A stretch of 64,000 bases of DNA, from positions 1-64,000 of the forward strand of contig QLUR01000008.1 of the NCBI GenBank assembly GCA_018725565.1, given 5' to 3'. Positions within the stretch are counted from its first letter, which is position 1, and each line of letters opens with the position of its first letter. The notes under the pieces are model-generated. The model saw only the letters and a list, made by a program, of their open reading frames with translations, did not search any database and had not been told where the DNA came from. Made by a program: the position numbers and the translations under genes. Of this stretch, positions 1 through 64,000 are shown piece by piece. Source of the DNA: Bacillota bacterium (lineage in GTDB: Bacteria; Bacillota; Dethiobacteria; Dethiobacterales; Dethiobacteraceae).

Positions 1-19
1 AGATGTGTATAAGAGACAG
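1..19. other. Tn5/Nextera mosaic-end adapter remnant
   Basis: The window opens with AGATGTGTATAAGAGACAG, which is letter for letter the 19-bp Tn5 mosaic end used in Nextera sequencing libraries. It is followed without a break by reading frame of a membrane protein. It is therefore best read as untrimmed adapter at a contig end, not as genome sequence. Any protein prediction starting inside it carries false N-terminal residues. Confidence 0.95.
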
Positions 20-655
20 GCCGTGGGGGGGCTGGCCATTTTCGGCCTTACCGCCACCCCACTGTTTTCCGCGGGAGCCGTTGCCTACCGGGGGGTCAAA
101 TTGGTGCATACCGTCCCGCTGCTGCTGATCGCCATGGCAGTGGTCATGCGGCTGCACGGCCAAGGGCGCCGGGAGTGGCCGCTGCCGGAACTTTTTACTT
201 TCTGGCGCCGGCTGCTGAGCCGTCCGGTACTAGTTGTGTATCTATTCCTGTTTGCCGTTTTGGCGGTCCTGGTTTTTGTTTATGTGGCGCGAACCGGTCA
301 CGCTGCCGGCATGCCGGTTTCGGAACTGGAACTGCGCCTGCGCGCGTTACTAGGCGAGTTGCTGCTGGTACGGCCGCGGCTGAAGGAGTTTCTTTTCGGC
401 TACCCCTTGGCTGTACTTGGCCTGTCTCTGCTGGCCCGGGGCCGGCGGGACGTCTGTACTGTTGCCTTATTGGCCCTGGGAGCTGTCGCCCCGGTTTCCA
501 TGACCAACACTTTTATGCATTTTACCGCGTCGCTGCCTGTCATCCTGCTGCGTTCGTTCAACGGCCTGTGGCTGGGACTGCTGCTGGGGGCGCTGCTGAC
601 CGCGGCAGTATTCCTGTTGCTCAAAGCGGTTGAAAAGTGGGGAAGATTGGCGTGA
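20..655 (+). CDS. DUF5693-type membrane protein, C-terminal part
   Basis: The 5' end is missing because the contig begins in adapter sequence; about 211 residues remain. The fragment has several hydrophobic segments (roughly residues 1-35, 70-90, 125-165 and 175-205 of the fragment) and a conserved-looking stretch RPRLKEFLFGYP before the last pair of helices. This agrees with the C-terminal half of the DUF5693 family, large polytopic proteins that commonly sit directly upstream of csaB in clostridia. A role in export or assembly of a cell-wall glycopolymer is suggested only by the neighbours. Its stop overlaps the csaB start in a GTGA junction, so the genes are translationally coupled. Confidence 0.7.
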   Translation, partial: AVGGLAIFGLTATPLFSAGAVAYRGVKLVHTVPLLLIAMAVVMRLHGQGRREWPLPELFTFWRRLLSRPVLVVYLFLFAVLAVLVFVYVARTGHAAGMPVSELELRLRALLGELLLVRPRLKEFLFGYPLAVLGLSLLARGRRDVCTVALLALGAVAPVSMTNTFMHFTASLPVILLRSFNGLWLGLLLGALLTAAVFLLLKAVEKWGRLA

Positions 656-1770
656 AGCACCTTGTCATTTCCGGATACTATGGTTTTGGCAACGCCGGCG
701 ACGAAGCGATTCTTTGCAGCATCCTGGCCCTGCTGCGGGAGGCCGCCGGCGAGACAGGCGAAGAACTGCGCTTTACCGTGCTGTCAGCGGACCCGGCGGC
801 AACGGCGGAAAAATTAAACGTGCAGGCGGTAGGACGCACCGACCTGCGCCGCATTATCGGCGCCATGCGCCAGGCGGACGCTTTTTTAAGCGGCGGCGGC
901 GGACTTCTGCAGGACGTTACCGGGCGCAGCCTGTCTGTCGCTTACTACCTGGGGCTGGTGCTGCTGGCCCGGCTGCTTGGCCTGCCGGCCATTCTGTATG
1001 CCCAGGGGATAGGTCCGGTAACCAGGCCTTTCAACCGCCTGCTGGTACGCCTGCTGGCCAACCGGGCGACTTTTATTTCCGTACGCGATGAAGGTTCCCG
1101 CCGGGAACTGAGAGAGATGGGCGTGACCCGTCCCCCTGTGACGGTAACGGCAGACCCGGTTTTTGCGCTTGCCGCGGCCGACTCACCCAAAGCAGCGGCC
1201 TTTTTGGAAAAGCTTGCCCCCGGTGTGCCGCGAATAGGCATTTCTGTCCGCCCCTGGCCGGCCGGCGGCCGTTATCTGGCGGAGATAGCAGCCGCCGCCG
1301 ACCGTCTGGCTGCGGAATTACCCGCACAGTTAGTTCTGATTCCCCTGTATCCGGCCAAAGACCTGCCCGCCTGCCGCGACCTGGCAGACCTGCTGCAGTC
1401 GCCGTCCGTTATCCTTGAAGAAGAACTAACCCCCCAGGAACTGCTGACCGTCTTTGCCAACCTGAACTTGGTGCTGGCCATGCGCTTGCATGCGCTGATC
1501 TTTGCCGCCAGGGCCGGACTTCCCATGGTAGGCATCGGCTATGACCCGAAAGTGGAAGCTTTGCTGTTGCGATTGGGTTTGGCAAAGCCGGCGCCGCCCG
1601 CGGAGGTGACGGGCGGGCAACTGGCAGCCGACGCGCTGCTGCTGTGGTCCGGGCGGGAAGACACCGCCCGCCGCCTGCGAGAAACCAGCGTCACGGCCGC
1701 CGCCGAGGCCCGCCGCCTGGCGAGGGAAACTCTGACGTTCGCTTGGGGGCAGACGGAGAATAGGCAATGA
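652..1770 (+). CDS. csaB: polysaccharide pyruvyl transferase CsaB
   Basis: CsaB transfers a ketal-linked pyruvate from phosphoenolpyruvate to a sugar of the secondary cell-wall polymer, creating the ligand bound by SLH domains of S-layer and other surface proteins. The protein (372 residues from this start) opens with HLVISGYYGFGNAGDEAIL, the family's N-terminal signature, and later carries MRLHALIFAARAG, the conserved MRxH motif of PF04230. GTG at 652 was chosen because it overlaps the preceding stop as GTGA and follows a GGGGAAG stretch; a GTG 15 bases upstream lacks such a site. The stop overlaps the next gene's ATG as ATGA. The length fits the family. Confidence 0.9.
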   Translation: MKHLVISGYYGFGNAGDEAILCSILALLREAAGETGEELRFTVLSADPAATAEKLNVQAVGRTDLRRIIGAMRQADAFLSGGGGLLQDVTGRSLSVAYYLGLVLLARLLGLPAILYAQGIGPVTRPFNRLLVRLLANRATFISVRDEGSRRELREMGVTRPPVTVTADPVFALAAADSPKAAAFLEKLAPGVPRIGISVRPWPAGGRYLAEIAAAADRLAAELPAQLVLIPLYPAKDLPACRDLADLLQSPSVILEEELTPQELLTVFANLNLVLAMRLHALIFAARAGLPMVGIGYDPKVEALLLRLGLAKPAPPAEVTGGQLAADALLLWSGREDTARRLRETSVTAAAEARRLARETLTFAWGQTENRQ

Positions 1771-2489
1771 AAGAAACTTTTCTCGGTATTCCCGCAGACG
1801 CGATCACCCTGCCGGAAGCAGTGGAGTGGGCCCGGGGCTGGCTGGCGGATGGCCGTAGCGGCGGCTTCATCGCTTCTGTCAACCCGGAAATCTGTGTCGC
1901 GGCGCAGGCAGATCACAAGTTGCGCAGCTGCTTGCTGGCCGCTGCTCTCGGAATTCCTGACGGCATTGGCATTGTGCTTGTTTCCCGCCTGCGCGGCGGC
2001 CGCCTCCGCGGGCGAGTGGCCGGCATCGAACTGCTGTTGGCGTTGTGTGCTCTGGCTGCCGCAGAAGGGAAAAGTGTTTTTTTCTTCGGTGCGGCCGCCG
2101 GGGTGGCGGAAGCGGCGGCAGAAGCAGCGACCAAACGTTACCCCGGCCTGCGCCTGGCAGGTACGCAGCACGGATTTATCGGACCGCAGGAGGAAGCAGA
2201 GGCAGCCGCGAAAATCGCCGCTTCCGGCGCCGACCTGGTATTTGTGGGGCTTGGCAGTCCCCGGCAGGAGTATTTTGTAGCCGGCCACGGCGCGGCCACC
2301 GGTGCAAAACTCTTAATGGCGGTAGGCGGCTCTTTTGACGTTCTGGCGGGTAAGGTGCGCCGCGCTCCGCGCCTGTTCCGGCGTTTAGGACTGGAGTGGC
2401 TGTACCGCTTTGTGCGGCAACCCTGGCGCCTGCGCCGGCTGCCGGCCTTGCCGCGCTTTTTGGTACAGGCCCTGATTAAAAAAAATTAA
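1767..2489 (+). CDS. WecG/TagA/CpsF family glycosyltransferase
   Basis: This 240-residue protein is a GT26 transferase of the kind that adds N-acetylmannosamine (TagA) or a related sugar to an undecaprenyl-PP-GlcNAc intermediate at the inner face of the membrane. Family marks are SVNPEICVAA near residue 35, PDGIGIV near 60, a glycine-rich FFGAAAGVAEAA near 110, VGLGSPRQEYF near 165 and MAVGGSFDVLAGKVRRAPR near 190. It begins inside the csaB stop codon (ATGA) and probably forms one transcript with csaB and the DUF5693 gene. With the tagO-type gene downstream it supplies the first two steps of linkage-unit synthesis. The exact acceptor sugar cannot be read from sequence. Confidence 0.88.
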   Translation: MKETFLGIPADAITLPEAVEWARGWLADGRSGGFIASVNPEICVAAQADHKLRSCLLAAALGIPDGIGIVLVSRLRGGRLRGRVAGIELLLALCALAAAEGKSVFFFGAAAGVAEAAAEAATKRYPGLRLAGTQHGFIGPQEEAEAAAKIAASGADLVFVGLGSPRQEYFVAGHGAATGAKLLMAVGGSFDVLAGKVRRAPRLFRRLGLEWLYRFVRQPWRLRRLPALPRFLVQALIKKN

Positions 2490-2603
2490 CAACTATTGTC
2501 TATTGTCAGATCATGTCAAGTATGATAAAAAGATAGTGGTATATGTACAAGCAAGAGACTAATTAAGCTCTAAAGCAGTTACAGAGAAACTGGGGGGGAA
2601 CTG

Positions 2604-3548
2604 ATGCAGCAATACTTGCTCTTATTTGGCGTGGCCGTTGCTGTCAGTTTGCTGGCGACACCCTGGGCAGGGCGCCTGGCTTTTCACATTGGTGCGGTTG
2701 ACCGCCCGAACAAACGGAAAATCCATCAGCAGGCCATGCCCCGCCTGGGCGGCTTGGCGGTTTATGCCGGATTTATCGCTGCCAGCATCCTGCTCCCGCT
2801 GGAGCCAAGACTGGCCGGCCTGCTGCTGGGCGGGACGGTTATTCTGCTGCTGGGGCTGCTCGATGATACCCGCGGCCTTTCTCCTAAAGTCAAGCTGCTT
2901 GGACAGAGCGCAGCCGCCGCAATTGTGGTGGCCTCCGGCATACGGATTGATTTTATCAACAACCCTTTCAACGGGTACTTATACCTGGGCGATTTCAGTT
3001 TTCCTTTCACTGTTTTGTGGATAGTGGCCATCACCAATGCCATTAACCTGATAGACGGCCTGGACGGGCTGGCCTCCGGTGTTTCGGCAATAGTGCTGAT
3101 TACTTTTGCCGTTATCGCGCACCAGATCGGGCAAACCACCGTCTCCCTGCTGGCCCTGGCCCTGGCGGGCGCCATCCTCGGCTTTCTGCGCTACAATTTT
3201 TACCCGGCCAAAATATTTCTCGGCGACTGCGGCAGCATGTTCCTTGGCTTTATGATAGCGTCGCTGGCTGTTTTCGGGTTGCTGAAAGGGCTGACCGTCG
3301 TCACCTTTGTGGTCCCCGTAATCGTGCTTGGCGTTCCGGTCTTCGATACCTGTTTCGCCATCCTGCGCCGTTTTCGCAAACGCAGGCCCATCTTTCAGGC
3401 AGACAAAGGACACTTGCATCATCGTCTTCTGTCGCATGGCTATTCCCACCGGCAGGCGGTCCTCTTCATTTATTTTCTCTCCCTGCTGTTCAGCGCCGGC
3501 GCCTTGCTGCTGATTTACAATACCACCGCGTCGGGTCAGGTCTTTTAA
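2604..3548 (+). CDS. tagO: undecaprenyl-phosphate GlcNAc-1-phosphate transferase (TagO/WecA type)
   Basis: An integral membrane enzyme of the MraY/WecA/TagO family that transfers a sugar-1-phosphate, usually GlcNAc-1-P, from UDP-sugar to undecaprenyl phosphate. This starts wall-polymer synthesis. The 314-residue protein has about ten hydrophobic segments and the family motifs in order: PRLGGLAVY near residue 47, LGLLDDTRGL near 83, NAINLIDGLDGLASG near 146, FLGDCGSMFLGF near 205 and the HLHHRL box near 272. GGGGGGAA precedes the ATG at 2604. The 114 bases upstream separate it from wecG, and I saw no convincing promoter or terminator there. Confidence 0.9.
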   Translation: MQQYLLLFGVAVAVSLLATPWAGRLAFHIGAVDRPNKRKIHQQAMPRLGGLAVYAGFIAASILLPLEPRLAGLLLGGTVILLLGLLDDTRGLSPKVKLLGQSAAAAIVVASGIRIDFINNPFNGYLYLGDFSFPFTVLWIVAITNAINLIDGLDGLASGVSAIVLITFAVIAHQIGQTTVSLLALALAGAILGFLRYNFYPAKIFLGDCGSMFLGFMIASLAVFGLLKGLTVVTFVVPVIVLGVPVFDTCFAILRRFRKRRPIFQADKGHLHHRLLSHGYSHRQAVLFIYFLSLLFSAGALLLIYNTTASGQVF

Positions 3549-3601
3549 GCGGTAACCCCACAGGCCGTTTAAAAGCGGTTGCGCTGTAGCAACGTTTTTT
3601 G

Positions 3602-3630
3602 TTGCGGAATATGTACAGCTGACTTATAAT
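3602..3630 (+). promoter_or_regulatory. sigma-A type promoter for the LCP gene
   Basis: TTGCGG at 3602-3607 and a perfect TATAAT at 3625-3630 are separated by 17 bases. The position, about 35 bases before the LCP start, fits a housekeeping promoter. The -35 box is only a partial match. Confidence 0.6.
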
Positions 3631-3665
3631 GATACCGGGCTAAACTGTTATGGCAGGTGCTTATA

Positions 3666-4592
3666 TTGCGAAAAAAGAAAGTCTCTTTCATCGTTGTTAT
3701 TTTTGCTGCCTTGGTACTGTCGGCAGTTTTCTGGGTCGGTTCCGTTTGGCAAAGAATTTACTACAACCCCGCAGCGGCGGAAGAGCCTGCTCCCCTGCCC
3801 GCAAAGGAAAAAAGCATCCTCAACGTCCTGATCCTTGGTTTGGACGGGGATGGCGGGCGTGGTCGGGCTGACACCGTTATGATCGTGAGCATCAATCAAA
3901 ACACGGGCCAGTTGGCTGTAATTTCCGTTCCCCGCGACGCGCGCGTGAACATCCCCGGACGTGGTCCGGGCAAACTTAATCATGCCATGACCGGCAAAGG
4001 CGAAATTACGCTGATGAAGCAGACGCTCGAGCAGTTGTTCGGGGAGCCGGTGCATCATTACATTTCCACGGACTTTGGCGGTTTTGCAAATATAATCGAT
4101 CTTCTGGGCGGAGTAACCATCGATGTGGAAAAGCGCATGGTTCATACCTCGGTCAACCGGCCGCCCATCGACCTTTACCCCGGGTTGCAGCGCCTGGACG
4201 GCCGGCAGGCACTGGGTTACGTTCGTTACCGCGGCGATGCCGCGGGAGACTTTGGCCGTATGCAGCGCCAGCAACAGTTCCTGAAAGCAGTAGCGGCGGA
4301 AGTGTTACAGGTACAGTCGCTGTTTAAACTGCCGCGGCTGTTGGAAGAGGCGGCCCGCCATGTACGGACCGACCTTTCGCTGCCGCAGGTTTTGGAGTTC
4401 GGCCGTTTCGCGGTAAATCTGGACCTTGCCGCTGTCGAGGCCGTAACCTTGCAGGGACGGGGCGTCACAATCGGCGGCGTTTCTTATGTTGCGCTGGACG
4501 AGGCGCAGCTGGAGGAGACGGTTCGCCGCTACCTGCGCTGGGAAAAAGAAGATGCGCCTGCCCCAAAGCAAAACCGGGAAGCCGGCACATAA
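3666..4592 (+). CDS. LytR-CpsA-Psr (LCP) family ligase
   Basis: LCP proteins attach undecaprenyl-PP-linked glycopolymers to peptidoglycan on the outer face of the membrane. The protein has a lysine-rich start and a single signal anchor at about residues 6-26. The LCP catalytic domain follows with LNVLILGLDGD, RADTVMIVSI, ISVPRDARVNIPG, KLNHAMTGKG and GYVRYRGDAAGDFGRMQRQQQFL; its arginine and aspartate residues bind the pyrophosphate. TTG at 3666 was preferred because CAGGTG lies 6 bases before it; a GTG at 3657 in the same frame is possible. It follows tagO and fits the wall-polymer theme of 20-4592. Confidence 0.9.
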   Translation: MRKKKVSFIVVIFAALVLSAVFWVGSVWQRIYYNPAAAEEPAPLPAKEKSILNVLILGLDGDGGRGRADTVMIVSINQNTGQLAVISVPRDARVNIPGRGPGKLNHAMTGKGEITLMKQTLEQLFGEPVHHYISTDFGGFANIIDLLGGVTIDVEKRMVHTSVNRPPIDLYPGLQRLDGRQALGYVRYRGDAAGDFGRMQRQQQFLKAVAAEVLQVQSLFKLPRLLEEAARHVRTDLSLPQVLEFGRFAVNLDLAAVEAVTLQGRGVTIGGVSYVALDEAQLEETVRRYLRWEKEDAPAPKQNREAGT

Positions 4593-4617
4593 AACGAAAG
4601 AAAGCCCGGGCCGCATC

Positions 4618-5502
4618 TTAATCGCCAAACCATTCCGACACAAATCCTTTTGCTATAACAGCCACCTTGGCTGCCTGCCGGCAGGCATTGTCGGCATCTT
4701 CTTTATCGTATTCTTCGGAAGGCAGCCACAGGCTGTTTCCGATGATGCCCGGGTATCTGCTCATGCTGACATCCGGTTCCATTCCTGCCGAAATCTCGGC
4801 TGCCCAGAGAAGGTCCTGCCGCCAGCTGCCAGGGAAATCCCCCCGCTCCAGCATTTTTCTCAGCATTCCGCCTACGAAATGAGTCTTATGAAAAATTCCC
4901 TTGGCGATCAGAACAGCTTTCAGGCTTTTTTCTACTGCTTGCTGGCAATGGTAAACAGCTTTGTCATAAAAGATGTCTTCCGCAAGTATCATCCCGATAG
5001 CCAGGTCTCTTTCCCCATCTTTAAGCATCGCCAGAGAAAAATCTTTGTTGCTTACTTTAGATAAAGGTGTGGCACCGCCTTGCCTGACGGGGAATGCCCA
5101 CCCGTCCTCCAGTTTTACGATACCTTTATCTCTGATGTACTCCCTGGTTTCAGCCATCAGGGCTTCTACAAAACCTTCTTTGTCAAAGAGAACCAACCCC
5201 TCTTCGGCAATATCTAAAAAAAGAGGATTATGGTTTGCAAAATTAGAAATAACTTCGTCCCTGGTAAACAGCAGAAGATCTAAGGACCAAGCCGGAAGGA
5301 CTTTTTTTATTTCCACTACCTCTTCTCTCCTTCTGTGGCGCTTGGGGTTAAGCCCCTCGGCTACAATAAGGATGTCGATATCAGAAGACGGAGAGGCAAG
5401 ACCTTTTACCTGCGAGCCAAAAGCTACGGCCGCGATCACCTTAATATTCAGCAAAGCCCGCTCCAGGGCAAAGCCAGTTTCTTTAAAAAAAGTAGTTTCC
5501 AC
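4618..5502 (-). CDS. fused nucleotidyltransferase (MNT) - HEPN domain protein
   Basis: The first ~100 residues form a minimal nucleotidyltransferase: AFGSQVKG followed by SDIDILIV matches the G-S then D-x-D metal site of the polymerase-beta fold. The last ~130 residues (from about 165) resemble a HEPN domain with AVYHCQQAVEKSLKAVLIAKG, like the HAQQA-E-KALKA helix of that family. In classical HEPN-MNT toxin-antitoxin pairs the domains are separate genes; here they are one 294-residue chain. I do not see a clear R-x(4-6)-H RNase motif, so toxicity is doubtful. GTG at 5502 was chosen because GGAGGGGG lies just before it; an in-frame ATG 27 bases upstream has no such site. Confidence 0.75.
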   Translation of the reverse strand: METTFFKETGFALERALLNIKVIAAVAFGSQVKGLASPSSDIDILIVAEGLNPKRHRRREEVVEIKKVLPAWSLDLLLFTRDEVISNFANHNPLFLDIAEEGLVLFDKEGFVEALMAETREYIRDKGIVKLEDGWAFPVRQGGATPLSKVSNKDFSLAMLKDGERDLAIGMILAEDIFYDKAVYHCQQAVEKSLKAVLIAKGIFHKTHFVGGMLRKMLERGDFPGSWRQDLLWAAEISAGMEPDVSMSRYPGIIGNSLWLPSEEYDKEDADNACRQAAKVAVIAKGFVSEWFGD

Positions 5503-5543
5503 TGTTCCCCCTCCAGAAAGTACTGCCATTATTATCCGCTTCC

Positions 5544-5571
5544 ATTATAGAATAAAGCGAGCGCTTTGCAA
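5544..5571 (-). promoter_or_regulatory. promoter of the MNT-HEPN gene
   Basis: Reading the minus strand, TTGCAA (5571-5566) and a perfect TATAAT (5549-5544) are 16 bases apart, about 40 bases ahead of the chosen GTG. The -35 box lies inside the palindrome at 5557-5580. Confidence 0.6.
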
Positions 5572-5580
5572 AGCGCTCGC
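5557..5580. repeat. 24-bp perfect palindrome overlapping the promoter (possible operator)
   Basis: The 24 bases read the same on both strands; each half is GCGAGCGCTTTG. There is no T-run on either side, which argues against a terminator. It covers the -35 box of the minus-strand promoter, a usual place for a repressor site. Which protein binds it is unknown. Confidence 0.7.
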
Positions 5581-5672
5581 GCAGGCGTATTGCGCACTTT
5601 GTTCAGGCAGCACGGTCCTGCTTGTTTGCAGTGCGCTGTTTTTGTGATAAGATAAAAACAAATGCCGGCGGG

Positions 5673-6776
5673 GTGCGGGCCTTGCTTTATGTGCTGTACG
5701 GCAGAAACGGTGAGGAAATGGCGCAGGGCGCACTGGCCCGGCTGGATGCGGCCGGGGAGATTGCTGCTCTTAAAAAACGGCGGCCGCTGGTGGCGATCAA
5801 GCCAAATTTGGTTGTTGCCCAACCGGCGGAGTGGGGAGCCACCACATCGCCGGCCGTGGTCAGGGGCGTGTTGCGCTATTTGCGGGAAAACGGTATTACC
5901 AATCTGGTGATCATGGAAAGTTCCTGGGCTGGGGAGTGTACGAAACAGGCTTTTGCCGCCTGTGGTTATCAGGAACTAAGCAGTGAGTTCGCTGTGCCGC
6001 TGCTCGATTTGAAGGATGAGCCGGCTGTGCCTGTCCTGATTGCCGGCATGGAAATACGAATCTGCAAGGCGGCGCTGCAGGCTGACTACCTGATAAATAT
6101 TCCTGTGCTTAAGGTGCATTGTCAAACCAAGCTGACTTGCGCCCTGAAAAATTTAAAAGGCTGTATTCCTGACAGCGAGAAAAGAAGGTTTCACCGTGAG
6201 GGCCTGCATCGGCCGATCGCCGCCCTGAATCAGGCGTTGAAGTCGCACCTGGTCCTGGTGGATGCGCTGCAGGGAGACCTTTGCCATGAAGAAGGAGGTA
6301 CCCCGGTCAGGATGGACCGCATTATCGCCGGCAGGGACCCGGTGCTGGTCGACGCGTATGCGGCGGAGTTGCTGGGGTTCCGTACGGAGGAAATTCCTTA
6401 TATCAGCCTGGCGGCGCAGTTTGGGGTGGGTAACGCCTGCCTGGCAGCGGAGGCGGTGACTGAATTAAACAACAGCTCAGCTGCCGCCGGATTTCCGGTG
6501 GATTGCAGCACAGGCAGCATGCAGCGCTGGATATCCGAGCGTCAGGCCTGCTCCCCCTGCTTTGGCAGCCTTTTGCATGCCCTGCAAAGATTTAAGGAAA
6601 AAGGCAACCTGACCTCCCTGCCGCCAGTCTCGGTGGGTCAGGGTTTCCGTGGTTGCCGGGGGCAAATCGGTGTCGGTGATTGTACGGCAGGTTTTGACAG
6701 TCATGTGCCGGGGTGTCCGCCAAAAGGCAGGGAGATAACAGAGGCGCTGGAGGCCTGGATTGGGCTGGACAGATAG
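5673..6776 (+). CDS. DUF362 domain protein
   Basis: About 367 residues with the DUF362 hallmarks: VAIKPNLV near residue 38, a segment VIMESSW near 80, NIPVLKVHCQTKLTCALKNLKGC near 145, and DALQGD followed by a conserved Asp-rich stretch (DPVLVDAYAAELLG). The C-terminal part has several cysteines (QACSPC, FRGCRGQIGVGDC, HVPGCPPKG) that could bind an Fe-S cluster or zinc. The biochemical function of DUF362 is not established; related proteins often carry ferredoxin domains. The start is uncertain: GTG at 5673 follows a GGCGGG run, and no strong ribosome binding site is present. It stands alone, convergent with the DUF3786 gene. Confidence 0.75.
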   Translation: MRALLYVLYGRNGEEMAQGALARLDAAGEIAALKKRRPLVAIKPNLVVAQPAEWGATTSPAVVRGVLRYLRENGITNLVIMESSWAGECTKQAFAACGYQELSSEFAVPLLDLKDEPAVPVLIAGMEIRICKAALQADYLINIPVLKVHCQTKLTCALKNLKGCIPDSEKRRFHREGLHRPIAALNQALKSHLVLVDALQGDLCHEEGGTPVRMDRIIAGRDPVLVDAYAAELLGFRTEEIPYISLAAQFGVGNACLAAEAVTELNNSSAAAGFPVDCSTGSMQRWISERQACSPCFGSLLHALQRFKEKGNLTSLPPVSVGQGFRGCRGQIGVGDCTAGFDSHVPGCPPKGREITEALEAWIGLDR

Positions 6777-6803
6777 ATTAAGACCGGCCAAAACAGCATA
6801 TTT

Positions 6804-7424
6804 TTACTGTTTAATAATGTTCACCAGGGCGCCGACCGTCATGCCGGCCAAAACGGCGTAATCCTCCGTGTGCAGGTATTCGTTGGCCTGGCGGTCAAAG
6901 AGGATCGTACCGCTGGGCGGGAATTCCTCATCGCCTTTCCAGAGAATGTACAAGAGGGGTACGCGAGGCAGCGCAGGTATGCGATAAGAAAGATGCCCAT
7001 GGTCGGCTGTTTCCCCTCCAAGCATCCCGGCCGCGCGGGCAAACTCCTGAGGACGTCCTCCGAAAATTTTAACAAAAGGCAGTACAGCGCGCTTGCTGAA
7101 GGGGTCTATGTAAACAGCGCCGCCTTGCAGCTCCTTATACGAAATCCAGCTGCCGGACAGCGGAGCGCCGGTAGCCCAAGCCAGGTAGTGCAGCAAAAGT
7201 ATCGCTGTTGTCAACGGCGCTTCTTCTTCTGTGCTTTGTCTGGCTACTTGGCCTTCGGGGTAGGAAACCACATAGTGCTGCCCCAGGAAAGGAACGGCAA
7301 AGAGGCTTTTATCCCGGATAAACTGGCAAGCGCTGTTCTCTGCCATCGATGGGGCCGCTGCGGCCGCAAAATTCTTACGGGCAACCAATAATGTTTCCCC
7401 GAGGTTGTAAGGCGTCTTGTTCAT
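6804..7424 (-). CDS. DUF3786 domain protein
   Basis: A 206-residue soluble protein. It shows the pattern I associate with DUF3786: LLHYLAWATGAPLSGSWISYKELQGG near residue 80, a central FxKIFGGRPQEF, then RIPALPRVPLLYILWKGDEEFPPSG followed by ILFDRQANEYLHTEDYAVL. Members occur in anaerobes, sometimes near corrinoid or C1 genes, but no reaction is known. ATG at 7424 follows TTGGAGGGG. A strong promoter lies 40-70 bases upstream, so it is a single-gene unit. Confidence 0.72.
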   Translation of the reverse strand: MNKTPYNLGETLLVARKNFAAAAAPSMAENSACQFIRDKSLFAVPFLGQHYVVSYPEGQVARQSTEEEAPLTTAILLLHYLAWATGAPLSGSWISYKELQGGAVYIDPFSKRAVLPFVKIFGGRPQEFARAAGMLGGETADHGHLSYRIPALPRVPLLYILWKGDEEFPPSGTILFDRQANEYLHTEDYAVLAGMTVGALVNIIKQ

Positions 7425-7464
7425 CGTTCACCCCTCCAAGTGATATGTGCCGTGTTTCAAGCGT

Positions 7465-7494
7465 ATTATAGCAACATGGCAACAGGGATGTCAA
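7465..7494 (-). promoter_or_regulatory. consensus sigma-A promoter for the DUF3786 gene
   Basis: On the minus strand a perfect TTGACA (7494-7489) and a perfect TATAAT (7470-7465) are 18 bases apart, about 40 bases before the ATG at 7424. This is the closest match to the housekeeping consensus found in the window. Confidence 0.8.
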
Positions 7495-7677
7495 CCACAG
7501 CCCCCCTGATGAAAAGCGGGAAAAAATATTATGGCCATGACTATGCGCCGTATGCCCGGGCGATAAAGTTTAATTATTTAAAAAATTTGTAAAATTCGCA
7601 CAACGTTGCAGGATATTCTGCCGTCATGCTGGAATAACGTGGTGCGGGCATGCATTAGCTTATGGGGAGGTGGATAG

Positions 7678-9414
7678 ATGTCCCCAAAAGAAAGCATTGG
7701 GCTGCAGACAGTGTTGGACGCCGTTTACAACGGGATCACTGCCTGTGATACAGAAGGAAGGATTATCCTGCTTAACAGAGCAGCGGCGCTAGTGGCCGGA
7801 ACGACGCGGGAGGAGGCGCTCGGCCGGCGTGTGGAGCATGTTTTCCCGGATACGGGACTGCCTGAAATCCTGAAGACCAGGGAAAACAGGCCGCACCAAA
7901 AGTTAAAAATCCGTGACAGGACCTTCCTTTCCAACCGTTCACCGATCTTCGGCAAAGAAGGCAGACTGCTGGGGGCCATCGGCATTTTTCAGGACATTTC
8001 CGAACTGGAAAAAGTGTTGTCGGAGTTAAAAAGAGAAAAAGAGTTGACTAAGGAGCTGCAGGATATCATTGAGTCTTCTTATGACGGCATTTGGATCACC
8101 GACGGCAAGGGGTACACGCTGCATATCAACAGTTCTTATGAACGCATTTCCGGATTGAAAAAGGAGGAAGTGCTGGGGCGCCACATGCAGGAACTGGTCG
8201 ATGAAGGCTATTTTTCCGACTCGGTGACGCTCCATGTCCTGAAAAAGAAGGAGCGGGTGACTATAATGCATGAAATACGCAGAACGGCCAAGCGTGTGCT
8301 GATCACCGGCAACCCGATTTTTAACGAGCAGGGCGAAATCGTTCGGGTAGTGACCAATGTGCGCGATATTACGGAGTTGCTTAAGCTGAAGCAGGAATTG
8401 GAAGAAAAAGAAAAAGAGGCGGCACGTTACCAGAACGAGCTGGCGCAACTGCGCGCCGGGCTCGTCGAGAAAGATTTGGTGGCAGAAAGCCAACAGATGC
8501 GCCAAGTCTATGATTTGGCTGCCTGGGTGGGTCAGGTTGATTCCACGGTGCTAATTCTCGGCGAGTCCGGCGTCGGCAAAGAGGTGGTGGCCCGGGTCAT
8601 TGTCCGCGCCAGCAAACGGCAGGACGAAGCGTTTATTAAAGTAAACTGCGGCGCCATCCCGGAGAACCTGCTGGAATCGGAACTGTTCGGCTACGAGAAG
8701 GGTTCTTTCACCGGCGCGGACCGCAAGGGGAAGCCGGGCATGTTTGAACTGGCTCATCAAGGGACTTTGCTGCTGGACGAAGTGGCGGAGATCCCGCTTT
8801 ACCTGCAGGTAAAGCTGTTGCGCGCTATCCAGGAACAGGAGATTATGCGGGTCGGCGGCACTAAGCCGGTCAAGCTGGACGTGCGCCTGATTGTTTCAAC
8901 AAATAAAGACTTAGATGCCCTTGTAAAAAGCGGAAAATTCCGGGAAGACCTGTACTACCGCCTGAATGTCATCCCTATTGTTGTGCCGCCGCTGCGGGAG
9001 CGGCCCGAGGACGTTCCGCCGCTGATGGAGTTTTTCCTCTGCAAATATAATAACAGGTACAATTTACAGAAGTCGATCAGGCCGGAGGTGGTGGAACGCC
9101 TGCTTCATTACGACTGGCCGGGGAATGTGCGCGAGTTGCAAAACATTGTGGAGCGGATGGTGGTGCTGGCCAGGGAGCAGGAAATCGGGCTGCATAACTT
9201 GCCGCTGCAGATTAAGCCTAAGGAGGAAAAGCGCTTTCATGTGGAGGTTTCGGAGGTGGTTCCGCTGAAAGACGCGCTTTTCCAGGTGGAGAAGAAGCTG
9301 ATTATCAAGGCGATTCAGAAGTACGGGACGACCAGGCGCGCCGCAGAGGCCCTTGGTGTCGATCAGTCCACTGTGGTACGCAAGTTTCAGCGGATCAGGC
9401 AAAACGGCATTTAA
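7678..9414 (+). CDS. PAS-domain sigma-54-dependent activator
   Basis: A 578-residue enhancer-binding protein. Two PAS domains come first (about 8-115 and 125-240; [16 protein letters not shown] and [16 protein letters not shown]), then a short coiled coil (about 235-270). The AAA+ domain follows, with Walker A GESGVGKE at 295-302, the sigma-54 contact loop as GSFTGA at about 342 (usual form GAFTGA), LLLDEVAEI and the R-finger region. The C-terminal helix-turn-helix ([19 protein letters not shown]) is of the TyrR type. The PAS domains probably sense a metabolite. A -24/-12 promoter 190 bases downstream marks the symporter unit as the obvious target. GGGGAGGTGG precedes the ATG. Confidence 0.93.
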
Positions 9415-9436
9415 GGGAAGGACAGAGATACGCGCG

Positions 9437-9498
9437 GCAGAGATGCAACATTCTGATGCAGGTACTCATCGGTGCCTGACAGAAACTCTGCTTTTTTT
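9437..9498 (+). terminator. structured terminator after the activator gene
   Basis: GCAGAG (9437-9442) pairs with CTCTGC (9486-9491), which is followed by seven T. Inside lie two smaller hairpins, TGCA/TGCA and AGGTAC/GTGCCT, giving a three-way shape. It fits an intrinsic terminator closing the activator gene. Confidence 0.5.
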
Positions 9499-9554
9499 AT
9501 ACAATTATAATCCGGCAGGGGTATTGAAGCGGGCCTGAAACAAGGTAAACACGT

Positions 9555-9588
9555 TCTCGTCCGACATCCTTAGACTTATGTCGCGAGA
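9555..9588. promoter_or_regulatory. inverted repeat just upstream of the sigma-54 promoter
   Basis: TCTCG-TC-CGACAT at 9555-9567 and ATGTCG-CGAGA at 9578-9588 form an imperfect inverted repeat with a 2-base bulge. It ends 14 bases before the -24 element. It may bind the PAS activator or another regulator; this close spacing is unusual for a classical enhancer site. Confidence 0.5.
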
Positions 9589-9601
9589 GGCGGAACAAAA
9601 A

Positions 9602-9617
9602 TGGCACAATATTTGCA
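9602..9617 (+). promoter_or_regulatory. sigma-54 (-24/-12) promoter
   Basis: TGGCAC-N5-TTGCA with exactly ten bases between the GG and GC dinucleotides is a full match to the sigma-54 consensus. It lies about 70 bases before the first gene of the symporter unit and downstream of a sigma-54 activator gene. Confidence 0.9.
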
Positions 9618-9689
9618 ATATTTTTATTATTTACTGTAAGTATTTAAGCAGGGTGCTTGAACACTTAATTTGCTGCGGGAGGAGTGATA

Positions 9690-10040
9690 ATGAGCGGAAC
9701 AATGAACGACTATGCTGATCAGCAAAGGCCAGGTGAAGTAAAGACGCAGCCGATAACATTGGATGTCAGGGAAAAGGGAAAAACGGTGCGCCTGGAGTTT
9801 GTCTCGGAGACAGACCGCGAGGGATGGCGTCGTGCATACCGTAAAAGTCGTTGGTACATGTTCTATTTTATGGTGGGCGTGGGCATTAACTTGGCAATGT
9901 ATTTTGCCGGCCTTGACCTGTCAAGGAATATTCTGCTGGGGGCGCTGGTGGGCCTCGCGGTCCCGATTGCCAGTATGCTGCTGTTGACCGAGCTGCACTT
10001 TTACCTGCTGGACAGGAAAGGGCGCCGGGAAAAAGTTTAG
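9690..10040 (+). CDS. small membrane protein upstream of symporter
   Basis: A 116-residue protein with a polar first half (acidic and basic residues to about 55) and two hydrophobic segments at about 56-75 and 80-100, ending in a basic tail. I cannot name a family with certainty. It is the first gene behind the sigma-54 promoter, and its position resembles small membrane partners found ahead of SSS transporters. ATG at 9690 was chosen because GGGAGGAG ends 5 bases before it. Confidence 0.6.
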   Translation: MSGTMNDYADQQRPGEVKTQPITLDVREKGKTVRLEFVSETDREGWRRAYRKSRWYMFYFMVGVGINLAMYFAGLDLSRNILLGALVGLAVPIASMLLLTELHFYLLDRKGRREKV

Positions 10041-10052
10041 GGAGGGAAAAGA

Positions 10053-10316
10053 GTGTTTAAAGGGATGAAACCGGTGTTCTGGTGGGGTCTGGCCCTGTTG
10101 TATGGCTACCCTTTTTTAATGATGATCCTAGAAATGAACATCCCCGGCCTGACCTACCATGTGAAGATTGGCAATGCGCCGCTGTCGTTCTTGTATGCTC
10201 ACGTGATAGCGCTCTTAGTAGTGCCGATGACAGTGGCTATCCTGTACTGGTACGTACTGGAACAGGAGGAAAAAAAGAGCGGCGCGCAAACGCAGGGGGT
10301 GAAGAAGAATGGTTAG
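10053..10316 (+). CDS. small two-helix membrane protein (symporter accessory)
   Basis: 87 residues with hydrophobic segments at about 9-25 and 45-68 and a basic C-terminus. Small partner proteins of this kind (DUF485-like and DUF3311-like) usually precede SSS-family permeases, the ActP-YjcH pair being the best-known case, but I cannot assign this one to a family with confidence. GTG start after AGGGAGG. The gene overlaps the symporter start by 8 bases, so the two are probably made together. Confidence 0.6.
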   Translation: MFKGMKPVFWWGLALLYGYPFLMMILEMNIPGLTYHVKIGNAPLSFLYAHVIALLVVPMTVAILYWYVLEQEEKKSGAQTQGVKKNG

Positions 10317-11940
10317 TCCGGTAGTTATCTTTATAACGATACTTTACTTTGCCGTAATTTTTGCTATCGGCTATATTACGCGTAAAGCGGCCGCCAACCC
10401 GATGGACTACTATGTGGCCGGCCGCAAAATCGGGTCGGTAGTCAACGGGGCGGCCCTGGCGGCTACTTTCCTCAGTCCCGCCAGTTTTCTTGGCCTGCCG
10501 GCCTTTATTTTCCTGCTCGGCTACCCGATGTGGTGGGCGCTGATAGGGATTGTCTGCGGCATGCCGCTGGCCAGCCTGCTGACGGCGGCGCCGCTGCGCA
10601 AGTACGCGCCGGTGTCTTTCACCGATTATTACTGCGACCGCTACGAGGACCAGAAATGGATGCGCGTCCTGCTCGGCTTTCCCGTCTTATTCGGCACCTG
10701 GTGCTATATCGTGCTGTCCCTGGTCGGCACCGCCTTGTTCATGATGGCCATTTTGCGCGTGCCATACACCACCGCCGTGTTTATCGGCGCGATCGCCGTC
10801 CTGTTTTATGTCTACCTGGGCGGCATGGTGGCGACTACCTGGTCGACCGCTTTCCAGGGGATGCTGATGGCCTTGGCGGCCGTGGTCTGCGGGATAGCGG
10901 TGCTCGTTCACTATGGCGGGTTTGGCGCTATGTCCGACGCCATTTATGCCCATACGCCCAGGTTCTGGCTGATGCCGTATGTCGAACCGGGGGCTTCTTC
11001 ACACCCGCTCTTTGCCTCGTGGCTGGGTGTGGTGGGTTTCTTCTTTGTCTGGCATTTCGGCTTTGCCACCATGCCCTACTCCGTGGTCCGCTTCTTTACC
11101 GCCATGGACGTCCATTCGGCCCGCAAATCGGTTGTCTGGACCGTCGTCTTCGGCGGCTCCATGTACTGGGGCTTAATCATTATCGGCACGGCCGCGCGTC
11201 ATCTCATTGAGACGCTGCACCCGCTGATAGGGCAGACCATGAGGCTGCCGGACGGTACGGAAGGCGTTATTGCCACGGCGATGCATGTGCTGACCAGAGT
11301 CAGGGACGATTACGGCATAGGCGGTATCGTCGTTACCGATTTCTCCATGATTGCCGCTATTGAGGGGCTGGGGAATCCCTGGTTGTTGGGGCTGCTGGCG
11401 GCCGGCGGCCTGGCCATCGCCATGTCTACCGCGGCCGGCTGGGTAATGGTCGGCAACGTCCTGCTGGGTCGCGACTGGATGGGCAAAGTATTCGGCAACA
11501 AGTGGGCGCTGGAGAATCCAGTCCAGGCGCTGCGGGTCATGGCCATAATTCTTTTGGCCATCGGCACCTATTTCTCCCTGACCCCGGTTGCCCTGCTGCT
11601 GGACTTCGCCGGATTTGCCTTTACCGCGCTGGTTGCCTCCATGGGAGTGCCGCTCGTTTTCGGCCTGTGGTGGCCGCGGGCGACCAGGGCGGCCACCTAT
11701 GCCACCGTCATCACCATGTTTCCTCTGGTTTTGTACACCTGGGTGTACGCCCGCAACGTGCTGGGGAGCCCGCACTGGTTTTTCTTCAGCGAAATATTCT
11801 TTGGCGAAGGCGCCAGGGTCTCTACGCCGCATCAGTTTTACTGGGTCTTTGTGGCGGCCGTCTTCTTTATCGTTGTCTCGCTGTTTACTAAGCCGGCCTC
11901 ACCAGAGGCCATCAAAAGCTACTGCGATGATTTACATTAA
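10309..11940 (+). CDS. sodium:solute symporter (SSS family) permease
   Basis: A 543-residue membrane protein with about 13 hydrophobic segments. Early marks are YYVAGRKIGSVVNGAALAATFLSPASFLGLPAF and ALIGIVCGMPLASLL, followed by a typical YLGGMVATTWSTAFQG in the middle. This is the pattern of the acetate (ActP) and related monocarboxylate branch of the SSS family, which couples Na+ entry to substrate uptake. The substrate cannot be read from sequence. The CoA-transferase operon next door suggests a carboxylic acid. It ends before a strong terminator, and its transcription is expected to require the sigma-54 activator. Confidence 0.88.
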   Translation: MVSPVVIFITILYFAVIFAIGYITRKAAANPMDYYVAGRKIGSVVNGAALAATFLSPASFLGLPAFIFLLGYPMWWALIGIVCGMPLASLLTAAPLRKYAPVSFTDYYCDRYEDQKWMRVLLGFPVLFGTWCYIVLSLVGTALFMMAILRVPYTTAVFIGAIAVLFYVYLGGMVATTWSTAFQGMLMALAAVVCGIAVLVHYGGFGAMSDAIYAHTPRFWLMPYVEPGASSHPLFASWLGVVGFFFVWHFGFATMPYSVVRFFTAMDVHSARKSVVWTVVFGGSMYWGLIIIGTAARHLIETLHPLIGQTMRLPDGTEGVIATAMHVLTRVRDDYGIGGIVVTDFSMIAAIEGLGNPWLLGLLAAGGLAIAMSTAAGWVMVGNVLLGRDWMGKVFGNKWALENPVQALRVMAIILLAIGTYFSLTPVALLLDFAGFAFTALVASMGVPLVFGLWWPRATRAATYATVITMFPLVLYTWVYARNVLGSPHWFFFSEIFFGEGARVSTPHQFYWVFVAAVFFIVVSLFTKPASPEAIKSYCDDLH

Positions 11941-11971
11941 TAATACCTGTTGATCCGCTCATGTGCAGGGT

Positions 11972-12015
11972 CCGAAGCCGGGGAGCCAGTCTCTGCCGGC
12001 TTCGGCCTGTCTTTT
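11972..12015 (+). terminator. intrinsic terminator after the symporter gene
   Basis: CCGAAGCCGG (11972-11981) pairs perfectly with CCGGCTTCGG (11996-12005) across a 14-base loop, followed by CCTGTCTTTT. It separates the symporter unit from the CoA-transferase operon. Confidence 0.75.
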
Positions 12016-12155
12016 GGATAGCAAGATTTGCGCAGGTGATGCAGGAAGGCATTTACCGGACGATAAACCCGAATCAAGATTGCAAATCCCGGCAGGAAAA
12101 TGAGTAAATAATTGCGAATAGTTGCAAATAAAATAAATCAGGTGGTGGTTAGCTA

Positions 12156-13499
12156 ATGGATTATCAGGGCATGTACCGGCAAAAACTGGTTACTGCTGAA
12201 CAGGCGGTCAAAGTCGTCAAGACTGGAGACTGGGTTGATTACGCCGGCTTTTGTAATACTCCCGTGGCGCTGGACGCCGCCTTGGCCAGTCGTAAGGAAG
12301 AGTTGGCCGATATTAAGGTGCGGACGACACTCAGTCTGCGGATGCCGGAAATCGTTAAGGCGGACAGCAGGCGTGAAGTTTTTACCATGTGCAACTGGCA
12401 TTTCAGCGGTTTGGACCGCAAACTGCACGATCAGGGCCTGATGAGTTATATTCCCATGGTTTACCGGAACAAACCGCACTTTTACCGGAAAAGCAACCTG
12501 CCGGTGGATGTCGCCATGTTCGTGGTGCCGCCGATGGATAAGCACGGTTATTTTAATTTTGGTCTTACCGTCTCGGCTTCCAGGGCCATTGCCGACCAGG
12601 CCAAAACCATTATCGTAGAAGTAAATGAAAAGATGCCCTGGGCCAGGGGAGGCACGGAAGAACTGCTGCATATCACGGAAGTGGATTACATCGTGGAGCA
12701 TACTCAAGCCGTGCCGGCTGTCAATCCGGCCGCTCCAAGCGAGACCGACAAAATCATTGCGGCCAGGATTGTGGAAGAAATTCCGGATGGCGCCACCATC
12801 CAGCTGGGGATTGGCGGCATGCCCAACACAGTGGGCAATATGATTGCTGAGTCCGACCTGAAAGAATTGAGCTGCCACACGGAAATGCTGGTTGATGCCT
12901 ACCTGGCTTTGTTTAAGGCCGGCAAGCTGACCAACAACAGAAAAAATATCGACAAAGGCAAATCGGCCTGGACTTTTTGCGTCGGTTCCCAGGAGCTGTA
13001 CGACTGGGTTGACCACAATCCGAGCTTGGCCGCTTATCCGGTCAGCTATACCAATGCCCCGCACGTCATCTCCCAGAACAACAACATGATTACTATTAAC
13101 AATTGCGTGGAAGTCGACCTGTTTGGCCAGATCTCCTCCGAGTCCGCCGGCACGCGCCAGATCAGCGGCACCGGCGGACAGCTCGACTTTCTGACCGGAG
13201 GCTTTATGTCCAAAGGCGGCAAGAGCTTTATCTGTTTTACCGCCACCTGTGCCGACAAGACAAATGGCGGGGTGCGGTCGCGGGTTGTGCCGGTACTGCC
13301 GGCAGGTGAGACGGTTACCGGGCCGCGCTCTCAGGCGCACTACCTGGTAACGGAGTACGGTAAAGTAAACTTATCCGGGCTTTCCGTCTGGGAGCGGGCG
13401 GAAAAGGTTATTACTCTCGCTCACCCCGATTTTCAGGACGAACTTGTCAGGGCGGCTGAGGAGCTGAACATCTGGCGCTGGTCAAACAAGCTGAAGTAA
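12156..13499 (+). CDS. acetyl-CoA hydrolase/CoA-transferase family protein
   Basis: A 447-residue class I CoA-transferase of the 4-hydroxybutyrate/butyryl-CoA:acetate type. These enzymes move CoA from an acyl-CoA such as acetyl-CoA to a free carboxylate. Visible marks are IQLGIGGMPNTVGNM near residue 210, CHTEML with Glu at residue 243 (the position expected for the catalytic glutamate), CVEVDLFGQISSE near 318, and GTGGQLDFLTGGFMSKGGKS near 335. It is the first gene of a four-gene operon with beta-oxidation-type enzymes and likely activates the imported acid. GGTGGTGG lies before the ATG. The true acid substrate is unknown. Confidence 0.88.
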   Translation: MDYQGMYRQKLVTAEQAVKVVKTGDWVDYAGFCNTPVALDAALASRKEELADIKVRTTLSLRMPEIVKADSRREVFTMCNWHFSGLDRKLHDQGLMSYIPMVYRNKPHFYRKSNLPVDVAMFVVPPMDKHGYFNFGLTVSASRAIADQAKTIIVEVNEKMPWARGGTEELLHITEVDYIVEHTQAVPAVNPAAPSETDKIIAARIVEEIPDGATIQLGIGGMPNTVGNMIAESDLKELSCHTEMLVDAYLALFKAGKLTNNRKNIDKGKSAWTFCVGSQELYDWVDHNPSLAAYPVSYTNAPHVISQNNNMITINNCVEVDLFGQISSESAGTRQISGTGGQLDFLTGGFMSKGGKSFICFTATCADKTNGGVRSRVVPVLPAGETVTGPRSQAHYLVTEYGKVNLSGLSVWERAEKVITLAHPDFQDELVRAAEELNIWRWSNKLK

Positions 13500-13528
13500 A
13501 ATAGTAAGTTTTTCAGGGGGATGAGCCG

Positions 13529-14308
13529 ATGTGGGAAACGCTTGAAGTGACCAAAAAGGAACACTATGCGCTGCTTACAATGAACAGGCCGGAGGCGTTG
13601 AACGCCCTGAATACACAGATGGCGCAGGAACTGGCGCAGGCCATGGGGTTGCTGGCCGGCGACAGTGAAGTTTGGGCCATGGCGCTGACTGGTGCAGGTG
13701 AGCGCGCTTTTTGCGTCGGTGCCGACTTAAAAGAGCGCCAGGGGATGAGCAAGGTTGATATGGTCAGGCAACGGGCGCTCTTTGTCCAGGCTTTCCGGGC
13801 GGCAGCCGCTTTCCCCAAACCGCTTGTCGCGGCCGTCAACGGGTTTGCCATGGGCGGCGGATTCGAATTTGCCCTTTGCTGCGACATGATTGTGGCCTCC
13901 AGGGAGTCATTTTTCGGGCTGCCGGAGGTCAGTCTCGGCATCATCCCCGGCGGTGGCGGCACACAGAACCTGGCGCGGATTATCGGTAAAAACAAGGCCA
14001 AGGAACTGATCTTTACCGGGCGGAGAATTTCCGGGGAAACGGCCTTTGACTTAGGAATAGTCAACAGGCTGGTACCGCAGGGGGAACTGCTGGAGACGGT
14101 GGAGGCCCTGTTGCGGGAAATCTGCCGGAACGCGCCGCTTGCGCTGCAACAGGCCAAACTCTGCCTGGACTTTGGCCTGGAAACCGACCTGCGTACGGCC
14201 CTGGTGCTGGAAGCGGAGGCCTATAACCGCTGCCTGTACAGCGAAGACCGAGATGAAGGGCTAAGGGCTTTCAACGAAAAAAGAAAACCGGACTATCAGG
14301 GTCGCTGA
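13529..14308 (+). CDS. enoyl-CoA hydratase/isomerase (crotonase family)
   Basis: A 259-residue crotonase-fold protein. Both oxyanion-hole segments are present (CVGADLKE near residue 65 and VNGFAMGGGFEFAL near 108). Both glutamates expected in true hydratases are also present: one in GGGFEFAL and one in FGLPEVSLGIIPGGGG near 133. It therefore most likely adds water across an enoyl-CoA double bond. AGGGGGATGA precedes the ATG. It lies 29 bases after the CoA-transferase and just before the lyase-like gene, in one operon. Substrate chain length is not evident; a methylglutaconyl-CoA hydratase role is conceivable given the next gene. Confidence 0.87.
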   Translation: MWETLEVTKKEHYALLTMNRPEALNALNTQMAQELAQAMGLLAGDSEVWAMALTGAGERAFCVGADLKERQGMSKVDMVRQRALFVQAFRAAAAFPKPLVAAVNGFAMGGGFEFALCCDMIVASRESFFGLPEVSLGIIPGGGGTQNLARIIGKNKAKELIFTGRRISGETAFDLGIVNRLVPQGELLETVEALLREICRNAPLALQQAKLCLDFGLETDLRTALVLEAEAYNRCLYSEDRDEGLRAFNEKRKPDYQGR

Positions 14309-14338
14309 ACATTGACGCCTAAGGTGGGAGGTGCCGGA

Positions 14339-15331
14339 ATGAAAGATTTGCCGTTGCCGCAGGAAGTTGCGGTTTGTGAGTGCTGGGCCAGGGAAGGTGT
14401 GCAAAACGAGTCGGCGGTCATCCCGACAGAAGCTAAGGTACAAATGATTACCCGCCTGGTGGAAGCCGGTTTTCGCCGGATTGAGGCTGTCAGTTTTGCC
14501 CATCCCAAATATTTGCCGCAATTTGCCGATGCGGAAACTATCTTGCAGCAGATACCGCGGCCGGAAGGTGTCGGCTATCGCGCCATTGTCGCCAATATGC
14601 GGGCACTGGAGCGCTGTGTGGAAGCCAAAAAAAACGGGCATGGCGTTAACGAGGCGGCCTTTGTGCTGGCGGCCAGCGAAGCTTACAACCTGGCCAATGT
14701 CAGAATGAGCCACGCGGAAAATAAGCCGTTGCTGGAGGAAATGTGCCGGATCGCGCTGGCTGAAGGAATGGATATTATCGGGTGGGTGCTGACTTCCTTT
14801 GGCTGCGAACTGGCCGGCGACGTGGCTGTCGAGCAGGTGCGCGACCTTGGACGGTGGTGGCTGGACAACGGGGCGCGGCTTGTCGGATTCGGCGATACGC
14901 ACGGGGTAGCCAACCCGGCCCAGGTTTACAGGTTTTATGATTACCTGGCCAATTACGGGTTTACTCCTGAAAACGTAATTGTCCATTTCCATGATACGCG
15001 CGGCAACGGGATGGCCAACAGCGTAACCGCGCTCCAGTGCGGGATGATCAACTTTGACAGTTCGCTGGGAGCTGCCGGCGGTCCTCCGGCTTTCGCCGGA
15101 CAAACGGCGGAGGCCAGCCTGAGTACCGCCGGCAACTGTGCTACAGAGGACATGGTCTGCCTTTTCAGCGAGATGGGCGTCAAAACCGGCATCAATATCG
15201 GGCTGTTGCTGCAAGCCGGACTGGAGGCCGAAAAGATTATGGGGCGGCCGCTGCGGGCCAACACCGTCCGGCGCGGCCCGGTGCCGCATCAGAGTCAGTT
15301 CGGGACAAATCAGGAAAGGAGCCTCAGCTGA
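14339..15331 (+). CDS. HMG-CoA lyase-like protein lacking the usual catalytic cysteine
   Basis: A 330-residue TIM-barrel protein of the DRE-TIM/HMGL-like family. The opening motif reads REGVQNES, where HMG-CoA lyases have RDGLQNE. The metal-binding [13 protein letters not shown] motif near residue 220 is intact. The loop that normally reads GGCPYAPGA with the catalytic Cys is [14 protein letters not shown] here, without a Cys. It may therefore cleave a different substrate or work differently. An ATG at 14339 with GGGAGG 8 bases before it was chosen over an in-frame TTG at 14312. It overlaps the next gene by one base (TGATG). Confidence 0.82.
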
Positions 15332-16470
15332 TGGATTTTCGACTGAACGAAGAACAGCAGATGATCCAAAACATGGTCCGTGAGTTTGCGGATAAAGAGC
15401 TCGCGCCGGTGGCGGCCAGGCTGGACGAGGAAGGTGAGTTTCCCCACGAAATTATCAGGAAAATGGGGGCCCTCGGCTTGTTTGGACTGCCTTTCTCCGA
15501 GGAATACGGCGGAACAGGTGCCGGTTACCTGTCATATGCCCTTGCGGTGGAAGAGATTTCGCGGGCTTGCGCTTCCACCGGCATCACTTACGCCGCGCAC
15601 TGTTCTATCGGTGCAGGCCCTATTTATCTGTTCGGCACTCCTGAGCAGAAAAAACAATGGGTCATGCCCTGCGCGCAGGGCAAAATGCTCGCGGCTTTCG
15701 GGCTGACAGAACCTAACGCCGGCTCAGACGCCGGCGGCACGCAAACCACAGCCGTTCCTGACGGTGACGGGTGGGTCTTAAACGGCAGCAAGTGTTTTAT
15801 TACCAACGCCGGGGTAGCCAAGGTGGCCGTCATTACGGCGGTAACCGACAAAGAAAAAGGATCACGGGGCATTTCCTCCTTTGTCGTACCCACAGACACG
15901 CCTGGGTTTAAAGTGGGGCAGCCGTACCGCAAGCTGGGGTTGAACGCCTCCGACACACGGGAGATAATTCTGGATAATGTGCGCCTCCCCAAAGAAAGCA
16001 TGCTCGGTAAGCCGGGAGAGGGCTTTAAGCAATTCCTGATTGCTTTGGACGGCGGCCGGATCAGTATTGGCGCGCTGTCCGTCGGTATCGCACAAGCCTG
16101 CCTGGACGCCTCGCTGAAATATGCCAGGGAACGGGTGCAATTCGACCAGCCGATCGCCAAATTCCAGGCGGTTCAGTTTAAGCTGGCCGATATGAAGATG
16201 AAGACGGAGCTGGCGAGAACGATGGTCTATAAAGCCGCCTGGCTGAAAGACCAGGGTTTGGCGTTCAGCATGGAGGCGGCCATCGCCAAGCTTTATGCTT
16301 CCGAAGCGGCCATGCAGAACGCTACCGAGGCGGTTCAGATTTACGGCGGCTACGGGTACATGAAAGATTATCCGGTCGAGCGTTATTTCCGCGATGCCAA
16401 GCTGATGGAGATCGGCGAGGGTACTTCGGAAATACAGCGGCTGGTAATCGCCAGGCTTCTGGGCTGTTAA
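15331..16470 (+). CDS. acyl-CoA dehydrogenase, short-chain type
   Basis: A 379-residue FAD enzyme of normal length for the family. Marks are the FAD/substrate segments [12 protein letters not shown] near residue 130 and FITNAG near 155, [21 protein letters not shown] near 270, and the C-terminal [12 protein letters not shown]. In that last motif a Glu occupies the place of the catalytic base of short- and medium-chain dehydrogenases. Isovaleryl-CoA dehydrogenases carry a small residue there, so leucine degradation is not favoured. It oxidises an acyl-CoA to the 2,3-enoyl-CoA that the hydratase would use. Last gene of the operon; a terminator follows at once. Confidence 0.92.
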
Positions 16471-16480
16471 AAACGCCAGA

Positions 16481-16520
16481 AAAAAAATAACCGGACAGCT
16501 GCCTGTCCGGTTATTTTTTT
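16481..16520. terminator. bidirectional intrinsic terminator
   Basis: ATAACCGGACAG (16487-16498) pairs fully with CTGTCCGGTTAT (16503-16514) over the loop CTGC, with an A-run before and a T-run after. It can stop transcripts from both the acyl-CoA dehydrogenase operon and the convergent regulator gene, whose stop codon lies inside the right arm. Confidence 0.92.
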
Positions 16521-16891
16521 TCTGTGGTTCTTTGCAGTTTGATAGCATAGAGATAAAGCCGGAGGCCTTTTTTTTCATCTTCAGTAAGGGGACCAAGCTG
16601 CTGTACCGTTTCGTCAAGGGCCGGGTCGGCGACCATGTCCTGCCAGTGACCGGGCAGGCGGGCAGCGGCATTTTCAGTGCTGAGGTAGCCAGCCAGCGCC
16701 AATATCTCGTATTCACTCAAGGCTAAGGGCGGAGCCATCTTTTTCAGGACAGCCGGGTGGGGCGGGTTGCGCTCGCCGCGCTCAACTCGCGACAGGTAAG
16801 AAGGACTGACGCCGGTCAAATTTGCCAGCTCTTTTTGGGATAAGTTGCGGCGTTTGCGCAGCTCCAACAGTTTTTGGCCAAAATGAGACAA
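16511..16891 (-). CDS. XRE-family transcriptional regulator
   Basis: 126 residues with an N-terminal Cro/CI helix-turn-helix (about 4-60: LLELRKRRNLSQKELANLTGVSPSYLSRVERGERNP) and a helical C-terminal half without a recognisable ligand domain. TTG at 16889-16891 was chosen because GGGGAGGGG lies 5 bases before it on the minus strand and the HTH starts where the family expects. It is divergent from another small XRE gene. The palindrome at 16929-16948 covers the -35 box of this gene's own promoter, which points to autoregulation. Its wider targets are unknown; the convergent CoA operon and the divergent thioesterase are candidates. Confidence 0.88.
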   Translation of the reverse strand: MSHFGQKLLELRKRRNLSQKELANLTGVSPSYLSRVERGERNPPHPAVLKKMAPPLALSEYEILALAGYLSTENAAARLPGHWQDMVADPALDETVQQLGPLTEDEKKGLRLYLYAIKLQRTTEKK

Positions 16892-16916
16892 AATATCCCC
16901 TCCCCCGCTAGTGCTT

Positions 16917-16945
16917 ATTGTAAAGTATCTATTGCCTGCAGGCAA
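16917..16945 (-). promoter_or_regulatory. promoter of the minus-strand XRE regulator
   Basis: On the minus strand TTGCCT (16945-16940) and TACAAT (16922-16917) are 17 bases apart. The -35 box is part of the 20-bp palindrome. Confidence 0.6.
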
Positions 16946-16948
16946 TAG
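16929..16948. promoter_or_regulatory. 20-bp perfect palindrome, likely XRE operator
   Basis: CTATTGCCTGCAGGCAATAG is identical on both strands. It lies between two divergent XRE genes and overlaps the -35 box of one of them, which is the classic arrangement of a dimeric repressor site. Confidence 0.75.
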
Positions 16949-16960
16949 GGAGAGAACAAA

Positions 16961-16989
16961 TTGACAAATAGCACATTTAATCATAAAAT
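16961..16989 (+). promoter_or_regulatory. promoter of the plus-strand XRE gene
   Basis: A perfect TTGACA (16961-16966) and TAAAAT (16984-16989) are 17 bases apart, about 38 bases before the GTG at 17027. Confidence 0.72.
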
Positions 16990-17026
16990 ATTGTCATGTA
17001 GTCATTTTCAGGAAGCAGGTGGTATA

Positions 17027-17260
17027 GTGAACGTTCAGGTGGAAAAACTGAAAAAACTGATGGAGCACAGGGATTGGTCGCTGCCCCAGTTGGCCGCAAA
17101 AATGGCTCTTGACTATTCGTTTCTCTACCGGGTAATGCAGGGACAGCGTAACCCGGGAGGAAAATTCTTCAGCGGGCTGATGCTCCTTTGCATGGAAGAG
17201 GACCTTGATTTTGAACAATATGTCAGCTTTAAGTGCCAAAAAGCAGGGGAAGCGGAGTAA
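17027..17260 (+). CDS. small XRE-type helix-turn-helix protein
   Basis: 77 residues, almost entirely one helix-turn-helix domain (VEKLKKLMEHRDWSLPQLAAKMALDYSFLYRVMQGQRNPG) plus a short tail with two cysteines, one in LLCMEED and one in FKCQK. The start is GTG at 17027 with GCAGGTGG 5 bases upstream. The protein is short for a free-standing repressor and may act as a partner of the divergent XRE regulator. It may share a transcript with the thioesterase gene 195 bases downstream. No ligand domain is present. Confidence 0.75.
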   Translation: MNVQVEKLKKLMEHRDWSLPQLAAKMALDYSFLYRVMQGQRNPGGKFFSGLMLLCMEEDLDFEQYVSFKCQKAGEAE

Positions 17261-17454
17261 GTTATCCAATATATACTGAATAGGAAGGGTTGGAAGAAAT
17301 GCTTAGGTGGGGTTATGACGATATCCCGGGAACTGTGCCGGAAAAAAGTGTCGCCAAAGAATTGCGCTCTCAGAAATGGTATGACGCTGTTGGTTTTTTC
17401 TTAAGTGGGTCACGGGATGCTTTCCGGCCTGTGAGCAAAGGAGGGTGTTCTAAG

Positions 17455-17862
17455 ATGTTGGAAAAAGGTCTGCGGGGCGAGGCGTCGGTTGCGGTAGCGG
17501 CCGGCAACACGGCCAAAGAAGTCGGCCACGGCAGCGTACCTGTTTTTGCCACGCCGATGCTGGTGGCGCTGATGGAAAGCGCAGCTATCGCAGCTGTGCA
17601 GGGCAAGCTGGCGGAAGGGCAGACGACGGTTGGCACCAGGATAGAGGTTTCCCACACGGCGGCAACCCCGGTTGGCATGACGGTGACGGCGCAGGCTGAA
17701 CTGGTCAAGGTCGACGGCCATCGCCTGGTCTTTGACGTAATGGCCCAAGATGAAGCCGGCCTCGTCGGAGAAGGCCGGCACGAGCGGTTTATCGTAGCAA
17801 CGGATAAATTTCTTGCCAGGGCGGAAAAACGAAAAGGCTTCAATGCCTGGATGGACAGTTAA
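17455..17862 (+). CDS. FlK-type hotdog thioesterase
   Basis: 135 residues with a hotdog fold pattern (VPVFATPMLVALMESAA then GTRIEVSHTAATPVGMTVTAQAEL). The catalytic triad of fluoroacetyl-CoA thioesterase FlK is Thr-Glu-His. Here T33, E41 and H67 are spaced by 8 and 26 residues, the same as T42, E50 and H76 of FlK. It should hydrolyse a short acyl-CoA, perhaps a toxic or dead-end ester formed by the nearby CoA pathway (inference). ATG at 17455 follows AAAGGAGGG. An in-frame upstream extension to 17290 lacks such a site and would add residues without family likeness. The gene overlaps dpaB tail to tail by four bases. Confidence 0.82.
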   Translation: MLEKGLRGEASVAVAAGNTAKEVGHGSVPVFATPMLVALMESAAIAAVQGKLAEGQTTVGTRIEVSHTAATPVGMTVTAQAELVKVDGHRLVFDVMAQDEAGLVGEGRHERFIVATDKFLARAEKRKGFNAWMDS

Positions 17863-18461
17863 TGGGGTAACCAGCAGGGCTCAAGATACACCGGCTGCAA
17901 TTGCCTCTCCGCCAGGGCCTGCAGGACTGTTTCATACAGCAGGTCCAGCCTGGCCAGAAAAATCTGCTTATCTCCTTTCCCGGCCGGGCCGAACGGGACA
18001 AGGAAGAAGCTCCTGATACTTAAAATTTGCTGCACGTTCAACAGCAGGTTTTCTGAATTGCCGTTGGGTACCAGGGCCAGCACCACAGGGCAGCCGGTTT
18101 GCAGGTGCCGTACGGTTGTGGCCAAGGGTGCCGCCATAACCCGGGCGTTAACCAGCCTGCTTAAAAAATTGCCCGTACAGGGAGCGATCACCAGCAGATC
18201 GTAAGCAGTGTCGAGATTAAACAGTTCACTTGTTTCATCAGCCAGGGAAGCGGTCATCATTTCCCGGCCGGTAATTTGTTCTAATAAGGTCCTGGTAGCG
18301 TTAAACTGGGCATCGTTCTCCTGGTTGTCGGAGGCGGCAAGAAAAAGCGGGAAAATATCGGCGCCGGCAGCCAGCATTTTTTCTATTTCGCCGATAATCT
18401 GCGGCATGGAAAAATGCCCTTCCGGCAAAGCGAAAGCGATTTGTCTGCCAAGCAAACTCAT
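17859..18461 (-). CDS. dpaB: dipicolinate synthase subunit B
   Basis: A 200-residue flavoprotein-fold protein like SpoVFB. It begins LLGRQIAFALPEGHFSMPQIIGEIEKMLAAGADIFPLF, has LLVIAPCTGNFLSRLVN near residue 90 (the flavoprotein-type loop) and FFLVPFGPAGKGDKQIFLARLDLLYETVLQALAERQLQPV at the C-terminus, all as in the family. With DpaA it makes dipicolinic acid from dihydrodipicolinate in the mother cell during spore formation. No dpaA is next to it. ATG at 18461 follows AAAGGGGG. A sigma-K-like promoter lies directly upstream, so it should be expressed late in sporulation apart from dapB. Confidence 0.85.
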   Translation of the reverse strand: MSLLGRQIAFALPEGHFSMPQIIGEIEKMLAAGADIFPLFLAASDNQENDAQFNATRTLLEQITGREMMTASLADETSELFNLDTAYDLLVIAPCTGNFLSRLVNARVMAAPLATTVRHLQTGCPVVLALVPNGNSENLLLNVQQILSIRSFFLVPFGPAGKGDKQIFLARLDLLYETVLQALAERQLQPVYLEPCWLPH

Positions 18462-18470
18462 AAAGAATCC

Positions 18471-18508
18471 CCCTTTGAGACGCAAGTTATTATATGCGCC
18501 TCAAAGGG
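18471..18508. repeat. inverted repeat between dapB and dpaB
   Basis: CCCTTTGAGACGCA (18471-18484) pairs with TGCGCCTCAAAGGG (18495-18508) with a single mismatch and a 10-base loop. It lies between the dpaB start and its putative promoter -35 region and includes the -10 element. It may be a regulator site or an RNA hairpin in the leader. Confidence 0.65.
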
Positions 18509-18516
18509 AGGGAGTG
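18488..18516 (-). promoter_or_regulatory. sigma-K-like (mother-cell) promoter of dpaB
   Basis: On the minus strand CACT (18516-18513) and CATATAATA (18496-18488) are 16 bases apart. This matches the Bacillus sigma-K pattern (mACm, N16, CATAnnnTA) at all but one position. It ends 26 bases before the dpaB ATG. The same element contains TATAAT, but no suitable TTGACA-like box was found. Confidence 0.5.
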
Positions 18517-18531
18517 CCTGACAGGCTCTGG

Positions 18532-19338
18532 TCAGGACAAGTCTAGCAGATTTTCCAGGCCGTAAACAACACCGCTTTGCCCCATAACCGCTTTAACGGC
18601 CATAATTATGCCGGGCATGAAGGAGGTACGGCTGAAGGAGTCGTGCCGGATGGTCAGAGACTGGCCGAGGCCGCCGAAGATTACCTCCTGGTGAGCGACA
18701 AGACCGGGCAGGCGCACGCTGTGCAGCCGGATGCCCTCCATCTCGCCGCCGCGCGCCCCTTTGATTTTCTCCAGTTCCTCGACCGTCCTCCTGCAGAAAT
18801 TTCCCCTTGTCTGAAGGATCATTTCGGCCGTTTTAATGGCGGTGCCGGAGGGGGAGTCAACTTTTTTCTCATGATGCAGCTCAATAATCTCTGCCTCCGG
18901 CAGGTAGCGGGCAGCCCGGGCGGCAAAGAGCATCATCAGCACCGCCCCAATAGCAAAATTCGGAGCGATTACAGCAGGGAGACCGGCAAGCTCCGACCAC
19001 CCGCGGATTTTTTCCAGGTCGGGCCCGGTAATCCCGGTTGTTCCTACCACGGGGCGCACACCAAGGGAAAAAGCGGTTTCAATATTGTGCAGCACACTGT
19101 GCGGCGAAGTAAAATCAATCATCACGTTAGGCTGGGTCCTCTGCAAAGCTGCTGCCAGGTCAGTTTCCAGCGGCACACCGACAGGACCAAGGCCGGCCGT
19201 TAAACCGGCGTCACCACCGTCACCATGCAAATCGACAGCGGCCGTCAGCTCAAGCCCCGGCTCGGCACAAACAGCACGCACCACTTCGCGGCCCATGTTG
19301 CCGGCCGCTCCGGCTACCGCTACTTTAATTGTCACCAC
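18532..19338 (-). CDS. dapB: 4-hydroxy-tetrahydrodipicolinate reductase
   Basis: DapB reduces the dihydrodipicolinate precursor with NAD(P)H in the lysine/diaminopimelate pathway. The 268-residue protein has the N-terminal dinucleotide motif VAVAGAAGNMGREVV, IDFTSPHSV and VVGTTGI. The signature ELHHEKKVDSPSGTA near residue 155 includes the catalytic His pair and Lys, and the protein ends PGIIMAVKAV...GLENLL. GTG start follows GAGGAGGG. It sits 70 bases upstream of dpaB on the same strand; the two enzymes use the same intermediate, one for lysine and wall precursors, the other for spore dipicolinate. Confidence 0.95.
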   Translation of the reverse strand: MVTIKVAVAGAAGNMGREVVRAVCAEPGLELTAAVDLHGDGGDAGLTAGLGPVGVPLETDLAAALQRTQPNVMIDFTSPHSVLHNIETAFSLGVRPVVGTTGITGPDLEKIRGWSELAGLPAVIAPNFAIGAVLMMLFAARAARYLPEAEIIELHHEKKVDSPSGTAIKTAEMILQTRGNFCRRTVEELEKIKGARGGEMEGIRLHSVRLPGLVAHQEVIFGGLGQSLTIRHDSFSRTSFMPGIIMAVKAVMGQSGVVYGLENLLDLS

Positions 19339-19600
19339 GCTAACCCTCCTCGGCCTTCGGTGCCGCGCCGGCAGTTATGAAGGCGGCTTTGTTATTATTT
19401 TCTTTCTTACTTCAGTATTTTCCGATATTGCGCCAGTAAAGTCAAGAAAATGTGTGACGTTGCGATTTAACCGAGGCCCGCCGGACGCTTCGCTACGTCT
19501 TCGCTCCGGTCCTCGTCGTGCCTGGCAGCCGACGATTTCTAAAGAAGTTAGTGTTACATGATGGCCGGAGCAGTTCCGAAAAAAATATGGAGGTGGACTT

Positions 19601-20536
19601 ATGCGGATCATCCTGGTGGGGCAGGCTGCTTTTGGCAAGGACTGCCTTGAAGCTCTGCTGGAGCAGGGGGAAAAGATAGTGGGTGTGGTAACGGTTCCGG
19701 ACGACCCCGCTGACAAAAGGCCCAATCCGCTAAAAGAGGCGGCAATCGCCAAAAATATTCCCGTGCTGCAGCCGGAAGGCCGCAGCCCCCACCGCCTGAA
19801 GCATCCGTCTGTAATTCCCTGGATACGAGCTTTGCGGCCGGACCTGCTGACGCTTGTTTTTGTCACCGACTTTATGCCTTTTGACGCTATTCAACTGGCG
19901 ACTTACGGGGGAATTAACTATCACCCGTCCTTACTGCCGAAATACCGGGGCGGCTCCGCAATTAACTGGGCCGTACTGAGCGGTGAAGAAGAAACAGGCG
20001 TAACAATTCATTATCTTGATGAAGGCGTGGATACGGGAGACATTATCCTGCAGGAAAAAGTGCCTGTTGACATCAATGATACCACAGGCGCGTTATATTT
20101 TAATAAGTTGTACCCTTTAGGGATCAGGTTGGTTAAGCAAGCCGTCGCCCTAATCAGGGAAGGTAAGGCGCCCCGCGTTCCCCAGGACCATAGCAAGGCT
20201 TCTTTTCAACCGTTGATTTCCGGGCAGGATGTAAAAATTGACTGGGGGAAACCGGCCCGTGCCATCCACAATGTCATCAGGGCGGCTAACCCGGCTCCCG
20301 GAGCGCATACCTCGTTCAGAGGAGAAAAAATTAAGCTGTGGGAAAGCGAGTTGGCAGGCCCTGTCCCGGGCGCCGCCGGAGAGATTACCTCCCTGGTTGA
20401 AGGGAAAGGCTTTCAGGTTGCCGCCCCAGGCGGTTCTTTGTTGATTGCCCGCGTGCAAAAAAGCGGTGAAGGCAAAAGCCCGGCCGCAGAATACATGAAC
20501 AAGGACAAACTGCGGCCGGGAGAAAAGTTCACCTAA
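19601..20536 (+). CDS. Fmt-like formyltransferase
   Basis: A 311-residue 10-formyltetrahydrofolate-dependent formyltransferase. The catalytic triad is visible as N106 and H108 in GINYHPSLLPKYRGG and D144 in DEGVDTGD, the same numbering as methionyl-tRNA formyltransferase. The C-terminal domain (about 215-300) resembles the Fmt/ArnA C-domain. Length and fold fit Fmt, but the gene is not next to def or priA-type partners. The isolated place next to a methyltransferase leaves a sugar or other amine substrate possible. ATG at 19601 follows GGAGGTGG. The stop codon lies at the very edge of the hairpin element at 20534. Confidence 0.78.
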   Translation: MRIILVGQAAFGKDCLEALLEQGEKIVGVVTVPDDPADKRPNPLKEAAIAKNIPVLQPEGRSPHRLKHPSVIPWIRALRPDLLTLVFVTDFMPFDAIQLATYGGINYHPSLLPKYRGGSAINWAVLSGEEETGVTIHYLDEGVDTGDIILQEKVPVDINDTTGALYFNKLYPLGIRLVKQAVALIREGKAPRVPQDHSKASFQPLISGQDVKIDWGKPARAIHNVIRAANPAPGAHTSFRGEKIKLWESELAGPVPGAAGEITSLVEGKGFQVAAPGGSLLIARVQKSGEGKSPAAEYMNKDKLRPGEKFT

Positions 20537-20630
20537 AAAGAGGACAAGCTGCTTTTAGTATTCAGCGCAACCTGGGGCTTAAGGTAAAACAAACAGGTTT
20601 TGGCGCTAAAAGCAGCCTGTCCCCTTTTTA
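20534..20630. repeat. MITE-like hairpin element
   Basis: A 97-bp element with 24-bp terminal inverted repeats: the left arm starts TAAAAAGAGGACAAGCTGC and the right arm ends CAGCCTGTCCCCTTTTTA, with 22 of 24 pairs matched. A second inner stem, AACCTG/CAGGTT, extends the fold. It overlaps the formyltransferase stop codon. It could act as a terminator in both directions, but its size and long matched ends also suit a small mobile palindromic element. Confidence 0.7.
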
Positions 20631-20653
20631 GCCGGCAGAAAGGATGGTAAAAA

Positions 20654-21604
20654 ATGGCTACACCCCGTGAATTGAAAGCGCTATATGAGGGAGGAACGAA
20701 CATTAGCGCATATTTGCGCCGGGAAAAAGACATGCAGGGTAATACGACTGAAATCATTGATGTTGCCTATGATTTGCAGGCGGGAAGTTATATTGATGCT
20801 TTACAGGATGCGGCAAAAGCAAAGCACCAACAGAATTATACAGCAGAGATAGCCCGAAACATCCTTTCTTTGCTTAATCCAAGGTCAATACTGGAGGCTG
20901 GAGTCGGAGAAGCTACTACTCTTTCCGGCGTATTGTCTCACTTGGGAGGTGCTGTACGCGGCTATGGCTTTGACTTGAGTTGGTCACGCGTTGCGTTTGC
21001 CAAACGATGGCTCCGGCAGCAAAATATATCTGATACTGTCCTGTGTACAGGAAATCTGCTACATATTCCCTTTGCGGACGACTCAATTGACATTGTTTAT
21101 ACATCACACACTATAGAGCCAAACAGCGGCAAAGAAGAGCAAATTCTTCGTGAACTGTTCCGTGTCGCGAAAAAATTCTTAATTCTGTTAGAGCCCAGCT
21201 ATGAACTTGCTGGCGAGGAGGCCAAGCAGAGAATGGACTCTCATGGATATTGTAAAAACTTACTTGGAACAGCTCTTTCTCTGGGCTACAAAGTTATGGA
21301 ACACAGGCTGTTTCCGTTTATCGCAAATCCTCTGAATCCGACTGCCTTAACGATAATCAGGAAAGACGAAAACAGGCCGGCACCTTCTTTCGTTCTTGCG
21401 TGCCCAAAGTTCAAAACACCTTTACATGAGATTGGTGGCATGCTGTTCAGTTCTGAGGCCTTGACGGTCTATCCAATTATTGGAGAAATTCCTTGTTTAA
21501 GAATCGAAAACGGTGTATTTGCCAGCAAGTACCAGGTAATTATGGAAGCGGTCGACGGTGTAAGATTCCCGGTGGAGGTGGGCAAACTAGATGACGGTTG
21601 CTGA
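20654..21604 (+). CDS. SAM-dependent methyltransferase with Trm112-like tail
   Basis: 316 residues. The class I methyltransferase core (about 50-200) has ILEAGVGEATTLSGVL as the SAM-binding glycine loop and IVYTSHTIEPNSGKEEQILRELFRVAKKFLILLEPS as the C-terminal part of the Rossmann core. The last 80 residues contain LACPKFKTPLHEIGG followed by VYPIIGEIPCL. This looks like a Trm112/UPF0434 zinc-ribbon in which the second Cys of the CPxC pair is Phe. The substrate is unknown. The gene is AT-richer than its neighbours, which suggests transfer. ATG follows AAAGGATGG. Confidence 0.75.
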   Translation: MATPRELKALYEGGTNISAYLRREKDMQGNTTEIIDVAYDLQAGSYIDALQDAAKAKHQQNYTAEIARNILSLLNPRSILEAGVGEATTLSGVLSHLGGAVRGYGFDLSWSRVAFAKRWLRQQNISDTVLCTGNLLHIPFADDSIDIVYTSHTIEPNSGKEEQILRELFRVAKKFLILLEPSYELAGEEAKQRMDSHGYCKNLLGTALSLGYKVMEHRLFPFIANPLNPTALTIIRKDENRPAPSFVLACPKFKTPLHEIGGMLFSSEALTVYPIIGEIPCLRIENGVFASKYQVIMEAVDGVRFPVEVGKLDDGC

Positions 21605-21624
21605 CAGCTAAGGAGGTAGATAGT

Positions 21625-22632
21625 TTGACGGTCACAATCGGCATCAACGGGTTTGGACGCATCGGCCGCAATACGTTCCGCGCCATGCTGGAGGACGAGG
21701 CTTTGCGCGTGGTGGCGGTCAATGACCTGACTGACAACGCTACGCTGGCGCACCTGTTAAAATACGACTCTCTCTACGGGAAATGCGTGGGCGAAGTTTC
21801 TTTGCAGGGTGAAAACCTGCTGGTTAACGGGCGTGAAGTGAAAATATTTGCCGAGGCTTCCCCGGAGCGTGTTCCCTGGAGAGATCTGGGGGTTGACGTG
21901 GTGGTGGAAGCTACCGGCCTCTTTCGCACTCACCGCGAAGCCTCGCGCCACTTAACAGGCGGCGCGCAAAAAGTTATTGTCACCACTCCGGTACACGACG
22001 CCGACATGATTGTGGTGATGGGCCTCAATCATAATTTGTACCGTCCGGAAGAACACCGTATCCTCTCCTGTGCTTCCTGCACCACCAACGCGCTGGCGCC
22101 GGTCGTAAAGGTGCTGCAGGAAAGCTTTGGCGTGGTGCGCGGACTGATGAATACGACCCATTCCTATACCAATGACCAGCAGCTGCTGGACCTGCCGCAT
22201 GCCGACCTGCGCCGGGCCAGGGCCGCCGCCCTGTCCATGATTCCGACCACAACCGGGGCGGCAAAAATAATCGGCAAACTAATCCCCGACCTGCAAGGGA
22301 AAATAGACGGTTTTGCTGTGCGAGTCCCTACGCCCACCGTTTCCATTGTGGATTTTGTGGCGGTGCTGGGCAGGGAAACCTCGGCGCGGGAAATCAACGA
22401 GGCCTTTACCGCCGCTGCCGGCGGGGCCCTGCGCGGGATTCTCAGTGTTGCCACAGAGCCGCTGGTATCGGTGGATTACAAAGGTTCTCCTTATTCCAGC
22501 GTGGTGGACAGCCTGCTGACCATGGTGCTGGAAGGGCGCTTGGTGCGGGTAGTGGCCTGGTATGACAATGAATGGGGTTACTCGCGGCGGGTATCTGATT
22601 TGGCGGGATATATCGCCCGCCAGGGGCTGTAG
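21625..22632 (+). CDS. gap: glyceraldehyde-3-phosphate dehydrogenase, type I
   Basis: Catalyses the NAD(P)-linked interconversion of glyceraldehyde-3-phosphate and 1,3-bisphosphoglycerate. The 335-residue protein begins VTIGINGFGRIGRNTFRAML. The catalytic Cys152 sits in SCASCTTNALAPV, followed by THSYTNDQQLLDLPH and the C-terminal WYDNEWGYSRRVSDL. TTG at 21625 was preferred because AAGGAGG lies 8 bases before it. It is followed by a phosphohexomutase and a cupin-type PGI. No pgk or tpi is adjacent, so it is not the usual glycolytic operon and may serve gluconeogenesis or storage. Confidence 0.95.
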   Translation: MTVTIGINGFGRIGRNTFRAMLEDEALRVVAVNDLTDNATLAHLLKYDSLYGKCVGEVSLQGENLLVNGREVKIFAEASPERVPWRDLGVDVVVEATGLFRTHREASRHLTGGAQKVIVTTPVHDADMIVVMGLNHNLYRPEEHRILSCASCTTNALAPVVKVLQESFGVVRGLMNTTHSYTNDQQLLDLPHADLRRARAAALSMIPTTTGAAKIIGKLIPDLQGKIDGFAVRVPTPTVSIVDFVAVLGRETSAREINEAFTAAAGGALRGILSVATEPLVSVDYKGSPYSSVVDSLLTMVLEGRLVRVVAWYDNEWGYSRRVSDLAGYIARQGL

Positions 22633-22763
22633 GCTATTTTTGCCTGTCTTGCACGGTTCAGGAGTTTCTGGCGCTATGGTGGAAGTCGCGGCAGGAATGT
22701 ACTGTGACGGGGTGGAATATTACCAAATGCGGTCAGAGCAGGGCTAAAAGGGGTGGCTGCCTT

Positions 22764-24215
22764 ATGAGTGAGATCCGCTTTGGCACCGACGGCTGGCGTG
22801 CCGTCATTGCCGAGGAGTTTACATTTGCCAACGTGCGCTGTGTCTGCCAGGCTGTGGCAAACCACCTGGCAGCCCGGGGACTGCGGGAAAAAGGCGTGGT
22901 CATCGGCTTTGACACCAGGTTTCTGGCGGAAAAGTTTGCGCTGGCCTCAGCCGAGGTGATGGCCGGCAACGGTATCCGTGTTTATCTGTGCAAGAAGCCT
23001 GCTCCGACGCCGGTAGTTGCCCATGCCGTCGCCGCGCGGCGCGCGGGTGGAGCGCTGATGCTGACGGCGAGCCACAACCCGGCCGAGTACCTGGGAATTA
23101 AATTCATACCCGATTACGCCGGCCCGGCGCTGCCGTCCGACATCGCTCCCATCGTCTCCTGCCTGGCCGGTGTGCTTGCCGCCGCCAAGGCAGACAGGCA
23201 GGAACTGGCAAAGGCTTTTGAACGCGGCCTGGTGGAAATCATTGAACCTAAGGAAGATTACGTTCGTCACCTGGAAGGGCTGCTTGATTTTGCGGCCATC
23301 AGCCGCTCCGGACTGAGCGTGGTGGCCGACCCGATGCATGGGGCAGGACTTGGCTACCTGGAGGAAATACTGACGCGGCACGGTTGCCGGGTCACGGCGA
23401 TCCGCAACTGGCGGGACCCCTTATTCGGCGGTTCCCTGCCGGAGCCCACTTCTTTGCACCTGCGTCCGCTGGCTGCCAAGGTCCGGGAAACCGGCGCCGA
23501 TATTGGCCTTGCCCTGGACGGCGACGCTGACCGCCTGGGAGTGGTGGACGCCGACGGCCGCTTTTACAGCCCCAATGAAATCCTGATTCTGTTTATGGAG
23601 TATCTGATAAATGAACGCGGCTGGCAGGGTGTGGTGGCCCGCACGGTCGCCACTACCCACATGCTGGACCGCATCGCCGCCCGGCATGGTTTTCAGGTGG
23701 TGGAGACTCCGGTCGGTTTTAAGTATATCGGTCAGGTGATGCGGGAGCAGGAGGCCTTTCTGGGCGGGGAAGAAAGCGGCGGAGTCAGCATCCGCGGCCA
23801 CGTTCCGGAAAAAGACGGGATTCTGGCCAGCCTGCTGTTTGTGGAAATGCTGGCCAGAACCGGAAAGAAGCCTCTTGCTTTACTTAGCGATATTTACAGC
23901 CGGTTTGGGCAGCTGTACAGCGAGCGCCTTGATTTACGGGTCAGTGAGGCGGTAAAGGAGCAAATGCTGGAAAATATGAGGGCCTGGGCGCCTCAGGAGC
24001 TGGGCGGCGTGCCGGTGGTTTCCTTTTCGTGCGCGGACGGCCACAAAGCGGTGCTGGCTGACGGCGCGTGGTGCCTGGTGCGTGCATCAGGGACGGAACC
24101 GGTCTTCCGGGTATATGTGGAGGCCGGCACGGACCGGGGGAAGCTGGCTCTTCAGGAAGAGGTAAAAAAGGTGCTCTGCGCCAATGTTAAGGAGGAAGAG
24201 ATGTGTATGATTTAG
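22764..24215 (+). CDS. phosphoglucomutase/phosphomannomutase family protein
   Basis: A 483-residue alpha-D-phosphohexomutase that moves phosphate between C1 and C6 of a hexose. Marks are RFGTDGWRAVIAEEFT at the N-terminus, the phosphoserine loop LMLTASHNPAEYLGIK with Ser103, the Mg-binding LDGDADRLGVVD near 253, the sugar-binding GGEESGG near 335 and the phosphate-binding VRASGTEPVFRVYVEA near the end. The ATG at 22764 begins the family's first strand; an upstream in-frame GTG adds unrelated residues. Its end overlaps the next gene by 13 bases. Glucose versus mannose specificity cannot be told. Confidence 0.92.
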   Translation: MSEIRFGTDGWRAVIAEEFTFANVRCVCQAVANHLAARGLREKGVVIGFDTRFLAEKFALASAEVMAGNGIRVYLCKKPAPTPVVAHAVAARRAGGALMLTASHNPAEYLGIKFIPDYAGPALPSDIAPIVSCLAGVLAAAKADRQELAKAFERGLVEIIEPKEDYVRHLEGLLDFAAISRSGLSVVADPMHGAGLGYLEEILTRHGCRVTAIRNWRDPLFGGSLPEPTSLHLRPLAAKVRETGADIGLALDGDADRLGVVDADGRFYSPNEILILFMEYLINERGWQGVVARTVATTHMLDRIAARHGFQVVETPVGFKYIGQVMREQEAFLGGEESGGVSIRGHVPEKDGILASLLFVEMLARTGKKPLALLSDIYSRFGQLYSERLDLRVSEAVKEQMLENMRAWAPQELGGVPVVSFSCADGHKAVLADGAWCLVRASGTEPVFRVYVEAGTDRGKLALQEEVKKVLCANVKEEEMCMI

Positions 24216-24964
24216 AGAGGACTAGCGGCTTACCATTGCAGGCGGATGACAAAGGCGGGCTGTTGTTCGGTCCCGGTCTGTCGTCGGTCGCGCCGGATAT
24301 CCGCCGCCGCCGGGACATGCTGGAGGTGCTTTTTGAGCCGGAGGCAGCCGGGCCGGAAGAGCTGTATTACATGTACCGCGGAGTATGCCGCGAGACCGAC
24401 AGCACGCTTATCCGGCAGCATGGGTTGCGTTACGACGTGACTATCCTGCGCCCCGGTACGGTCGGCAGCGAATACATTAAAACGGCCGGCCACTACCACC
24501 CGATAAAACCCGGCACCGAGTTTACCTATCCGGAAGTGTACGAGGTATTGCACGGCCGCGCTCACTACCTGCTGCAAACGGAGCCGGACGAAGAAGGCGT
24601 GGAAGCGGTACTGATGGAAGCGACAGCCGGGGACAAGGTGTTAATCCCGCCGGGCTATGGCCATATCACCATCAATCCGGGGCCGGGCTGGCTGGTCATG
24701 AGCAACTGGGTGGCCGAGGGCTTTGCCTCGCTCTATGCACCGATCAAGGAGTTGGGCGGAGGCGCTTATTTTGCGCTGGCCGGCAACGGTGAAGAAGAAC
24801 GGCTCGTTGTCAACCCCCGCTACCGGCCCACACCGAGAATTTCCGCGCGCCGGCCTGCCGACCTGCCGGAATTCGGCCTGGTGCGCGGCCGCCCGATGTA
24901 CTTTGCTTTTCTGGAGTCGCCGGAAATGTTCGCTTATTTGGCCAACCCGGAAAACTATTTTTAA
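24203..24964 (+). CDS. cupin-type glucose-6-phosphate isomerase
   Basis: A 253-residue metal-dependent PGI of the cupin superfamily (PF06560), best known from archaea such as Pyrococcus, unrelated to the common PGI. The metal ligands are visible as H97, H99 and E106 in GHYHPIKPGTEFTYPE and H154 in PPGYGHITIN, with the spacing of the archaeal enzyme. It interconverts glucose-6-P and fructose-6-P. A C-terminal extension of about 50 residues follows the barrel. GTG at 24203 lies after AAGGAGG and overlaps the mutase gene by 13 bases, so both are translated together. This is an unusual choice of isomerase for a bacterium. Confidence 0.88.
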   Translation: MYDLERTSGLPLQADDKGGLLFGPGLSSVAPDIRRRRDMLEVLFEPEAAGPEELYYMYRGVCRETDSTLIRQHGLRYDVTILRPGTVGSEYIKTAGHYHPIKPGTEFTYPEVYEVLHGRAHYLLQTEPDEEGVEAVLMEATAGDKVLIPPGYGHITINPGPGWLVMSNWVAEGFASLYAPIKELGGGAYFALAGNGEEERLVVNPRYRPTPRISARRPADLPEFGLVRGRPMYFAFLESPEMFAYLANPENYF

Positions 24965-24974
24965 TGGCGATTAT

Positions 24975-25171
24975 GTGTCTAAAGAGAAGGCCTATATTTT
25001 AAAAATCTGGAAAGCGTTGCGAGACAGACAAACAGGTAAAAAAATGAATTGGTGCTGGAGGCGCTGGAAAAATACCTGCCGGAGCTACCGCTGGAACCGG
25101 GCAAAATTAAGATGGGCAACGCGCAGTTGCCAGACCGCGAGGAGATTTATGAGGGCAGGTTAAAATTTTGA
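24975..25171 (+). pseudogene. broken small ORF resembling the pseB N-terminal extension
   Basis: A GTG-started frame (VSKEKAYILKIWKALRDR...) runs into a run of seven A at about 25040. A one-base shift there joins it to a second frame, ELVLEALEKYLPELPLEPG..., that ends at 25171, giving about 64 residues. The last part (25082-25156) matches codons 26335-26409 at the start of the pseB-like gene: 20 of 25 residues and 64 of 75 bases are identical. No clear ribosome binding site precedes it. It is either a decayed copy, a frameshifted small gene, or an assembly error in a homopolymer. Function unknown. Confidence 0.55.
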
Positions 25172-25194
25172 TTTTGCTGATTGGAGGATGCCCG

Positions 25195-26223
25195 ATGAGT
25201 AAGCGGCGTACTATTTTTATTGCTGCAATCTTTATATTAACTTGTGTTATATTGCTGATTCATTATGACAATGATGATGCATCAAAAGCGAAAAAGCAAG
25301 TTCTGCAATATTTTGAACTGCTGGAACAAGCGTTTACAAAGAACGTGTCTGAACAAGAATGGCGTGGTGTGCTTTCCAAGGCTGCCTTAACAAGCGTGCG
25401 CGGGCCACAACTTGAAAAATACTTAATCGGATGTACCCTTTCATATCCTCGAATCTTATCGTGGAGCTACGGCACGACGGACTCTCCCCCCGGGTCAATT
25501 TTAGTTACAGCCAGCTACCAGATAGACTTTCCCAACAATCTAAAAAATCCAGGCCTGAATATCTGGCATAAAGAAGTGTTTACTGTCATCAAGGAACAAG
25601 GCAATTGGGTGATTGACTCCTCTCAAGAAAAACTGCGTCATCCATCCGACCTTCCCAGGTATGCCTTAGACCGGGAAGAAGCTGTAGCCTTGGAACGTAA
25701 CTGGCAGCGCAATAACCATTATACGGAAAAAGAAATACTGGAACTGAACCGGACGCTGATAGGCCCGGCGTTGCGTTTGGTTTATGCGTCGCATAACTGG
25801 GATGGTCCGGTGGAAAATATGTCGCCTGAACATCAGGCGGAATATCATCAGGTAATACAAAGAAGTTTCCTGCCTGAGGTTATAAACAGCCACGGTTGGG
25901 ACACGTTTATTGCAATAACTGCCCGCTATGACCCCTTTTTCCAGGTCCTGCAGGCGGTTTCCAATGAAGATACCATTCAATTAAGCCTTGTGGCTGATTT
26001 ATTCGGGCAAGCTTATTTTGTGCCGGCTTTTGTTGATGTGGAGCTCAAAAAGAAGGATAATACCTGGCTAATCTCTAAAATTTCAAATGTATCCGCTTAT
26101 AACAGCGTTTATCAACTGAAAATAAAAGACCCTGAAAAATTTCAAAGGTTAGTGACTCTATATAATTTTTGGCGAGTCAGGACGGAGTGGTTTGGTGTCG
26201 ACGAATCGTATGTTTCGCTATAG
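25195..26223 (+). CDS. uncharacterised membrane-anchored protein
   Basis: 342 residues; I do not recognise a family. There is a basic start (MSKRRT) and one hydrophobic segment at about 7-23, so it is probably anchored with its bulk outside the cell. The remainder is mixed alpha/beta with many aromatic residues and no cysteine motif. Repeated patterns such as GNWVIDSS and NTWLISKISNV recall the strand ends seen in NTF2/DUF4878-like lipoproteins, but this is weak. GGAGG precedes the ATG. The gene is AT-richer than its surroundings and sits between the two copies of the ELPLE-type sequence, so it may have been inserted there. Confidence 0.7.
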   Translation: MSKRRTIFIAAIFILTCVILLIHYDNDDASKAKKQVLQYFELLEQAFTKNVSEQEWRGVLSKAALTSVRGPQLEKYLIGCTLSYPRILSWSYGTTDSPPGSILVTASYQIDFPNNLKNPGLNIWHKEVFTVIKEQGNWVIDSSQEKLRHPSDLPRYALDREEAVALERNWQRNNHYTEKEILELNRTLIGPALRLVYASHNWDGPVENMSPEHQAEYHQVIQRSFLPEVINSHGWDTFIAITARYDPFFQVLQAVSNEDTIQLSLVADLFGQAYFVPAFVDVELKKKDNTWLISKISNVSAYNSVYQLKIKDPEKFQRLVTLYNFWRVRTEWFGVDESYVSL

Positions 26224-26325
26224 TGCTTGATTCAATTCATGTAATTAATGCATGATTCGACCCCAAAAAGGGCAATTATGCATAGTCATTTGTGATACAA
26301 CAGGTTCATATGAGGAGTGATGGCT

Positions 26326-27408
26326 ATGCAGTTGGAGCTGCCGCTGGAACTGGGAAAATTTAAGATGGGTGACGCGCAGTTGTCTGACCGAGAGGAGATT
26401 TATAGGGGCGTGAATCCTATGTTTGCCGGGAAAACTGTCTTGGTCACAGGCGGAACGGGGTCATTCGGGAAGAAATTTGCGGAGATTGTGCTCAGAGAAC
26501 ATGAGCCGAAATCGCTGCGTATCTTCTCCAGAGGGGAACTATTGCAGCTGCAGATGAGGGAACAGTTTCAGGGTGACGGCCGCTTACGCTTTTTTATTGG
26601 CGATGTCAGGGATAAGGAGCGGTTATCCCGGGCCATGAACGGTGTTGACATCGTGGTGCACGCCGCCGCCCTGAAGCAGGTTCCCGCCTGTGAGTATAAT
26701 CCTCTCGAGGCGGTAAGAACCAATATTGACGGGGCGGCAAATGTGATCGATGCCGCCATTGATAACGAGGTGGAAAAAGTGCTGGCTATCAGCACCGACA
26801 AAGCGGTCTGGCCCGTAAACCTTTACGGCGCGACAAAACTGGTCGCCGAAAAGCTTTTTGTCCAAGGCAACGCTTATACCGGAGGGCGCAAAACCCGCTT
26901 CAGCGTGGTTCGCTATGGAAATGTTGTCGGCAGCCGCGGCAGCGTTATCCCGCTATTTTATGAACAGAGAAAAGCAGGCCGGATTACTGTTACCGACGAC
27001 AGGATGACCAGGTTTTGGCTGACGCTGGAACAGGGAGTGTACTTTGTCATCAATTGTCTTGAGCAAATGAAAGGCGGGGAAATTTTTGTCCCTAAGATCC
27101 CCAGTATGCGCATCACCGATTTGGCCGAGGCCATCGCACCCGGGGCCACCCAGGAAGTAATCGGCATCCGCGCCGGTGAAAAGCTCCACGAATGCCTGCT
27201 GACCGGGGAAGAAGCCCGGCATACCAGGGAGTTCGACACTTACTTTGTTGTTGAGCCGGAGCATCCTTTCTGGAAAAAAGACGCCGGCAGCACAGTTAAA
27301 TCCTTGCCGGAAGGGTTTGAATACAGCAGCAACAGCAACGACCTCTGGCTGAGTGCCGAAGATTTGTTGGCATTAATCGGGTCCCCTGACCTGCGGCAGG
27401 TCGATTGA
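26326..27408 (+). CDS. pseB: UDP-GlcNAc 4,6-dehydratase (PseB-like) with N-terminal extension
   Basis: A 360-residue extended SDR. From about residue 31 it reads FAGKTVLVTGGTGSFGKKFAEIVLREHEPKSLRIFSRGE, the family's Rossmann start. VVHAAALKQVPACEYNPLEAVRTN and STDKAVWPVNLYGATKLVAEKLF follow. The usual SDR Tyr-xxx-Lys pair is YGATK. PseB inverts C5 while removing water from UDP-GlcNAc, the first step to pseudaminic acid. The first 30 residues are extra compared with known PseB and are duplicated in the broken ORF upstream. ATG at 26326 lies 8 bases after GAGGAG; nearer ATG/GTG codons are too close. An STDKAV-WP (usually AxxP) substitution is visible. Confidence 0.88.
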   Translation: MQLELPLELGKFKMGDAQLSDREEIYRGVNPMFAGKTVLVTGGTGSFGKKFAEIVLREHEPKSLRIFSRGELLQLQMREQFQGDGRLRFFIGDVRDKERLSRAMNGVDIVVHAAALKQVPACEYNPLEAVRTNIDGAANVIDAAIDNEVEKVLAISTDKAVWPVNLYGATKLVAEKLFVQGNAYTGGRKTRFSVVRYGNVVGSRGSVIPLFYEQRKAGRITVTDDRMTRFWLTLEQGVYFVINCLEQMKGGEIFVPKIPSMRITDLAEAIAPGATQEVIGIRAGEKLHECLLTGEEARHTREFDTYFVVEPEHPFWKKDAGSTVKSLPEGFEYSSNSNDLWLSAEDLLALIGSPDLRQVD

Positions 27409-27422
27409 GCGGGGTGGGAAAC

Positions 27423-28610
27423 TTGCTCGAGCTGGCCTGCAACGGCGGAAAGCCTGTACGCGAAACTATCCTGCCTTACGGCCGCCAGTGGCTGGACGAG
27501 GCTGACATTGACGCGGTAGTCCATGTTTTGCGCTCCGCCTGGCTGACTACCGGTCCCAAGGTAGAGGAGTTTGAGCGGGAATTTGCCAGGCTGACAGGCG
27601 CAGGGCAGGCAGTGGCGCTTAACAGCGGGACGGCGGCCCTGCATGCCGCTGTCTTTGCCGCCGGGATAGGCCCCGGAGACGAAGTAATCTTGCCGCCGCT
27701 TACCTTTGCCGCCAGCGCCAACGCCGTTCTTTACCTGGGTGGGCGCCCGGTGTTTGCCGATTGTTTGCCGGACACGCTCCTGCTTGACCCGGCTCAGGTG
27801 GAAAGGAGCATCACGCCGCGCACGAAAGCAGTGATCGCCGTTGATTACGCCGGTCAGCCCTGTGATTATGACGCCTTGCAGTTTCTGGCGAACCGGTATG
27901 GGGTTAAACTGATTGCCGACGCCTGTCATTCTCTGGGAGGCAGCTATCAGGGGCGGCAGGTCGGTTCGCTGGCGGAGCTGAACGCTTTCAGCTTCCACCC
28001 GGTCAAAACGATTACCACGGGCGAAGGCGGTCTTGTGACCGCCGCTGACGGTGAGCTGGCCGAAAAAATGCGCGCCTTTCGCAACCACGGGATTACCACG
28101 GATTTCCGCCAACGTTCGGAAGCGGGCAGCTGGCTGTACGAAATGGTTACCCTGGGGTTTAACTACAGACTTTCAGATATAGCCTGTGCCTTGGGTTTAA
28201 GCCAGTTGTCCAGACTGCCGGCAATGCTCGCCAGGCGCCGGGAGATTGCGGCACTTTACAATGAGGCCTTCTCCGCTAACCCGGCCGTGACCCCGCTGAC
28301 GCAGCGCCCTGACCGTGAGTCGGGGTGGCACCTCTATGTTGTCCGGCTTAATACGGAGAGGTTGCGTGTCCCGCGCTCATTAGTTTTTACCGCTTTGCGC
28401 GCGGAAAATATCGGCGTTAATGTTCATTATCTGCCTGTTTACCGGCATCCTTACTATCAAAACCTGGGATATAGCAATTCACTTTGCCCGGTCGCCGAGG
28501 CGGCATACGAAGAAATGCTTACCCTGCCGCTGTTCCCGGCCATGACCGACCAGGATGTCAACGATGTGGTAAGGGCGCTGGAGAAAGTATGTGCAGCATA
28601 CGAAAAATGA
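27423..28610 (+). CDS. pseC: UDP-4-amino-4,6-dideoxy-sugar transaminase (PseC-like)
   Basis: A PLP aminotransferase of the DegT/DnrJ/EryC1 family, about 395 residues. It has ALNSGTAALHAAVFAAGIGPGDEVILPPLTFAASANAVLYLG near residue 65, the D-x-x-x-x-x-Q pocket AVDYAGQPCDY, ADACHSLGG, and the PLP lysine in FSFHPVKTITTGEGG. PseC aminates the 4-keto product of PseB. TTG at 27423 follows GGGGTGGG; a TTG at 27405 overlapping the pseB stop is the alternative and would add six residues. It lies in the pse operon between pseB and the cytidylyltransferase. Confidence 0.9.
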   Translation: MLELACNGGKPVRETILPYGRQWLDEADIDAVVHVLRSAWLTTGPKVEEFEREFARLTGAGQAVALNSGTAALHAAVFAAGIGPGDEVILPPLTFAASANAVLYLGGRPVFADCLPDTLLLDPAQVERSITPRTKAVIAVDYAGQPCDYDALQFLANRYGVKLIADACHSLGGSYQGRQVGSLAELNAFSFHPVKTITTGEGGLVTAADGELAEKMRAFRNHGITTDFRQRSEAGSWLYEMVTLGFNYRLSDIACALGLSQLSRLPAMLARRREIAALYNEAFSANPAVTPLTQRPDRESGWHLYVVRLNTERLRVPRSLVFTALRAENIGVNVHYLPVYRHPYYQNLGYSNSLCPVAEAAYEEMLTLPLFPAMTDQDVNDVVRALEKVCAAYEK

Positions 28611-28619
28611 GGTGCAGTC

Positions 28620-29348
28620 ATGCGTGTTGCGGCAATCATCCAAGCCCGGATGGGGTCAACCCGCCTGCCGGGAAAAGTGCTGGAGCAGATAGAGGGACAA
28701 ACGATGCTGGCATGCGTTGTCCGCAGGGCCGGCCGCGCTTCCCTGGTAACTGAGCTGGTTGTAGCTACCACGGAAGCCACAGCAGACCTGGCTATTGCGG
28801 ACGAGTGCCGCCGGCTGGGTGTGCCTTTTTTTTGCGGCGCCGAGCATGATGTTCTGGACCGCTATTATCAAGCGGCCAGTGGCAGACAGGCAGACGTTGT
28901 CGTCCGGATTACCTCCGACTGCCCGTTTATTGATCCACAGCTGATAGACCGCGTAATCGCGGAGTTTCAGCGCCACAATGGTCTGGATTACGTCAGCAAC
29001 ACCCTGCCCCCCAGGACTTTCCCCCGCGGCCTGGATGTGGAGGTGGTGTACTTTGCCGCCCTGGAGCGGGCCTGGCTGGAGGATGATAATCCGGCGTGGC
29101 GTGAGCATGTAACCCCTTTTATCTACCGTAACCCGGAGAAATTCAGGCTTTATTCTGTAACAAGCGAGACTGACTATTCAGATTTGCGCCTGACGGTCGA
29201 TACTAATGAAGATATGGCACTGGCGCGCAGGGTTTACGGCTATTTCGGCCATGACCGCTTTTCCTGGCGGGAGATTATTAAGGCGCTGGACAGGCATCCG
29301 CAGTGGCTGGAAATTAACAGACACATCGCGCAGAAAAAGGACCCCTGA
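28620..29348 (+). CDS. SpsF/PseF-type cytidylyltransferase
   Basis: A 242-residue nucleotidyltransferase with the opening AAIIQARMGSTRLPGKVLEQI, VVATTEATADLAI, RITSDCPFIDPQLIDRVI and a C-terminal DLRLTVDTNEDMALARRVY. This is the SpsF form seen in the Bacillus spore-coat polysaccharide operon. In nonulosonate pathways it takes the place of PseF, joining CMP to the sugar acid. GAGGTG lies before the ATG. In order it follows pseC and comes before modification enzymes. A role as CMP-nonulosonate synthetase is inferred from context. Confidence 0.82.
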   Translation: MRVAAIIQARMGSTRLPGKVLEQIEGQTMLACVVRRAGRASLVTELVVATTEATADLAIADECRRLGVPFFCGAEHDVLDRYYQAASGRQADVVVRITSDCPFIDPQLIDRVIAEFQRHNGLDYVSNTLPPRTFPRGLDVEVVYFAALERAWLEDDNPAWREHVTPFIYRNPEKFRLYSVTSETDYSDLRLTVDTNEDMALARRVYGYFGHDRFSWREIIKALDRHPQWLEINRHIAQKKDP

Positions 29349-29402
29349 AAAAAGCAGAGCAGGCAAGAGGATGAACTGTGCTACGATTAGGAGGATAGAT
29401 AC

Positions 29403-30290
29403 TTGTTTGAAAAAGTCGAAAAAAATCGATTTGGCTATTATAACTTAAAGGAGATTCCCAGTCGGGAAGAATTGCAGCAATATTATGCCGGTAAGTACTA
29501 CCAAGAGGACAAGGGCGGTTATCAGAAAATTTACAGTGACGAGGAAATCAGGCATATTTTAAACAAAATAGAACAAAAATACCTTCTATTGATACAGCAC
29601 CTGCAGCTTGCCGGAAAGGACAAGTGGAAGCTGTTGAATGTCGGCTGTGGTGAAGGGTGGGCGGTAAACTATTTTTTACATAAAGGATGGCATGTCCTGG
29701 GATTGGACTATAGCGTATACGGATGTCAAAGACAAAATCCCGACTGTGCAGTTTATTTAAAGCCGGGAGAAATAGAAGAAAACCTGGAGCTATTAGGTAA
29801 AGAAAATGAGACGTTTGATGTAATCTGGCTGGACAACGTCCTGGAACACGTCGTTGACCCGTTTAGTTTACTTGAGCAGTGTAAGAGGGTATGTGTTCCA
29901 GGTGGCATTCTTATTGTAGAAGTTCCAAATGATTTTTCGTTATTGCAGCAGTACCTCTACACACAAGGGCAGATTAACAATCCGTTTTGGGTTGCGGCTC
30001 CTGATCACATATCGTATTTTAACCAAGAAGGCTTGACCAAACTTTGTCAGGAAGCCGGCTGGCACCATCTTGACTCCATAGCTGATTTCCCAATAGACTG
30101 GAATCTTTTTAACAGCAACACTAATTACATTGCGGATAAGTCCAAAGGAAAATCGTGCCATCATGCCAGAGTGAATCTCGAAAATTACCTGTTTTCGCTG
30201 TCTGTTGAAAAAACCAATAACTTGTATCGGTGTCTTGCTGAACTGGGTCTCGGCCGACAGATTATCAGCCTTTTTGGCAGAAAGCAGTAA
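29403..30290 (+). CDS. class I SAM-dependent methyltransferase
   Basis: 295 residues. The N-terminal part (to about 60) is charged. The core has LLNVGCGEGWAVNYFLHKGWHVLGLDYS as the SAM loop, FDVIWLDNVLEHVVDPFSLLEQCKRVCVPGGILIVEVPND as strands 4 and 5, and DHISYFNQEGLTKLCQEAGWH, all typical of type-11/23 methyltransferases found in glycan loci. It may methylate the nonulosonic acid or another glycan sugar. TTG at 29403 follows TAGGAGG by eight bases. It opens a run of AT-richer genes up to about 33500. Confidence 0.82.
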   Translation: MFEKVEKNRFGYYNLKEIPSREELQQYYAGKYYQEDKGGYQKIYSDEEIRHILNKIEQKYLLLIQHLQLAGKDKWKLLNVGCGEGWAVNYFLHKGWHVLGLDYSVYGCQRQNPDCAVYLKPGEIEENLELLGKENETFDVIWLDNVLEHVVDPFSLLEQCKRVCVPGGILIVEVPNDFSLLQQYLYTQGQINNPFWVAAPDHISYFNQEGLTKLCQEAGWHHLDSIADFPIDWNLFNSNTNYIADKSKGKSCHHARVNLENYLFSLSVEKTNNLYRCLAELGLGRQIISLFGRKQ

Positions 30291-30334
30291 TTGTGGCTAA
30301 AAGCAGGCGCTAAACATTTTATGGGGGAATAAGC

Positions 30335-30916
30335 GTGAATTATTTATGCCTTAAGGAAAAGGTTTATAAAGACGGGGAGTACTTTCTTGTTACCATCCGG
30401 AAGGCAGATATGTTGCTCATAAAAAAATGGCGGAATGAACAGATAGAAGTTTTGCGCCAGAAGTCATTATTAACAGATGAAGACCAAAATAGATACTACG
30501 ACCAGGTTATTTCGCCTTCAATAATTTCCGCTGCGCCTGAGATCGTCTTATTTAGTTGCTTGTTAATGGACAATTGTATAGGTTACGGGGGGCTGACAAA
30601 TATTGATTGGATTGCTAAAAGGGCCGAGGTTACTTTTTTACTCGACAGTGAACTACCCAAGGACCACAGGCAGTATCAATATTATTTCGACAGGTTTTTA
30701 AAGCTTTTGAAAAAGATTGCTTTCAACGACCTGAAGCTGCATCGATTATTTACGGAAACCTATGATTTACGGCCCTACCATATCTTTGTTCTGGAAAATA
30801 ACGGCTTTAAATTCGAGGGGCGCATGAGGCAACATATTTATTTGGAAAAAGAAGGCCGGTATATTGACTCCCTGATACATGGCTGTTTGGAGAATAACGC
30901 AGATGCTGGAGAATAA
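30335..30916 (+). CDS. GNAT-family acetyltransferase
   Basis: 193 residues with the acetyltransferase pattern: IRKADMLLIKKWRNEQIEVLRQ near residue 22, NCIGYGGLTNIDWIAKRAEVTFLLD near 80 and LKLHRLFTETYDLRPYHIFVLENNGFKFEGRMRQH near 135. In pse loci this position is held by PseH, which acetylates the 4-amino group with acetyl-CoA. The protein is longer than simple PseH but has the same general layout. GTG follows GGGGGAA. The end overlaps the next gene by 14 bases. Confidence 0.78.
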   Translation: MNYLCLKEKVYKDGEYFLVTIRKADMLLIKKWRNEQIEVLRQKSLLTDEDQNRYYDQVISPSIISAAPEIVLFSCLLMDNCIGYGGLTNIDWIAKRAEVTFLLDSELPKDHRQYQYYFDRFLKLLKKIAFNDLKLHRLFTETYDLRPYHIFVLENNGFKFEGRMRQHIYLEKEGRYIDSLIHGCLENNADAGE

Positions 30917-32810
30917 AAAAGTTTTTGTAAGCGGAGGGGCTGGTGTAATAGGCACTGTGCTGGTGAATAAACTTCATCAGATGGGCGCCCGCGTCTTCGC
31001 AGGAGATCTTAAGTCCCGTCCTGCGGCTTGGCCGCCGGAAATAATGTTTAGACAGGGAGATCTTAATTTTATAACAAAACAGGAACTGGAGCGCTTTGCT
31101 CCGGAATATTTTTTCCATTTGGCGGCTGCTTTTGAAAGGACTACCGAAACTTTTGGCTTCTGGGAAGAGGCTTACCGCCACAACGTAAGGTTAAGCCATC
31201 ACTTGATGACCTGCCTTAAAGATAGCAGAGTCTTAAAAAAAATAGTCTTTGCTTCAAGTTACCTTATTTATAATCAGGAATTGTACAGCTATGCCGAGCC
31301 GGCTAAAAAAGCCAGACGCCTGAAAGAGACTGACCCTATATATCCACGCAATTTGGTTGGGGCTGCCAAGCTCTTGCATGAAGCAGAGCTACATTTTTTG
31401 AATAGTTTCAGGGACACAGGTTTTGAAACCGTTAGTGCCCGAATTTTCCGCGGCTACGGAAAGAATTCCAGGGATGTTATCTCGCGTTGGATCAGGTCTT
31501 TGTTAAAGGGGGAAGCCTTAACCGTATATAACAAAGAAGGGATGTTTGACTATATTTACGCCGAAGATACGGCCGAAGGGTTAATCAGACTGTGTACAAG
31601 TCCCGCCGCAGGTGTCGTTAATCTTGGCAACGACAATGCCCGTACTGTGGCCGAAGTTTTGGAAATTTTGCGGCGGTATTTTCCCGACATGAAAACAGAG
31701 GTAAGGGATTCCGATCTTCCGTTTGAAGCTTCCCAGGCCAATATGGATTATTTCTGCCAACTAACGGGCTGGAAGCCTGATAAGCAACTGGAAGACGCTG
31801 TTCCGGAGGTCATAGAGCATGAGAGCAAGCGGCGTGAAAGCGAAGAACTGGGTAAGGCTGACATTAATATATTAGTCACTAGTGTTTCCTCGAAGGTGCC
31901 CTTGCTTAAAGCCTTAAGAAGCGCCAGCCTGAAACTGGGCAACAGGGGTAAGATTTTCGGGGCTGATATCGATGCCGGTTGCATCGCCAGGTACTTCTGC
32001 GATGGCTTTTGGCAGATGCCACGGCTCTTTGATTTAAAAATTGAAGAACTTATAGCCTACTGCACCGCAAAAAATATTTCTTGTATTATTCCAACAAGAG
32101 ACGGCGAGCTGCGCTACTTTGCCGAACACAGGGATAAACTGCTGTTAAAGGGTATCCGGGTGATGACCTCCGGTAAAGATGGGGTTGAGATCTGTCTCGA
32201 CAAGCTGAAGTTTGCCGGAGAATTGCAGGTCAGAGGTTACCCGGTGATTACAACAGAATTGGATATAGAAAAGCTGGCGGATGGCACGAATTATGTTGTT
32301 AAAGAAAGGCATGGTGCCGGTTCACAAAGTCTGGGGTTGAACCTGACTAAGCAGGAAGCCTTAAATCATGCTGCCGGCCTAAAAGAACCGATTTTTCAGC
32401 CCTTTATAACCGGCCGGGAAGTTTCGGTGGATTTATATGTGGATCAAAGAGGGAAAACGAAAGGAAGCGTGGTCCGGGCCAGGAAACTGGTGGTAAATGG
32501 TGAATCCCAGATTTCTGTTACGGAAAGAAATGAGCGTTTGGAGCAACTTTGCGCCGACATCTCCGAAAAGTTGGGCTTGTATGCCCATGTGGTTTGGCAA
32601 GTTATAATCGATCAGGCAGGAAAGTTCCATATCGTGGAGTGTAACAGCAGGTTTGGGGGGGCTTCGACTTTAAGCCTTGCCAGTGGGCTGGATAGTTTTT
32701 ACTGGTTTCTGCTGGAGGCGACTGGTAATGACCTGACCGCATATCCCATGTTACCCCCCGCGACAGGAAGAACTCTGGTGCGTTACGCGGAGGATTTAAT
32801 CATACCGTGA
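30903..32810 (+). CDS. fusion of NAD-dependent epimerase/dehydratase and ATP-grasp domain
   Basis: 635 residues in two parts. Residues 1-300 are an extended SDR: VFVSGGAGVIGTVLVNKL, FFHLAAAFERTT, ASSYLIYNQELYSYAEPAKK and YPRNLVGAAKLLHEAE. The expected Y-xxx-K is replaced by NLVGAAK, so Lys is kept but Tyr is not. Residues 315-635 form an ATP-grasp of the PylC/CarB-like kind: ILVTSVSSKVPLLKALR, CIIPTRDGELRYFAEH, CLDKLKFAGEL, YVVKERHGAGSQSLGLN, EVSVDLYVD and the metal site IVECNSRFGGAST. The second part could ligate an amino acid or other acid to the sugar. The stop overlaps the HAD gene as GTGA. The precise reaction is unknown. Confidence 0.8.
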   Translation: MLENKKVFVSGGAGVIGTVLVNKLHQMGARVFAGDLKSRPAAWPPEIMFRQGDLNFITKQELERFAPEYFFHLAAAFERTTETFGFWEEAYRHNVRLSHHLMTCLKDSRVLKKIVFASSYLIYNQELYSYAEPAKKARRLKETDPIYPRNLVGAAKLLHEAELHFLNSFRDTGFETVSARIFRGYGKNSRDVISRWIRSLLKGEALTVYNKEGMFDYIYAEDTAEGLIRLCTSPAAGVVNLGNDNARTVAEVLEILRRYFPDMKTEVRDSDLPFEASQANMDYFCQLTGWKPDKQLEDAVPEVIEHESKRRESEELGKADINILVTSVSSKVPLLKALRSASLKLGNRGKIFGADIDAGCIARYFCDGFWQMPRLFDLKIEELIAYCTAKNISCIIPTRDGELRYFAEHRDKLLLKGIRVMTSGKDGVEICLDKLKFAGELQVRGYPVITTELDIEKLADGTNYVVKERHGAGSQSLGLNLTKQEALNHAAGLKEPIFQPFITGREVSVDLYVDQRGKTKGSVVRARKLVVNGESQISVTERNERLEQLCADISEKLGLYAHVVWQVIIDQAGKFHIVECNSRFGGASTLSLASGLDSFYWFLLEATGNDLTAYPMLPPATGRTLVRYAEDLIIP

Positions 32811-33481
32811 TTGCTGTTTTTGATTTAGATGATACCCTTTATGAAGAACTGACCTTTGTCAGGAGCGGGTTTAAGGCTGTTGCCGGGTATATCAGTGACA
32901 GGTATAATATTTCTGCCGGACACACCCTGTCATATATGATGCAAAGGCTGGAAAAGGGCCGGGAACAGATATTTGACGATATGCTGACAGAGTTTGGTCT
33001 GTTAAGCAAAACCAATGTCAGGAAATGTGTGTCTCTCTATCGAGGTCACAAACCTGATATTTCCCTTTATCGCGAGGCGGCTGATTGCCTGGACAGGCTT
33101 GCCTGTGTTCCGGTTTACATTGTAACCGATGGCCATAAAATCGTACAAAAGAATAAACTGTTGGCATTAGGGCTGTACGAACGTGTTAAGTTTTGTTTCG
33201 TCACATACCAATACGGCATCAAATATTCCAAGCCGTCGCCTTACTGTTTTCATAAAATCTGCGCCAAAGAAAAAACGACTCCTGATAAGGTGGTCTATGT
33301 TGGGGACAACCCCCGTAAAGATTTTGTCGGTATTAAACCGTATGGCTTTAAAACTATACGTGTTTTAACCGGACAGTACAGGGAAGTGCAGATGGGCAAA
33401 GAGTATGAGGCGCATTTAAAGGTAAGTTCGCTTGCGGAGGTTAATCTGGAACTGCTGAGGCAATTTACCGGGGAACATTGA
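32807..33481 (+). CDS. HAD-superfamily hydrolase
   Basis: A 224-residue HAD phosphatase. Motif I is FDLDDTLYEE (nucleophile and acid Asp), motif II is IVTDGHK, motif III Lys is in KYSKPSPYCF and motif IV is VYVGDNPRKDFVG. The cap is helical, class I. It overlaps the SDR-ATP-grasp gene by four bases (GTGA), so it belongs to the same glycan operon. It may remove phosphate after PseI-type synthesis or act on a phosphorylated intermediate; it does not resemble PseG. AT-rich like the genes before it. Confidence 0.85.
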   Translation: MIAVFDLDDTLYEELTFVRSGFKAVAGYISDRYNISAGHTLSYMMQRLEKGREQIFDDMLTEFGLLSKTNVRKCVSLYRGHKPDISLYREAADCLDRLACVPVYIVTDGHKIVQKNKLLALGLYERVKFCFVTYQYGIKYSKPSPYCFHKICAKEKTTPDKVVYVGDNPRKDFVGIKPYGFKTIRVLTGQYREVQMGKEYEAHLKVSSLAEVNLELLRQFTGEH

Positions 33482-33529
33482 ACGGATAAAAGTACAAAGG
33501 CCATAAGGAAAGCAGAGGCGAAAACCCAA

Positions 33530-34570
33530 GTGTTTAAAATCAATAACCGGTTGATAGGGGAAGCTCAGCCTGTCTATATTGTAGCGGAAATGTCAGCCAA
33601 CCATCGTCAGGAATTCGCCGAAGCTGTCAGGTTGGTCGAGGCGGCGAAGGAGGCCGGCGCGGATGCGGTGAAGGTGCAGACTTATACCGCAGACACGCTG
33701 ACCATTAAATCGGAACAAGAATACTTTCGTATCGAACGTGGGCTGTGGGCCGGCAAAACGCTTTATGACCTGTACAGCGAGGCCTATATGCCCTGGGAGT
33801 GGCTGCCGGAATTAAAGAAACTGGCGGGCGATTTGGGACTTGATTTTTTTTCTACGGCTTTTGACCCGTCTGCTGTTGATTTTTTGGAACAGCACGGGGT
33901 TCCGGCTCACAAGGTGGCTTCTTTTGAGATTACGGACCTGCCGCTGATCAGCTATATGGCAAAGACAGGAAAGCCGCTGTTTATCTCCACGGGTATGGCG
34001 AGCCTGTCCGAGATTGACCAGGCCGTCTGCGCGGCCCGTGCCGGAGGGGCCACGGAGATTGCGCTGCTCAAGTGTACCAGTGCTTACCCTGCGCCTGCCG
34101 AGGAGATGAACCTGCGGACAATTCCGAACATGGCCGCTGCTTTTGACGTGCCGGCGGGGCTTTCCGACCATACTGCCGGCATCGCCGTACCTGTGGCGGC
34201 GGTGGCTCTGGGCGCCTGTATCGTGGAGAAGCATTTCACGCTGTCGCGCAGTTTAGGCGGCCCGGACGCCGCTTTCTCTCTGGAGCCGGCGGAGTTCCGG
34301 GAGATGGCGGAGGCTATCCGGACTACGGAGAAAGCGCTGGGAAAAGTCTGCTACGCCTCCGGGAAGCAGGAGGCGGCCAGCCGGGCCTTTCGCCGTTCCC
34401 TGTTTGTGGTCAGGGATATGGAGCGGGGCGAGGCGTTTACACTGGAGAACGTGCGTTCTATACGTCCGGCTGCCGGCCTGTCGCCGGCATTGCTGGAAAC
34501 AGTGCTTGGCCGGCGCGCCGCCTGTGCCGTCAAGCGCGGGACGCCGCTGGGCTGGGATTTGCTTTTTTAA
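33530..34570 (+). CDS. pseI: pseudaminic acid synthase (PseI/NeuB family)
   Basis: 346 residues. The NeuB barrel (about 1-280) has YIVAEMSANHRQEFAEAVRLVEAAKEAGADAVKVQTYTADTLT, FFSTAFDPSAVDFLEQHGVPAHKVASFEITDLPLI, ISTGMASLSEI, LLKCTSAYPAPAEEMNLR, GLSDHTAGI and EKHFTLSRSLGGPDAAFSLEP. A C-terminal antifreeze-like SAF domain follows from about 290. It condenses a 2,4-diacetamido hexose with phosphoenolpyruvate to give the nonulosonic acid. The motifs are closer to PseI than to sialic-acid NeuB (inference by eye). GTG follows AGAGGCG. GC-richer again than the preceding five genes. Confidence 0.9.
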   Translation: MFKINNRLIGEAQPVYIVAEMSANHRQEFAEAVRLVEAAKEAGADAVKVQTYTADTLTIKSEQEYFRIERGLWAGKTLYDLYSEAYMPWEWLPELKKLAGDLGLDFFSTAFDPSAVDFLEQHGVPAHKVASFEITDLPLISYMAKTGKPLFISTGMASLSEIDQAVCAARAGGATEIALLKCTSAYPAPAEEMNLRTIPNMAAAFDVPAGLSDHTAGIAVPVAAVALGACIVEKHFTLSRSLGGPDAAFSLEPAEFREMAEAIRTTEKALGKVCYASGKQEAASRAFRRSLFVVRDMERGEAFTLENVRSIRPAAGLSPALLETVLGRRAACAVKRGTPLGWDLLF

Positions 34571-34662
34571 AACACTTAAAGTGGGAATAAGGTTCATGGC
34601 AGGTGATTAAAAAAAGGGTTTTTGCAGTGGAAGCACAAATTCTTGCGGGGTGAATTGACACG

Positions 34663-35073
34663 ATGGACAGAGGACAACTAGTAAGGGAAACACTGGAGAC
34701 GGCAGCGGATTACAGCGGCAAGGCGGCGGAATTTATCGCGGCTATGGCCGCGAAAATTCAGGGCGGCGGCAGAGTTGAGCCTTCCGGGTGGGAAGATATG
34801 ATTAAAGGACTGGAATGGCTGGCAGAGGTATGCAGCGCTTTGGCGGGCGAACCCTCTTTAGGGCCGGCTGCGGCTGCCAAACTGAGCGGATTTGTTGCCG
34901 AGCTGCCGCCCATTTTGCAGGAACTTTCCCAGGCGATGGAAAAAAGAGACGTCGTCTCTTTGGGCGATTTTTTGGAGTACGAACTGGCCGAAAAGATTGC
35001 AGAACTGCATGAGACATTATTTTCTTGTGTTTGGCAGGAGAGCGGGGGCTTGACCGATACCGGTGCAAATTGA
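34663..35073 (+). CDS. unknown helical protein between pseI and maf
   Basis: 136 residues, predicted almost wholly helical, with no cysteine cluster or membrane segment. The mid-part GWEDMIKGLEWLAEVCSALAGEPSL and the end LPPILQELSQAMEKRDVVSLGDFLEYELAEKIAELHETL resemble small proteins found in clostridial and bacillar flagellar or glycan loci, but I cannot name the family. GGGGTGA precedes the ATG. It is likely cotranscribed with the Maf gene 28 bases downstream; an accessory or chaperone role is only a guess. Confidence 0.65.
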   Translation: MDRGQLVRETLETAADYSGKAAEFIAAMAAKIQGGGRVEPSGWEDMIKGLEWLAEVCSALAGEPSLGPAAAAKLSGFVAELPPILQELSQAMEKRDVVSLGDFLEYELAEKIAELHETLFSCVWQESGGLTDTGAN

Positions 35074-35100
35074 CCGCACAAAGCGGGAGGGGCACAGCTG

Positions 35101-36954
35101 ATGATCAAAAAAAACAAAGATTTATTTGCCCGGAATTTAAATATTCTTAAAGAAAAAGTGCCTGCCCTCAGCCAGAAATTGAGCAGCATTTCTGTTGACA
35201 AAGGGTTTTGGGTCGAAGAAGCGCGTACCGGCGCCCCGACCCTTATTTACCGTTCCGACGGACAGGAAACCTTCCTGCACAGCCGCTATGACCCGGAGAA
35301 GGAGGCGTGGCGCTGGGCGGAGGGCTTGGGCGACGAATGGGAGATGCTGGTCTTGTTTGGGCTGGGCCTGGGCTATCACCTGCTGGCTGTTTCCCGTCTC
35401 TATCCGGGCAAGCGGGTCATCCTGGTGGAAAACGATGAAAGACACCTGCTGCCGCCTCTTTACTATCTGAATTTGGCTTCGCTCACGCAAATTGACCTGA
35501 CGCTGGTCGTCGCCGCTGATGCGGCTGCGGCGGCGCAGCAGGTCAGCCGCATCATCTTTAATAATCTGGGCTACTCCCAGCAAATAAAAGTTTTGCCGGC
35601 CTACCAGTCGCTCTATCCCGCCTACTGGGCTGCCTTTCAGGATGAATTTTCAGACCAGCTGCTTTCATACAAAAGCGGTCTGGTGACTATCGGAGCACAC
35701 CGCTTGCGGTGGTGGAAAAACTACAGCGAAAATTTCCTGGAATACCTGGAAGCCCCGGGCGTCAACAGCTTGTTTGACAAGTTTGCCGGGGTCCCGGTGA
35801 TACTTGTGGCCGCCGGCCCGTCGTTGGCCAAAAATATTCATCTTCTGCCGGCCCTGCAGGATAAGGCCCTGATTTTGGCGGCCGGGTCCGCCATCGGTCC
35901 GCTTCTCCATTATGGTTTTCGCCCGCACCTGCTGCTGTCCTGTGACCCGACAGAAAACAATTACAACCATTTTGCCGGGTTGGACGGCCGCGAAATCCCT
36001 TTCATTTTCGCTTCGAGTCTTTATCATAAAATTGTCAGGGAATACCAGGGGCTAAAATTTTCTTTTGCGCTCGATACCATGAACAGCTGGCCCGACAAGG
36101 TTGCCGGCCGGGAAAAAGGGGTTTTGCACAGCGGCGCGACGGTGGCTGTTACCTGCTTTGACCTGGCCGTCAAACTGGGCGGCGATCCGATCATTTTTAT
36201 CGGGCAGGACCTGGCCTATACCGGAATGAAGACCCATGCCGAAGGCAACTTTTATGCCCGCGCAGTAGCGGACGGGGAGGAAAACGGACTTTTTCTGACG
36301 GAAGGCAACAATGGCCCTGTTTACACCACAAAGGCCCTGTGGACGATGAAACTGCACCTGGAAAGGCTGATTAGCGCTGCCAGGCAGGAACGCCGCATCA
36401 TTAACGCTACCGAGGGCGGCGCTATCCTCAGGGGTACAGAAATAATGCCTTTAGCTGAGGCGGCGGAGCGGTACTGCCGCTTGCCCCGTCCGGTAAAGGA
36501 CACCATCCTGGCCGCCGGACGGCAGCGCTCCAGTCTCACTGAGGACGAAGCCGGCCGGCTGGCGGCAGCGCTGGCCAGATTGCGCCGGCAGGCGCAACAT
36601 TGTGCCCATAGTCTGGCACAGGCCAAAGCGACTGCCGGACAACTGCAACCCGGCGAGTCCGGGCAGGCTGTTACGCCTGAACAGTTGAGCGGTGCGGAAA
36701 AAAAATTTAAAAGGATGGAGAAAAGGGTATTGGAAACCGAGCTGTACCGCCATTTTATCAGGTCAATGATGTTTGACCTGCTGACTATCACGGCGATGAC
36801 CGCCAGCAAAAAAATAGCTGATTCGGAGGACATCGCCGACAAAGCCGGGCAGGTGGCCAACGGGTTTGTTACCTGGTTCAGGACGGTTGCCGAGGCGGCC
36901 GAGTATCTGGAACAAGAAGTAATCCAGCCGGTGGAGGCGCGGCTGCGGGGCTGA
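35101..36954 (+). CDS. motility accessory factor (Maf) glycosyltransferase, DUF115
   Basis: 617 residues. The central DUF115/MptE-like domain (about 200-420) carries VPVILVAAGPSLAKNIHLLPAL, ALILAAGSAIGPLLHYGFRPHLLLSCDPTENNYNHF and DPIIFIGQDLAYTGMKTHAEG, the family's nucleotide-sugar binding and Asp/His positions. The N-terminal domain (LVLFGLGLGYHL) is Rossmann-like and the C-terminus is helical. Maf proteins transfer pseudaminic or legionaminic acid from CMP to Ser/Thr of flagellin in the cytoplasm. This fits exactly between pseI and the flagellar genes. GGGAGGGG precedes the ATG. Confidence 0.88.
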   Translation: MIKKNKDLFARNLNILKEKVPALSQKLSSISVDKGFWVEEARTGAPTLIYRSDGQETFLHSRYDPEKEAWRWAEGLGDEWEMLVLFGLGLGYHLLAVSRLYPGKRVILVENDERHLLPPLYYLNLASLTQIDLTLVVAADAAAAAQQVSRIIFNNLGYSQQIKVLPAYQSLYPAYWAAFQDEFSDQLLSYKSGLVTIGAHRLRWWKNYSENFLEYLEAPGVNSLFDKFAGVPVILVAAGPSLAKNIHLLPALQDKALILAAGSAIGPLLHYGFRPHLLLSCDPTENNYNHFAGLDGREIPFIFASSLYHKIVREYQGLKFSFALDTMNSWPDKVAGREKGVLHSGATVAVTCFDLAVKLGGDPIIFIGQDLAYTGMKTHAEGNFYARAVADGEENGLFLTEGNNGPVYTTKALWTMKLHLERLISAARQERRIINATEGGAILRGTEIMPLAEAAERYCRLPRPVKDTILAAGRQRSSLTEDEAGRLAAALARLRRQAQHCAHSLAQAKATAGQLQPGESGQAVTPEQLSGAEKKFKRMEKRVLETELYRHFIRSMMFDLLTITAMTASKKIADSEDIADKAGQVANGFVTWFRTVAEAAEYLEQEVIQPVEARLRG

Positions 36955-36978
36955 TACAGCCCTATTTTTTTTGGGCGC

Positions 36979-37005
36979 TAAAGTTTTTGTCAGCCTTGCC
37001 GATAA
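36979..37005 (+). promoter_or_regulatory. sigma-28 (SigD/FliA) promoter before flgM
   Basis: TAAA (36979-36982), 15 bases, then GCCGATAA (36998-37005): a full match to the flagellar sigma-28 consensus, about 70 bases before flgM. Confidence 0.92.
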
Positions 37006-37074
37006 CCCATACGACAGGACAACTTAGCGCAGATAGCGCAGATAGAATATGCAAGTATGAGGAGGACTTAAGCG

Positions 37075-37356
37075 ATGAAAATTTATAACAATAGCGGAGT
37101 GTCCCTTGACAAGCTGTACCCGCGCCAGCTGGAAGAGAAACAGGGGGAGGCGGCCAGGCCGCGGGAAGAGCAGCGCACCGATACTTTGTCCATCTCCGGG
37201 GAGGCGGCCAAGGTTCGGGAGGCGGCCCAGGCGGCGGAAGCGCTGGAAGAGACGCGGATGGAAAGAGTGCAGCACTTGCAGGCCAGCATCCTGCAGGGGA
37301 GCTTTGCTGCCGACAGCAGCAAAATAGCGGCGGCTATGCTGCACAGGAGACCTTAA
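37075..37356 (+). CDS. flgM: anti-sigma-28 factor FlgM
   Basis: 93 residues. The C-terminal half (DTLSISGEAAKVREAAQAAEALEETRMERVQHLQASILQGSFAADSSKIAAAMLHR) matches the sigma-binding region of FlgM; the N-terminal half is short and unstructured. It holds SigD/FliA inactive until the hook is done. Starts with ATG after GAGGAC. It stands under its own sigma-28 promoter, so it forms the usual negative feedback loop. Confidence 0.88.
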   Translation: MKIYNNSGVSLDKLYPRQLEEKQGEAARPREEQRTDTLSISGEAAKVREAAQAAEALEETRMERVQHLQASILQGSFAADSSKIAAAMLHRRP

Positions 37357-37364
37357 CAGCTCTG

Positions 37365-37402
37365 CCCCCCTCACCCTAACCCTCTCCCAGGGGGAGAGGG
37401 GA
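37365..37402. repeat. CCCTCACCC-type intergenic repeat, copy 1
   Basis: A stretch starting CCCCCTCACCCTAACCCT and ending GGGGGAGAGGGG, with an internal hairpin CCTCTCCC/GGGAGAGG. The same unit occurs in the other orientation at 42261-42297. It resembles a repeat found between genes in many bacterial genomes. Confidence 0.75.
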
Positions 37403-37465
37403 TTTGCAGTGATTCTATGCTCCCGGTGAGGGGGAGGAGAGGGAAGCCGAGGAAGGGGTGCGAGG

Positions 37466-37936
37466 ATGAATTATGCGGCTTTAGGCGAGGTACTCAGGCG
37501 GCAGGCTGCTGTCATGGCGCAGCTGCAATCTTTGCTGGAAGAGGGAAGGCAGGCGCTGGTGGCCAACGACCCGTACCGGCTCCAGGAGGTTGAGCGGGAG
37601 AAAAGCCTTGTTCAGCAGGAGCTGCAGTTTCTTGAAGAGAAGCGCAGCGACCTCTGTCCGGCCGGCAAAACACTATCCGCCCTGGTGGAGAGTGCGCCGC
37701 CGGAATACAAACAGCAGTTGGCCGGGCTGATGGAGAAGTTGCGCACTTTTTGCGCCAGGCTGCAGGAGGCGCATCATTTAAATAAGCTGCTGCTGGAGCA
37801 GTCGCTGGCTTATGTCCGGTTGCTGCAGCAGGCTTTGCTGGCGGAGCGGGGTATGTTTTACGGGCGCGGCGGCCACCTGCAGCAGGGGGACCTGTGCCAG
37901 GCCGCGCAGTTGCGTATCTTGAACGAAACGGCTTAA
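37466..37936 (+). CDS. flgN: FlgN-family flagellar export chaperone
   Basis: 156 residues, helical throughout with heptad-like spacing (LRRQAAVMAQLQSLLEEGRQALVANDPYRLQEVEREKSLVQQELQFLEEKR). This fits the FlgN chaperone of hook-filament junction proteins FlgK and FlgL, whose genes follow directly. ATG lies after GGAAGGGG and the gene is spaced 16 bases from flgK. Confidence 0.8.
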   Translation: MNYAALGEVLRRQAAVMAQLQSLLEEGRQALVANDPYRLQEVEREKSLVQQELQFLEEKRSDLCPAGKTLSALVESAPPEYKQQLAGLMEKLRTFCARLQEAHHLNKLLLEQSLAYVRLLQQALLAERGMFYGRGGHLQQGDLCQAAQLRILNETA

Positions 37937-37952
37937 GAAGGGCGGGGAAGGA

Positions 37953-39362
37953 ATGTCGGCTTTTTTTGGTTTACAGATCGCCCGGCGGGCCCTGATGGCC
38001 CAGCAGCGGGCCATGGAAGTGACGGGCCACAATATCGCCAACGCCAATACGCCGGGGTTTTCCCGCCAGCAGGCGCTGATGGCCACAGCCGCCCCTTTCC
38101 CCTACCCGGCGGCCAATGCTCCGGCGGGCGGCGCCTGGCAGCTGGGCAGCGGGGTGGAGGTCACGGCCATCCGGCGGGTGCGCGACTCTTTTTTGGACTA
38201 CCAGTTCCGCACCGCAACCCACTCGCTAGGCTACTGGGAGGCCAGCCGGGAGGTGCTCTCCCAGGTGGAGATGACTTTTCTGGAGCCTTCGGAAAACGGG
38301 TTGGCCAACCTGTTGAGTGAGTTCTGGGGCGCCTGGCAGGAGCTGAGCAAGAACCCGGAAAGTATGCCGGTGCGTGTTTCCCTGCGGGAAAAGGCGCGGA
38401 GCCTGACCGATACCGTCCGCCTGATGTACAGTAATATCGAAGACCTGCGCCAGGGAGTGGCGCTGGACATGGCCAGCAAAGTGGCGGAAGTAAACGCGCT
38501 GGCCGGGCAGCTGGTTGATTTAAACCGGCAGATTGTCCGGGTTTCCGCCCTCGGCCAGCACCCCAATGACCTGCTGGACCAGCGGGACCTGCTGCTGGAC
38601 CGCTTAAGCCGCCGGATGAGTATCACGCTGGCCTACAAGCCGAACGGCGCGGTGGAGGTTTATGCCGGCAACCGCGTCTTGGTGCAGGAGGCGCAGGCCT
38701 TTACCCTGCGGGCGGAGGTCGGCACCGTAACGGCCTCCATTAACTGGGAGAGAAACGGCCATCCGGCCGACATCCGGGACGGGGACCTGCGGGCTTTGCT
38801 TGACGCTTACAACACCCTGCTGCCCGGCTACCAGGAGGGGCTGAACGAATTGGTGCGGGGGCTGGCAGCTGAGGTGAACACTGAACACCGGGGCGGATAT
38901 GGCCTGAACAATGCTACCGGGATCGATTTCTTTGCGCCTATCGCGGCGGGAGACGTGCCGGAGGCGCTGTTTTTCCGGCTTTCGGACCAAGTGCTGGCTG
39001 ATGTGAATAACATCGCCGCCGCCGCCGGCGCCGACCGGCCGGGCGACGGCAGCGTGGCTTTGGAGATTGCCCGCCTGCGGGCGGGATTGACCATGCAGGG
39101 CGGGACTGTTACTTTTGAAAGCTACTACCAGAACCTGATTGCCCGTATGGGTACCGAAGGGGAGGAGGCCGGCCGCCTGGTCAACCTGCAGGGCCAGCTG
39201 GTCAAGGCGCTGGAAATCCGCCGGGAAGAAGCGGCCGGCGTTTCGCTGGACGAGGAAATGCTGAACCTGGTCCAGTTTCAGCACGCCTACCAGGCAGCGG
39301 CGCGGTTTGCATCCCAAATGGACGAGATGCTCGATGTGCTGATTAACCGCGCCTTCCGCTAA
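37953..39362 (+). CDS. flgK: flagellar hook-associated protein 1 FlgK
   Basis: 469 residues. The N-terminus is FFGLQIARRALMAQQRAMEVTGHNIANANTPGFSRQQAL, the rod/hook family motif with the ANANTPGFSRQ box. The FlgK coiled coil (DLRQGVALDMASKVAEVNALAGQLVDLNRQIVRV) is near 165-200. The C-terminus ends VSLDEEMLNLVQFQHAYQAAARFASQMDEMLDVLINRAF, shared by all axial proteins. It forms the first ring at the hook-filament junction. GGGGAAGGA before the ATG. Confidence 0.95.
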   Translation: MSAFFGLQIARRALMAQQRAMEVTGHNIANANTPGFSRQQALMATAAPFPYPAANAPAGGAWQLGSGVEVTAIRRVRDSFLDYQFRTATHSLGYWEASREVLSQVEMTFLEPSENGLANLLSEFWGAWQELSKNPESMPVRVSLREKARSLTDTVRLMYSNIEDLRQGVALDMASKVAEVNALAGQLVDLNRQIVRVSALGQHPNDLLDQRDLLLDRLSRRMSITLAYKPNGAVEVYAGNRVLVQEAQAFTLRAEVGTVTASINWERNGHPADIRDGDLRALLDAYNTLLPGYQEGLNELVRGLAAEVNTEHRGGYGLNNATGIDFFAPIAAGDVPEALFFRLSDQVLADVNNIAAAAGADRPGDGSVALEIARLRAGLTMQGGTVTFESYYQNLIARMGTEGEEAGRLVNLQGQLVKALEIRREEAAGVSLDEEMLNLVQFQHAYQAAARFASQMDEMLDVLINRAFR

Positions 39363-39459
39363 CCGAAAAGCATCTTTGCCGGATTCATGGCATCTATCCA
39401 GATGGCTGCAGATATTCGCAGGGGCAGGGTATGCTCTGCCCGGAAGAGGGTGAAAATTA

Positions 39460-40362
39460 ATGCGGGTTACCAACAAGATGATGGCGCAAACGGTGCAGCG
39501 CAACATGCATATGAACGCGCAGCGCATGAACAGGCTGCATGAGCAGCTGTCCAGCGGCAAAAAGGTCAGCCGGCCGTCGGAAGACGCGGTGGCCGTGTCC
39601 AGAAGCATGGCGCTGACGGCGGCACTGGCTCGCAACGAGCAGTTTGTGAGCAACATTGACGATACGCTATCCTGGCTCAACGCCACCGACGTCACGCTCG
39701 GCAATGTTACCGACCTGCTGCAGCGCGTCCGGGAGCTGGTCATCTTCAGTGCCAATGACCTCCGCTCACCGGCGGAACGTGAGGCTGTCGCCGCGGAAGT
39801 CGACCAGCTGCTGAACCACCTGGTGGAGCTGGGCAATATGGAGCATGGCGGGCGCCATCTGTTCGGCGGCTTTAGGACCACCGCCCCGCCGTACAGCCGT
39901 ACCGGGGATACCTTTGCTTACCAGGGAGATGACGGCATTCTTAACCACGAAGTTTCCCCGTTTGCCACCGTGGAGGCCAATGTGCACGGCAGCGCCCTGT
40001 TTGGCGACCTGCCCGGTGATCCGGGCACCGCCGTCTTTTACAAGCTGCTGGAGGTCCGTGACGCTATCCGGGACGGTGATGCGGGGCAGCTTTCCGGGAC
40101 GCTGCTGGGCGAAGTGGATACGATAATGACTAATGTGTTAATCCAGCGTTCCCTGCTGGGCGCCCGTGCCAACCGCCTGGAAACGGGCCGGCAGCGCTTC
40201 GGCATGGAGGAACTGAATATCCGGGAACTGCGCTCCCGCGTGGAGGACATTGATTACGCCCGCCTGCTGACGGAATTCAAAATGCAGGAAAGCATTTACC
40301 AGGCCTCGCTGGCCACCGCCGCGCGGGTGATTACGCCGACGCTGCTGCAGTTCCTGAGCTGA
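39460..40362 (+). CDS. flgL: flagellar hook-associated protein 3 FlgL
   Basis: 300 residues with the flagellin-like ends RVTNKMMAQTVQRNMHMNAQRMNRLHEQLSSGKKVSRPSEDAVAVSRSMAL at the N-terminus and ALLTEFKMQESIYQASLATAARVITPTLLQFL at the C-terminus. It makes the second junction ring between FlgK and the filament. GAGGGTGA lies before the ATG. Slightly variable middle domain; length typical. Confidence 0.95.
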   Translation: MRVTNKMMAQTVQRNMHMNAQRMNRLHEQLSSGKKVSRPSEDAVAVSRSMALTAALARNEQFVSNIDDTLSWLNATDVTLGNVTDLLQRVRELVIFSANDLRSPAEREAVAAEVDQLLNHLVELGNMEHGGRHLFGGFRTTAPPYSRTGDTFAYQGDDGILNHEVSPFATVEANVHGSALFGDLPGDPGTAVFYKLLEVRDAIRDGDAGQLSGTLLGEVDTIMTNVLIQRSLLGARANRLETGRQRFGMEELNIRELRSRVEDIDYARLLTEFKMQESIYQASLATAARVITPTLLQFLS

Positions 40363-40432
40363 CAACTGCAGTGCAAAGTCTAAGGCTCTGCTCTGAGGTA
40401 TCGGCCCTTCTGACAAAAATGAGGTGAGAAGA

Positions 40433-40867
40433 ATGAAGCTTGCTTTCAACACCAGGGCCGCCGAAGCGGTGGAGGTTACATTTCCCTCCGGACTGGTCGG
40501 CTTTGAGGAGGTAAAGCGTTACCTGCTGGCAGAGTTGCCCGGCCAGGCCCACTTTTGCCGCCTGACGGCCCAGTGCGGGAGTCTGACCCTGCTGCTGTTC
40601 AACCCGTTTGCCGCTTTCCCGGCTTATGAGCTGGCTCTGGCAGCGCACGATACCGCGGAGCTGGCCCTTCCCGGGCCGCAGCAGGCGCTGGTGCTGGTGA
40701 CGGTAACCATCCCCGGCGATAACGTGCGCCAGGCCACGGTGAACCTGGCCGCCCCGCTGGTGATTAATGCCGGCAACCGCCTGGGCCGGCAGGTAGTCCT
40801 TGCCGACGGACGCTACCGGCTGAAGGAGCCGCTGTTCGCCGCGGCGGGCCAGGCTCGCTGCGGCTAG
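40433..40867 (+). CDS. fliW: flagellar assembly factor FliW
   Basis: 144 residues. The opening is typical of FliW ([32 protein letters not shown]), as are [39 protein letters not shown] in the second half. FliW binds both flagellin and CsrA; when flagellin is exported, free FliW sequesters CsrA and releases hag translation. It sits just before csrA and hag, the usual order. ATG at 40433 follows GAGGTGAG; an in-frame GTG at 40424 is inside that site. Confidence 0.92.
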
Positions 40868-40877
40868 TGAGGCGCCC

Positions 40878-41153
40878 ATGCTGGTACTGACGCGCAAGAA
40901 AAGCCAAAGTATTATCATCGGCGGGAAAGACAGCCCGGGCGACGGGAAAATTGAAGTTGTAATCCTGGACGTTTCGGGCGAAACGGTGCGGCTTGGCATC
41001 CGCGGCCCGCGGGAAATCGCCGTCTACCGCAAGGAGCTGTACGAGGCCATCCGTGAGGAAAATATCAGGGCGGCACAGGCGGCCGGCGATTTGCCTCCCG
41101 GCTTGGACGCTCTTTTGACGACTGATCTGGAACTGCCGGGGGATAAGGACTAA
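40878..41153 (+). CDS. csrA: carbon storage/translation regulator CsrA
   Basis: 91 residues with the classic [16 protein letters not shown] start and [34 protein letters not shown]. An extra loop KDSPGDGK sits between the first two strands, and the C-terminal tail of about 25 residues is longer than in Bacillus CsrA (~74). It blocks hag translation by binding GGA sites in the leader. The stop codon overlaps the sigma-28 promoter of hag. Confidence 0.93.
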
Positions 41154-41177
41154 AGTATTGCCAGGTATTGCCGATAA
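41151..41177 (+). promoter_or_regulatory. sigma-28 (SigD/FliA) promoter of hag
   Basis: TAAA (41151-41154), 15 bases, GCCGATAA (41170-41177): perfect sigma-28 consensus, about 105 bases before the flagellin ATG. The long leader has room for CsrA sites. Confidence 0.93.
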
Positions 41178-41235
41178 TTATAATAGGTTTTAAGTCCCGA
41201 CATTTTAGCGGCCGCAGGTGGAGGGATTTGAAATA

Positions 41236-41271
41236 GGGGCAGGGAAGCCCCGCAAAATTTATCCAGGGAGG
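41236..41271 (+). promoter_or_regulatory. CsrA-type binding region in the hag leader
   Basis: GGGGC (41236-41240) and GCCCC (41247-41251) form a hairpin whose loop AGGGAA holds a GGA, the form CsrA prefers. A second GGA lies in the ribosome binding site AGGGAGG (41265-41271). This two-site layout is the one known for Bacillus hag. Confidence 0.72.
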
Positions 41272-41280
41272 ATGAAACAA

Positions 41281-42108
41281 ATGATTATCAACACGAACAT
41301 GTCGGCTTTGGCGGCCTACCGCAACCTGGGCCGGGTCGACAGCCAGCTGACCAGGTCGCTGGAGCGGCTTTCCAGCGGACTGCGCATCAACCGCGCCGCC
41401 GACGACGCGGCGGGCATGGCCATCTCGGAAAAGATGACCGGCCAGGTCAGGGGCCTGCAGCAGGCGCAGCGCAACGCCCAGGACGGCGTGTCGCTGATCC
41501 AGACGGCGGAAGGCGCCCTGGCGGAAATCCACGCCATCCTGCAGCGCATGCGCGAGCTGGCGGTGCAGGCCGCCAACGACACGCTGACAGGAGCCGACCG
41601 CACCACAATTCAAGGAGAGGTTACCCAGCTCCGGGATGAAATTACCCGCATCGCCAGCACCACGGAATTTAACACCATGATCCTATTAGCCGGTGCTTTT
41701 TCAGGAGTAGCAGCAGCTGCTAGATTCCACGTCGGCGCCAACCAAGGCCAGATAATCACGCTAAACATCAGAGATATGAGAGCTTCGGCACTTACTGGTG
41801 TGCCGGCTGTGACAGTTGCTAGCCAGACGGGCGCAAATACAGGCATCGGAATTCTAACTAGAGCTATTGATACCGTTTCCACCGAGCGCTCCAGACTGGG
41901 CGCGACGCAGAACCGCCTGGAGCACACCATCGCCAACCTGACGGTCGGCGCTGAAAACCTGATAGCGGCGCGCTCCCGCATCCAGGACCTGGATATGGCG
42001 CGGGAGATGATGGCCTTTACCCGGAACCAGATTTTGAGCCAGGCCGGCACGGCGATGCTGGCGCAAGCCAATTTAAGGCCGCAGACCGTCCTGCAGCTGC
42101 TGCGGTAA
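41281..42108 (+). CDS. hag: flagellin
   Basis: 275 residues. N-terminal D0/D1 helices (IINTNMSALAAYRNLGRVDSQLTRSLERLSSGLRINRAADDAAGMAISEKM...) and C-terminal D1/D0 (SRIQDLDMAREMMAFTRNQILSQAGTAMLAQANLRPQTVLQLL) are fully conserved. Between them is only a short part (about 145-205) rich in Ala, Thr and Ser, so no D2/D3 domain. The short Ser/Thr-rich stretch RASALTGVPAVTVASQTGANTG could carry Maf-added nonulosonate (inference). A single flagellin gene is seen. GGGAGGATG before the ATG doubles as CsrA target. Confidence 0.97.
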   Translation: MIINTNMSALAAYRNLGRVDSQLTRSLERLSSGLRINRAADDAAGMAISEKMTGQVRGLQQAQRNAQDGVSLIQTAEGALAEIHAILQRMRELAVQAANDTLTGADRTTIQGEVTQLRDEITRIASTTEFNTMILLAGAFSGVAAAARFHVGANQGQIITLNIRDMRASALTGVPAVTVASQTGANTGIGILTRAIDTVSTERSRLGATQNRLEHTIANLTVGAENLIAARSRIQDLDMAREMMAFTRNQILSQAGTAMLAQANLRPQTVLQLLR

Positions 42109-42118
42109 AAGTTTTTCA

Positions 42119-42157
42119 GGCGGGCCGGAGGGCCGGCCCGCCCCCCCTATTTTTATA
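42119..42157 (+). terminator. terminator after hag
   Basis: GGCGGGCCGG (42119-42128) pairs perfectly with CCGGCCCGCC (42133-42142) over loop AGGG. A C-rich stretch and TATTTTTATATTTT follow, so the T-run begins a few bases late. Confidence 0.75.
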
Positions 42158-42205
42158 TTTTCCGACCTTATGTTTTCCGATATCCGACATCCGGTATCCG
42201 GCTTC

Positions 42206-42243
42206 CGATTTGAGCGCCTCATAGCGATTTGAGCGCCCCATAG
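42206..42243. repeat. 19-bp tandem duplication
   Basis: CGATTTGAGCGCCTCATAG at 42206-42224 is followed directly by the same 19 bases with one change at 42225-42243. It lies in the hag-flaG gap among several short ATCCG repeats. Confidence 0.85.
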
Positions 42244-42260
42244 CGGATGCTAATATTTGG

Positions 42261-42297
42261 TCCCCTCTCCCTCCGGGAGAGGGTCAGGGTGAGGGGG
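42261..42297. repeat. CCCTCACCC-type intergenic repeat, copy 2 (inverted)
   Basis: The reverse complement of this stretch matches the unit at 37365-37402 apart from a few bases. It includes the hairpin CCCTCTCC/GGAGAGGG. The two copies flank the flgN-to-hag block in opposite directions. Confidence 0.75.
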
Positions 42298-42335
42298 ATT
42301 ATTCTCCTCCGTGAAGAAAGGAACGGTGAGCCAGC

Positions 42336-42701
42336 GTGAAGGTCCAGGGCGTGGACCCCGCTATCTTAACCCGCATTCAGGAGCAAACAACCAAGCAGGC
42401 GGTACAGGAGACCAGGCAGACGCGGATTGCGGACGGGCAGCAGCGGCAAAAAAACGCGGGACCGGAGGCAGGCGCGGGCGAGGAGAGCCTGGCAGACTCC
42501 GTCAGGCGTCTGAACAGGGCGGCCGAAGCGTTTAACATCTCGCTGCGGTTCCGCATCGACCGGGAAAATAACGAGGTGGTTGTGCTGGTTATTGACCAGG
42601 AGAAACAGGAGGTTATCCGCTCCATCCCGCCCAGCAAGGTCAGGAAGGTGCTGTCGCAGCTGCAGCAGATGGTGGGCGTGCTGGTGGACCAGTTTATTTG
42701 A
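42336..42701 (+). CDS. flaG: FlaG family protein
   Basis: 121 residues; the last 65 (AAEAFNISLRFRIDRENNEVVVLVIDQEKQEVIRSIPPSKVRKVLSQLQQMVGVLVDQFI) match FlaG, a small protein that influences filament length in other bacteria. The N-terminal half is charged and probably disordered. GTG start after AAAGGAACGG. Position between hag and fliD is the usual one. Confidence 0.85.
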   Translation: MKVQGVDPAILTRIQEQTTKQAVQETRQTRIADGQQRQKNAGPEAGAGEESLADSVRRLNRAAEAFNISLRFRIDRENNEVVVLVIDQEKQEVIRSIPPSKVRKVLSQLQQMVGVLVDQFI

Positions 42702-42764
42702 GGCGGGCCGCTGACGGCGAGGCGGCAGGCGACAGCTTGAATGGCAGAGGAGGCGCGATAAACG

Positions 42765-44126
42765 GTGAGTATTTTACGGGTGTATGGCGCTGCTTCCGGT
42801 CTGGATACGCAAAATATCATCCGGCAGCTGCTGGAGGTGGAAAGACGCCCGCTGCGTCAGCTGCAGGCCAGGAAGGCCGGGCTGCAGCTGGAGCGGGAGG
42901 CCTGGCGGGAGATTAACAGCCGCCTGCGCACTCTGGACAGCCGTGCGCTGGATTTGCGCCTGGCCGGGACGTTTACGGCGCTGCGGGCGGTTTCTGCCCA
43001 GAGCGAGGTGGTAACGGCGACGGCGGGAGCCGCTGCCCAGCCGGCTGTGTACGAGCTGGTGGTGGAGCAAACAGCGCGCGCCCAGCGCGTGGCCTCCACC
43101 GTTGCGCCTGGTTTTGCGGCGCCGCTTAGCGGTACTTTTGCGATTAGCGGAGTGACGGTCTCTGTGGCCGGGGCGCAGACCCTGGCCGACATTCAGGCCG
43201 CGATTAACGGTACGGCCGGGATCGGCGTCAGCGCCAACGTGATAGACGGCCGGCTGGTGCTGACCCGGCGGGAGACGGGCGCCGCCAACCCCATCAGCTA
43301 CGCGTACCTGGGCGGGGACAATATTTTGCAACAGCTCGGGTTGTTTGACAGCGCCGCCGGGGCGGTGCTGCACCAGGAACTGCAGGCGGGCAGGAATGCT
43401 GTGGTGCGCGTGGACGGCTTGCGGGTGGAGCGGGCCGGGAATGTGCTGACAGACGTAATCAGCGGTGTTGAGCTGACCCTGCGTCAGGAAAGCGCCGCGC
43501 CGGTACGGCTGGAGATAGTCCGGGACAGCGACCGCGCTTTGGAGGCGGTACGCGCTTTTGTTGAACAGTACAATGCGGTTATGGAGTTTATAGCGGGGAA
43601 TATGGGCCAGGGGGGCGACCTGCGGGGTGAGCCGGCGCTGCTGCGCCTGCAGGCTACGCTGCGCCAGCAGCTGTCACAGCAATATGGCGCGGTCGCCGGC
43701 TACGCCAGCCTGCAGGACCTGGGGATTTCGACCAGGGAGGCAGGCGGGACTCACGGGTTTAGCCAGGCCGGGAAACTTAGCCTGGACGAAGCGAGGCTGC
43801 TGGAAAGGTTTACTGCTGACCCGAACGCCTTCCGGGACCTGTTTGCCGGGGAGCAGGGTTTGGGCCGCTTGCTGAGCAACTACCTGCAGTCGGTGCTGGC
43901 TTTCGGCCGGGGCGCGATTCCGGTCCGGGAAAGCGGCCTTGAGCAGACCATGGCCATGCTGGAGAGGCAGGCAGAACGGTTTAATGCGCGACTGGAAATG
44001 CGGGAACAGCAGCTGCTGAGGCAGTTTACCGCCATGGAGCGGGCGCTGGCCGGCTTGCAGACCCAGGGGGAATGGCTGGCCGGGCAGCTGCGGAACATGG
44101 GCGGCTTTGCCGCGCCGCCAGGATAA
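42765..44126 (+). CDS. fliD: flagellar filament capping protein FliD
   Basis: 453 residues. N-terminal RVYGAASGLDTQNIIRQLLEVERRPLRQLQARKAGLQLEREAWREINSRL and the C-terminal LDEARLLERFTADPNAFRDLF...ERQAERFNARLEMREQQLLRQFTAMERALAGLQTQGEWLAGQL match FliD_N and FliD_C. It forms the cap under which flagellin folds. GTG start at 42765 follows AGAGGAGG. Confidence 0.94.
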   Translation: MSILRVYGAASGLDTQNIIRQLLEVERRPLRQLQARKAGLQLEREAWREINSRLRTLDSRALDLRLAGTFTALRAVSAQSEVVTATAGAAAQPAVYELVVEQTARAQRVASTVAPGFAAPLSGTFAISGVTVSVAGAQTLADIQAAINGTAGIGVSANVIDGRLVLTRRETGAANPISYAYLGGDNILQQLGLFDSAAGAVLHQELQAGRNAVVRVDGLRVERAGNVLTDVISGVELTLRQESAAPVRLEIVRDSDRALEAVRAFVEQYNAVMEFIAGNMGQGGDLRGEPALLRLQATLRQQLSQQYGAVAGYASLQDLGISTREAGGTHGFSQAGKLSLDEARLLERFTADPNAFRDLFAGEQGLGRLLSNYLQSVLAFGRGAIPVRESGLEQTMAMLERQAERFNARLEMREQQLLRQFTAMERALAGLQTQGEWLAGQLRNMGGFAAPPG

Positions 44127-44254
44127 GCGATAAAGGCGGCGCTGCCCGCCCGCTGAATGAATACTGCAGTTGATTTATGCGGCAGGGTGCTGGAAGTAAT
44201 AAAAAAGCCCTTGCTTTCAGGTAGACGACTAATGGTGGAACGGAGATGGTTGCT

Positions 44255-44677
44255 GTGGCGTTAGTTAACCCATACCAGCATTACCGCCAGGCGCAGGTGG
44301 CCACGGTCAGCCGGGCGAAGCTGGTGATGATGCTTTATGACGGGGCGATCAGCTTTTTAAGGCAAGCGCTTGCTGCCGGCAATGCCGGGCAGGACAGGGA
44401 GATGCGCCGCTTGCTGGGACGGGCGCAGGACATTGTTTTCGAACTGTGGGCTACGCTGGATCTGGAGGCGGGAGAGGTGGCGGAGAATCTTTTCCGCCTG
44501 TACCAGTATATCAACGGGCGCCTGGCGGCTGCCGTCACGGCGCGGGAGACGGCGCCGCTGGAGGAAGTGGCCGCCTTGCTTTCCGGGCTGCGGGAAGCAT
44601 GGCAGGAGCTGGAGCAAAGCAATGCAGCGGAGCAGGGTAACAAGATGGCTTTAGAGAGGAGCGGTACGCTTGGCTAA
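44255..44677 (+). CDS. fliS: flagellin chaperone FliS
   Basis: 140 residues, beginning ALVNPYQHYRQAQVATVSRAKLVMMLYDGAISFLRQAL, the FliS signature (NPYxxY ... LVxMLYDGA). Helical throughout. It binds the flagellin C-terminus in the cytoplasm. GTG at 44255 was chosen because GGAG lies 9 bases before it and the motif begins at once; ATG at 44246 would leave no room for a ribosome binding site. Overlaps the next gene by 8 bases. Confidence 0.9.
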   Translation: MALVNPYQHYRQAQVATVSRAKLVMMLYDGAISFLRQALAAGNAGQDREMRRLLGRAQDIVFELWATLDLEAGEVAENLFRLYQYINGRLAAAVTARETAPLEEVAALLSGLREAWQELEQSNAAEQGNKMALERSGTLG

Positions 44678-45161
44678 CCAGGTTTCCAGGCTGCTGACTG
44701 GGATGACGGACGTTTACAGCGAACAACTGGCCCTGTACGGGCGGCTGCACGAGATGACGCTGCTGGAGTCATCGGCCATCGAGGCCGGGGATGCGCTGGG
44801 GCTGGCCGAGTTGCTGCGCCTGGAGGATTTGCTGATCGGGCAGGTCAGGGAGCTGGAGGAGCTGCAGCGCGAGTCACGCCAGCTGCTTTACGGGTTGCTG
44901 CCGGCGCAGCGCCTGGATATGGACCAGCTGGCCTGCCTGGCGGAACCCAAGGTGTACATCAGGCTTAAACAGCTGGTAGGTGAGATAACTGCAGTGCTCG
45001 GCCGCCTGGAAGCACAAAAAAAGCAAAATATGGCGGCGCTTACGGAAAAGATGGCCCTGTTGAAACAGGAAAGCCTGGGCCTGGGGCAGGGAAAGCAGGC
45101 AGCCGGCGCTTACGCCGGGACTTGGGGAGACGGGGCGGCCATCCTGGACTTAAAGCAGTAG
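44670..45161 (+). CDS. FliT/FlgN-like flagellar protein
   Basis: 163 residues, helical, with a FlgN/FliT-like pattern (LYGRLHEMTLLESSAIEAGDALGLAELLRLEDLLIGQVRELEELQRESRQ). Its position after fliS suits FliT, the FliD chaperone, but the sequence is only generally similar. TTG at 44670 follows GAGAGGAGCGG and overlaps fliS, so the two are translated together. Confidence 0.65.
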   Translation: MANQVSRLLTGMTDVYSEQLALYGRLHEMTLLESSAIEAGDALGLAELLRLEDLLIGQVRELEELQRESRQLLYGLLPAQRLDMDQLACLAEPKVYIRLKQLVGEITAVLGRLEAQKKQNMAALTEKMALLKQESLGLGQGKQAAGAYAGTWGDGAAILDLKQ

Positions 45162-45297
45162 AAATATGCGGAATTATGTAAAGTAATGCAGCTTTTATTA
45201 CTATTTTTTTTTGCCATGCGGCAGGATTTTTTTTTTCTGCGGCGAAAATAGTTTCAGGTGCAAGAAACACCTGGGAAAACAGGAAATTTTGTCGAAA

Positions 45298-45377
45298 AAG
45301 GCAAACCTGCCGAAAGGCAGGGGCGCAAAACCGCGGGCCTAAGGCTTGAAAGGGCTAGGGCAGCCGGGTTGCCGGCC
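45298..45377 (+). ncRNA. cyclic di-GMP-I (GEMM-I) riboswitch
   Basis: The stretch has the conserved GEMM-I core in order: GGCAAACC at about 45300, the hairpin CCTGCC-GAAA-GGCAGG with its GAAA tetraloop, GGCGCAAA-ACC, CGCGGGCCTAAGG with the CCTAAG tetraloop receptor, and CAGCCGGGTTGCC at the end. It is in the leader of flgB. The aptamer binds c-di-GMP, the signal for the switch between motile and attached life. A switching region follows at 45394-45430. Confidence 0.92.
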
Positions 45378-45393
45378 AGGAACAAACAGGCAA

Positions 45394-45430
45394 CTCTAGG
45401 CTCGTGTCCTAGGGTTCTCTTTATAGGAGG
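45394..45430 (+). promoter_or_regulatory. expression platform of the c-di-GMP riboswitch
   Basis: Two exclusive hairpins share one strand. Bases 45394-45400 pair with 45408-45414 (7 pairs, loop CTCGTGT). Alternatively TCCTA (45407-45411) pairs with TAGGA (45424-45428), covering the ribosome binding site AGGAGG of flgB. This predicts control of translation start, not termination. Confidence 0.7.
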
Positions 45431-45436
45431 GGGATT

Positions 45437-45853
45437 GTGTTCACAGAGCTTTGGTCTGACCACGCTTTTCTCGCCCTGCACAAAGGGCTGGACGCCGCCG
45501 CGAAGCGCCAGCGCGTGACATCCCATAACCTGGCGAATCTCAACACGCCCAATTTTAAACGCTCCGAGGTGTCTTTTGAGGCGCAGCTGCGGAACAGCCT
45601 GGCCGGGAGCGGGCGGTTGACGCTGGAGGTAACGCACCCGCGCCATATCGGCCGGCAGGCGGCTGTCGACGAGGTGCGGCCGCGGGTCCTGCGGGACAAC
45701 AGCACTACGATGCGGGCCGACGGCAACAATGTGGACGTTGACCGCGAGATGGCGGCCCTGGCGTCAAACCAGCTGATGTATAACGCCATGGCCCAGCTGG
45801 TTAATGAGAAGTACGGCCTGCTGCGTTATGTTATTCATGAAGGGAGGCGCTAA
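45437..45853 (+). CDS. flgB: flagellar basal-body rod protein FlgB
   Basis: 138 residues. N-terminal ALHKGLDAAAKRQRVTSHNLANLNTPNFKRSEVSFE carries the rod signature; the C-terminal VDVDREMAALASNQLMYNAMAQLVNEKYGLLRYVI is the matching helix. Forms the proximal rod with FlgC and FliE. GTG at 45437 follows AGGAGGGGG. First gene of the basal-body/export operon and directly under the c-di-GMP riboswitch. Confidence 0.95.
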   Translation: MFTELWSDHAFLALHKGLDAAAKRQRVTSHNLANLNTPNFKRSEVSFEAQLRNSLAGSGRLTLEVTHPRHIGRQAAVDEVRPRVLRDNSTTMRADGNNVDVDREMAALASNQLMYNAMAQLVNEKYGLLRYVIHEGRR

Positions 45854-45856
45854 GCG

Positions 45857-46270
45857 GTGCAGATTTTCCGGGCTATGCAGATTTCGGCTTCCGGCCTGAC
45901 GGCCGAACGCTTCCGCCTGGACCTGATTGCCAACAATATTGCCAATGTTCATACGACCAGGACGGAGCAGGGCGGCCCGTTCCGCCGCAAGTCGGCCGTG
46001 TTTGCGGAAAGTTTGCAGGACGCGCGCCGGGGCCTTGGCGGGGGGGTGCGCGTGGCGCAGGTTCTTGCGGACCGGACTCCGCCGCGGCTGGTTTTTGAAC
46101 CGGAGCATCCGGACGCTGACGCGGAGGGCTACGTCGCCTATCCGAATATCAACATGGTGCAGGAAATGGTGGACATGATTACGGCTACGCGTGCTTATGA
46201 GGCTAATGTGACGGCGCTCAACGCCTCTAAGAGTATGTTCCTGAGAGCGCTGGAAATCGGACGCGGGTAG
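45857..46270 (+). CDS. flgC: flagellar basal-body rod protein FlgC
   Basis: 137 residues with MQISASGLTAERFRLDLIANNIANVHTTRTEQGGPFRRKSAVF at the N-terminus and YVAYPNINMVQEMVDMITATRAYEANVTALNASKSMFLRALEIGR at the end. Second proximal rod protein. GTG after GGGAGGCG, 3 bases after flgB. Confidence 0.95.
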   Translation: MQIFRAMQISASGLTAERFRLDLIANNIANVHTTRTEQGGPFRRKSAVFAESLQDARRGLGGGVRVAQVLADRTPPRLVFEPEHPDADAEGYVAYPNINMVQEMVDMITATRAYEANVTALNASKSMFLRALEIGRG

Positions 46271-46281
46271 GTGAGTAAACG

Positions 46282-46584
46282 ATGAAGGTGATGCCGGTCA
46301 ACCCTTTTGTGCCGGTTATGATGCAACAGCCGGAGGCCGGGCGGGAGCTTCCGCCGGCGGGGGCGGCTGATTTCAGCCAGATGCTGCGGGGAGCGCTGGC
46401 CGAGGTAAATAAGCTGCAGCAGGATGCCGCTGAAGCGGCCAGGAATCTGGTGCTGGGGGAAGCGCAAGACGTCCACCAGGTGATGATAGCCATGGAGCAG
46501 GCCAGGCTGGCCATGCAGCTGACGGTTCAGCTCCGCAACAGGCTGGTGGAAGCATATCAGGAAGTTTCCCGCATGCAGATCTGA
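46282..46584 (+). CDS. fliE: flagellar hook-basal body protein FliE
   Basis: 100 residues; the C-terminal two thirds (DFSQMLRGALAEVNKLQQDAAEAARNLVLGEAQDVHQVMIAMEQARLAMQLTVQLRNRLVEAYQEVSRMQI) is the FliE signature. It joins the MS ring to the rod. GTAGGTGAG lies before the ATG. Confidence 0.94.
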   Translation: MKVMPVNPFVPVMMQQPEAGRELPPAGAADFSQMLRGALAEVNKLQQDAAEAARNLVLGEAQDVHQVMIAMEQARLAMQLTVQLRNRLVEAYQEVSRMQI

Positions 46585-46694
46585 GCTGGCCGCTTTTTTG
46601 GGAAAGTAATCCGGAGAACTGCGGTTAACTGTAATATTTCCGCATTTTTTGCACTCAGCGCCGCGTGGCGCCCGGAGAAGATGAGGTGATGTAT

Positions 46695-48257
46695 TTGACC
46701 GAGAAGCGGGGAGCCTTTGGCTGGCAGGCAGCCCCTGCCAGATGGCAGGCGTTAAGCGGTTCGAAAAAGCTGGCTGCCCTTGTGCTGGCAGCGGCGTTGC
46801 TGATGACTCTCATTTTTCTGGGGCAGGTTATCGCCAGGCCCCGGATGGCCTCGCTGTTTACGGGGCTGGAGCCGGCGGAGGCCGGACGGATTGTGGAGAA
46901 GTTAAAAGAGCTGGCCGTCCCTTACTCCCTGGCGGACGAAGGCCGGACGATTTTGGTGCCGGCGGGGCGGGTGTACGAGATGAGGATCCAGCTGGCCGGC
47001 GCGGGGACACTGGTTGGCGGCGCCGCCGGTTTTGAGCTCTTTGACCAGACCAGGCTCGGGGCCACTGATTTCAACCGCCGCATTGACTTCCAGCGTGCCC
47101 TGCAGGAGGAGCTGCGCCGTACCATTGTCCAGCTGAACGAGGTGGAGCAGGCCAGGGTGCACCTGGCTCTGCCTGAACCGAGTGTCTTTGTCCGCGAGAC
47201 GGCGGCTCCCTCGGCCTCGATCGTGCTGAAGCTGCGACCTTTCTCCGAGTTGAGGCAGGAACAGGTGCGCGGGATAGTTTTCCTGGTGGCCGGGAGCGTG
47301 GAGGGATTGCTGCCGGAAAATATCACGGTGGTTGATACACGGGGCAATATTCTGAATGCTGAGATTGTCGCCGCGGACCCGGCGGGGCAGGCGGCGGAAG
47401 CAAGTTTGCGCCAGCTGGAAGTCAGGCGCGGCTTTGAACGCGAGCTGGAGCAGCGCGTCCAGCGCATGCTGGAGCGGGTGTACGGGCCGGGTCAGGCACT
47501 GGTGATGGTGACGGCGGAAATGGACTTTGACTCCCGGGAGACTACGACGGTTACGTTTGCTGATGAGGGCGTCCCGCGCAGCAGGACGGCGGTGGAGGAA
47601 ACTTTCCGGGGTGAGGGAGCCCTGCCGGCCGAAGCGGGGACGGCTGCCAATATCCCGGGCTACGTTTTTGCCGGTGCGGGCGGGGAGAGCGAATACACCC
47701 GCAGCGACGAGACGGTTAACTACGAGATTGACGAAACAAGGGCGAGGGAGCTGACGGCTCCGGGACGCCTGCTACGTTTACATACAGCCGTAGTTTTAAA
47801 CGACAGGGAAGGCGGACTGACCGAAGCGCAGCTCCAGCAGTCCCGGGAAGTAGTGGCCGCGGCCCTTGGTTTTCAGGAGGAACGCGGGGACAGCATTAAC
47901 GTCCAGGGCATGAACTTTGAAACAGGGTACCTGGAGGAGGCGCGGGCGGCGATGGAGAGGGCTGCCCAGGCCGAGCAACAGCGGCAATATATCACGTACG
48001 GCGTTTTGTTCCTGGCCGGCCTGATTTTGCTGTTCATGCTGCTGCGGGCTTTCCGGCGCTGGCGGGAGGACAGGGTGGAGCGGGAGCTGGCTGCTCTGCA
48101 GCTGCAGGCTGCCGTGCCGGCGCTGGCGACAGGGGCGGAAGGGGAGCTGCTGCAGCAGTCCGGGGAACAGCGGCTGCATCAGCGCGTCAGGCATCTGGCG
48201 GAGAAGGAGCCTGATATGACGGCTTATCTTATCCGGACTTGGCTGGTGGAAGAATGA
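46695..48257 (+). CDS. fliF: flagellar MS-ring protein FliF
   Basis: About 520 residues with two membrane helices (about 24-46 and 432-452) and the large ring-building part between. Marks: MASLFTGLEPAEAGRIVEKLKELAVPYSLADEGRTILVPA, AGFELFDQTRLGATDFNRRIDFQRALQEELRRTI, VARVHLALPEPSVFV-like segment and NYEIDETRARELTAPGRL. TTG at 46695 was chosen because AGGTGA lies 5-6 bases before it; an ATG at 46689 is too close to the site but possible. It forms the ring in the membrane on which FliG and export proteins build. Confidence 0.94.
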   Translation: MTEKRGAFGWQAAPARWQALSGSKKLAALVLAAALLMTLIFLGQVIARPRMASLFTGLEPAEAGRIVEKLKELAVPYSLADEGRTILVPAGRVYEMRIQLAGAGTLVGGAAGFELFDQTRLGATDFNRRIDFQRALQEELRRTIVQLNEVEQARVHLALPEPSVFVRETAAPSASIVLKLRPFSELRQEQVRGIVFLVAGSVEGLLPENITVVDTRGNILNAEIVAADPAGQAAEASLRQLEVRRGFERELEQRVQRMLERVYGPGQALVMVTAEMDFDSRETTTVTFADEGVPRSRTAVEETFRGEGALPAEAGTAANIPGYVFAGAGGESEYTRSDETVNYEIDETRARELTAPGRLLRLHTAVVLNDREGGLTEAQLQQSREVVAAALGFQEERGDSINVQGMNFETGYLEEARAAMERAAQAEQQRQYITYGVLFLAGLILLFMLLRAFRRWREDRVERELAALQLQAAVPALATGAEGELLQQSGEQRLHQRVRHLAEKEPDMTAYLIRTWLVEE

Positions 48258-48270
48258 GGTGTGGCAAGTT

Positions 48271-49278
48271 ATGGCCCGTGGCAAGATAGGCGGGGTAAAA
48301 AAGTCCGCAATTCTTTTGATGGCACTCGGTCCGGTTCTGTCGGCCAAGATTTTGCGGCATTTTAACGAAGCGGACATCGAGAAGATTTCGCTGGAAATCG
48401 CCAATACCACCAAGGTCGAGGTTGAGGCGGTTGAGGATGTGCTGGAAGAGTTCCTGCTTCTCAACCAGGCACAGCGCTACCTGTTGGACGGCGGCTTTGA
48501 GTATGCCAAAACTTTGCTTGAACAAACTCTCGGTGCGCAAAAAGCCAATGAGATAATTAAAAAGTTAAAAGAAGCGTCGCAAATCCGGCCCTTTACATTT
48601 GTGCGCAAGGCTGACCCCAAACAGTTCATTAATTTGATCGCCCAGGAACATCCGCAGACTATCGCCCTGATTTTGGCTTATCTTGACCCGGAGCAGGCTT
48701 CCAAGGTTCTTTCCGGATTGCCAGACGAACAGCAGGCCGATATTGCCAGGCGGATCGCCCTGATGGACCGGACCTCACCGGAGGTGCTGAAGCTTGTGGA
48801 GAGCGTACTGAAGGAAAAGCTTTCCACGGTCGTCCAGCAGGACTTCGCGGCCGCCGGCGGGATTCAGGCGCTGGTAGACATTTTAAACAACGCTGATCGG
48901 GCCACGGAAAAGCTGATTCTGGAAGAACTGGAGAAGGACGACCCGAAGCTGGCCGACGAAATCAGGAAGAGAATGTTTATCTTTGAAGATATCAACTCTT
49001 TGGATAACTCTTCCATCCAAAGGATCATCCGGGAGGTTGACACCAAAGATCTGGCACTGGCACTGAAAGGCTCCAGCGAAGAAGTCAGGGAGCGTATCTT
49101 CCGCAATGTTTCCAAGCGTGCCGCGGAGATGCTGCGCGACGACCTGGAAGTTATGGGGCCGGTCCGCCTGCGCGAGGTGGAAGAAGCGCAGCAGCGCATT
49201 GTGGCTGTGATCCGCAGGCTGGATGAATCAGGCGAGATTATCCTGGCCAGGGGGGGAGATGACGCGATTGTTGTCTAA
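48271..49278 (+). CDS. fliG: flagellar motor switch protein FliG
   Basis: 335 residues. KIGGVKKSAILLMALGPVLSAKILRHFNEADIEKISLEI at the N-terminus, the middle EHPQ motif in FINLIAQEHPQTIALILAYLDP and the C-terminal torque helix with DLALALKGSSEEVRERIFRNVSKRAAEMLRDDLEVMGPVRLREVEEAQQRIV. It links MS ring and rotor and takes torque from MotA. ATG at 48271 follows GAGGTG by 8 bases; a GTG 12 bases upstream adds an unneeded start. Overlaps fliH by 20 bases. Confidence 0.96.
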   Translation: MARGKIGGVKKSAILLMALGPVLSAKILRHFNEADIEKISLEIANTTKVEVEAVEDVLEEFLLLNQAQRYLLDGGFEYAKTLLEQTLGAQKANEIIKKLKEASQIRPFTFVRKADPKQFINLIAQEHPQTIALILAYLDPEQASKVLSGLPDEQQADIARRIALMDRTSPEVLKLVESVLKEKLSTVVQQDFAAAGGIQALVDILNNADRATEKLILEELEKDDPKLADEIRKRMFIFEDINSLDNSSIQRIIREVDTKDLALALKGSSEEVRERIFRNVSKRAAEMLRDDLEVMGPVRLREVEEAQQRIVAVIRRLDESGEIILARGGDDAIVV

Positions 49279-50059
49279 TCTCATCAAGAGCGGCCGTATC
49301 AGGCTGGCACCCTCTGTACATCAACTGGAGGCGAAGTTGCCGCCCCTGCCCGCCGGCGGAACCCGGGACGGTGTGCCGGAGAGCGGGCGGGAGTGTCAGC
49401 TTGAGCCAGACGACCTGCGGGAAGAAACAGAAAGAAAATGCGCGGAATTATTGTCCGCGGCGCTAAGGGAGCGGGAGGCCCTTCTGGAGCAGGCCCGCGT
49501 GGAAATAGAAACCCTGAGGGAAGACGCTCGTCAGGACGGCTGCGGTGCCGGTTACCTGGAAGGCTTGGCCGAAGGGCGGAGGGACGCCGAAAAGCTGCGG
49601 GCAGAGGCGGAAGAGTTGATGAGGGAAGCGAAAGGCCTGCTCCGGGAACAGCTGCTCCGGCTGGAGCCGGAAATTGTGCGCCTGTCAGTGCTCATCGCGG
49701 AGCGGTTGCTTGGCCGGCAACTCTCGCTGCTGCCGGAAACAATCGTGTCGATTGTTTCGCAGGTGCTGCAGGAAGCCCATCAATACAGGGTGGTGCTGGT
49801 CCGCGTCCACCCGGAGGACCTGCCGGTTTGTCGAGCCTTCGCCGGGGAGCTGGCTGAGAACCTGCGGGAAAAAGCGGACCTTGACTTTATCGGGGATAAA
49901 TCCCTGACTGCCGGGGATTGCCTGGTGGAAACAGACGGTGCCCTGCTGGAATGTCGGCTTGGGGAGCGTTTGGGCGAGTTGCGGGAAGTTTTGCTTAAGT
50001 TCGCGGCACAGCAACAGGCCGGAGAACAGGAGCAACTCAGCGAGGTGGCGGCGCAATGA
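49259..50059 (+). CDS. fliH: flagellar assembly protein FliH
   Basis: 266 residues. A long charged helix (about 55-140; REETERKCAELLSAALREREALLEQARVEIETLREDARQDG with G-x3-G type spacing GAGYLEGLAEGR) is followed by the FliH/YscL C-terminal domain (LSVLIAERLLGRQLSLLPETIVSIVSQVLQEAHQYRVVLVRVHPEDL). It regulates the FliI ATPase. ATG at 49259 sits almost on the GGGGGGAG; TTG at 49268 with better spacing is the alternative. Stop overlaps fliI as ATGA. Confidence 0.88.
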   Translation: MTRLLSNLIKSGRIRLAPSVHQLEAKLPPLPAGGTRDGVPESGRECQLEPDDLREETERKCAELLSAALREREALLEQARVEIETLREDARQDGCGAGYLEGLAEGRRDAEKLRAEAEELMREAKGLLREQLLRLEPEIVRLSVLIAERLLGRQLSLLPETIVSIVSQVLQEAHQYRVVLVRVHPEDLPVCRAFAGELAENLREKADLDFIGDKSLTAGDCLVETDGALLECRLGERLGELREVLLKFAAQQQAGEQEQLSEVAAQ

Positions 50060-51372
50060 GCGGCCCGAGCCTGGCCCCGTATCTGGCGGAGGTCCGCAAT
50101 TTTCCGCCGGTCAAGCTGGTCGGCAAAGTGACGCAGGTCATCGGGCTGACGGTGGAAGTACGGGGACTGCAGGCCTGCATTGGCGAAGTTTGCCGGATCC
50201 AGCTGCAGGCGGGAGGCAGTCCGGTCCAAGCGGAGGTGGTCGGGTTTCGCGACGGCCATGTGCTGATGATGCCTCTCGGCGACCTGCGGGGTGTTGGTCC
50301 CGGCTGCCACGTTGTGCCGACAGGTAAAATGCTGGGTGTGCCGGTCGGACCTGCCCTGCTCGGGCGGGTGCTGGACGGCCTGGGTAACCCGCTGGAGGGG
50401 AGCTTGCCGGAAAACATTGACTGCCTGCCGGCGGATAACGCACCGCCCAACCCGCTGGAGAGGAGGCGCATCCGAGAAATCCTGCCGACTGGTATCCGGG
50501 CCATTGATTTGCCGCTTACTTGCGGGGAAGGGCAGCGCATCGGCATCTTTTCCGGCAGCGGTGTGGGCAAATCGACCCTGTTCGGCATGATTGCCCGCCA
50601 CAGCGGGGCCGATGTCAATGTTATCGCCTTAATCGGCGAGCGCGGGAGAGAGGTGCTGGACTTTATCGAGCGCGACCTGGGACCCGACGGCCTGGCCCGC
50701 TCCGTGGTGGTGGCTGTTACGTCGGACCGGCCGCCGCTGCTGAGAATCAAGGGAGCGATGGCGGCGACGACCATCGCCGAGTATTTCCGCGATCAGGGAA
50801 TGAAAGTGATGCTGATGATGGATTCTGTAACGCGCCTGGCAATGTCGCAGAGGGAGGTGGGGCTGGCTATCGGTGAACCTCCCACGACGAAAGGGTATAC
50901 ACCTTCGGTCTTCGCTTTGCTGCCGCGCCTGCTGGAGCGGGCCGGAACTTCCCGGGCCGGCTCTATTACCGGGTTTTATACGGTGCTGGTTGACGGCGAC
51001 GACTTTAATGAACCGGTGGCTGACGCCGTCCGCAGCATACTTGACGGGCATATCGTCTTATCCCGCGAACTGGCGGAGCGCAACCACTTCCCGGCTGTCG
51101 ATGTGTCGCGCAGTGTCAGCCGCCTGATGCCGGACCTGATTACGGAGCGGCACTCCTATTTGGCCGGTTCTTTAAGGGAATGCCTGGCCGCTTACCACGA
51201 GGCGGAAGACCTGATTAACATCGGAGCCTATATTGACGGGAGCAATCCCCGCGTGGACCGGGCCCGCAGGCTGATTGAGCCTCTGAACGCTTTTTTAAGA
51301 CAGGGCATGGAAGAAAGGGCGGAGTTTGACTCAAGCACGGCATGGCTGGAGCAAATTTTAGGCAGGGAGTGA
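50056..51372 (+). CDS. fliI: flagellum-specific ATPase FliI
   Basis: 438 residues with the F1-like ATPase core: GLGNPLEG, RIGIFSGSGVGKSTLFGMIARHSGADVNVIALIGERGREV (Walker A GSGVGKST), MLMMDSVTRLAMSQREVGLAIGEPPTTKGYTPSVFALLPRLLERAG (Walker B and family signature) and ELAERNHFPAVDVSRSVSRLMP. Powers unfolding and release of export substrates with FliH and FliJ. Starts in the fliH stop (ATGA). Confidence 0.97.
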   Translation: MSGPSLAPYLAEVRNFPPVKLVGKVTQVIGLTVEVRGLQACIGEVCRIQLQAGGSPVQAEVVGFRDGHVLMMPLGDLRGVGPGCHVVPTGKMLGVPVGPALLGRVLDGLGNPLEGSLPENIDCLPADNAPPNPLERRRIREILPTGIRAIDLPLTCGEGQRIGIFSGSGVGKSTLFGMIARHSGADVNVIALIGERGREVLDFIERDLGPDGLARSVVVAVTSDRPPLLRIKGAMAATTIAEYFRDQGMKVMLMMDSVTRLAMSQREVGLAIGEPPTTKGYTPSVFALLPRLLERAGTSRAGSITGFYTVLVDGDDFNEPVADAVRSILDGHIVLSRELAERNHFPAVDVSRSVSRLMPDLITERHSYLAGSLRECLAAYHEAEDLINIGAYIDGSNPRVDRARRLIEPLNAFLRQGMEERAEFDSSTAWLEQILGRE

Positions 51373-51378
51373 TGCCCG

Positions 51379-51846
51379 GTGTCCTATAAATTTCGCCTGC
51401 AGAGAGTGCTGGACTGGCGGTTGCAGCTGGAAGAGGAGCAAAACCGCCGCCTAGGAAGCGCTTACCGCGAGACTGCCGAGGCAAAAGGGGAGCTGGACAG
51501 GTTGACGGCTTATCTGGACAAGTTGCAGGCGGAGTATTCTTCCTGCCAGTCGGAACAGGTCGATGTTCCCGGCGCGCTGCTGACCGCCGACTTCCTGGAC
51601 AGCCTGTCTTCCCGCTTAACAGAGCAGCGGCTGCTCGTGGAGCAATGTGAAAAACGCCTGGCCGAGCAGGTGCGGCAGGCGGAAAAAGCACGGCAGGAGC
51701 GAAAAGCAATGGACTCGCTGCGGGAGAAAGATGTTATCCGTTACCGCCGGGAGGCGGAGGCGCTGGAGCAGCGGCTGACCGACGAAGCGGCACGCTATGT
51801 CTATTTAGCCGGAAGTCAGAGGTCAGAAGTCAGGGATCAGAAGTAG
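51379..51846 (+). CDS. fliJ: flagellar export protein FliJ
   Basis: 155 residues, one long coiled coil (FRLQRVLDWRLQLEEEQNRRLGSAYRETAEAKGELDRLTAYLDKLQAEYSS...). This is the central stalk of the FliI hexamer. The last dozen residues (GSQRSEVRDQK) are coded by a repeat-like stretch of GTCAGA units that runs into the intergenic repeat, so the natural C-terminus may have been altered by repeat insertion. GTG start after GGGAGTGA. Confidence 0.88.
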   Translation: MSYKFRLQRVLDWRLQLEEEQNRRLGSAYRETAEAKGELDRLTAYLDKLQAEYSSCQSEQVDVPGALLTADFLDSLSSRLTEQRLLVEQCEKRLAEQVRQAEKARQERKAMDSLREKDVIRYRREAEALEQRLTDEAARYVYLAGSQRSEVRDQK

Positions 51847-51850
51847 GGAG

Positions 51851-52037
51851 GCGTACCGTGAGTACGCCGAGGAGACGAGACGACTGAGAAACGAAGTATG
51901 ACGCAGCTTATCGTCAAAATGTCCTTTCGCCCAGAAGCAAGTCAGACAAGGCACGAGGAAGCGAGGGGACGCAGGCGTACCGTGAGTACGCCGAGGAGAC
52001 GAGACGACTGAGAAACGAAGTATGACGCAGCTTATCG
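51851..52037. repeat. intergenic repeat between fliJ and fliK (two 63-bp copies)
   Basis: The 63 bases 51851-51913 are repeated at 51975-52037. They begin GCGTACCGTGAGTACGCCGA and end ACGCAGCTTATCG, with a 61-base spacer containing CGCCCAGAAGCAAGTCAGACAAGGCACGAGG. The reverse complement of this unit is clearly related to the tandem repeat between flhB and flhA (61515-61826). It holds no gene; false reading frames cross it. Confidence 0.9.
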
Positions 52038-52057
52038 GCGAAAGGAGGTGATGAATC

Positions 52058-53395
52058 ATGGAAACTTCAATGGTAACAACCCAGTCTGCAACAACATGCT
52101 TGCCGGCTTTTCTGCCGGCAGGAAAGCTGTGCCCGGTCTCTTTGCCAGCCAAGCAGGCGGCTGTTGCTCTTGGCCCGCCGGCGGACAGCGGCCCGGCAGA
52201 CAAGGAACCGGTTTCGGAGGGTGAGTTTGCCGTCTTGCTGGCTGCGCTGCAGGGACAGGCAGTCAAAGCAAGAGGGGTATCCGGGCCGGTAACGCCAGAA
52301 CCGCCTGCTCCGGCAGGGCTGCCGATGGCGGAGCAACCTGCCTGTCTGCAGGTGCCGGGTGCCGGAGTCTTGTTAACGCAGATGCAAGAGAAGCCGCCGG
52401 CCGGAACCGAAGCGGTTTGGCTGTCCTGCCTGAATCTGCCAGGTTCGGCTGAGACGCAGGCGTCGCCAATGCTTAAAGGCGCATGGCAGGAGTACGTGAG
52501 CCGTAAAACCGTTGTCGCCGGCCTTAAGCCGGGAGAACAGGCGCTGCAGGCTGTTCCGCTGAACGGACAGCAGCTTGAGACGGAGCCGGCGAAAACGGTG
52601 CCGCTGCCGGAGAGCGCAGCAGCCGGCCTAAAGCCGGGAGAGCTGCCGTTGCCGGCTGCCCCGCTGAACGGGCAGACTGCTGCGGAAAAAGCGCTGGCCA
52701 CGGCGCTGCCGGAAGTAGCAGGGGCTGAGGCCGCTGAACCGCAGGGGCTGAAAACCAGCTTTGAACAGCAGCCGCCGCCCCAGGGGGAAGAAAATGCTCC
52801 GGGACCGGCAAAAGCTGCTTTTGCCGGCACAGAACTGCCTTCGGCAGTGCGGGCGGAAAGAAGCCTGACCGGGGGACCGGACCGGGAACAGGGCGAGGGG
52901 AAGCCGGCGGAGAGCAGTTCACAGGCGGTCTTTAAGGCAACCGGGTCTGTACCTGAGCCGGTGCAGGCGGAAATAGTCCAGCGGTTGCAGTCCGTGAAAA
53001 GCGCGGTAGTGGAGCAGGTGCTGGAAAAGATGGTCTTTTCCCGGACCGAATCCGGAGAGGTGAAGGTTTTTATCCGGCTGAAACCCCCGGCACTCGGCGA
53101 GGTGGAAATCAGCCTGCAGATGGAGGAGGGGCGGCTTACCGGCAGGATTGTGGCCGAAAGTCTCCTGGTCCGGGAAGTGCTGGAAGCCTCTCTCGGTCAG
53201 CTGCGCCAACGCCTCGAAGCGCAACAGATCCAGGTTGCGGAACTGACGGTCGGCTCGGGACAGGAAAAAGGCTTTCACCACGGCCGGGACAGGACAGAAG
53301 CGCTGACACCGTTTCCCTGGGGGCGGGAGCAGCAAGGGGAAGAGGCGAGCCCGCTGCCAGCCGCTGCCCCCGGCTTGTTGAACGCCTTGGCCTGA
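52058..53395 (+). CDS. fliK: flagellar hook-length control protein FliK
   Basis: 445 residues. The first 300 are Pro/Ala/Gly-rich and likely disordered, with an internal duplication AGLKPGEQALQAVPLNGQ / AGLKPGELPLPAAPLNGQ near 155 and 190. The C-terminal FliK domain is clear (VFIRLKPPALGEVEISLQMEEGRLTGRIVAESLLVREVLEASLGQLRQRLEAQQIQVAELTV). It measures hook length and switches export specificity through FlhB. AAAGGAGGTGAT before the ATG is an almost perfect ribosome binding site right after the repeat. Confidence 0.9.
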   Translation: METSMVTTQSATTCLPAFLPAGKLCPVSLPAKQAAVALGPPADSGPADKEPVSEGEFAVLLAALQGQAVKARGVSGPVTPEPPAPAGLPMAEQPACLQVPGAGVLLTQMQEKPPAGTEAVWLSCLNLPGSAETQASPMLKGAWQEYVSRKTVVAGLKPGEQALQAVPLNGQQLETEPAKTVPLPESAAAGLKPGELPLPAAPLNGQTAAEKALATALPEVAGAEAAEPQGLKTSFEQQPPPQGEENAPGPAKAAFAGTELPSAVRAERSLTGGPDREQGEGKPAESSSQAVFKATGSVPEPVQAEIVQRLQSVKSAVVEQVLEKMVFSRTESGEVKVFIRLKPPALGEVEISLQMEEGRLTGRIVAESLLVREVLEASLGQLRQRLEAQQIQVAELTVGSGQEKGFHHGRDRTEALTPFPWGREQQGEEASPLPAAAPGLLNALA

Positions 53396-53468
53396 GGCTG
53401 GCGGGAAAGCCGGAAAATTCGGACAGAACCACCTGGAAAACAGTTCAACAAGTTTAGGAGGTGTAAAC

Positions 53469-53933
53469 ATGTCGACGATAAACGCGGTCAATGCAGGATT
53501 GCAGGGGCAGCCGGCCCGAAAAACGGGGGCGATGCAGACCTTAGGTAAAGATGTTTTTCTGAAACTCCTGGTTACTCAGCTCCGCCACCAGAATCCGCTG
53601 AACCCGCAGGACAACAGTGCCTTTGTGGCGCAGATGGCGCAGTTTACAGCCCTTGAGCAGATGCAGAACCTGAATCAGCAGCTGGGCAGGATGCTGGAGC
53701 TGCAGGCAGGGGTCCTGGCTCCCGCCATGCTGGACCGTTGGGTAACCGTCCCGGGAGAGGAGGGGCAAGAGCAGAGCGGCAGGGTGCAGGCCGTGGAATA
53801 CTCTGCCGGCAAGACGTGGCTGGTGGTAAACGGTGAACGCTTTGCCCTGGAAACAGTGCAAAGGGTGGCGCCGGCACCGGACAGCGGGGAAACAGTTTTA
53901 AACAGCGTCGCCGGTGAGAATCATGGACTTTAA
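53469..53933 (+). CDS. flgD: flagellar hook assembly scaffold FlgD
   Basis: 154 residues, with LGKDVFLKLLVTQLRHQNPLNPQDNSAFVAQMAQFTALEQMQNLNQQL, the FlgD N-terminal signature. The C-terminal part is short and gives only the SH3-like half (VTVPGEEGQEQSGRVQAVEYSAGKTWLVVNGERFALETVQRV), as in Bacillus FlgD, and no FlgD Ig domain. AGGAGGTG precedes the ATG. Overlaps the next gene. Confidence 0.93.
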   Translation: MSTINAVNAGLQGQPARKTGAMQTLGKDVFLKLLVTQLRHQNPLNPQDNSAFVAQMAQFTALEQMQNLNQQLGRMLELQAGVLAPAMLDRWVTVPGEEGQEQSGRVQAVEYSAGKTWLVVNGERFALETVQRVAPAPDSGETVLNSVAGENHGL

Positions 53934-54303
53934 CGTTCGCATCCCGCCGCAGCAACCGGGGCAGCCGGCCTTCCCGCCGTCCAAACCGGCTCACGTCCCG
54001 CAGAGCGGAGGTTTTGCCAGGGTCTGGCAGGAGACGGTGCAGCAGCAGGAACTGAAGTTTTCCGCCCACGCCCTGCAAAAGATGGAGTCCCGCCGCATAA
54101 CGCTGGCGGAGGCGGACCTGAGCAAGATCAGCGCCGCGATGACCACTGCCGACAGAAAAGGAGCCCGGGCTTCGCTGCTGCTGTACAATGATGTGGCCCT
54201 GGTGGCCAGCGTCAGGAACAGGACGATTGTGACGGCGATTAACGGCGAGGAGTTGCGTGACCATGTGTTTACGAACATTGACAGCGCGGTGATTATCAGG
54301 TAA
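53923..54303 (+). CDS. flagellar operon protein (TIGR02530 family)
   Basis: 126 residues. The region LKFSAHALQKMESRRITLAEADLSKISAAMTTADRKGARASLLLYNDVALVASVRNRTIVTAINGEELRDHVFTNIDSAVII matches the small protein always found between flgD and flgE in Firmicutes. Function not settled. ATG at 53923 with GGTGAG just before; an in-frame GTG at 53914 is the alternative. Confidence 0.85.
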   Translation: MDFNVRIPPQQPGQPAFPPSKPAHVPQSGGFARVWQETVQQQELKFSAHALQKMESRRITLAEADLSKISAAMTTADRKGARASLLLYNDVALVASVRNRTIVTAINGEELRDHVFTNIDSAVIIR

Positions 54304-54396
54304 TGGCCGGACCTCGGAAGAGGGGGCCATGGGCCGCCGAACGACGGAAGCGGCCGTAAATCAGCCAAAATCTTCTATATTAAGGAGGTCATTGAT

Positions 54397-55635
54397 GTGC
54401 AAAGGTCTTTGTTTACAGCGGTAACGGGTTTGCGCAACCATCAGGTCAAGATGGATGTGCTGGGAAACAATATCGCCAATGTCAATACCACGGCGTTTAA
54501 AAGCGGCAGGGTGCGCTTCCAGGACATCCTGAGCCAGAACATCAGGGGGGCGAGCGCGCCGCAGCCGGGCCGCGGCGGGACTAACCCGGCGCAGGTGGGG
54601 CTGGGCATGAGTATCGGGGCCATTGATACCATTCATACCCAAGGGAGCATGCAGAGCACCGGACGGGCCACCGACCTGGCCATCCAGGGCAACGGCTTTT
54701 TTGTGATGAGCGACGGGCCGAACCGCCTGTATACCAGGGACGGCTCTTTTTCCCTCGGTGCCGACGGGGACCTGGTCAACTCGGCCACCGGCCTGAAGCC
54801 GCTGGGCTGGACGGCTGACGCCGCCGGCGTAATAAACACCGCGGCGCCGCTTGGCGCGCTGAACATTCCCTTTGGGCAGAGGGTAACGACCATGGCCACG
54901 GCCAACCTGACCCTGGGCGGCAACCTGAATGCCACGGCGGCAACCGGTGCTCCCGGCGCCTACCTGACGGAGGTGCTGGTCTATGACTCGCAGGGCGGGC
55001 TGCATACCCTGGAGATAACTTTTACCAGGACGGCAGCCAATGCCTGGGGCTGGCTGGCGGAGAGGATTGTGCCGGGCACGCCGCCGGTCAGGACAAGTGT
55101 CGGCAGCGGGACGCTGACTTTTGATACTTCCGGCAACCTGACTGCTTCCGCCGGGGGTCCGATTACCTTTACTCCAACGGGGGTGGCGGCGTTGTCCATT
55201 ACGCCGGATTTCAGCGGCTTAACCCAGGTGGTGGGATCAAGCAGTGCGCTGGTCCGCTTCCAGGACGGCTTTCCGGTCGGCGAACTGGATACCTTTACCA
55301 TTGGCAAGACCGGCATAATCAGCGGTGTGTTTACCAACGGGCTGGTGCGGGACCTGGGCCAACTGGCGCTGGCCGCCTTTCCCAACAGTGAGGGCCTGCT
55401 GAAGGCAGCCGCTAATATGTACCAGGTTTCCTCCAATTCCGGTCTGCCAAGGGTGGGAGTGGCCGGGCAGGAGGGGCGGGGCATCATTGAGACGGGCACA
55501 CTGGAAATGTCCAACGTTGACCTGGCGACAGAGTTTACGGAGATGATTACCACCTCCCGGGCTTTTCAGGCCAACTCCAGAGTGATTACCTCTTCTGATG
55601 AGTTATTGCAGGAAGTGGTCAATCTCAAAAGATAA
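54397..55635 (+). CDS. flgE: flagellar hook protein FlgE
   Basis: 412 residues: QRSLFTAVTGLRNHQVKMDVLGNNIANVNTTAFKSGRVRFQDILSQNI at the N-terminus, GNGFFVMSDGPNRLYTRDGSFSLGADGDLVNSATG in the FlgE/F/G fold, and the C-terminal NVDLATEFTEMITTSRAFQANSRVITSSDELLQEVVNLKR. Builds the hook. GTG follows AAGGAGGTCATT. The length suits a hook protein. Confidence 0.95.
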   Translation: MQRSLFTAVTGLRNHQVKMDVLGNNIANVNTTAFKSGRVRFQDILSQNIRGASAPQPGRGGTNPAQVGLGMSIGAIDTIHTQGSMQSTGRATDLAIQGNGFFVMSDGPNRLYTRDGSFSLGADGDLVNSATGLKPLGWTADAAGVINTAAPLGALNIPFGQRVTTMATANLTLGGNLNATAATGAPGAYLTEVLVYDSQGGLHTLEITFTRTAANAWGWLAERIVPGTPPVRTSVGSGTLTFDTSGNLTASAGGPITFTPTGVAALSITPDFSGLTQVVGSSSALVRFQDGFPVGELDTFTIGKTGIISGVFTNGLVRDLGQLALAAFPNSEGLLKAAANMYQVSSNSGLPRVGVAGQEGRGIIETGTLEMSNVDLATEFTEMITTSRAFQANSRVITSSDELLQEVVNLKR

Positions 55636-55669
55636 ATTTTGGTGAGCAGTAATATCTGGGAGTGAGCTT

Positions 55670-56503
55670 ATGCAGCAACAGCGGATGGACCTGATGACCG
55701 TGATCGGGATAATATTGGGCATTTCCTTGGTCTTAGGCGCTATTGCCATGGGCGGCAGCATCATGCTGTTCTGGAGCCTGGCCTCGGTGATGATTACTGT
55801 CGGCGGCTCGTTTGCCGCCCTGCTGATTAATTTCCAGCTCCCCCAGATTACCATGGTCGCCAGTGTAACAAAAGCCGCTTTTTTAAGCGAGGTCCAGGAT
55901 ATGGGCGAGCTGGTGCGCCTGTTTGTGCGCCTGGGGCAGAAAGCCCGCCGCGAGGGTTTGCTGGCGCTCGAGGATGAGCTGGAAACCTTAAACGACAAAT
56001 TCTTGGTCAATGGCCTGCAAATGGTTATTGACGGCTTGGACCCGGAGCTGATTCGTGATATCATGGAAACCGAGGTCACGGCCACGGAGCAGCGCCATAA
56101 GCTGGGCCAGGATGTCTTCCGGGCCTGGGGCACGCTGGCGCCGGCCTTCGGCATGATCGGCACCTTGATCGGCTTGATTCAGATGCTGGCCCACCTGGAC
56201 GATCCTGCCAGAATAGGCCCCGGCATGGCTGTGGCGCTGATTACCACCTTTTACGGCTCCTTGATGGCCAACCTGTTTTTCATTCCCATGGCCGGCAAGC
56301 TGGCCATCCGCAGCGATGCGGAAAGCTCGCTGAAGGAAGCGGTCATTGAAGGCGTGCTCTCTATCCAGGCCGGCACAAACCCGCGCATCCTCCAGGAGAA
56401 GCTGAAGGCGTTCATTTCCCCTCAGGAACGGGAGGAAATGGAGCGCAAGAGCAAAGAACGGGAAACCCAGGGCAGCGAGGAGATGGTGCTGGACAATGCC
56501 TAG
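55670..56503 (+). CDS. motA: flagellar motor stator protein MotA
   Basis: 277 residues with four membrane helices (about 8-28, 32-52, 150-170 and 185-205). The TM3-4 signature LAPAFGMIGTLIGLIQMLAHLDDPARIGPGMAVALITTFYGSLMANLFFIPMAGKL is intact. It pairs with MotB to form the ion channel that turns FliG. GGGAGTGAG before the ATG. Overlaps motB by eight bases. Confidence 0.95.
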   Translation: MQQQRMDLMTVIGIILGISLVLGAIAMGGSIMLFWSLASVMITVGGSFAALLINFQLPQITMVASVTKAAFLSEVQDMGELVRLFVRLGQKARREGLLALEDELETLNDKFLVNGLQMVIDGLDPELIRDIMETEVTATEQRHKLGQDVFRAWGTLAPAFGMIGTLIGLIQMLAHLDDPARIGPGMAVALITTFYGSLMANLFFIPMAGKLAIRSDAESSLKEAVIEGVLSIQAGTNPRILQEKLKAFISPQEREEMERKSKERETQGSEEMVLDNA

Positions 56504-57242
56504 GAAGCGGAAAGAAGCGTCTGTTCCTGACGGTGCGCCGGCGTGGATGGTGACCTACGGCGATATGGTTACCTTGCTGCTTTGCTTTTTTGTCCTGCTG
56601 TTTTCCTTCTCAGTGATTGATCAGGTAAGATTCCAGCAGATTATGGCCTCCATCCAGATAGCTTTCATGGGAGAACGAGGGATTATGCAGGCCAGTCCGG
56701 AAGTATCAAGACAGCAGCACCTGGAGCTGATTGTGCCCCATAGGTTTGACGAGGTGCTGGTTACTTACCATGTTGTCCAGGATTTTGTGCAGGAGGAAAG
56801 GCTGGAGGAGATGGTCAGCCTGCGGGTTGAAGAACGGGGCGTGGTCCTTGAGATCCAGGACCAGATTTTGTTCGACTCCGGCAGGGCGGATCTGAAACCC
56901 GGGGCGGTGCCGCTGCTGGACAAGGTAGCCGTAATTCTGCAAAGGGTTCCCAACAAAGTAATTGTGGAAGGGCATACCGATAATGTGCCCATCAGTACGG
57001 TCTTTTTCCCTTCCAACTGGGAGCTGTCCGTGGGCAGGGCCGTACGGGTGGTGCGCGCGTTAAGCGAGCAGCGGGAACTCGATCCAAGACGTTTCGTCGC
57101 CACCGGTTTTGGTGAGTATCATCCGGTAGCGACCAACCAAACCGCGCTGGGGCGGTCGCGTAACCGCCGGGTAAATATCATCATTTCAGACGTCATACCG
57201 GCGGAGGGGGAGGGGGGGCAGCATGAAGAAGGAGCCCGCTAA
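56496..57242 (+). CDS. motB: flagellar motor stator protein MotB
   Basis: 248 residues. The single helix starts WMVTYGDMVTLLLCFFVLLFSFS, with D23 as the ion-binding aspartate, followed by the plug. The OmpA-like peptidoglycan domain is at about 125-235 (VILQRVPNKVIVEGHTDNVPIST...NWELSVGRAVRVVRAL...RNRRVNIII). The helix reads more like sodium-type MotS (MVTYSDLITLI...FF) than Bacillus MotB; the ion is therefore uncertain. Coupled to motA and fliL by overlaps. Confidence 0.93.
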   Translation: MPRKRKEASVPDGAPAWMVTYGDMVTLLLCFFVLLFSFSVIDQVRFQQIMASIQIAFMGERGIMQASPEVSRQQHLELIVPHRFDEVLVTYHVVQDFVQEERLEEMVSLRVEERGVVLEIQDQILFDSGRADLKPGAVPLLDKVAVILQRVPNKVIVEGHTDNVPISTVFFPSNWELSVGRAVRVVRALSEQRELDPRRFVATGFGEYHPVATNQTALGRSRNRRVNIIISDVIPAEGEGGQHEEGAR

Positions 57243-57729
57243 AAAGGAAAAAGCGGCTGACGGCAAGCCGCGAAACCTGAAAAAATGGCTGCTGATCATT
57301 GTGGCGGCACTGGCGCTGGTGGCGCTGGTGATCGTGGTTGCCGGCCAGGTCAGCTCCCGTTTTTTGCGGCAGGCGGCGGAAAACGGCGAGGCACGGCAGG
57401 GAGAGGAGGCTCCTGGCGCCCGGAGGCCGCACCGCTTGCACGGCCCGCTCGAGTTTACTGTCAACCTGGCAGAAGCCGGGCAACGACGCTACCTCAAGGT
57501 GACCATAACCCTGGCCTTTGCGGACAGGGCGCTGGCGGATGAACTGGTGGACTCAGACCCGATGCTGCGTGATTTGATTATCGGCGTGCTGCGCGGCAAG
57601 ACGGCGGCGGAGGTGGCGGACCCGGGCGGTACGGAAAAGCTGCGGAGCGAAATTGTTGCCGCGCTGAACGCTGCTCTGACCGGGGGACAGATTACAGCCT
57701 TGTATTTTACCGAATTTTTGATTCAATAG
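57223..57729 (+). CDS. fliL: flagellar basal-body associated protein FliL
   Basis: 168 residues: basic start, one membrane helix (about 20-44), then the FliL domain (LHGPLEFTVNLAEAGQRRYLKVTITLAFADRALADELVDSDPMLRDLIIGVLRGKTAAEVADPGGTEKLRSEIVAALNAAL). It surrounds the stator. Overlaps motB by 20 bases. Followed directly by fliN, without fliM. Confidence 0.93.
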   Translation: MKKEPAKKEKAADGKPRNLKKWLLIIVAALALVALVIVVAGQVSSRFLRQAAENGEARQGEEAPGARRPHRLHGPLEFTVNLAEAGQRRYLKVTITLAFADRALADELVDSDPMLRDLIIGVLRGKTAAEVADPGGTEKLRSEIVAALNAALTGGQITALYFTEFLIQ

Positions 57730-57737
57730 GGGGCAAG

Positions 57738-58220
57738 ATGAGTTCTTCCTTTCTTTCTCAGGCCGAAATCGAAGTGTTGCTCAGCCGCTTGAATTCTGCG
57801 GGCATAGGCGGGGAAGAGCTGCCCGCGGAGCCGGTGTCTCTGCCGGAAGCCGCGCCGCCGGGGACAACGGCTCACAAAACAGAGGGCAAACAGGGGCCTG
57901 CCCGGCGGGAAGTGGAGCGGGTCAGTTTCCCTGAGCTGCAGGAAGCAAGAACAGCCGGGAAAAACAGCTTGGAACTGTTTTATGATACCCCGGTTACCCT
58001 GGTGCTGGAGCTTGGCTCAGCTGAGTTAAAAGTAGGGGAAGTGCTGGCGTTGCAGAAGAATTCCATCATTAAGCTTGACCGGCTGGCAGGAGAAAATGTG
58101 ACTATGCTCGTTAACGGGTACCCGCTTGCTTCCGGGGAGGTGGTCGTAATCAACGAGAATTTCGGTTTCCGGGTAACAGCAGTGGGGTTTCCCGGCCGTG
58201 CAAAGGCGGAGAAGGGGTAA
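57738..58220 (+). CDS. fliN: flagellar motor switch protein FliN (with FliM/FliY-like N-terminus)
   Basis: 160 residues. The C-terminal ~85 form a SpoA domain (FYDTPVTLVLELGSAELKVGEVLALQKNSIIKLDRLAGENVTMLVNGYPLASGEVVVINENFGFRVTAV). The first residues FLSQAEIEVLLSRLNS resemble the CheY-binding LSQ-EID-LL motif of FliM and FliY. No CheC-like middle domain exists, so it is too small for FliY. fliM should precede it but does not. GGGGGC before the ATG. Confidence 0.9.
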   Translation: MSSSFLSQAEIEVLLSRLNSAGIGGEELPAEPVSLPEAAPPGTTAHKTEGKQGPARREVERVSFPELQEARTAGKNSLELFYDTPVTLVLELGSAELKVGEVLALQKNSIIKLDRLAGENVTMLVNGYPLASGEVVVINENFGFRVTAVGFPGRAKAEKG

Positions 58221-58225
58221 ACCGG

Positions 58226-58639
58226 ATGGAGTCTGCGCTGGCGGTAGTCCGTGTCTTGCTTTCACTGGGACTGGTAGTGGTCCTCAGCTGGTTATTCATC
58301 CGTTTGCTGCTGCCGCGCCTTGTGCGGGGGGGGATTGGCCGGCAGGCACAGTTGCAGCTTGTGGAAAGGCTGCCGGTGGGGCTGCGCAGTTACCTGTGCC
58401 TGGTGCGGCTGGGAGAGCGCGTTTTTCTGCTGGGGGTTTCCGCGGCCCAGATTACGCTGCTGGCGGAAATTCCGGCCGGAAGCCTCGATGACGGGACGGA
58501 GAGAGCAGCCAGCCAGCCTGATTTTGCCGCAATCCTGCAGCGCAGCAGGGGGCGGGCAGCCTGCTCCTTACAGGATTTAAGCAGGAAATATGGCCGGACG
58601 CCGGCTGACTGTGAAAAGCGGGGAGAAGAGGATGTTTAA
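58226..58639 (+). CDS. fliO: flagellar biosynthetic protein FliO
   Basis: 137 residues: one membrane helix (about 8-30), then QLQLVERLPVGLRSYLCLVRLGERVFLLGVSAAQITLLAEIP, the FliO/FliZ pattern. It helps assemble FliP into the export gate. AAGGGG before the ATG; overlaps fliP by eight bases. Rest of the protein is basic and variable. Confidence 0.85.
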   Translation: MESALAVVRVLLSLGLVVVLSWLFIRLLLPRLVRGGIGRQAQLQLVERLPVGLRSYLCLVRLGERVFLLGVSAAQITLLAEIPAGSLDDGTERAASQPDFAAILQRSRGRAACSLQDLSRKYGRTPADCEKRGEEDV

Positions 58640-59393
58640 CGGTCTTGGCAAAGTAGCCGGCCTGCTTGTCTTTGCCGGGTTCCTCTCACTGGCGCGGTCC
58701 GCCGGTGCCCAGCCGCTGCCCCTCCCCGAGATTAACCTGCAAATTGGGACCGGTACGGAGCCGGAGCAGGTGGTAGGGTCGCTGCAGCTGCTGCTGCTGC
58801 TTACCGTTTTGACGCTGGTGCCGGCCATACTGGTGCTGATGACTTCTTTTACGCGCATTGTCGTGGTGTTGTCTTTTGTCCGCAGCGGACTGGCCACGCA
58901 GCAGACGCCACCAAACCAAGTGCTGATCGGGCTGGCCCTGTTTTTAACAGTATTTATTATGGCTCCGGTCTTTCGCCAGGTAAATGAGGAAGCGCTGCAA
59001 CCGTTCCTGGCGGGAACACTGACCCAGCAGGAAGCGCTGGCTGCCGGCGCAGAGCCCTTGAGGGAATTTATGTTCAGGCAGACACGGGAAAAAGACCTGG
59101 CGCTGTTTATTAACCTGGCCGAGGCGGAGAGGCCGCAAAGCAGGGAAGATGTGGCATTGTACGTGCTGGTGCCGGCCTTCGTCATTTCCGAGTTGAAAAC
59201 CGCTTTCCAAATGGGCTTTCTGCTGTTTCTGCCCTTTCTGGTAATCGACATGGTGGTGGCCAGTACGCTGATGTCCATGGGTATGTTTATGCTGCCGCCA
59301 ATTATGGTCTCGCTGCCGTTCAAGCTGCTGCTGTTTGTCATGGTCGACGGCTGGCACCTGGTCGTCAGGTCCCTGGTGGAAAGCTTTGCTTAG
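58632..59393 (+). CDS. fliP: flagellar export protein FliP
   Basis: 253 residues with a cleavable-looking signal peptide (to about residue 28) and four membrane helices. Marks: LTLVPAILVLMTSFTRIVVVLSFVRSGLATQQTPPNQVLIGLALFLTVFIMAPVF and VLVPAFVISELKTAFQMGFLLFLPFLVIDMVVASTLMSMGMFMLPP. Core of the export gate with FliQ and FliR. ATG at 58632 lies after GGGGAG by 8 bases. Confidence 0.96.
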   Translation: MFNGLGKVAGLLVFAGFLSLARSAGAQPLPLPEINLQIGTGTEPEQVVGSLQLLLLLTVLTLVPAILVLMTSFTRIVVVLSFVRSGLATQQTPPNQVLIGLALFLTVFIMAPVFRQVNEEALQPFLAGTLTQQEALAAGAEPLREFMFRQTREKDLALFINLAEAERPQSREDVALYVLVPAFVISELKTAFQMGFLLFLPFLVIDMVVASTLMSMGMFMLPPIMVSLPFKLLLFVMVDGWHLVVRSLVESFA

Positions 59394-59415
59394 AGCGATT
59401 TTGGAGGAAAAGCAA

Positions 59416-59679
59416 ATGTCACAGGATTTCGTCCTTTCCCTGGCCCGGGAAACCGTACTGACCACTTTGATGATTTCGGCGCCTCTCTTGCTGGCCAGCC
59501 TGGTGGTGGGGCTGGGTATCAGTGTCTTTCAGGCCACCACGCAGATTCAGGAGCCGACGCTGACCTTTGTGCCGAAGATTATCGCCATTTTGCTGGGGGT
59601 GGTTGTTTTTGGCAGCTGGATGCTCAACCGCCTGTTGCAGTTTGCCGGTCAGACCATGAACAGGATGGGAGCATTCTAG
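59416..59679 (+). CDS. fliQ: flagellar export protein FliQ
   Basis: 87 residues, two membrane helices with a short loop. LARETVLTTLMISAPLLLASLVVGLGISVFQATTQIQEPTLTFVPKIIAI is the family signature. GGAGG lies before the ATG at 59416. Confidence 0.96.
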   Translation: MSQDFVLSLARETVLTTLMISAPLLLASLVVGLGISVFQATTQIQEPTLTFVPKIIAILLGVVVFGSWMLNRLLQFAGQTMNRMGAF

Positions 59680-59694
59680 TGCTTTCCGGTTGCC

Positions 59695-60471
59695 ATGAGT
59701 CCTGAGCAATGGTCCACATATTTTCTGCTGTTTGCCCGTTTCAGCGCTCTGGTTGCCGTGATGCCTGTTTTTGCCTGGCAAGGGGTGCCGGTTCTCAGCA
59801 GGATTGGGTTTTCCGCCCTTCTTTCATTTCTGTTGTTTTCCGCCACCGGGAGAGAGGCGGAGCCGCTGCCGTCCCACTTTTTATTGGTTGTCCTGGCTGC
59901 TGTTGGCGAAGCGCTGTTCGGACTGGCACTCGGTTTCTTGGTGGTCCTGACTTTCACGGCCGTCCGCATCGCCGGTCAATTGCTTGACCTGCAGTCCGGC
60001 CTGCTGATGTCGGCGGTGCTCGACCCGCAGTATGGCGTGCAGGAAACAGCTTTTGGCCAGTTTTATCACCTGTTTGCCGTAGTCTTATTTTTAACGCTGA
60101 ATGCCCACCATCTGCTGCTGGCAGCACTGGCCCGCTCGGTGGAGCTGGTGCCGCCGGGCAGTGTGGGGATGAACCCCGCGGCGCTGCCTACATTCTTTGC
60201 CTTGTTTTCCCAGATGTTTATCATTGCTTTCCAGTTGGCCGCGCCGGTGCTGATAGTGCTGATCCTGACCGATATAGCACTAGGGCTGATTTCCAAAACG
60301 GTGCCTCAGTTGCAGGTGTTTATCGAGGGGATGCCGTTGAAAGTAGGGATTGCCTTATTGATTCTTTATTTCATCTTCCCCTATTTATCCCAGGCTCTGG
60401 AAAACCTGTTTTATCGCCTGGCGGAAGATGTCTTCCTCTTGTTCCACCTGTTCAGGGCGCCGGCAGGTTAG
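59695..60471 (+). CDS. fliR: flagellar export protein FliR
   Basis: 258 residues, about six membrane helices, with FSALVAVMPVFAWQGVPVLSRIGFSALLSFLL, RIAGQLLDLQSGLLMSAVLDPQYGVQETAFGQFYHLFAVVLFL and QLAAPVLIVLILTDIALGLISKTVPQLQVFIEGMPLKVGIALLIL. The start has a weak ribosome binding site. Ends two bases before the likely flhB start. Confidence 0.94.
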   Translation: MSPEQWSTYFLLFARFSALVAVMPVFAWQGVPVLSRIGFSALLSFLLFSATGREAEPLPSHFLLVVLAAVGEALFGLALGFLVVLTFTAVRIAGQLLDLQSGLLMSAVLDPQYGVQETAFGQFYHLFAVVLFLTLNAHHLLLAALARSVELVPPGSVGMNPAALPTFFALFSQMFIIAFQLAAPVLIVLILTDIALGLISKTVPQLQVFIEGMPLKVGIALLILYFIFPYLSQALENLFYRLAEDVFLLFHLFRAPAG

Positions 60472-60473
60472 AA

Positions 60474-61526
60474 CTGCAGCTATTTGCTGAAAACAAGACC
60501 GAAGAGCCTACGCCGCGCCGGAAAACCGAGGCCCGTAAAAAAGGCCAGGTGGTAAAATCAACAGAGTTGGTTTCGGCCGTTAATCTGCTGGCCCTTATAC
60601 TGGTCTTTATGGCTGCCGGAAAGTTGCTGTTTGATTATTTAACCCAGATGCTGACCCGTTATTTGGGGACGGGAGCACAGCTGGCGGCCCCGCCTGATAC
60701 GGGCGCACTGCTGACTGCGGCGCTGGGCGACTACTTGCTGCTGATGTCGCCGGTTTTTCTGACCGCGGTGCTGGCAGGACTTGCCGTAAACTATCTGCAG
60801 GTGGGATTTTTGTTTACCACAGAGCCGCTGGCTTTTAAGCTGGAGCGCCTTAACCCGGTCGAAGGATTTAAACGGGTTGTCTCCAGACGCTCGCTTTTTG
60901 AGATGGTCAAGGCGGTGCTGAAAGTCGGTCTGGTGAGCCTAGTGGCTTTCATGTTTGTTCGCGGCCGGCTGGAGGAGATGCTGCTCGTACTCTACCTTGA
61001 TGCGGCCGGTTTCTGGCAGATGCTCAGCAATCTGTCTCTGGCCCTAGGGCTTCGAATCGGCGCCGTTTTTCTGGCCCTCGCGGTCCTGGATTATCTGTAC
61101 CAGCGCTATGAGCATCACCGCAACCTGAAAATGACCAGGCAGGAAGTAAAAGAAGAACTGAAGCAGCTGGAGGGCGACCCGCAGCTGCGGGCGCGCCTGC
61201 GCGAGCGGCAGCGCAAATTGGCGATGCAGCGGATGTTGCAGGAGGTGCCGCGTGCCACGGTGGTTATTACCAACCCTACGGAGCTGGCTGTGGCCTTGCG
61301 CTACCGGGAAGGCGAAGAAAACGCGCCGGTAGTGGTGGCCAAGGGGGCGGCGCTCGTGGCCAGGCGTATCCGCGAACTGGCGGAGAAGCACAGCGTGCCG
61401 CTGGTGGAAAACAGGACGGTGGCCCGCCTGCTGTATGATAAGGTGGAAGTGGGGCAGGAGATTCCGGTGGAGATGTATCAGGCGGTGGCTGAGGTCCTGG
61501 CCCTTGTATATAGCTTGCGCCGATAA
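60474..61526 (+). CDS. flhB: flagellar export switch protein FlhB (no ordinary start codon)
   Basis: About 350 residues. In frame from 60474 the sequence reads LQLFAENKTEEPTPRRKTEARKKGQVVKS, the conserved FlhB N-terminus, but no ATG, GTG or TTG lies between the fliR stop and GTG at 60549, which is inside that motif. A CTG at 60474, three bases after the fliR stop, is the best start. Four membrane helices follow. The autocleavage site reads TNPTELAVALRY where other FlhBs have NPTH. The C-terminus ends SLRR with its stop inside the tandem repeat. It sets substrate specificity with FliK. Confidence 0.88.
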   Translation: MQLFAENKTEEPTPRRKTEARKKGQVVKSTELVSAVNLLALILVFMAAGKLLFDYLTQMLTRYLGTGAQLAAPPDTGALLTAALGDYLLLMSPVFLTAVLAGLAVNYLQVGFLFTTEPLAFKLERLNPVEGFKRVVSRRSLFEMVKAVLKVGLVSLVAFMFVRGRLEEMLLVLYLDAAGFWQMLSNLSLALGLRIGAVFLALAVLDYLYQRYEHHRNLKMTRQEVKEELKQLEGDPQLRARLRERQRKLAMQRMLQEVPRATVVITNPTELAVALRYREGEENAPVVVAKGAALVARRIRELAEKHSVPLVENRTVARLLYDKVEVGQEIPVEMYQAVAEVLALVYSLRR

Positions 61527-61826
61527 GCGGCATCATACTTCGTTCTCGGTCGACTCGCCTCCTCGACGTACGCTGCGGTACGCCTGCGTCGCCTCGCTCC
61601 CTCGTGCCTCGTCTGATTTGCTTCTGGGCGCAAGCGATTTTTAAGGAAATTTGCGCCGATAAGCGGCATCATACTTCGTTCTCGGTCGACTCGCCTCCTC
61701 GACGTACGCTGCGGTACGCCTGCGTCGCCTCGCTCCCTCGTGCCTCGTCTGATTTGCTTCTGGGCGCAAGCGATTTTTAAGGAAATTTGCGCCGATAAGC
61801 GGCATCATACTTCGTTCTCGGTCGAC
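61515..61826. repeat. 136-bp tandem repeat between flhB and flhA
   Basis: Unit of 136 bases starting TTGCGCCGATAAGCGGCATC: complete at 61515-61650 and 61651-61786, then 40 bases of a third at 61787-61826. The last codons and stop of flhB lie in the first copy. The reverse complement of the unit is akin to the repeat at 51851-52037. Together with 61827-61901, where I see no gene or clear signal, this fills the 375-base gap between flhB and flhA. Confidence 0.95.
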
Positions 61827-61901
61827 TAATTATTAAAGGGACGGCATACTTGGTTTAAGCATAGACAATGCGGTATGGCGAAGGAAGAAGGGAAGCGGCT
61901 G

Positions 61902-63980
61902 ATGTTTTCGGTGACTGCCCGCAAGGGCTGGCAAAATCTTTATAAAAACGCTGATATCATGGTGGCAGCCGCTGTCATAGCGGTCGTGATGATTATCATT
62001 ATCCCGATTCCGCCGTTGCTGCTTGATATTTTGCTGACCTTCTCCATCTCTTTTGCGCTGGTGATTCTGCTCCTGACGCTGTTTACCACGGATACGTTGC
62101 AGTTTGCCATCTTTCCCTCACTTTTGCTGATGGTGACCCTTTTTCGCCTGGCGCTGAATGTTTCTTCCACCCGTCTGATTTTAAGCGAGGGCGAGGCCGG
62201 GAGCGTAATTGCCGCTTTCGGCAACTTTGTGGCCGGCGACAATTATGTAGTTGGCCTGATTATTTTTATCATTATCACCGTCATCCAGTTTGTGGTAATT
62301 ACCAACGGCGCCGGACGCGTGGCGGAGGTGGCGGCTCGCTTTACGCTTGATGCCATGCCGGGCAAGCAAATGAGTATTGATGCTGATTTTAACGCCGGCC
62401 TGATTGATGAAGAGGCGGCACGGCTGCGGCGCAGCTCATTGCAGAGAGAAGCCGATTTTTACGGGGCAATGGACGGTGCCAGCAAGTTTGTGCGCGGTGA
62501 TGCCATCGCCGGAATCGTGATTGTCCTGATTAATATCCTTGGGGGTTTTACGGTCGGGATGCTGCAGCTGGGGATGACGATGACCGAAGCCCTTCAAACC
62601 TTCATCAGGCTGACCGTCGGAGACGGCTTGGTTACGCAGGTTCCGGCGCTGCTTGTTTCCACGGCAGCCGGCATGCTGGTGACGCGAAGTGCCTCGGATG
62701 GCAGTTTCGGTCATGACCTTACCAGGCAGTTGTTTGCCTTCCCGCGTGTGATGGCGCTGACCAGCGCAATTCTGATTGTTTTCAGTGTGGTGCCGGGCAT
62801 TCCGTTTTTCCCCTTCTTTATCCTGGCGGCGGCGGCCGGGATTGCTGCATGGGTGTTGGCAGAGGAGGAGAAAAGGGAGGCGAGACGTGGCAAGGCCGGG
62901 CAGAAGGGGCAGGAGGAGCGGAGGCAGGAGCCGGAAAATGTCAGCAGCCTGCTGGCGGTGGAGCCGCTGGAAATTGAAATCGGCTATAACCTGATTCCCT
63001 TGACTGACAACTCGCTGGGCGGCGATTTGCTGGAACGCATCACGGCCAGCAGGCGCCAGTGCGCCCTGGAGCTGGGCATCGTGGCGCAGCCCATCCGTAT
63101 CCGGGATAACCTGCAACTGCCGTCCAACACCTATATCTTTAAGCTTAAAGGGAACGAAATTGCCCGCGGGGAGTTGCGGCCGGGGTTTTACCTGGCAATG
63201 AACCCGCTCTCCGCCGGACCTGCGGCCGAGCTGAACGGAACACCGACACGTGAACCCACCTTCGGCTTGCCGGCCAGCTGGATTGCCGCTGAAAAGAGAG
63301 AAACGGCCCAGATGCAGGGATATACCGTCGTTGACCCGACCACTGTTCTGATTACCCACCTGACGGAGACGATTAAGGCGTTTGCCCATGAATTGCTGGG
63401 ACGCCAAGAAGTCAAAGGCCTGGTGGACCTGGTAAAAGAAAAACAGCCGGCCGTAATCGAAGAACTGCTGCCTAATCTGCTGACGATCGGCGAACTCCAG
63501 AAGGTCCTGCAAAACCTGCTGCGTGAGCGGGTACCGATTCGCGACTTGGTGACCATCTTTGAGGCTGTCGCCGACCAGGCACGGACGTACAGGGATACGG
63601 ATGCGCTGACGGAATATGCGCGCCAGGCGCTTAGCCGCACTATCTGCAACCAATATTTGGCGGAAGACGGCAAACTGCGCGTTATCACCCTTGATCCGCG
63701 CCTGGAACAAAAAATCGCTGATGCCGTGTCTTCTGCTGCGCTGAAGCCTTACCCGCTGCTGGAACCACAAACTGCGCAGCGCCTCTTCGCAGCCTTGGCG
63801 GCGCTGGCTGAGCGGGAGACGATGCGGGGGCGTCAGCCGCTGCTGCTGACCTCTTCCCGCATCAGGCTGCCCTTTAAGCGCCTGGCGGAGAAATTTTTGC
63901 CGACACTCCCTGTTCTCTCACTCCATGAGATTGTCCCCGGGGTGGAAGTAGAATCAGTTGGGATGGTGAATGAAGAATGA
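61902..63980 (+). CDS. flhA: flagellar export protein FlhA
   Basis: 692 residues. Eight membrane helices in the first ~300; marks are LLLMVTLFRLALNVSSTRLILSEGEAG (FHIPEP-type region), RVAEVAARFTLDAMPGKQMSIDADFNAGLIDEEAARLRRSSLQREADFYGAMDGASKFVRGDAIAGI and GDGLVTQVPALLVSTAAGMLVTR. The large cytoplasmic part (~330-690) binds chaperone-substrate complexes. ATG at 61902 was chosen because GGGAAG lies before it; an ATG at 61875 in frame has no ribosome binding site. The stop overlaps flhF (ATGA). Confidence 0.95.
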   Translation: MFSVTARKGWQNLYKNADIMVAAAVIAVVMIIIIPIPPLLLDILLTFSISFALVILLLTLFTTDTLQFAIFPSLLLMVTLFRLALNVSSTRLILSEGEAGSVIAAFGNFVAGDNYVVGLIIFIIITVIQFVVITNGAGRVAEVAARFTLDAMPGKQMSIDADFNAGLIDEEAARLRRSSLQREADFYGAMDGASKFVRGDAIAGIVIVLINILGGFTVGMLQLGMTMTEALQTFIRLTVGDGLVTQVPALLVSTAAGMLVTRSASDGSFGHDLTRQLFAFPRVMALTSAILIVFSVVPGIPFFPFFILAAAAGIAAWVLAEEEKREARRGKAGQKGQEERRQEPENVSSLLAVEPLEIEIGYNLIPLTDNSLGGDLLERITASRRQCALELGIVAQPIRIRDNLQLPSNTYIFKLKGNEIARGELRPGFYLAMNPLSAGPAAELNGTPTREPTFGLPASWIAAEKRETAQMQGYTVVDPTTVLITHLTETIKAFAHELLGRQEVKGLVDLVKEKQPAVIEELLPNLLTIGELQKVLQNLLRERVPIRDLVTIFEAVADQARTYRDTDALTEYARQALSRTICNQYLAEDGKLRVITLDPRLEQKIADAVSSAALKPYPLLEPQTAQRLFAALAALAERETMRGRQPLLLTSSRIRLPFKRLAEKFLPTLPVLSLHEIVPGVEVESVGMVNEE

Positions 63981-64000
63981 AGATTAAAAAGTATTGTGTA
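63977..64000 (+). CDS. flhF: start of FlhF (cut by the window end)
   Basis: ATG at 63977 overlaps the flhA stop as ATGA and reads MKIKKYCV to the window end. This is the normal opening of FlhF, the SRP-type GTPase that follows flhA in Firmicutes. Only eight codons are present, so the call rests mainly on position. Confidence 0.7.

Follow-up and report, generated by a model that had tools for sequence, protein, structure and literature searches.

A c-di-GMP-I riboswitch with a putative terminator-type expression platform upstream of flgB in a family of uncultured Bacillota

Results and discussion

Structural and comparative analysis of the flgB leader of a Dethiobacteraceae genome, carried out on a stretch of 64,000 nucleotides (contig QLUR01000008.1, positions 1 to 64,000, forward strand; hereafter the window), points to a c-di-GMP-I riboswitch that probably works as an OFF switch, c-di-GMP causing transcription to terminate prematurely before flgB. 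The aptamer, its site before flgB and a family-wide hairpin with a U-tract were all found computationally, and the proposed mechanism builds on these three elements. At low c-di-GMP, 45355-45373 would pair with 45389-45412 and keep both terminator arms apart, and in this antiterminator state RNA polymerase would read on into the basal-body operon. At high c-di-GMP, the aptamer would be held closed and 45392-45416 would form a terminator hairpin, upon which transcription would end in the U-rich tail (about 45417-45424) and the flagellar basal-body genes would not be expressed. The direction, in which the ligand closes the aptamer and the terminator switches the operon off, is suggested by modelling and backed by the flgB riboswitch of Clostridioides difficile.

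Identity of the aptamer

An Infernal search, proposed in an initial annotation made from the DNA letters, returned the Rfam family RF01051 (c-di-GMP-I, GEMM-I) at 45290-45376 on the forward strand with 89.3 bits and an E-value of 2.2e-16 (cmscan), the gathering score being 35 bits. The match covers the full length of the model (1-87) with zero non-standard pairs and is the sole Rfam match at the gathering threshold within the window, so the complete GEMM-I core proposed in that annotation is indeed present, with its true start slightly upstream of the claimed one, at 45290 and not at 45298. P2 is placed by the model pairs at 45306-45311/45316-45321, and P3 is formed by a 5' strand at 45329-45339 and a 3' strand at 45359-45370. 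With respect to the Rfam family, the window copy carries G for A at 45323, as do several relatives, and nothing else about it is out of the ordinary; its score is among the best in the Dethiobacteraceae family sample.

The guanines at 45300-45301, within a GGCAAACC motif, are what we take to be the reference-aptamer position 20 that contacts the ligand, the exact numbering being immaterial as both candidates are G. Guanine at this position goes with c-di-GMP and adenine marks the cGAMP-binding GEMM-Ib (PMC6456294), and hence a c-di-GMP binder is expected, not a cGAMP binder. On the match in sequence and structure, the window aptamer is assigned to the c-di-GMP-I riboswitches, and we infer that it binds c-di-GMP.

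Two further elements were observed around the 5' side of the aptamer. An inverted repeat (CAGGTG...CACCTG) at 45255-45273, about 16 nt upstream of the aptamer, may serve as an operator or form a 5' hairpin, and other inverted repeats (CTGCCGG...CTGGCAG type) occupy a similar position in three relatives (G002, G003 and G004). The 5' edge of the aptamer itself overlaps TTTTGTCGAAAA (45287-45298), which is similar to a Spo0A box or a degenerate sigma-28 -10 element; the corresponding site reads CCGATAA in G015, G005 and locus L023.

Operon and genome context

The first gene under the riboswitch is flgB (45437-45853, forward strand; TIGR01396 FlgB, 116.5 bits, cut-off 59), whose GTG start at 45437 is separated from the aptamer 3' end by 60 nt and whose Shine-Dalgarno sequence (SD), AGGAGG at 45425-45430, lies 6 nt upstream of the start codon. 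It is followed on the same strand by flgC (45857), fliE (46282), fliF (46665), fliG (48259), fliH (49223) and fliI (50056), together spanning 45857-51372 by NCBIfam matches, of which that of fliH scores under its curated cut-off; fliS and a flgN-like gene are the upstream neighbours of the unit. The riboswitch was therefore correctly attributed in the initial annotation to flgB as the head of this flgB-flgC-fliE-fliF-fliG-fliH-fliI run.

This leader of a motility operon stands in a genome with both GGDEF and EAL proteins (nine GGDEF matches above the cut-off and a single EAL domain), consistent with membership of the c-di-GMP-I class. Two further GEMM-I copies were found in the genome, upstream of a prepilin-like gene carrying an N_methyl motif and upstream of camelysin/TasA-like genes, and the three copies together fit the usual motile-to-sessile switch. 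On contig C31 (locus L003), tandem camelysin/TasA-like genes adjoin another c-di-GMP-I aptamer, and no clear terminator was seen between that aptamer and the gene.

A second flgB occurs in the same assembly (contig C30, 5433-5846; L107) and has no riboswitch. Its interpretation as a paralogue was rejected because its DNA is 93-95% identical to that of G010, a genome of another genus; going by this identity, C30 is probably a contaminating contig of the assembly.

Distribution of the aptamer at flgB

The family sample comprised 20 genomes, an order-level search giving the same 20, of which 19 had a clear flgB. The aptamer lies directly upstream of flgB in 15 of these 19 and precedes the gene at 7 of 11 further flgB loci elsewhere in the class, so that the riboswitch is nearly universal at flgB in the family and lost in one genus, g6, whose flgB leaders carry no aptamer. 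These leaders (L094 of G008, L092, L093 and L107) retain TGTCGAAA, which reads CTCGAAA in L093, and that of L094 also has a P2-like GCCTGCCGAAAGGC with AGGAGG directly after it; on these remnants, the g6 leader is probably the relic of a riboswitch from which P3 and the platform were deleted. The TTTTGTCGAAAA element is also kept in these leaders.

Tandem c-di-GMP-I aptamers were seen before flgB at three loci, L104 (G014; 1972-2229), L136 (G087; 1977-2224) and L008 (2672-2911). In G014 the two aptamers are near-identical and the upstream copy has its own terminator. Such doublets have already been described for the c-di-GMP-I class (PMC9481103).

The downstream hairpin as a putative intrinsic terminator

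Downstream of the aptamer, the segment 45392-45416 (forward strand) forms a hairpin, AACUCUAGG-CUCGUGU-CCUAGGGUU, of -11.1 kcal/mol. Its 9-bp stem (45392-45400/45408-45416) is real and, taken together with the U-rich tail, exceeds chance: among 3000 dinucleotide shuffles of the 60 nt at 45377-45436, one did as well. The tail at 45417-45424 is a degenerate terminator U-tract, CUCUUUAU, or UUCUCUUUAU when the last two stem bases are included.

Homologous hairpins, ACUCUAGG...CCUAGAGU or close variants, occupy the equivalent position before flgB in eight further genomes (G017, G018, G006, G013, the upstream copy of G014, G002, G003 and G004); the same hairpin scan found no such hairpin in the downstream copy of G014, in G015, G016 and some others. 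The hairpin is followed by UUUUUUU in G017, by UUUUCUUU in G018 and G006, by UUUUUAUUUUUUU in G013, and by UUUUUU in G002-G004 and the upstream copy of G014, and the spacing from hairpin to SD in single-copy leaders is 5-28 nt. Compensatory changes were sought in the terminator stem and none was found in the homologous set, the variation being of the G-U wobble type only; the conservation of the hairpin thus rests on position, sequence and U-tract. Since the hairpin of the relatives ends in U-runs well upstream of the SD, that of the window is best read as the intrinsic terminator of the family, with a weak tail, and not as an SD regulator. The earlier designation of this hairpin as the expression platform consequently holds, hairpin and U-run being conserved in relatives, while its role as a stem that frees the SD was not borne out.

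Terminator scores of the d'Aubenton-Carafa type range from +10 to +25 in G017, G013 and G002-G004, from -5 to -15 in G018, G006 and G014, and from -25 to -48 in the window, the lowest of the aligned homologues; because E. coli supplied the training data for this scale, the sign of the score is no verdict for Bacillota. The window U-tract likewise has a T-score of 1.5-2.9 against 3.5-5.4 in the homologues, and the terminator is weakest there because two C's break up the tract. Termination at this weak tract is a putative step of the mechanism.

Two observations concern the leaders of relatives. At L096 (G012) and L099 (G011), a second, longer terminator-like hairpin before flgB, ACAGGAAGG...CCUUCCUGU with UUUU, comes after the first platform hairpin. 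In G018 (L088, ~1500), flgB has no ATG, GTG or TTG at the expected site past the SD, and an in-frame ACG or ATT would be possible.

Candidate antiterminator and predicted switching

The minimum-energy structure predicted for the free transcript has the aptamer 3' strand CUAGGGCA-GCC-GGGUUGCC (45355-45373, forward strand) paired, as the upstream arm of a candidate antiterminator, with GGCAACUC-UA-GGC-UCG-UGUCCUAG (45389-45412, forward strand), and this downstream arm overlaps both arms of the terminator. Duplex energies gave the antiterminator no statistical backing: 93 of 500 shuffles were as good as the window duplex, and in most genomes the duplex was no stronger than in shuffled controls. 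The pairing, which the window fold predicts with aptamer bases, is for this reason retained as putative.

With the aptamer forced to form, the predicted terminator pairing probability reached about 1.0 in transcripts to 45424 and to 45439 (in the latter, 0.57 for the outermost pair), compared with about 0.6 and about 0.2, respectively, when the aptamer was free; the contrast was smaller in a transcript to 45460, with 0.12 free and 0.37 forced. The forced aptamer raised the terminator probability also in G006, G013, G014 (upstream copy), G017 and G019, and the contrast was missing or reversed in G002-G004 and G018 under the same crude model.

Alternative readings of the leader

The initial annotation had proposed two mutually exclusive stems sharing 45408-45411, one freeing and the other covering the SD, through which c-di-GMP would set flgB translation. 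UCCUA at 45407-45411 can by sequence pair with UAGGA at 45424-45428 (CCUA with UAGG 45424-45427), and the hairpin with which it would compete is real. As a specific feature, the second stem was rejected: a Watson-Crick match of the same length to the SD region arose in 264 of 2000 shuffles of the upstream part, the energy of the stem is -4.2 kcal/mol against -11.1 kcal/mol for the hairpin, and its pairing probability does not exceed 0.01 with a free aptamer, a forced aptamer or a forced antiterminator core. If anything covers the SD, it would be the pyrimidine tract 45413-45422 itself, since GGUUCUCUUU at that position may form a 10-pair, G-U-rich stem with GAGGGGGAUU (45427-45436). This pairing is predicted in both the free and the aptamer-forced ensembles and is thus ligand-independent in the model, and the mean predicted SD exposure is unchanged (0.35 free, 0.34 forced), so that ligand-dependent pairing of the SD was not seen in the prediction. 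Control of flgB translation, in which c-di-GMP alters SD exposure through 45407-45411/45424-45428 or 45413-45422/45427-45436 in competition with the hairpin, draws on the complementarity of the degenerate U-tract to the SD, on a hairpin that ends just 8 nt upstream of the SD and on class I riboswitches of Vibrio cholerae that work without termination (PMC6366702). It is nevertheless an improbable account, given the constant SD exposure, a chance-level stem and the hairpin of many relatives, which lies far from the SD with a U-run at its end.

Readings that join or discard the two modes were weighed in the same manner. The hairpin, U-tract and SD adjoin in the window genome (G000), G017, G018 and G006, and this arrangement would suit a dual readout in which a weak terminator acts on flgB together with masking of the SD by the pyrimidine tract, as in the transcription-translation dual c-di-GMP-I riboswitch Bc1 of Bacillus thuringiensis (PMC11218506). 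However, the SD to U-tract pairing appears in both states and is to be expected wherever a U-tract adjoins a purine-rich SD, which makes such a readout improbable. A related evolutionary course, that in the clade of these four genomes the terminator has come to lie on the ribosome-binding site of flgB and the window U-tract degenerated to an anti-SD, with one hairpin serving termination as well as translation control, is speculative and unlikely. The lowest terminator score among the aligned homologues, together with a sister genus (g6) that has lost P3 and the platform and has a P2-like hairpin alone, could also speak for a decaying switch, in which the aptamer is intact, the interrupted U-tract no longer terminates and flgB is read through whatever the c-di-GMP level; yet the 9-bp hairpin is intact and an aptamer score among the best of the family argues for selection, and we regard such decay as very improbable. 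Premature termination before flgB is hence the reading carried forward in the comparison below.

Comparison with known systems

By the present analysis, the direct regulation of the basal-body operon by c-di-GMP that has been tested in C. difficile would extend to a family of uncultured Bacillota. The flgB riboswitch of the window is of a kind already known from that organism and leaves the current view of riboswitches unchanged. In the C. difficile riboswitch Cd1/Cdi-1-3 before flgB, c-di-GMP terminates transcription in vitro and in vivo (PMC6366702, PMC6200980, PMC3649979), and the window has in common with it the aptamer class, the target gene and operon, a terminator-type platform and the expected OFF direction. 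The promoter of Cd1/Cdi-1-3 lies 496 bp upstream of flgB and its terminated product is about 160 nt (PMC3649979); the window differs in having its hairpin 8 nt upstream of the SD and an interrupted U-tract. Bc1 of B. thuringiensis likewise joins a class I aptamer to a terminator-type platform, but with two terminators 28 bp apart (PMC11218506), whereas the window has one hairpin, for which dual action is a candidate.
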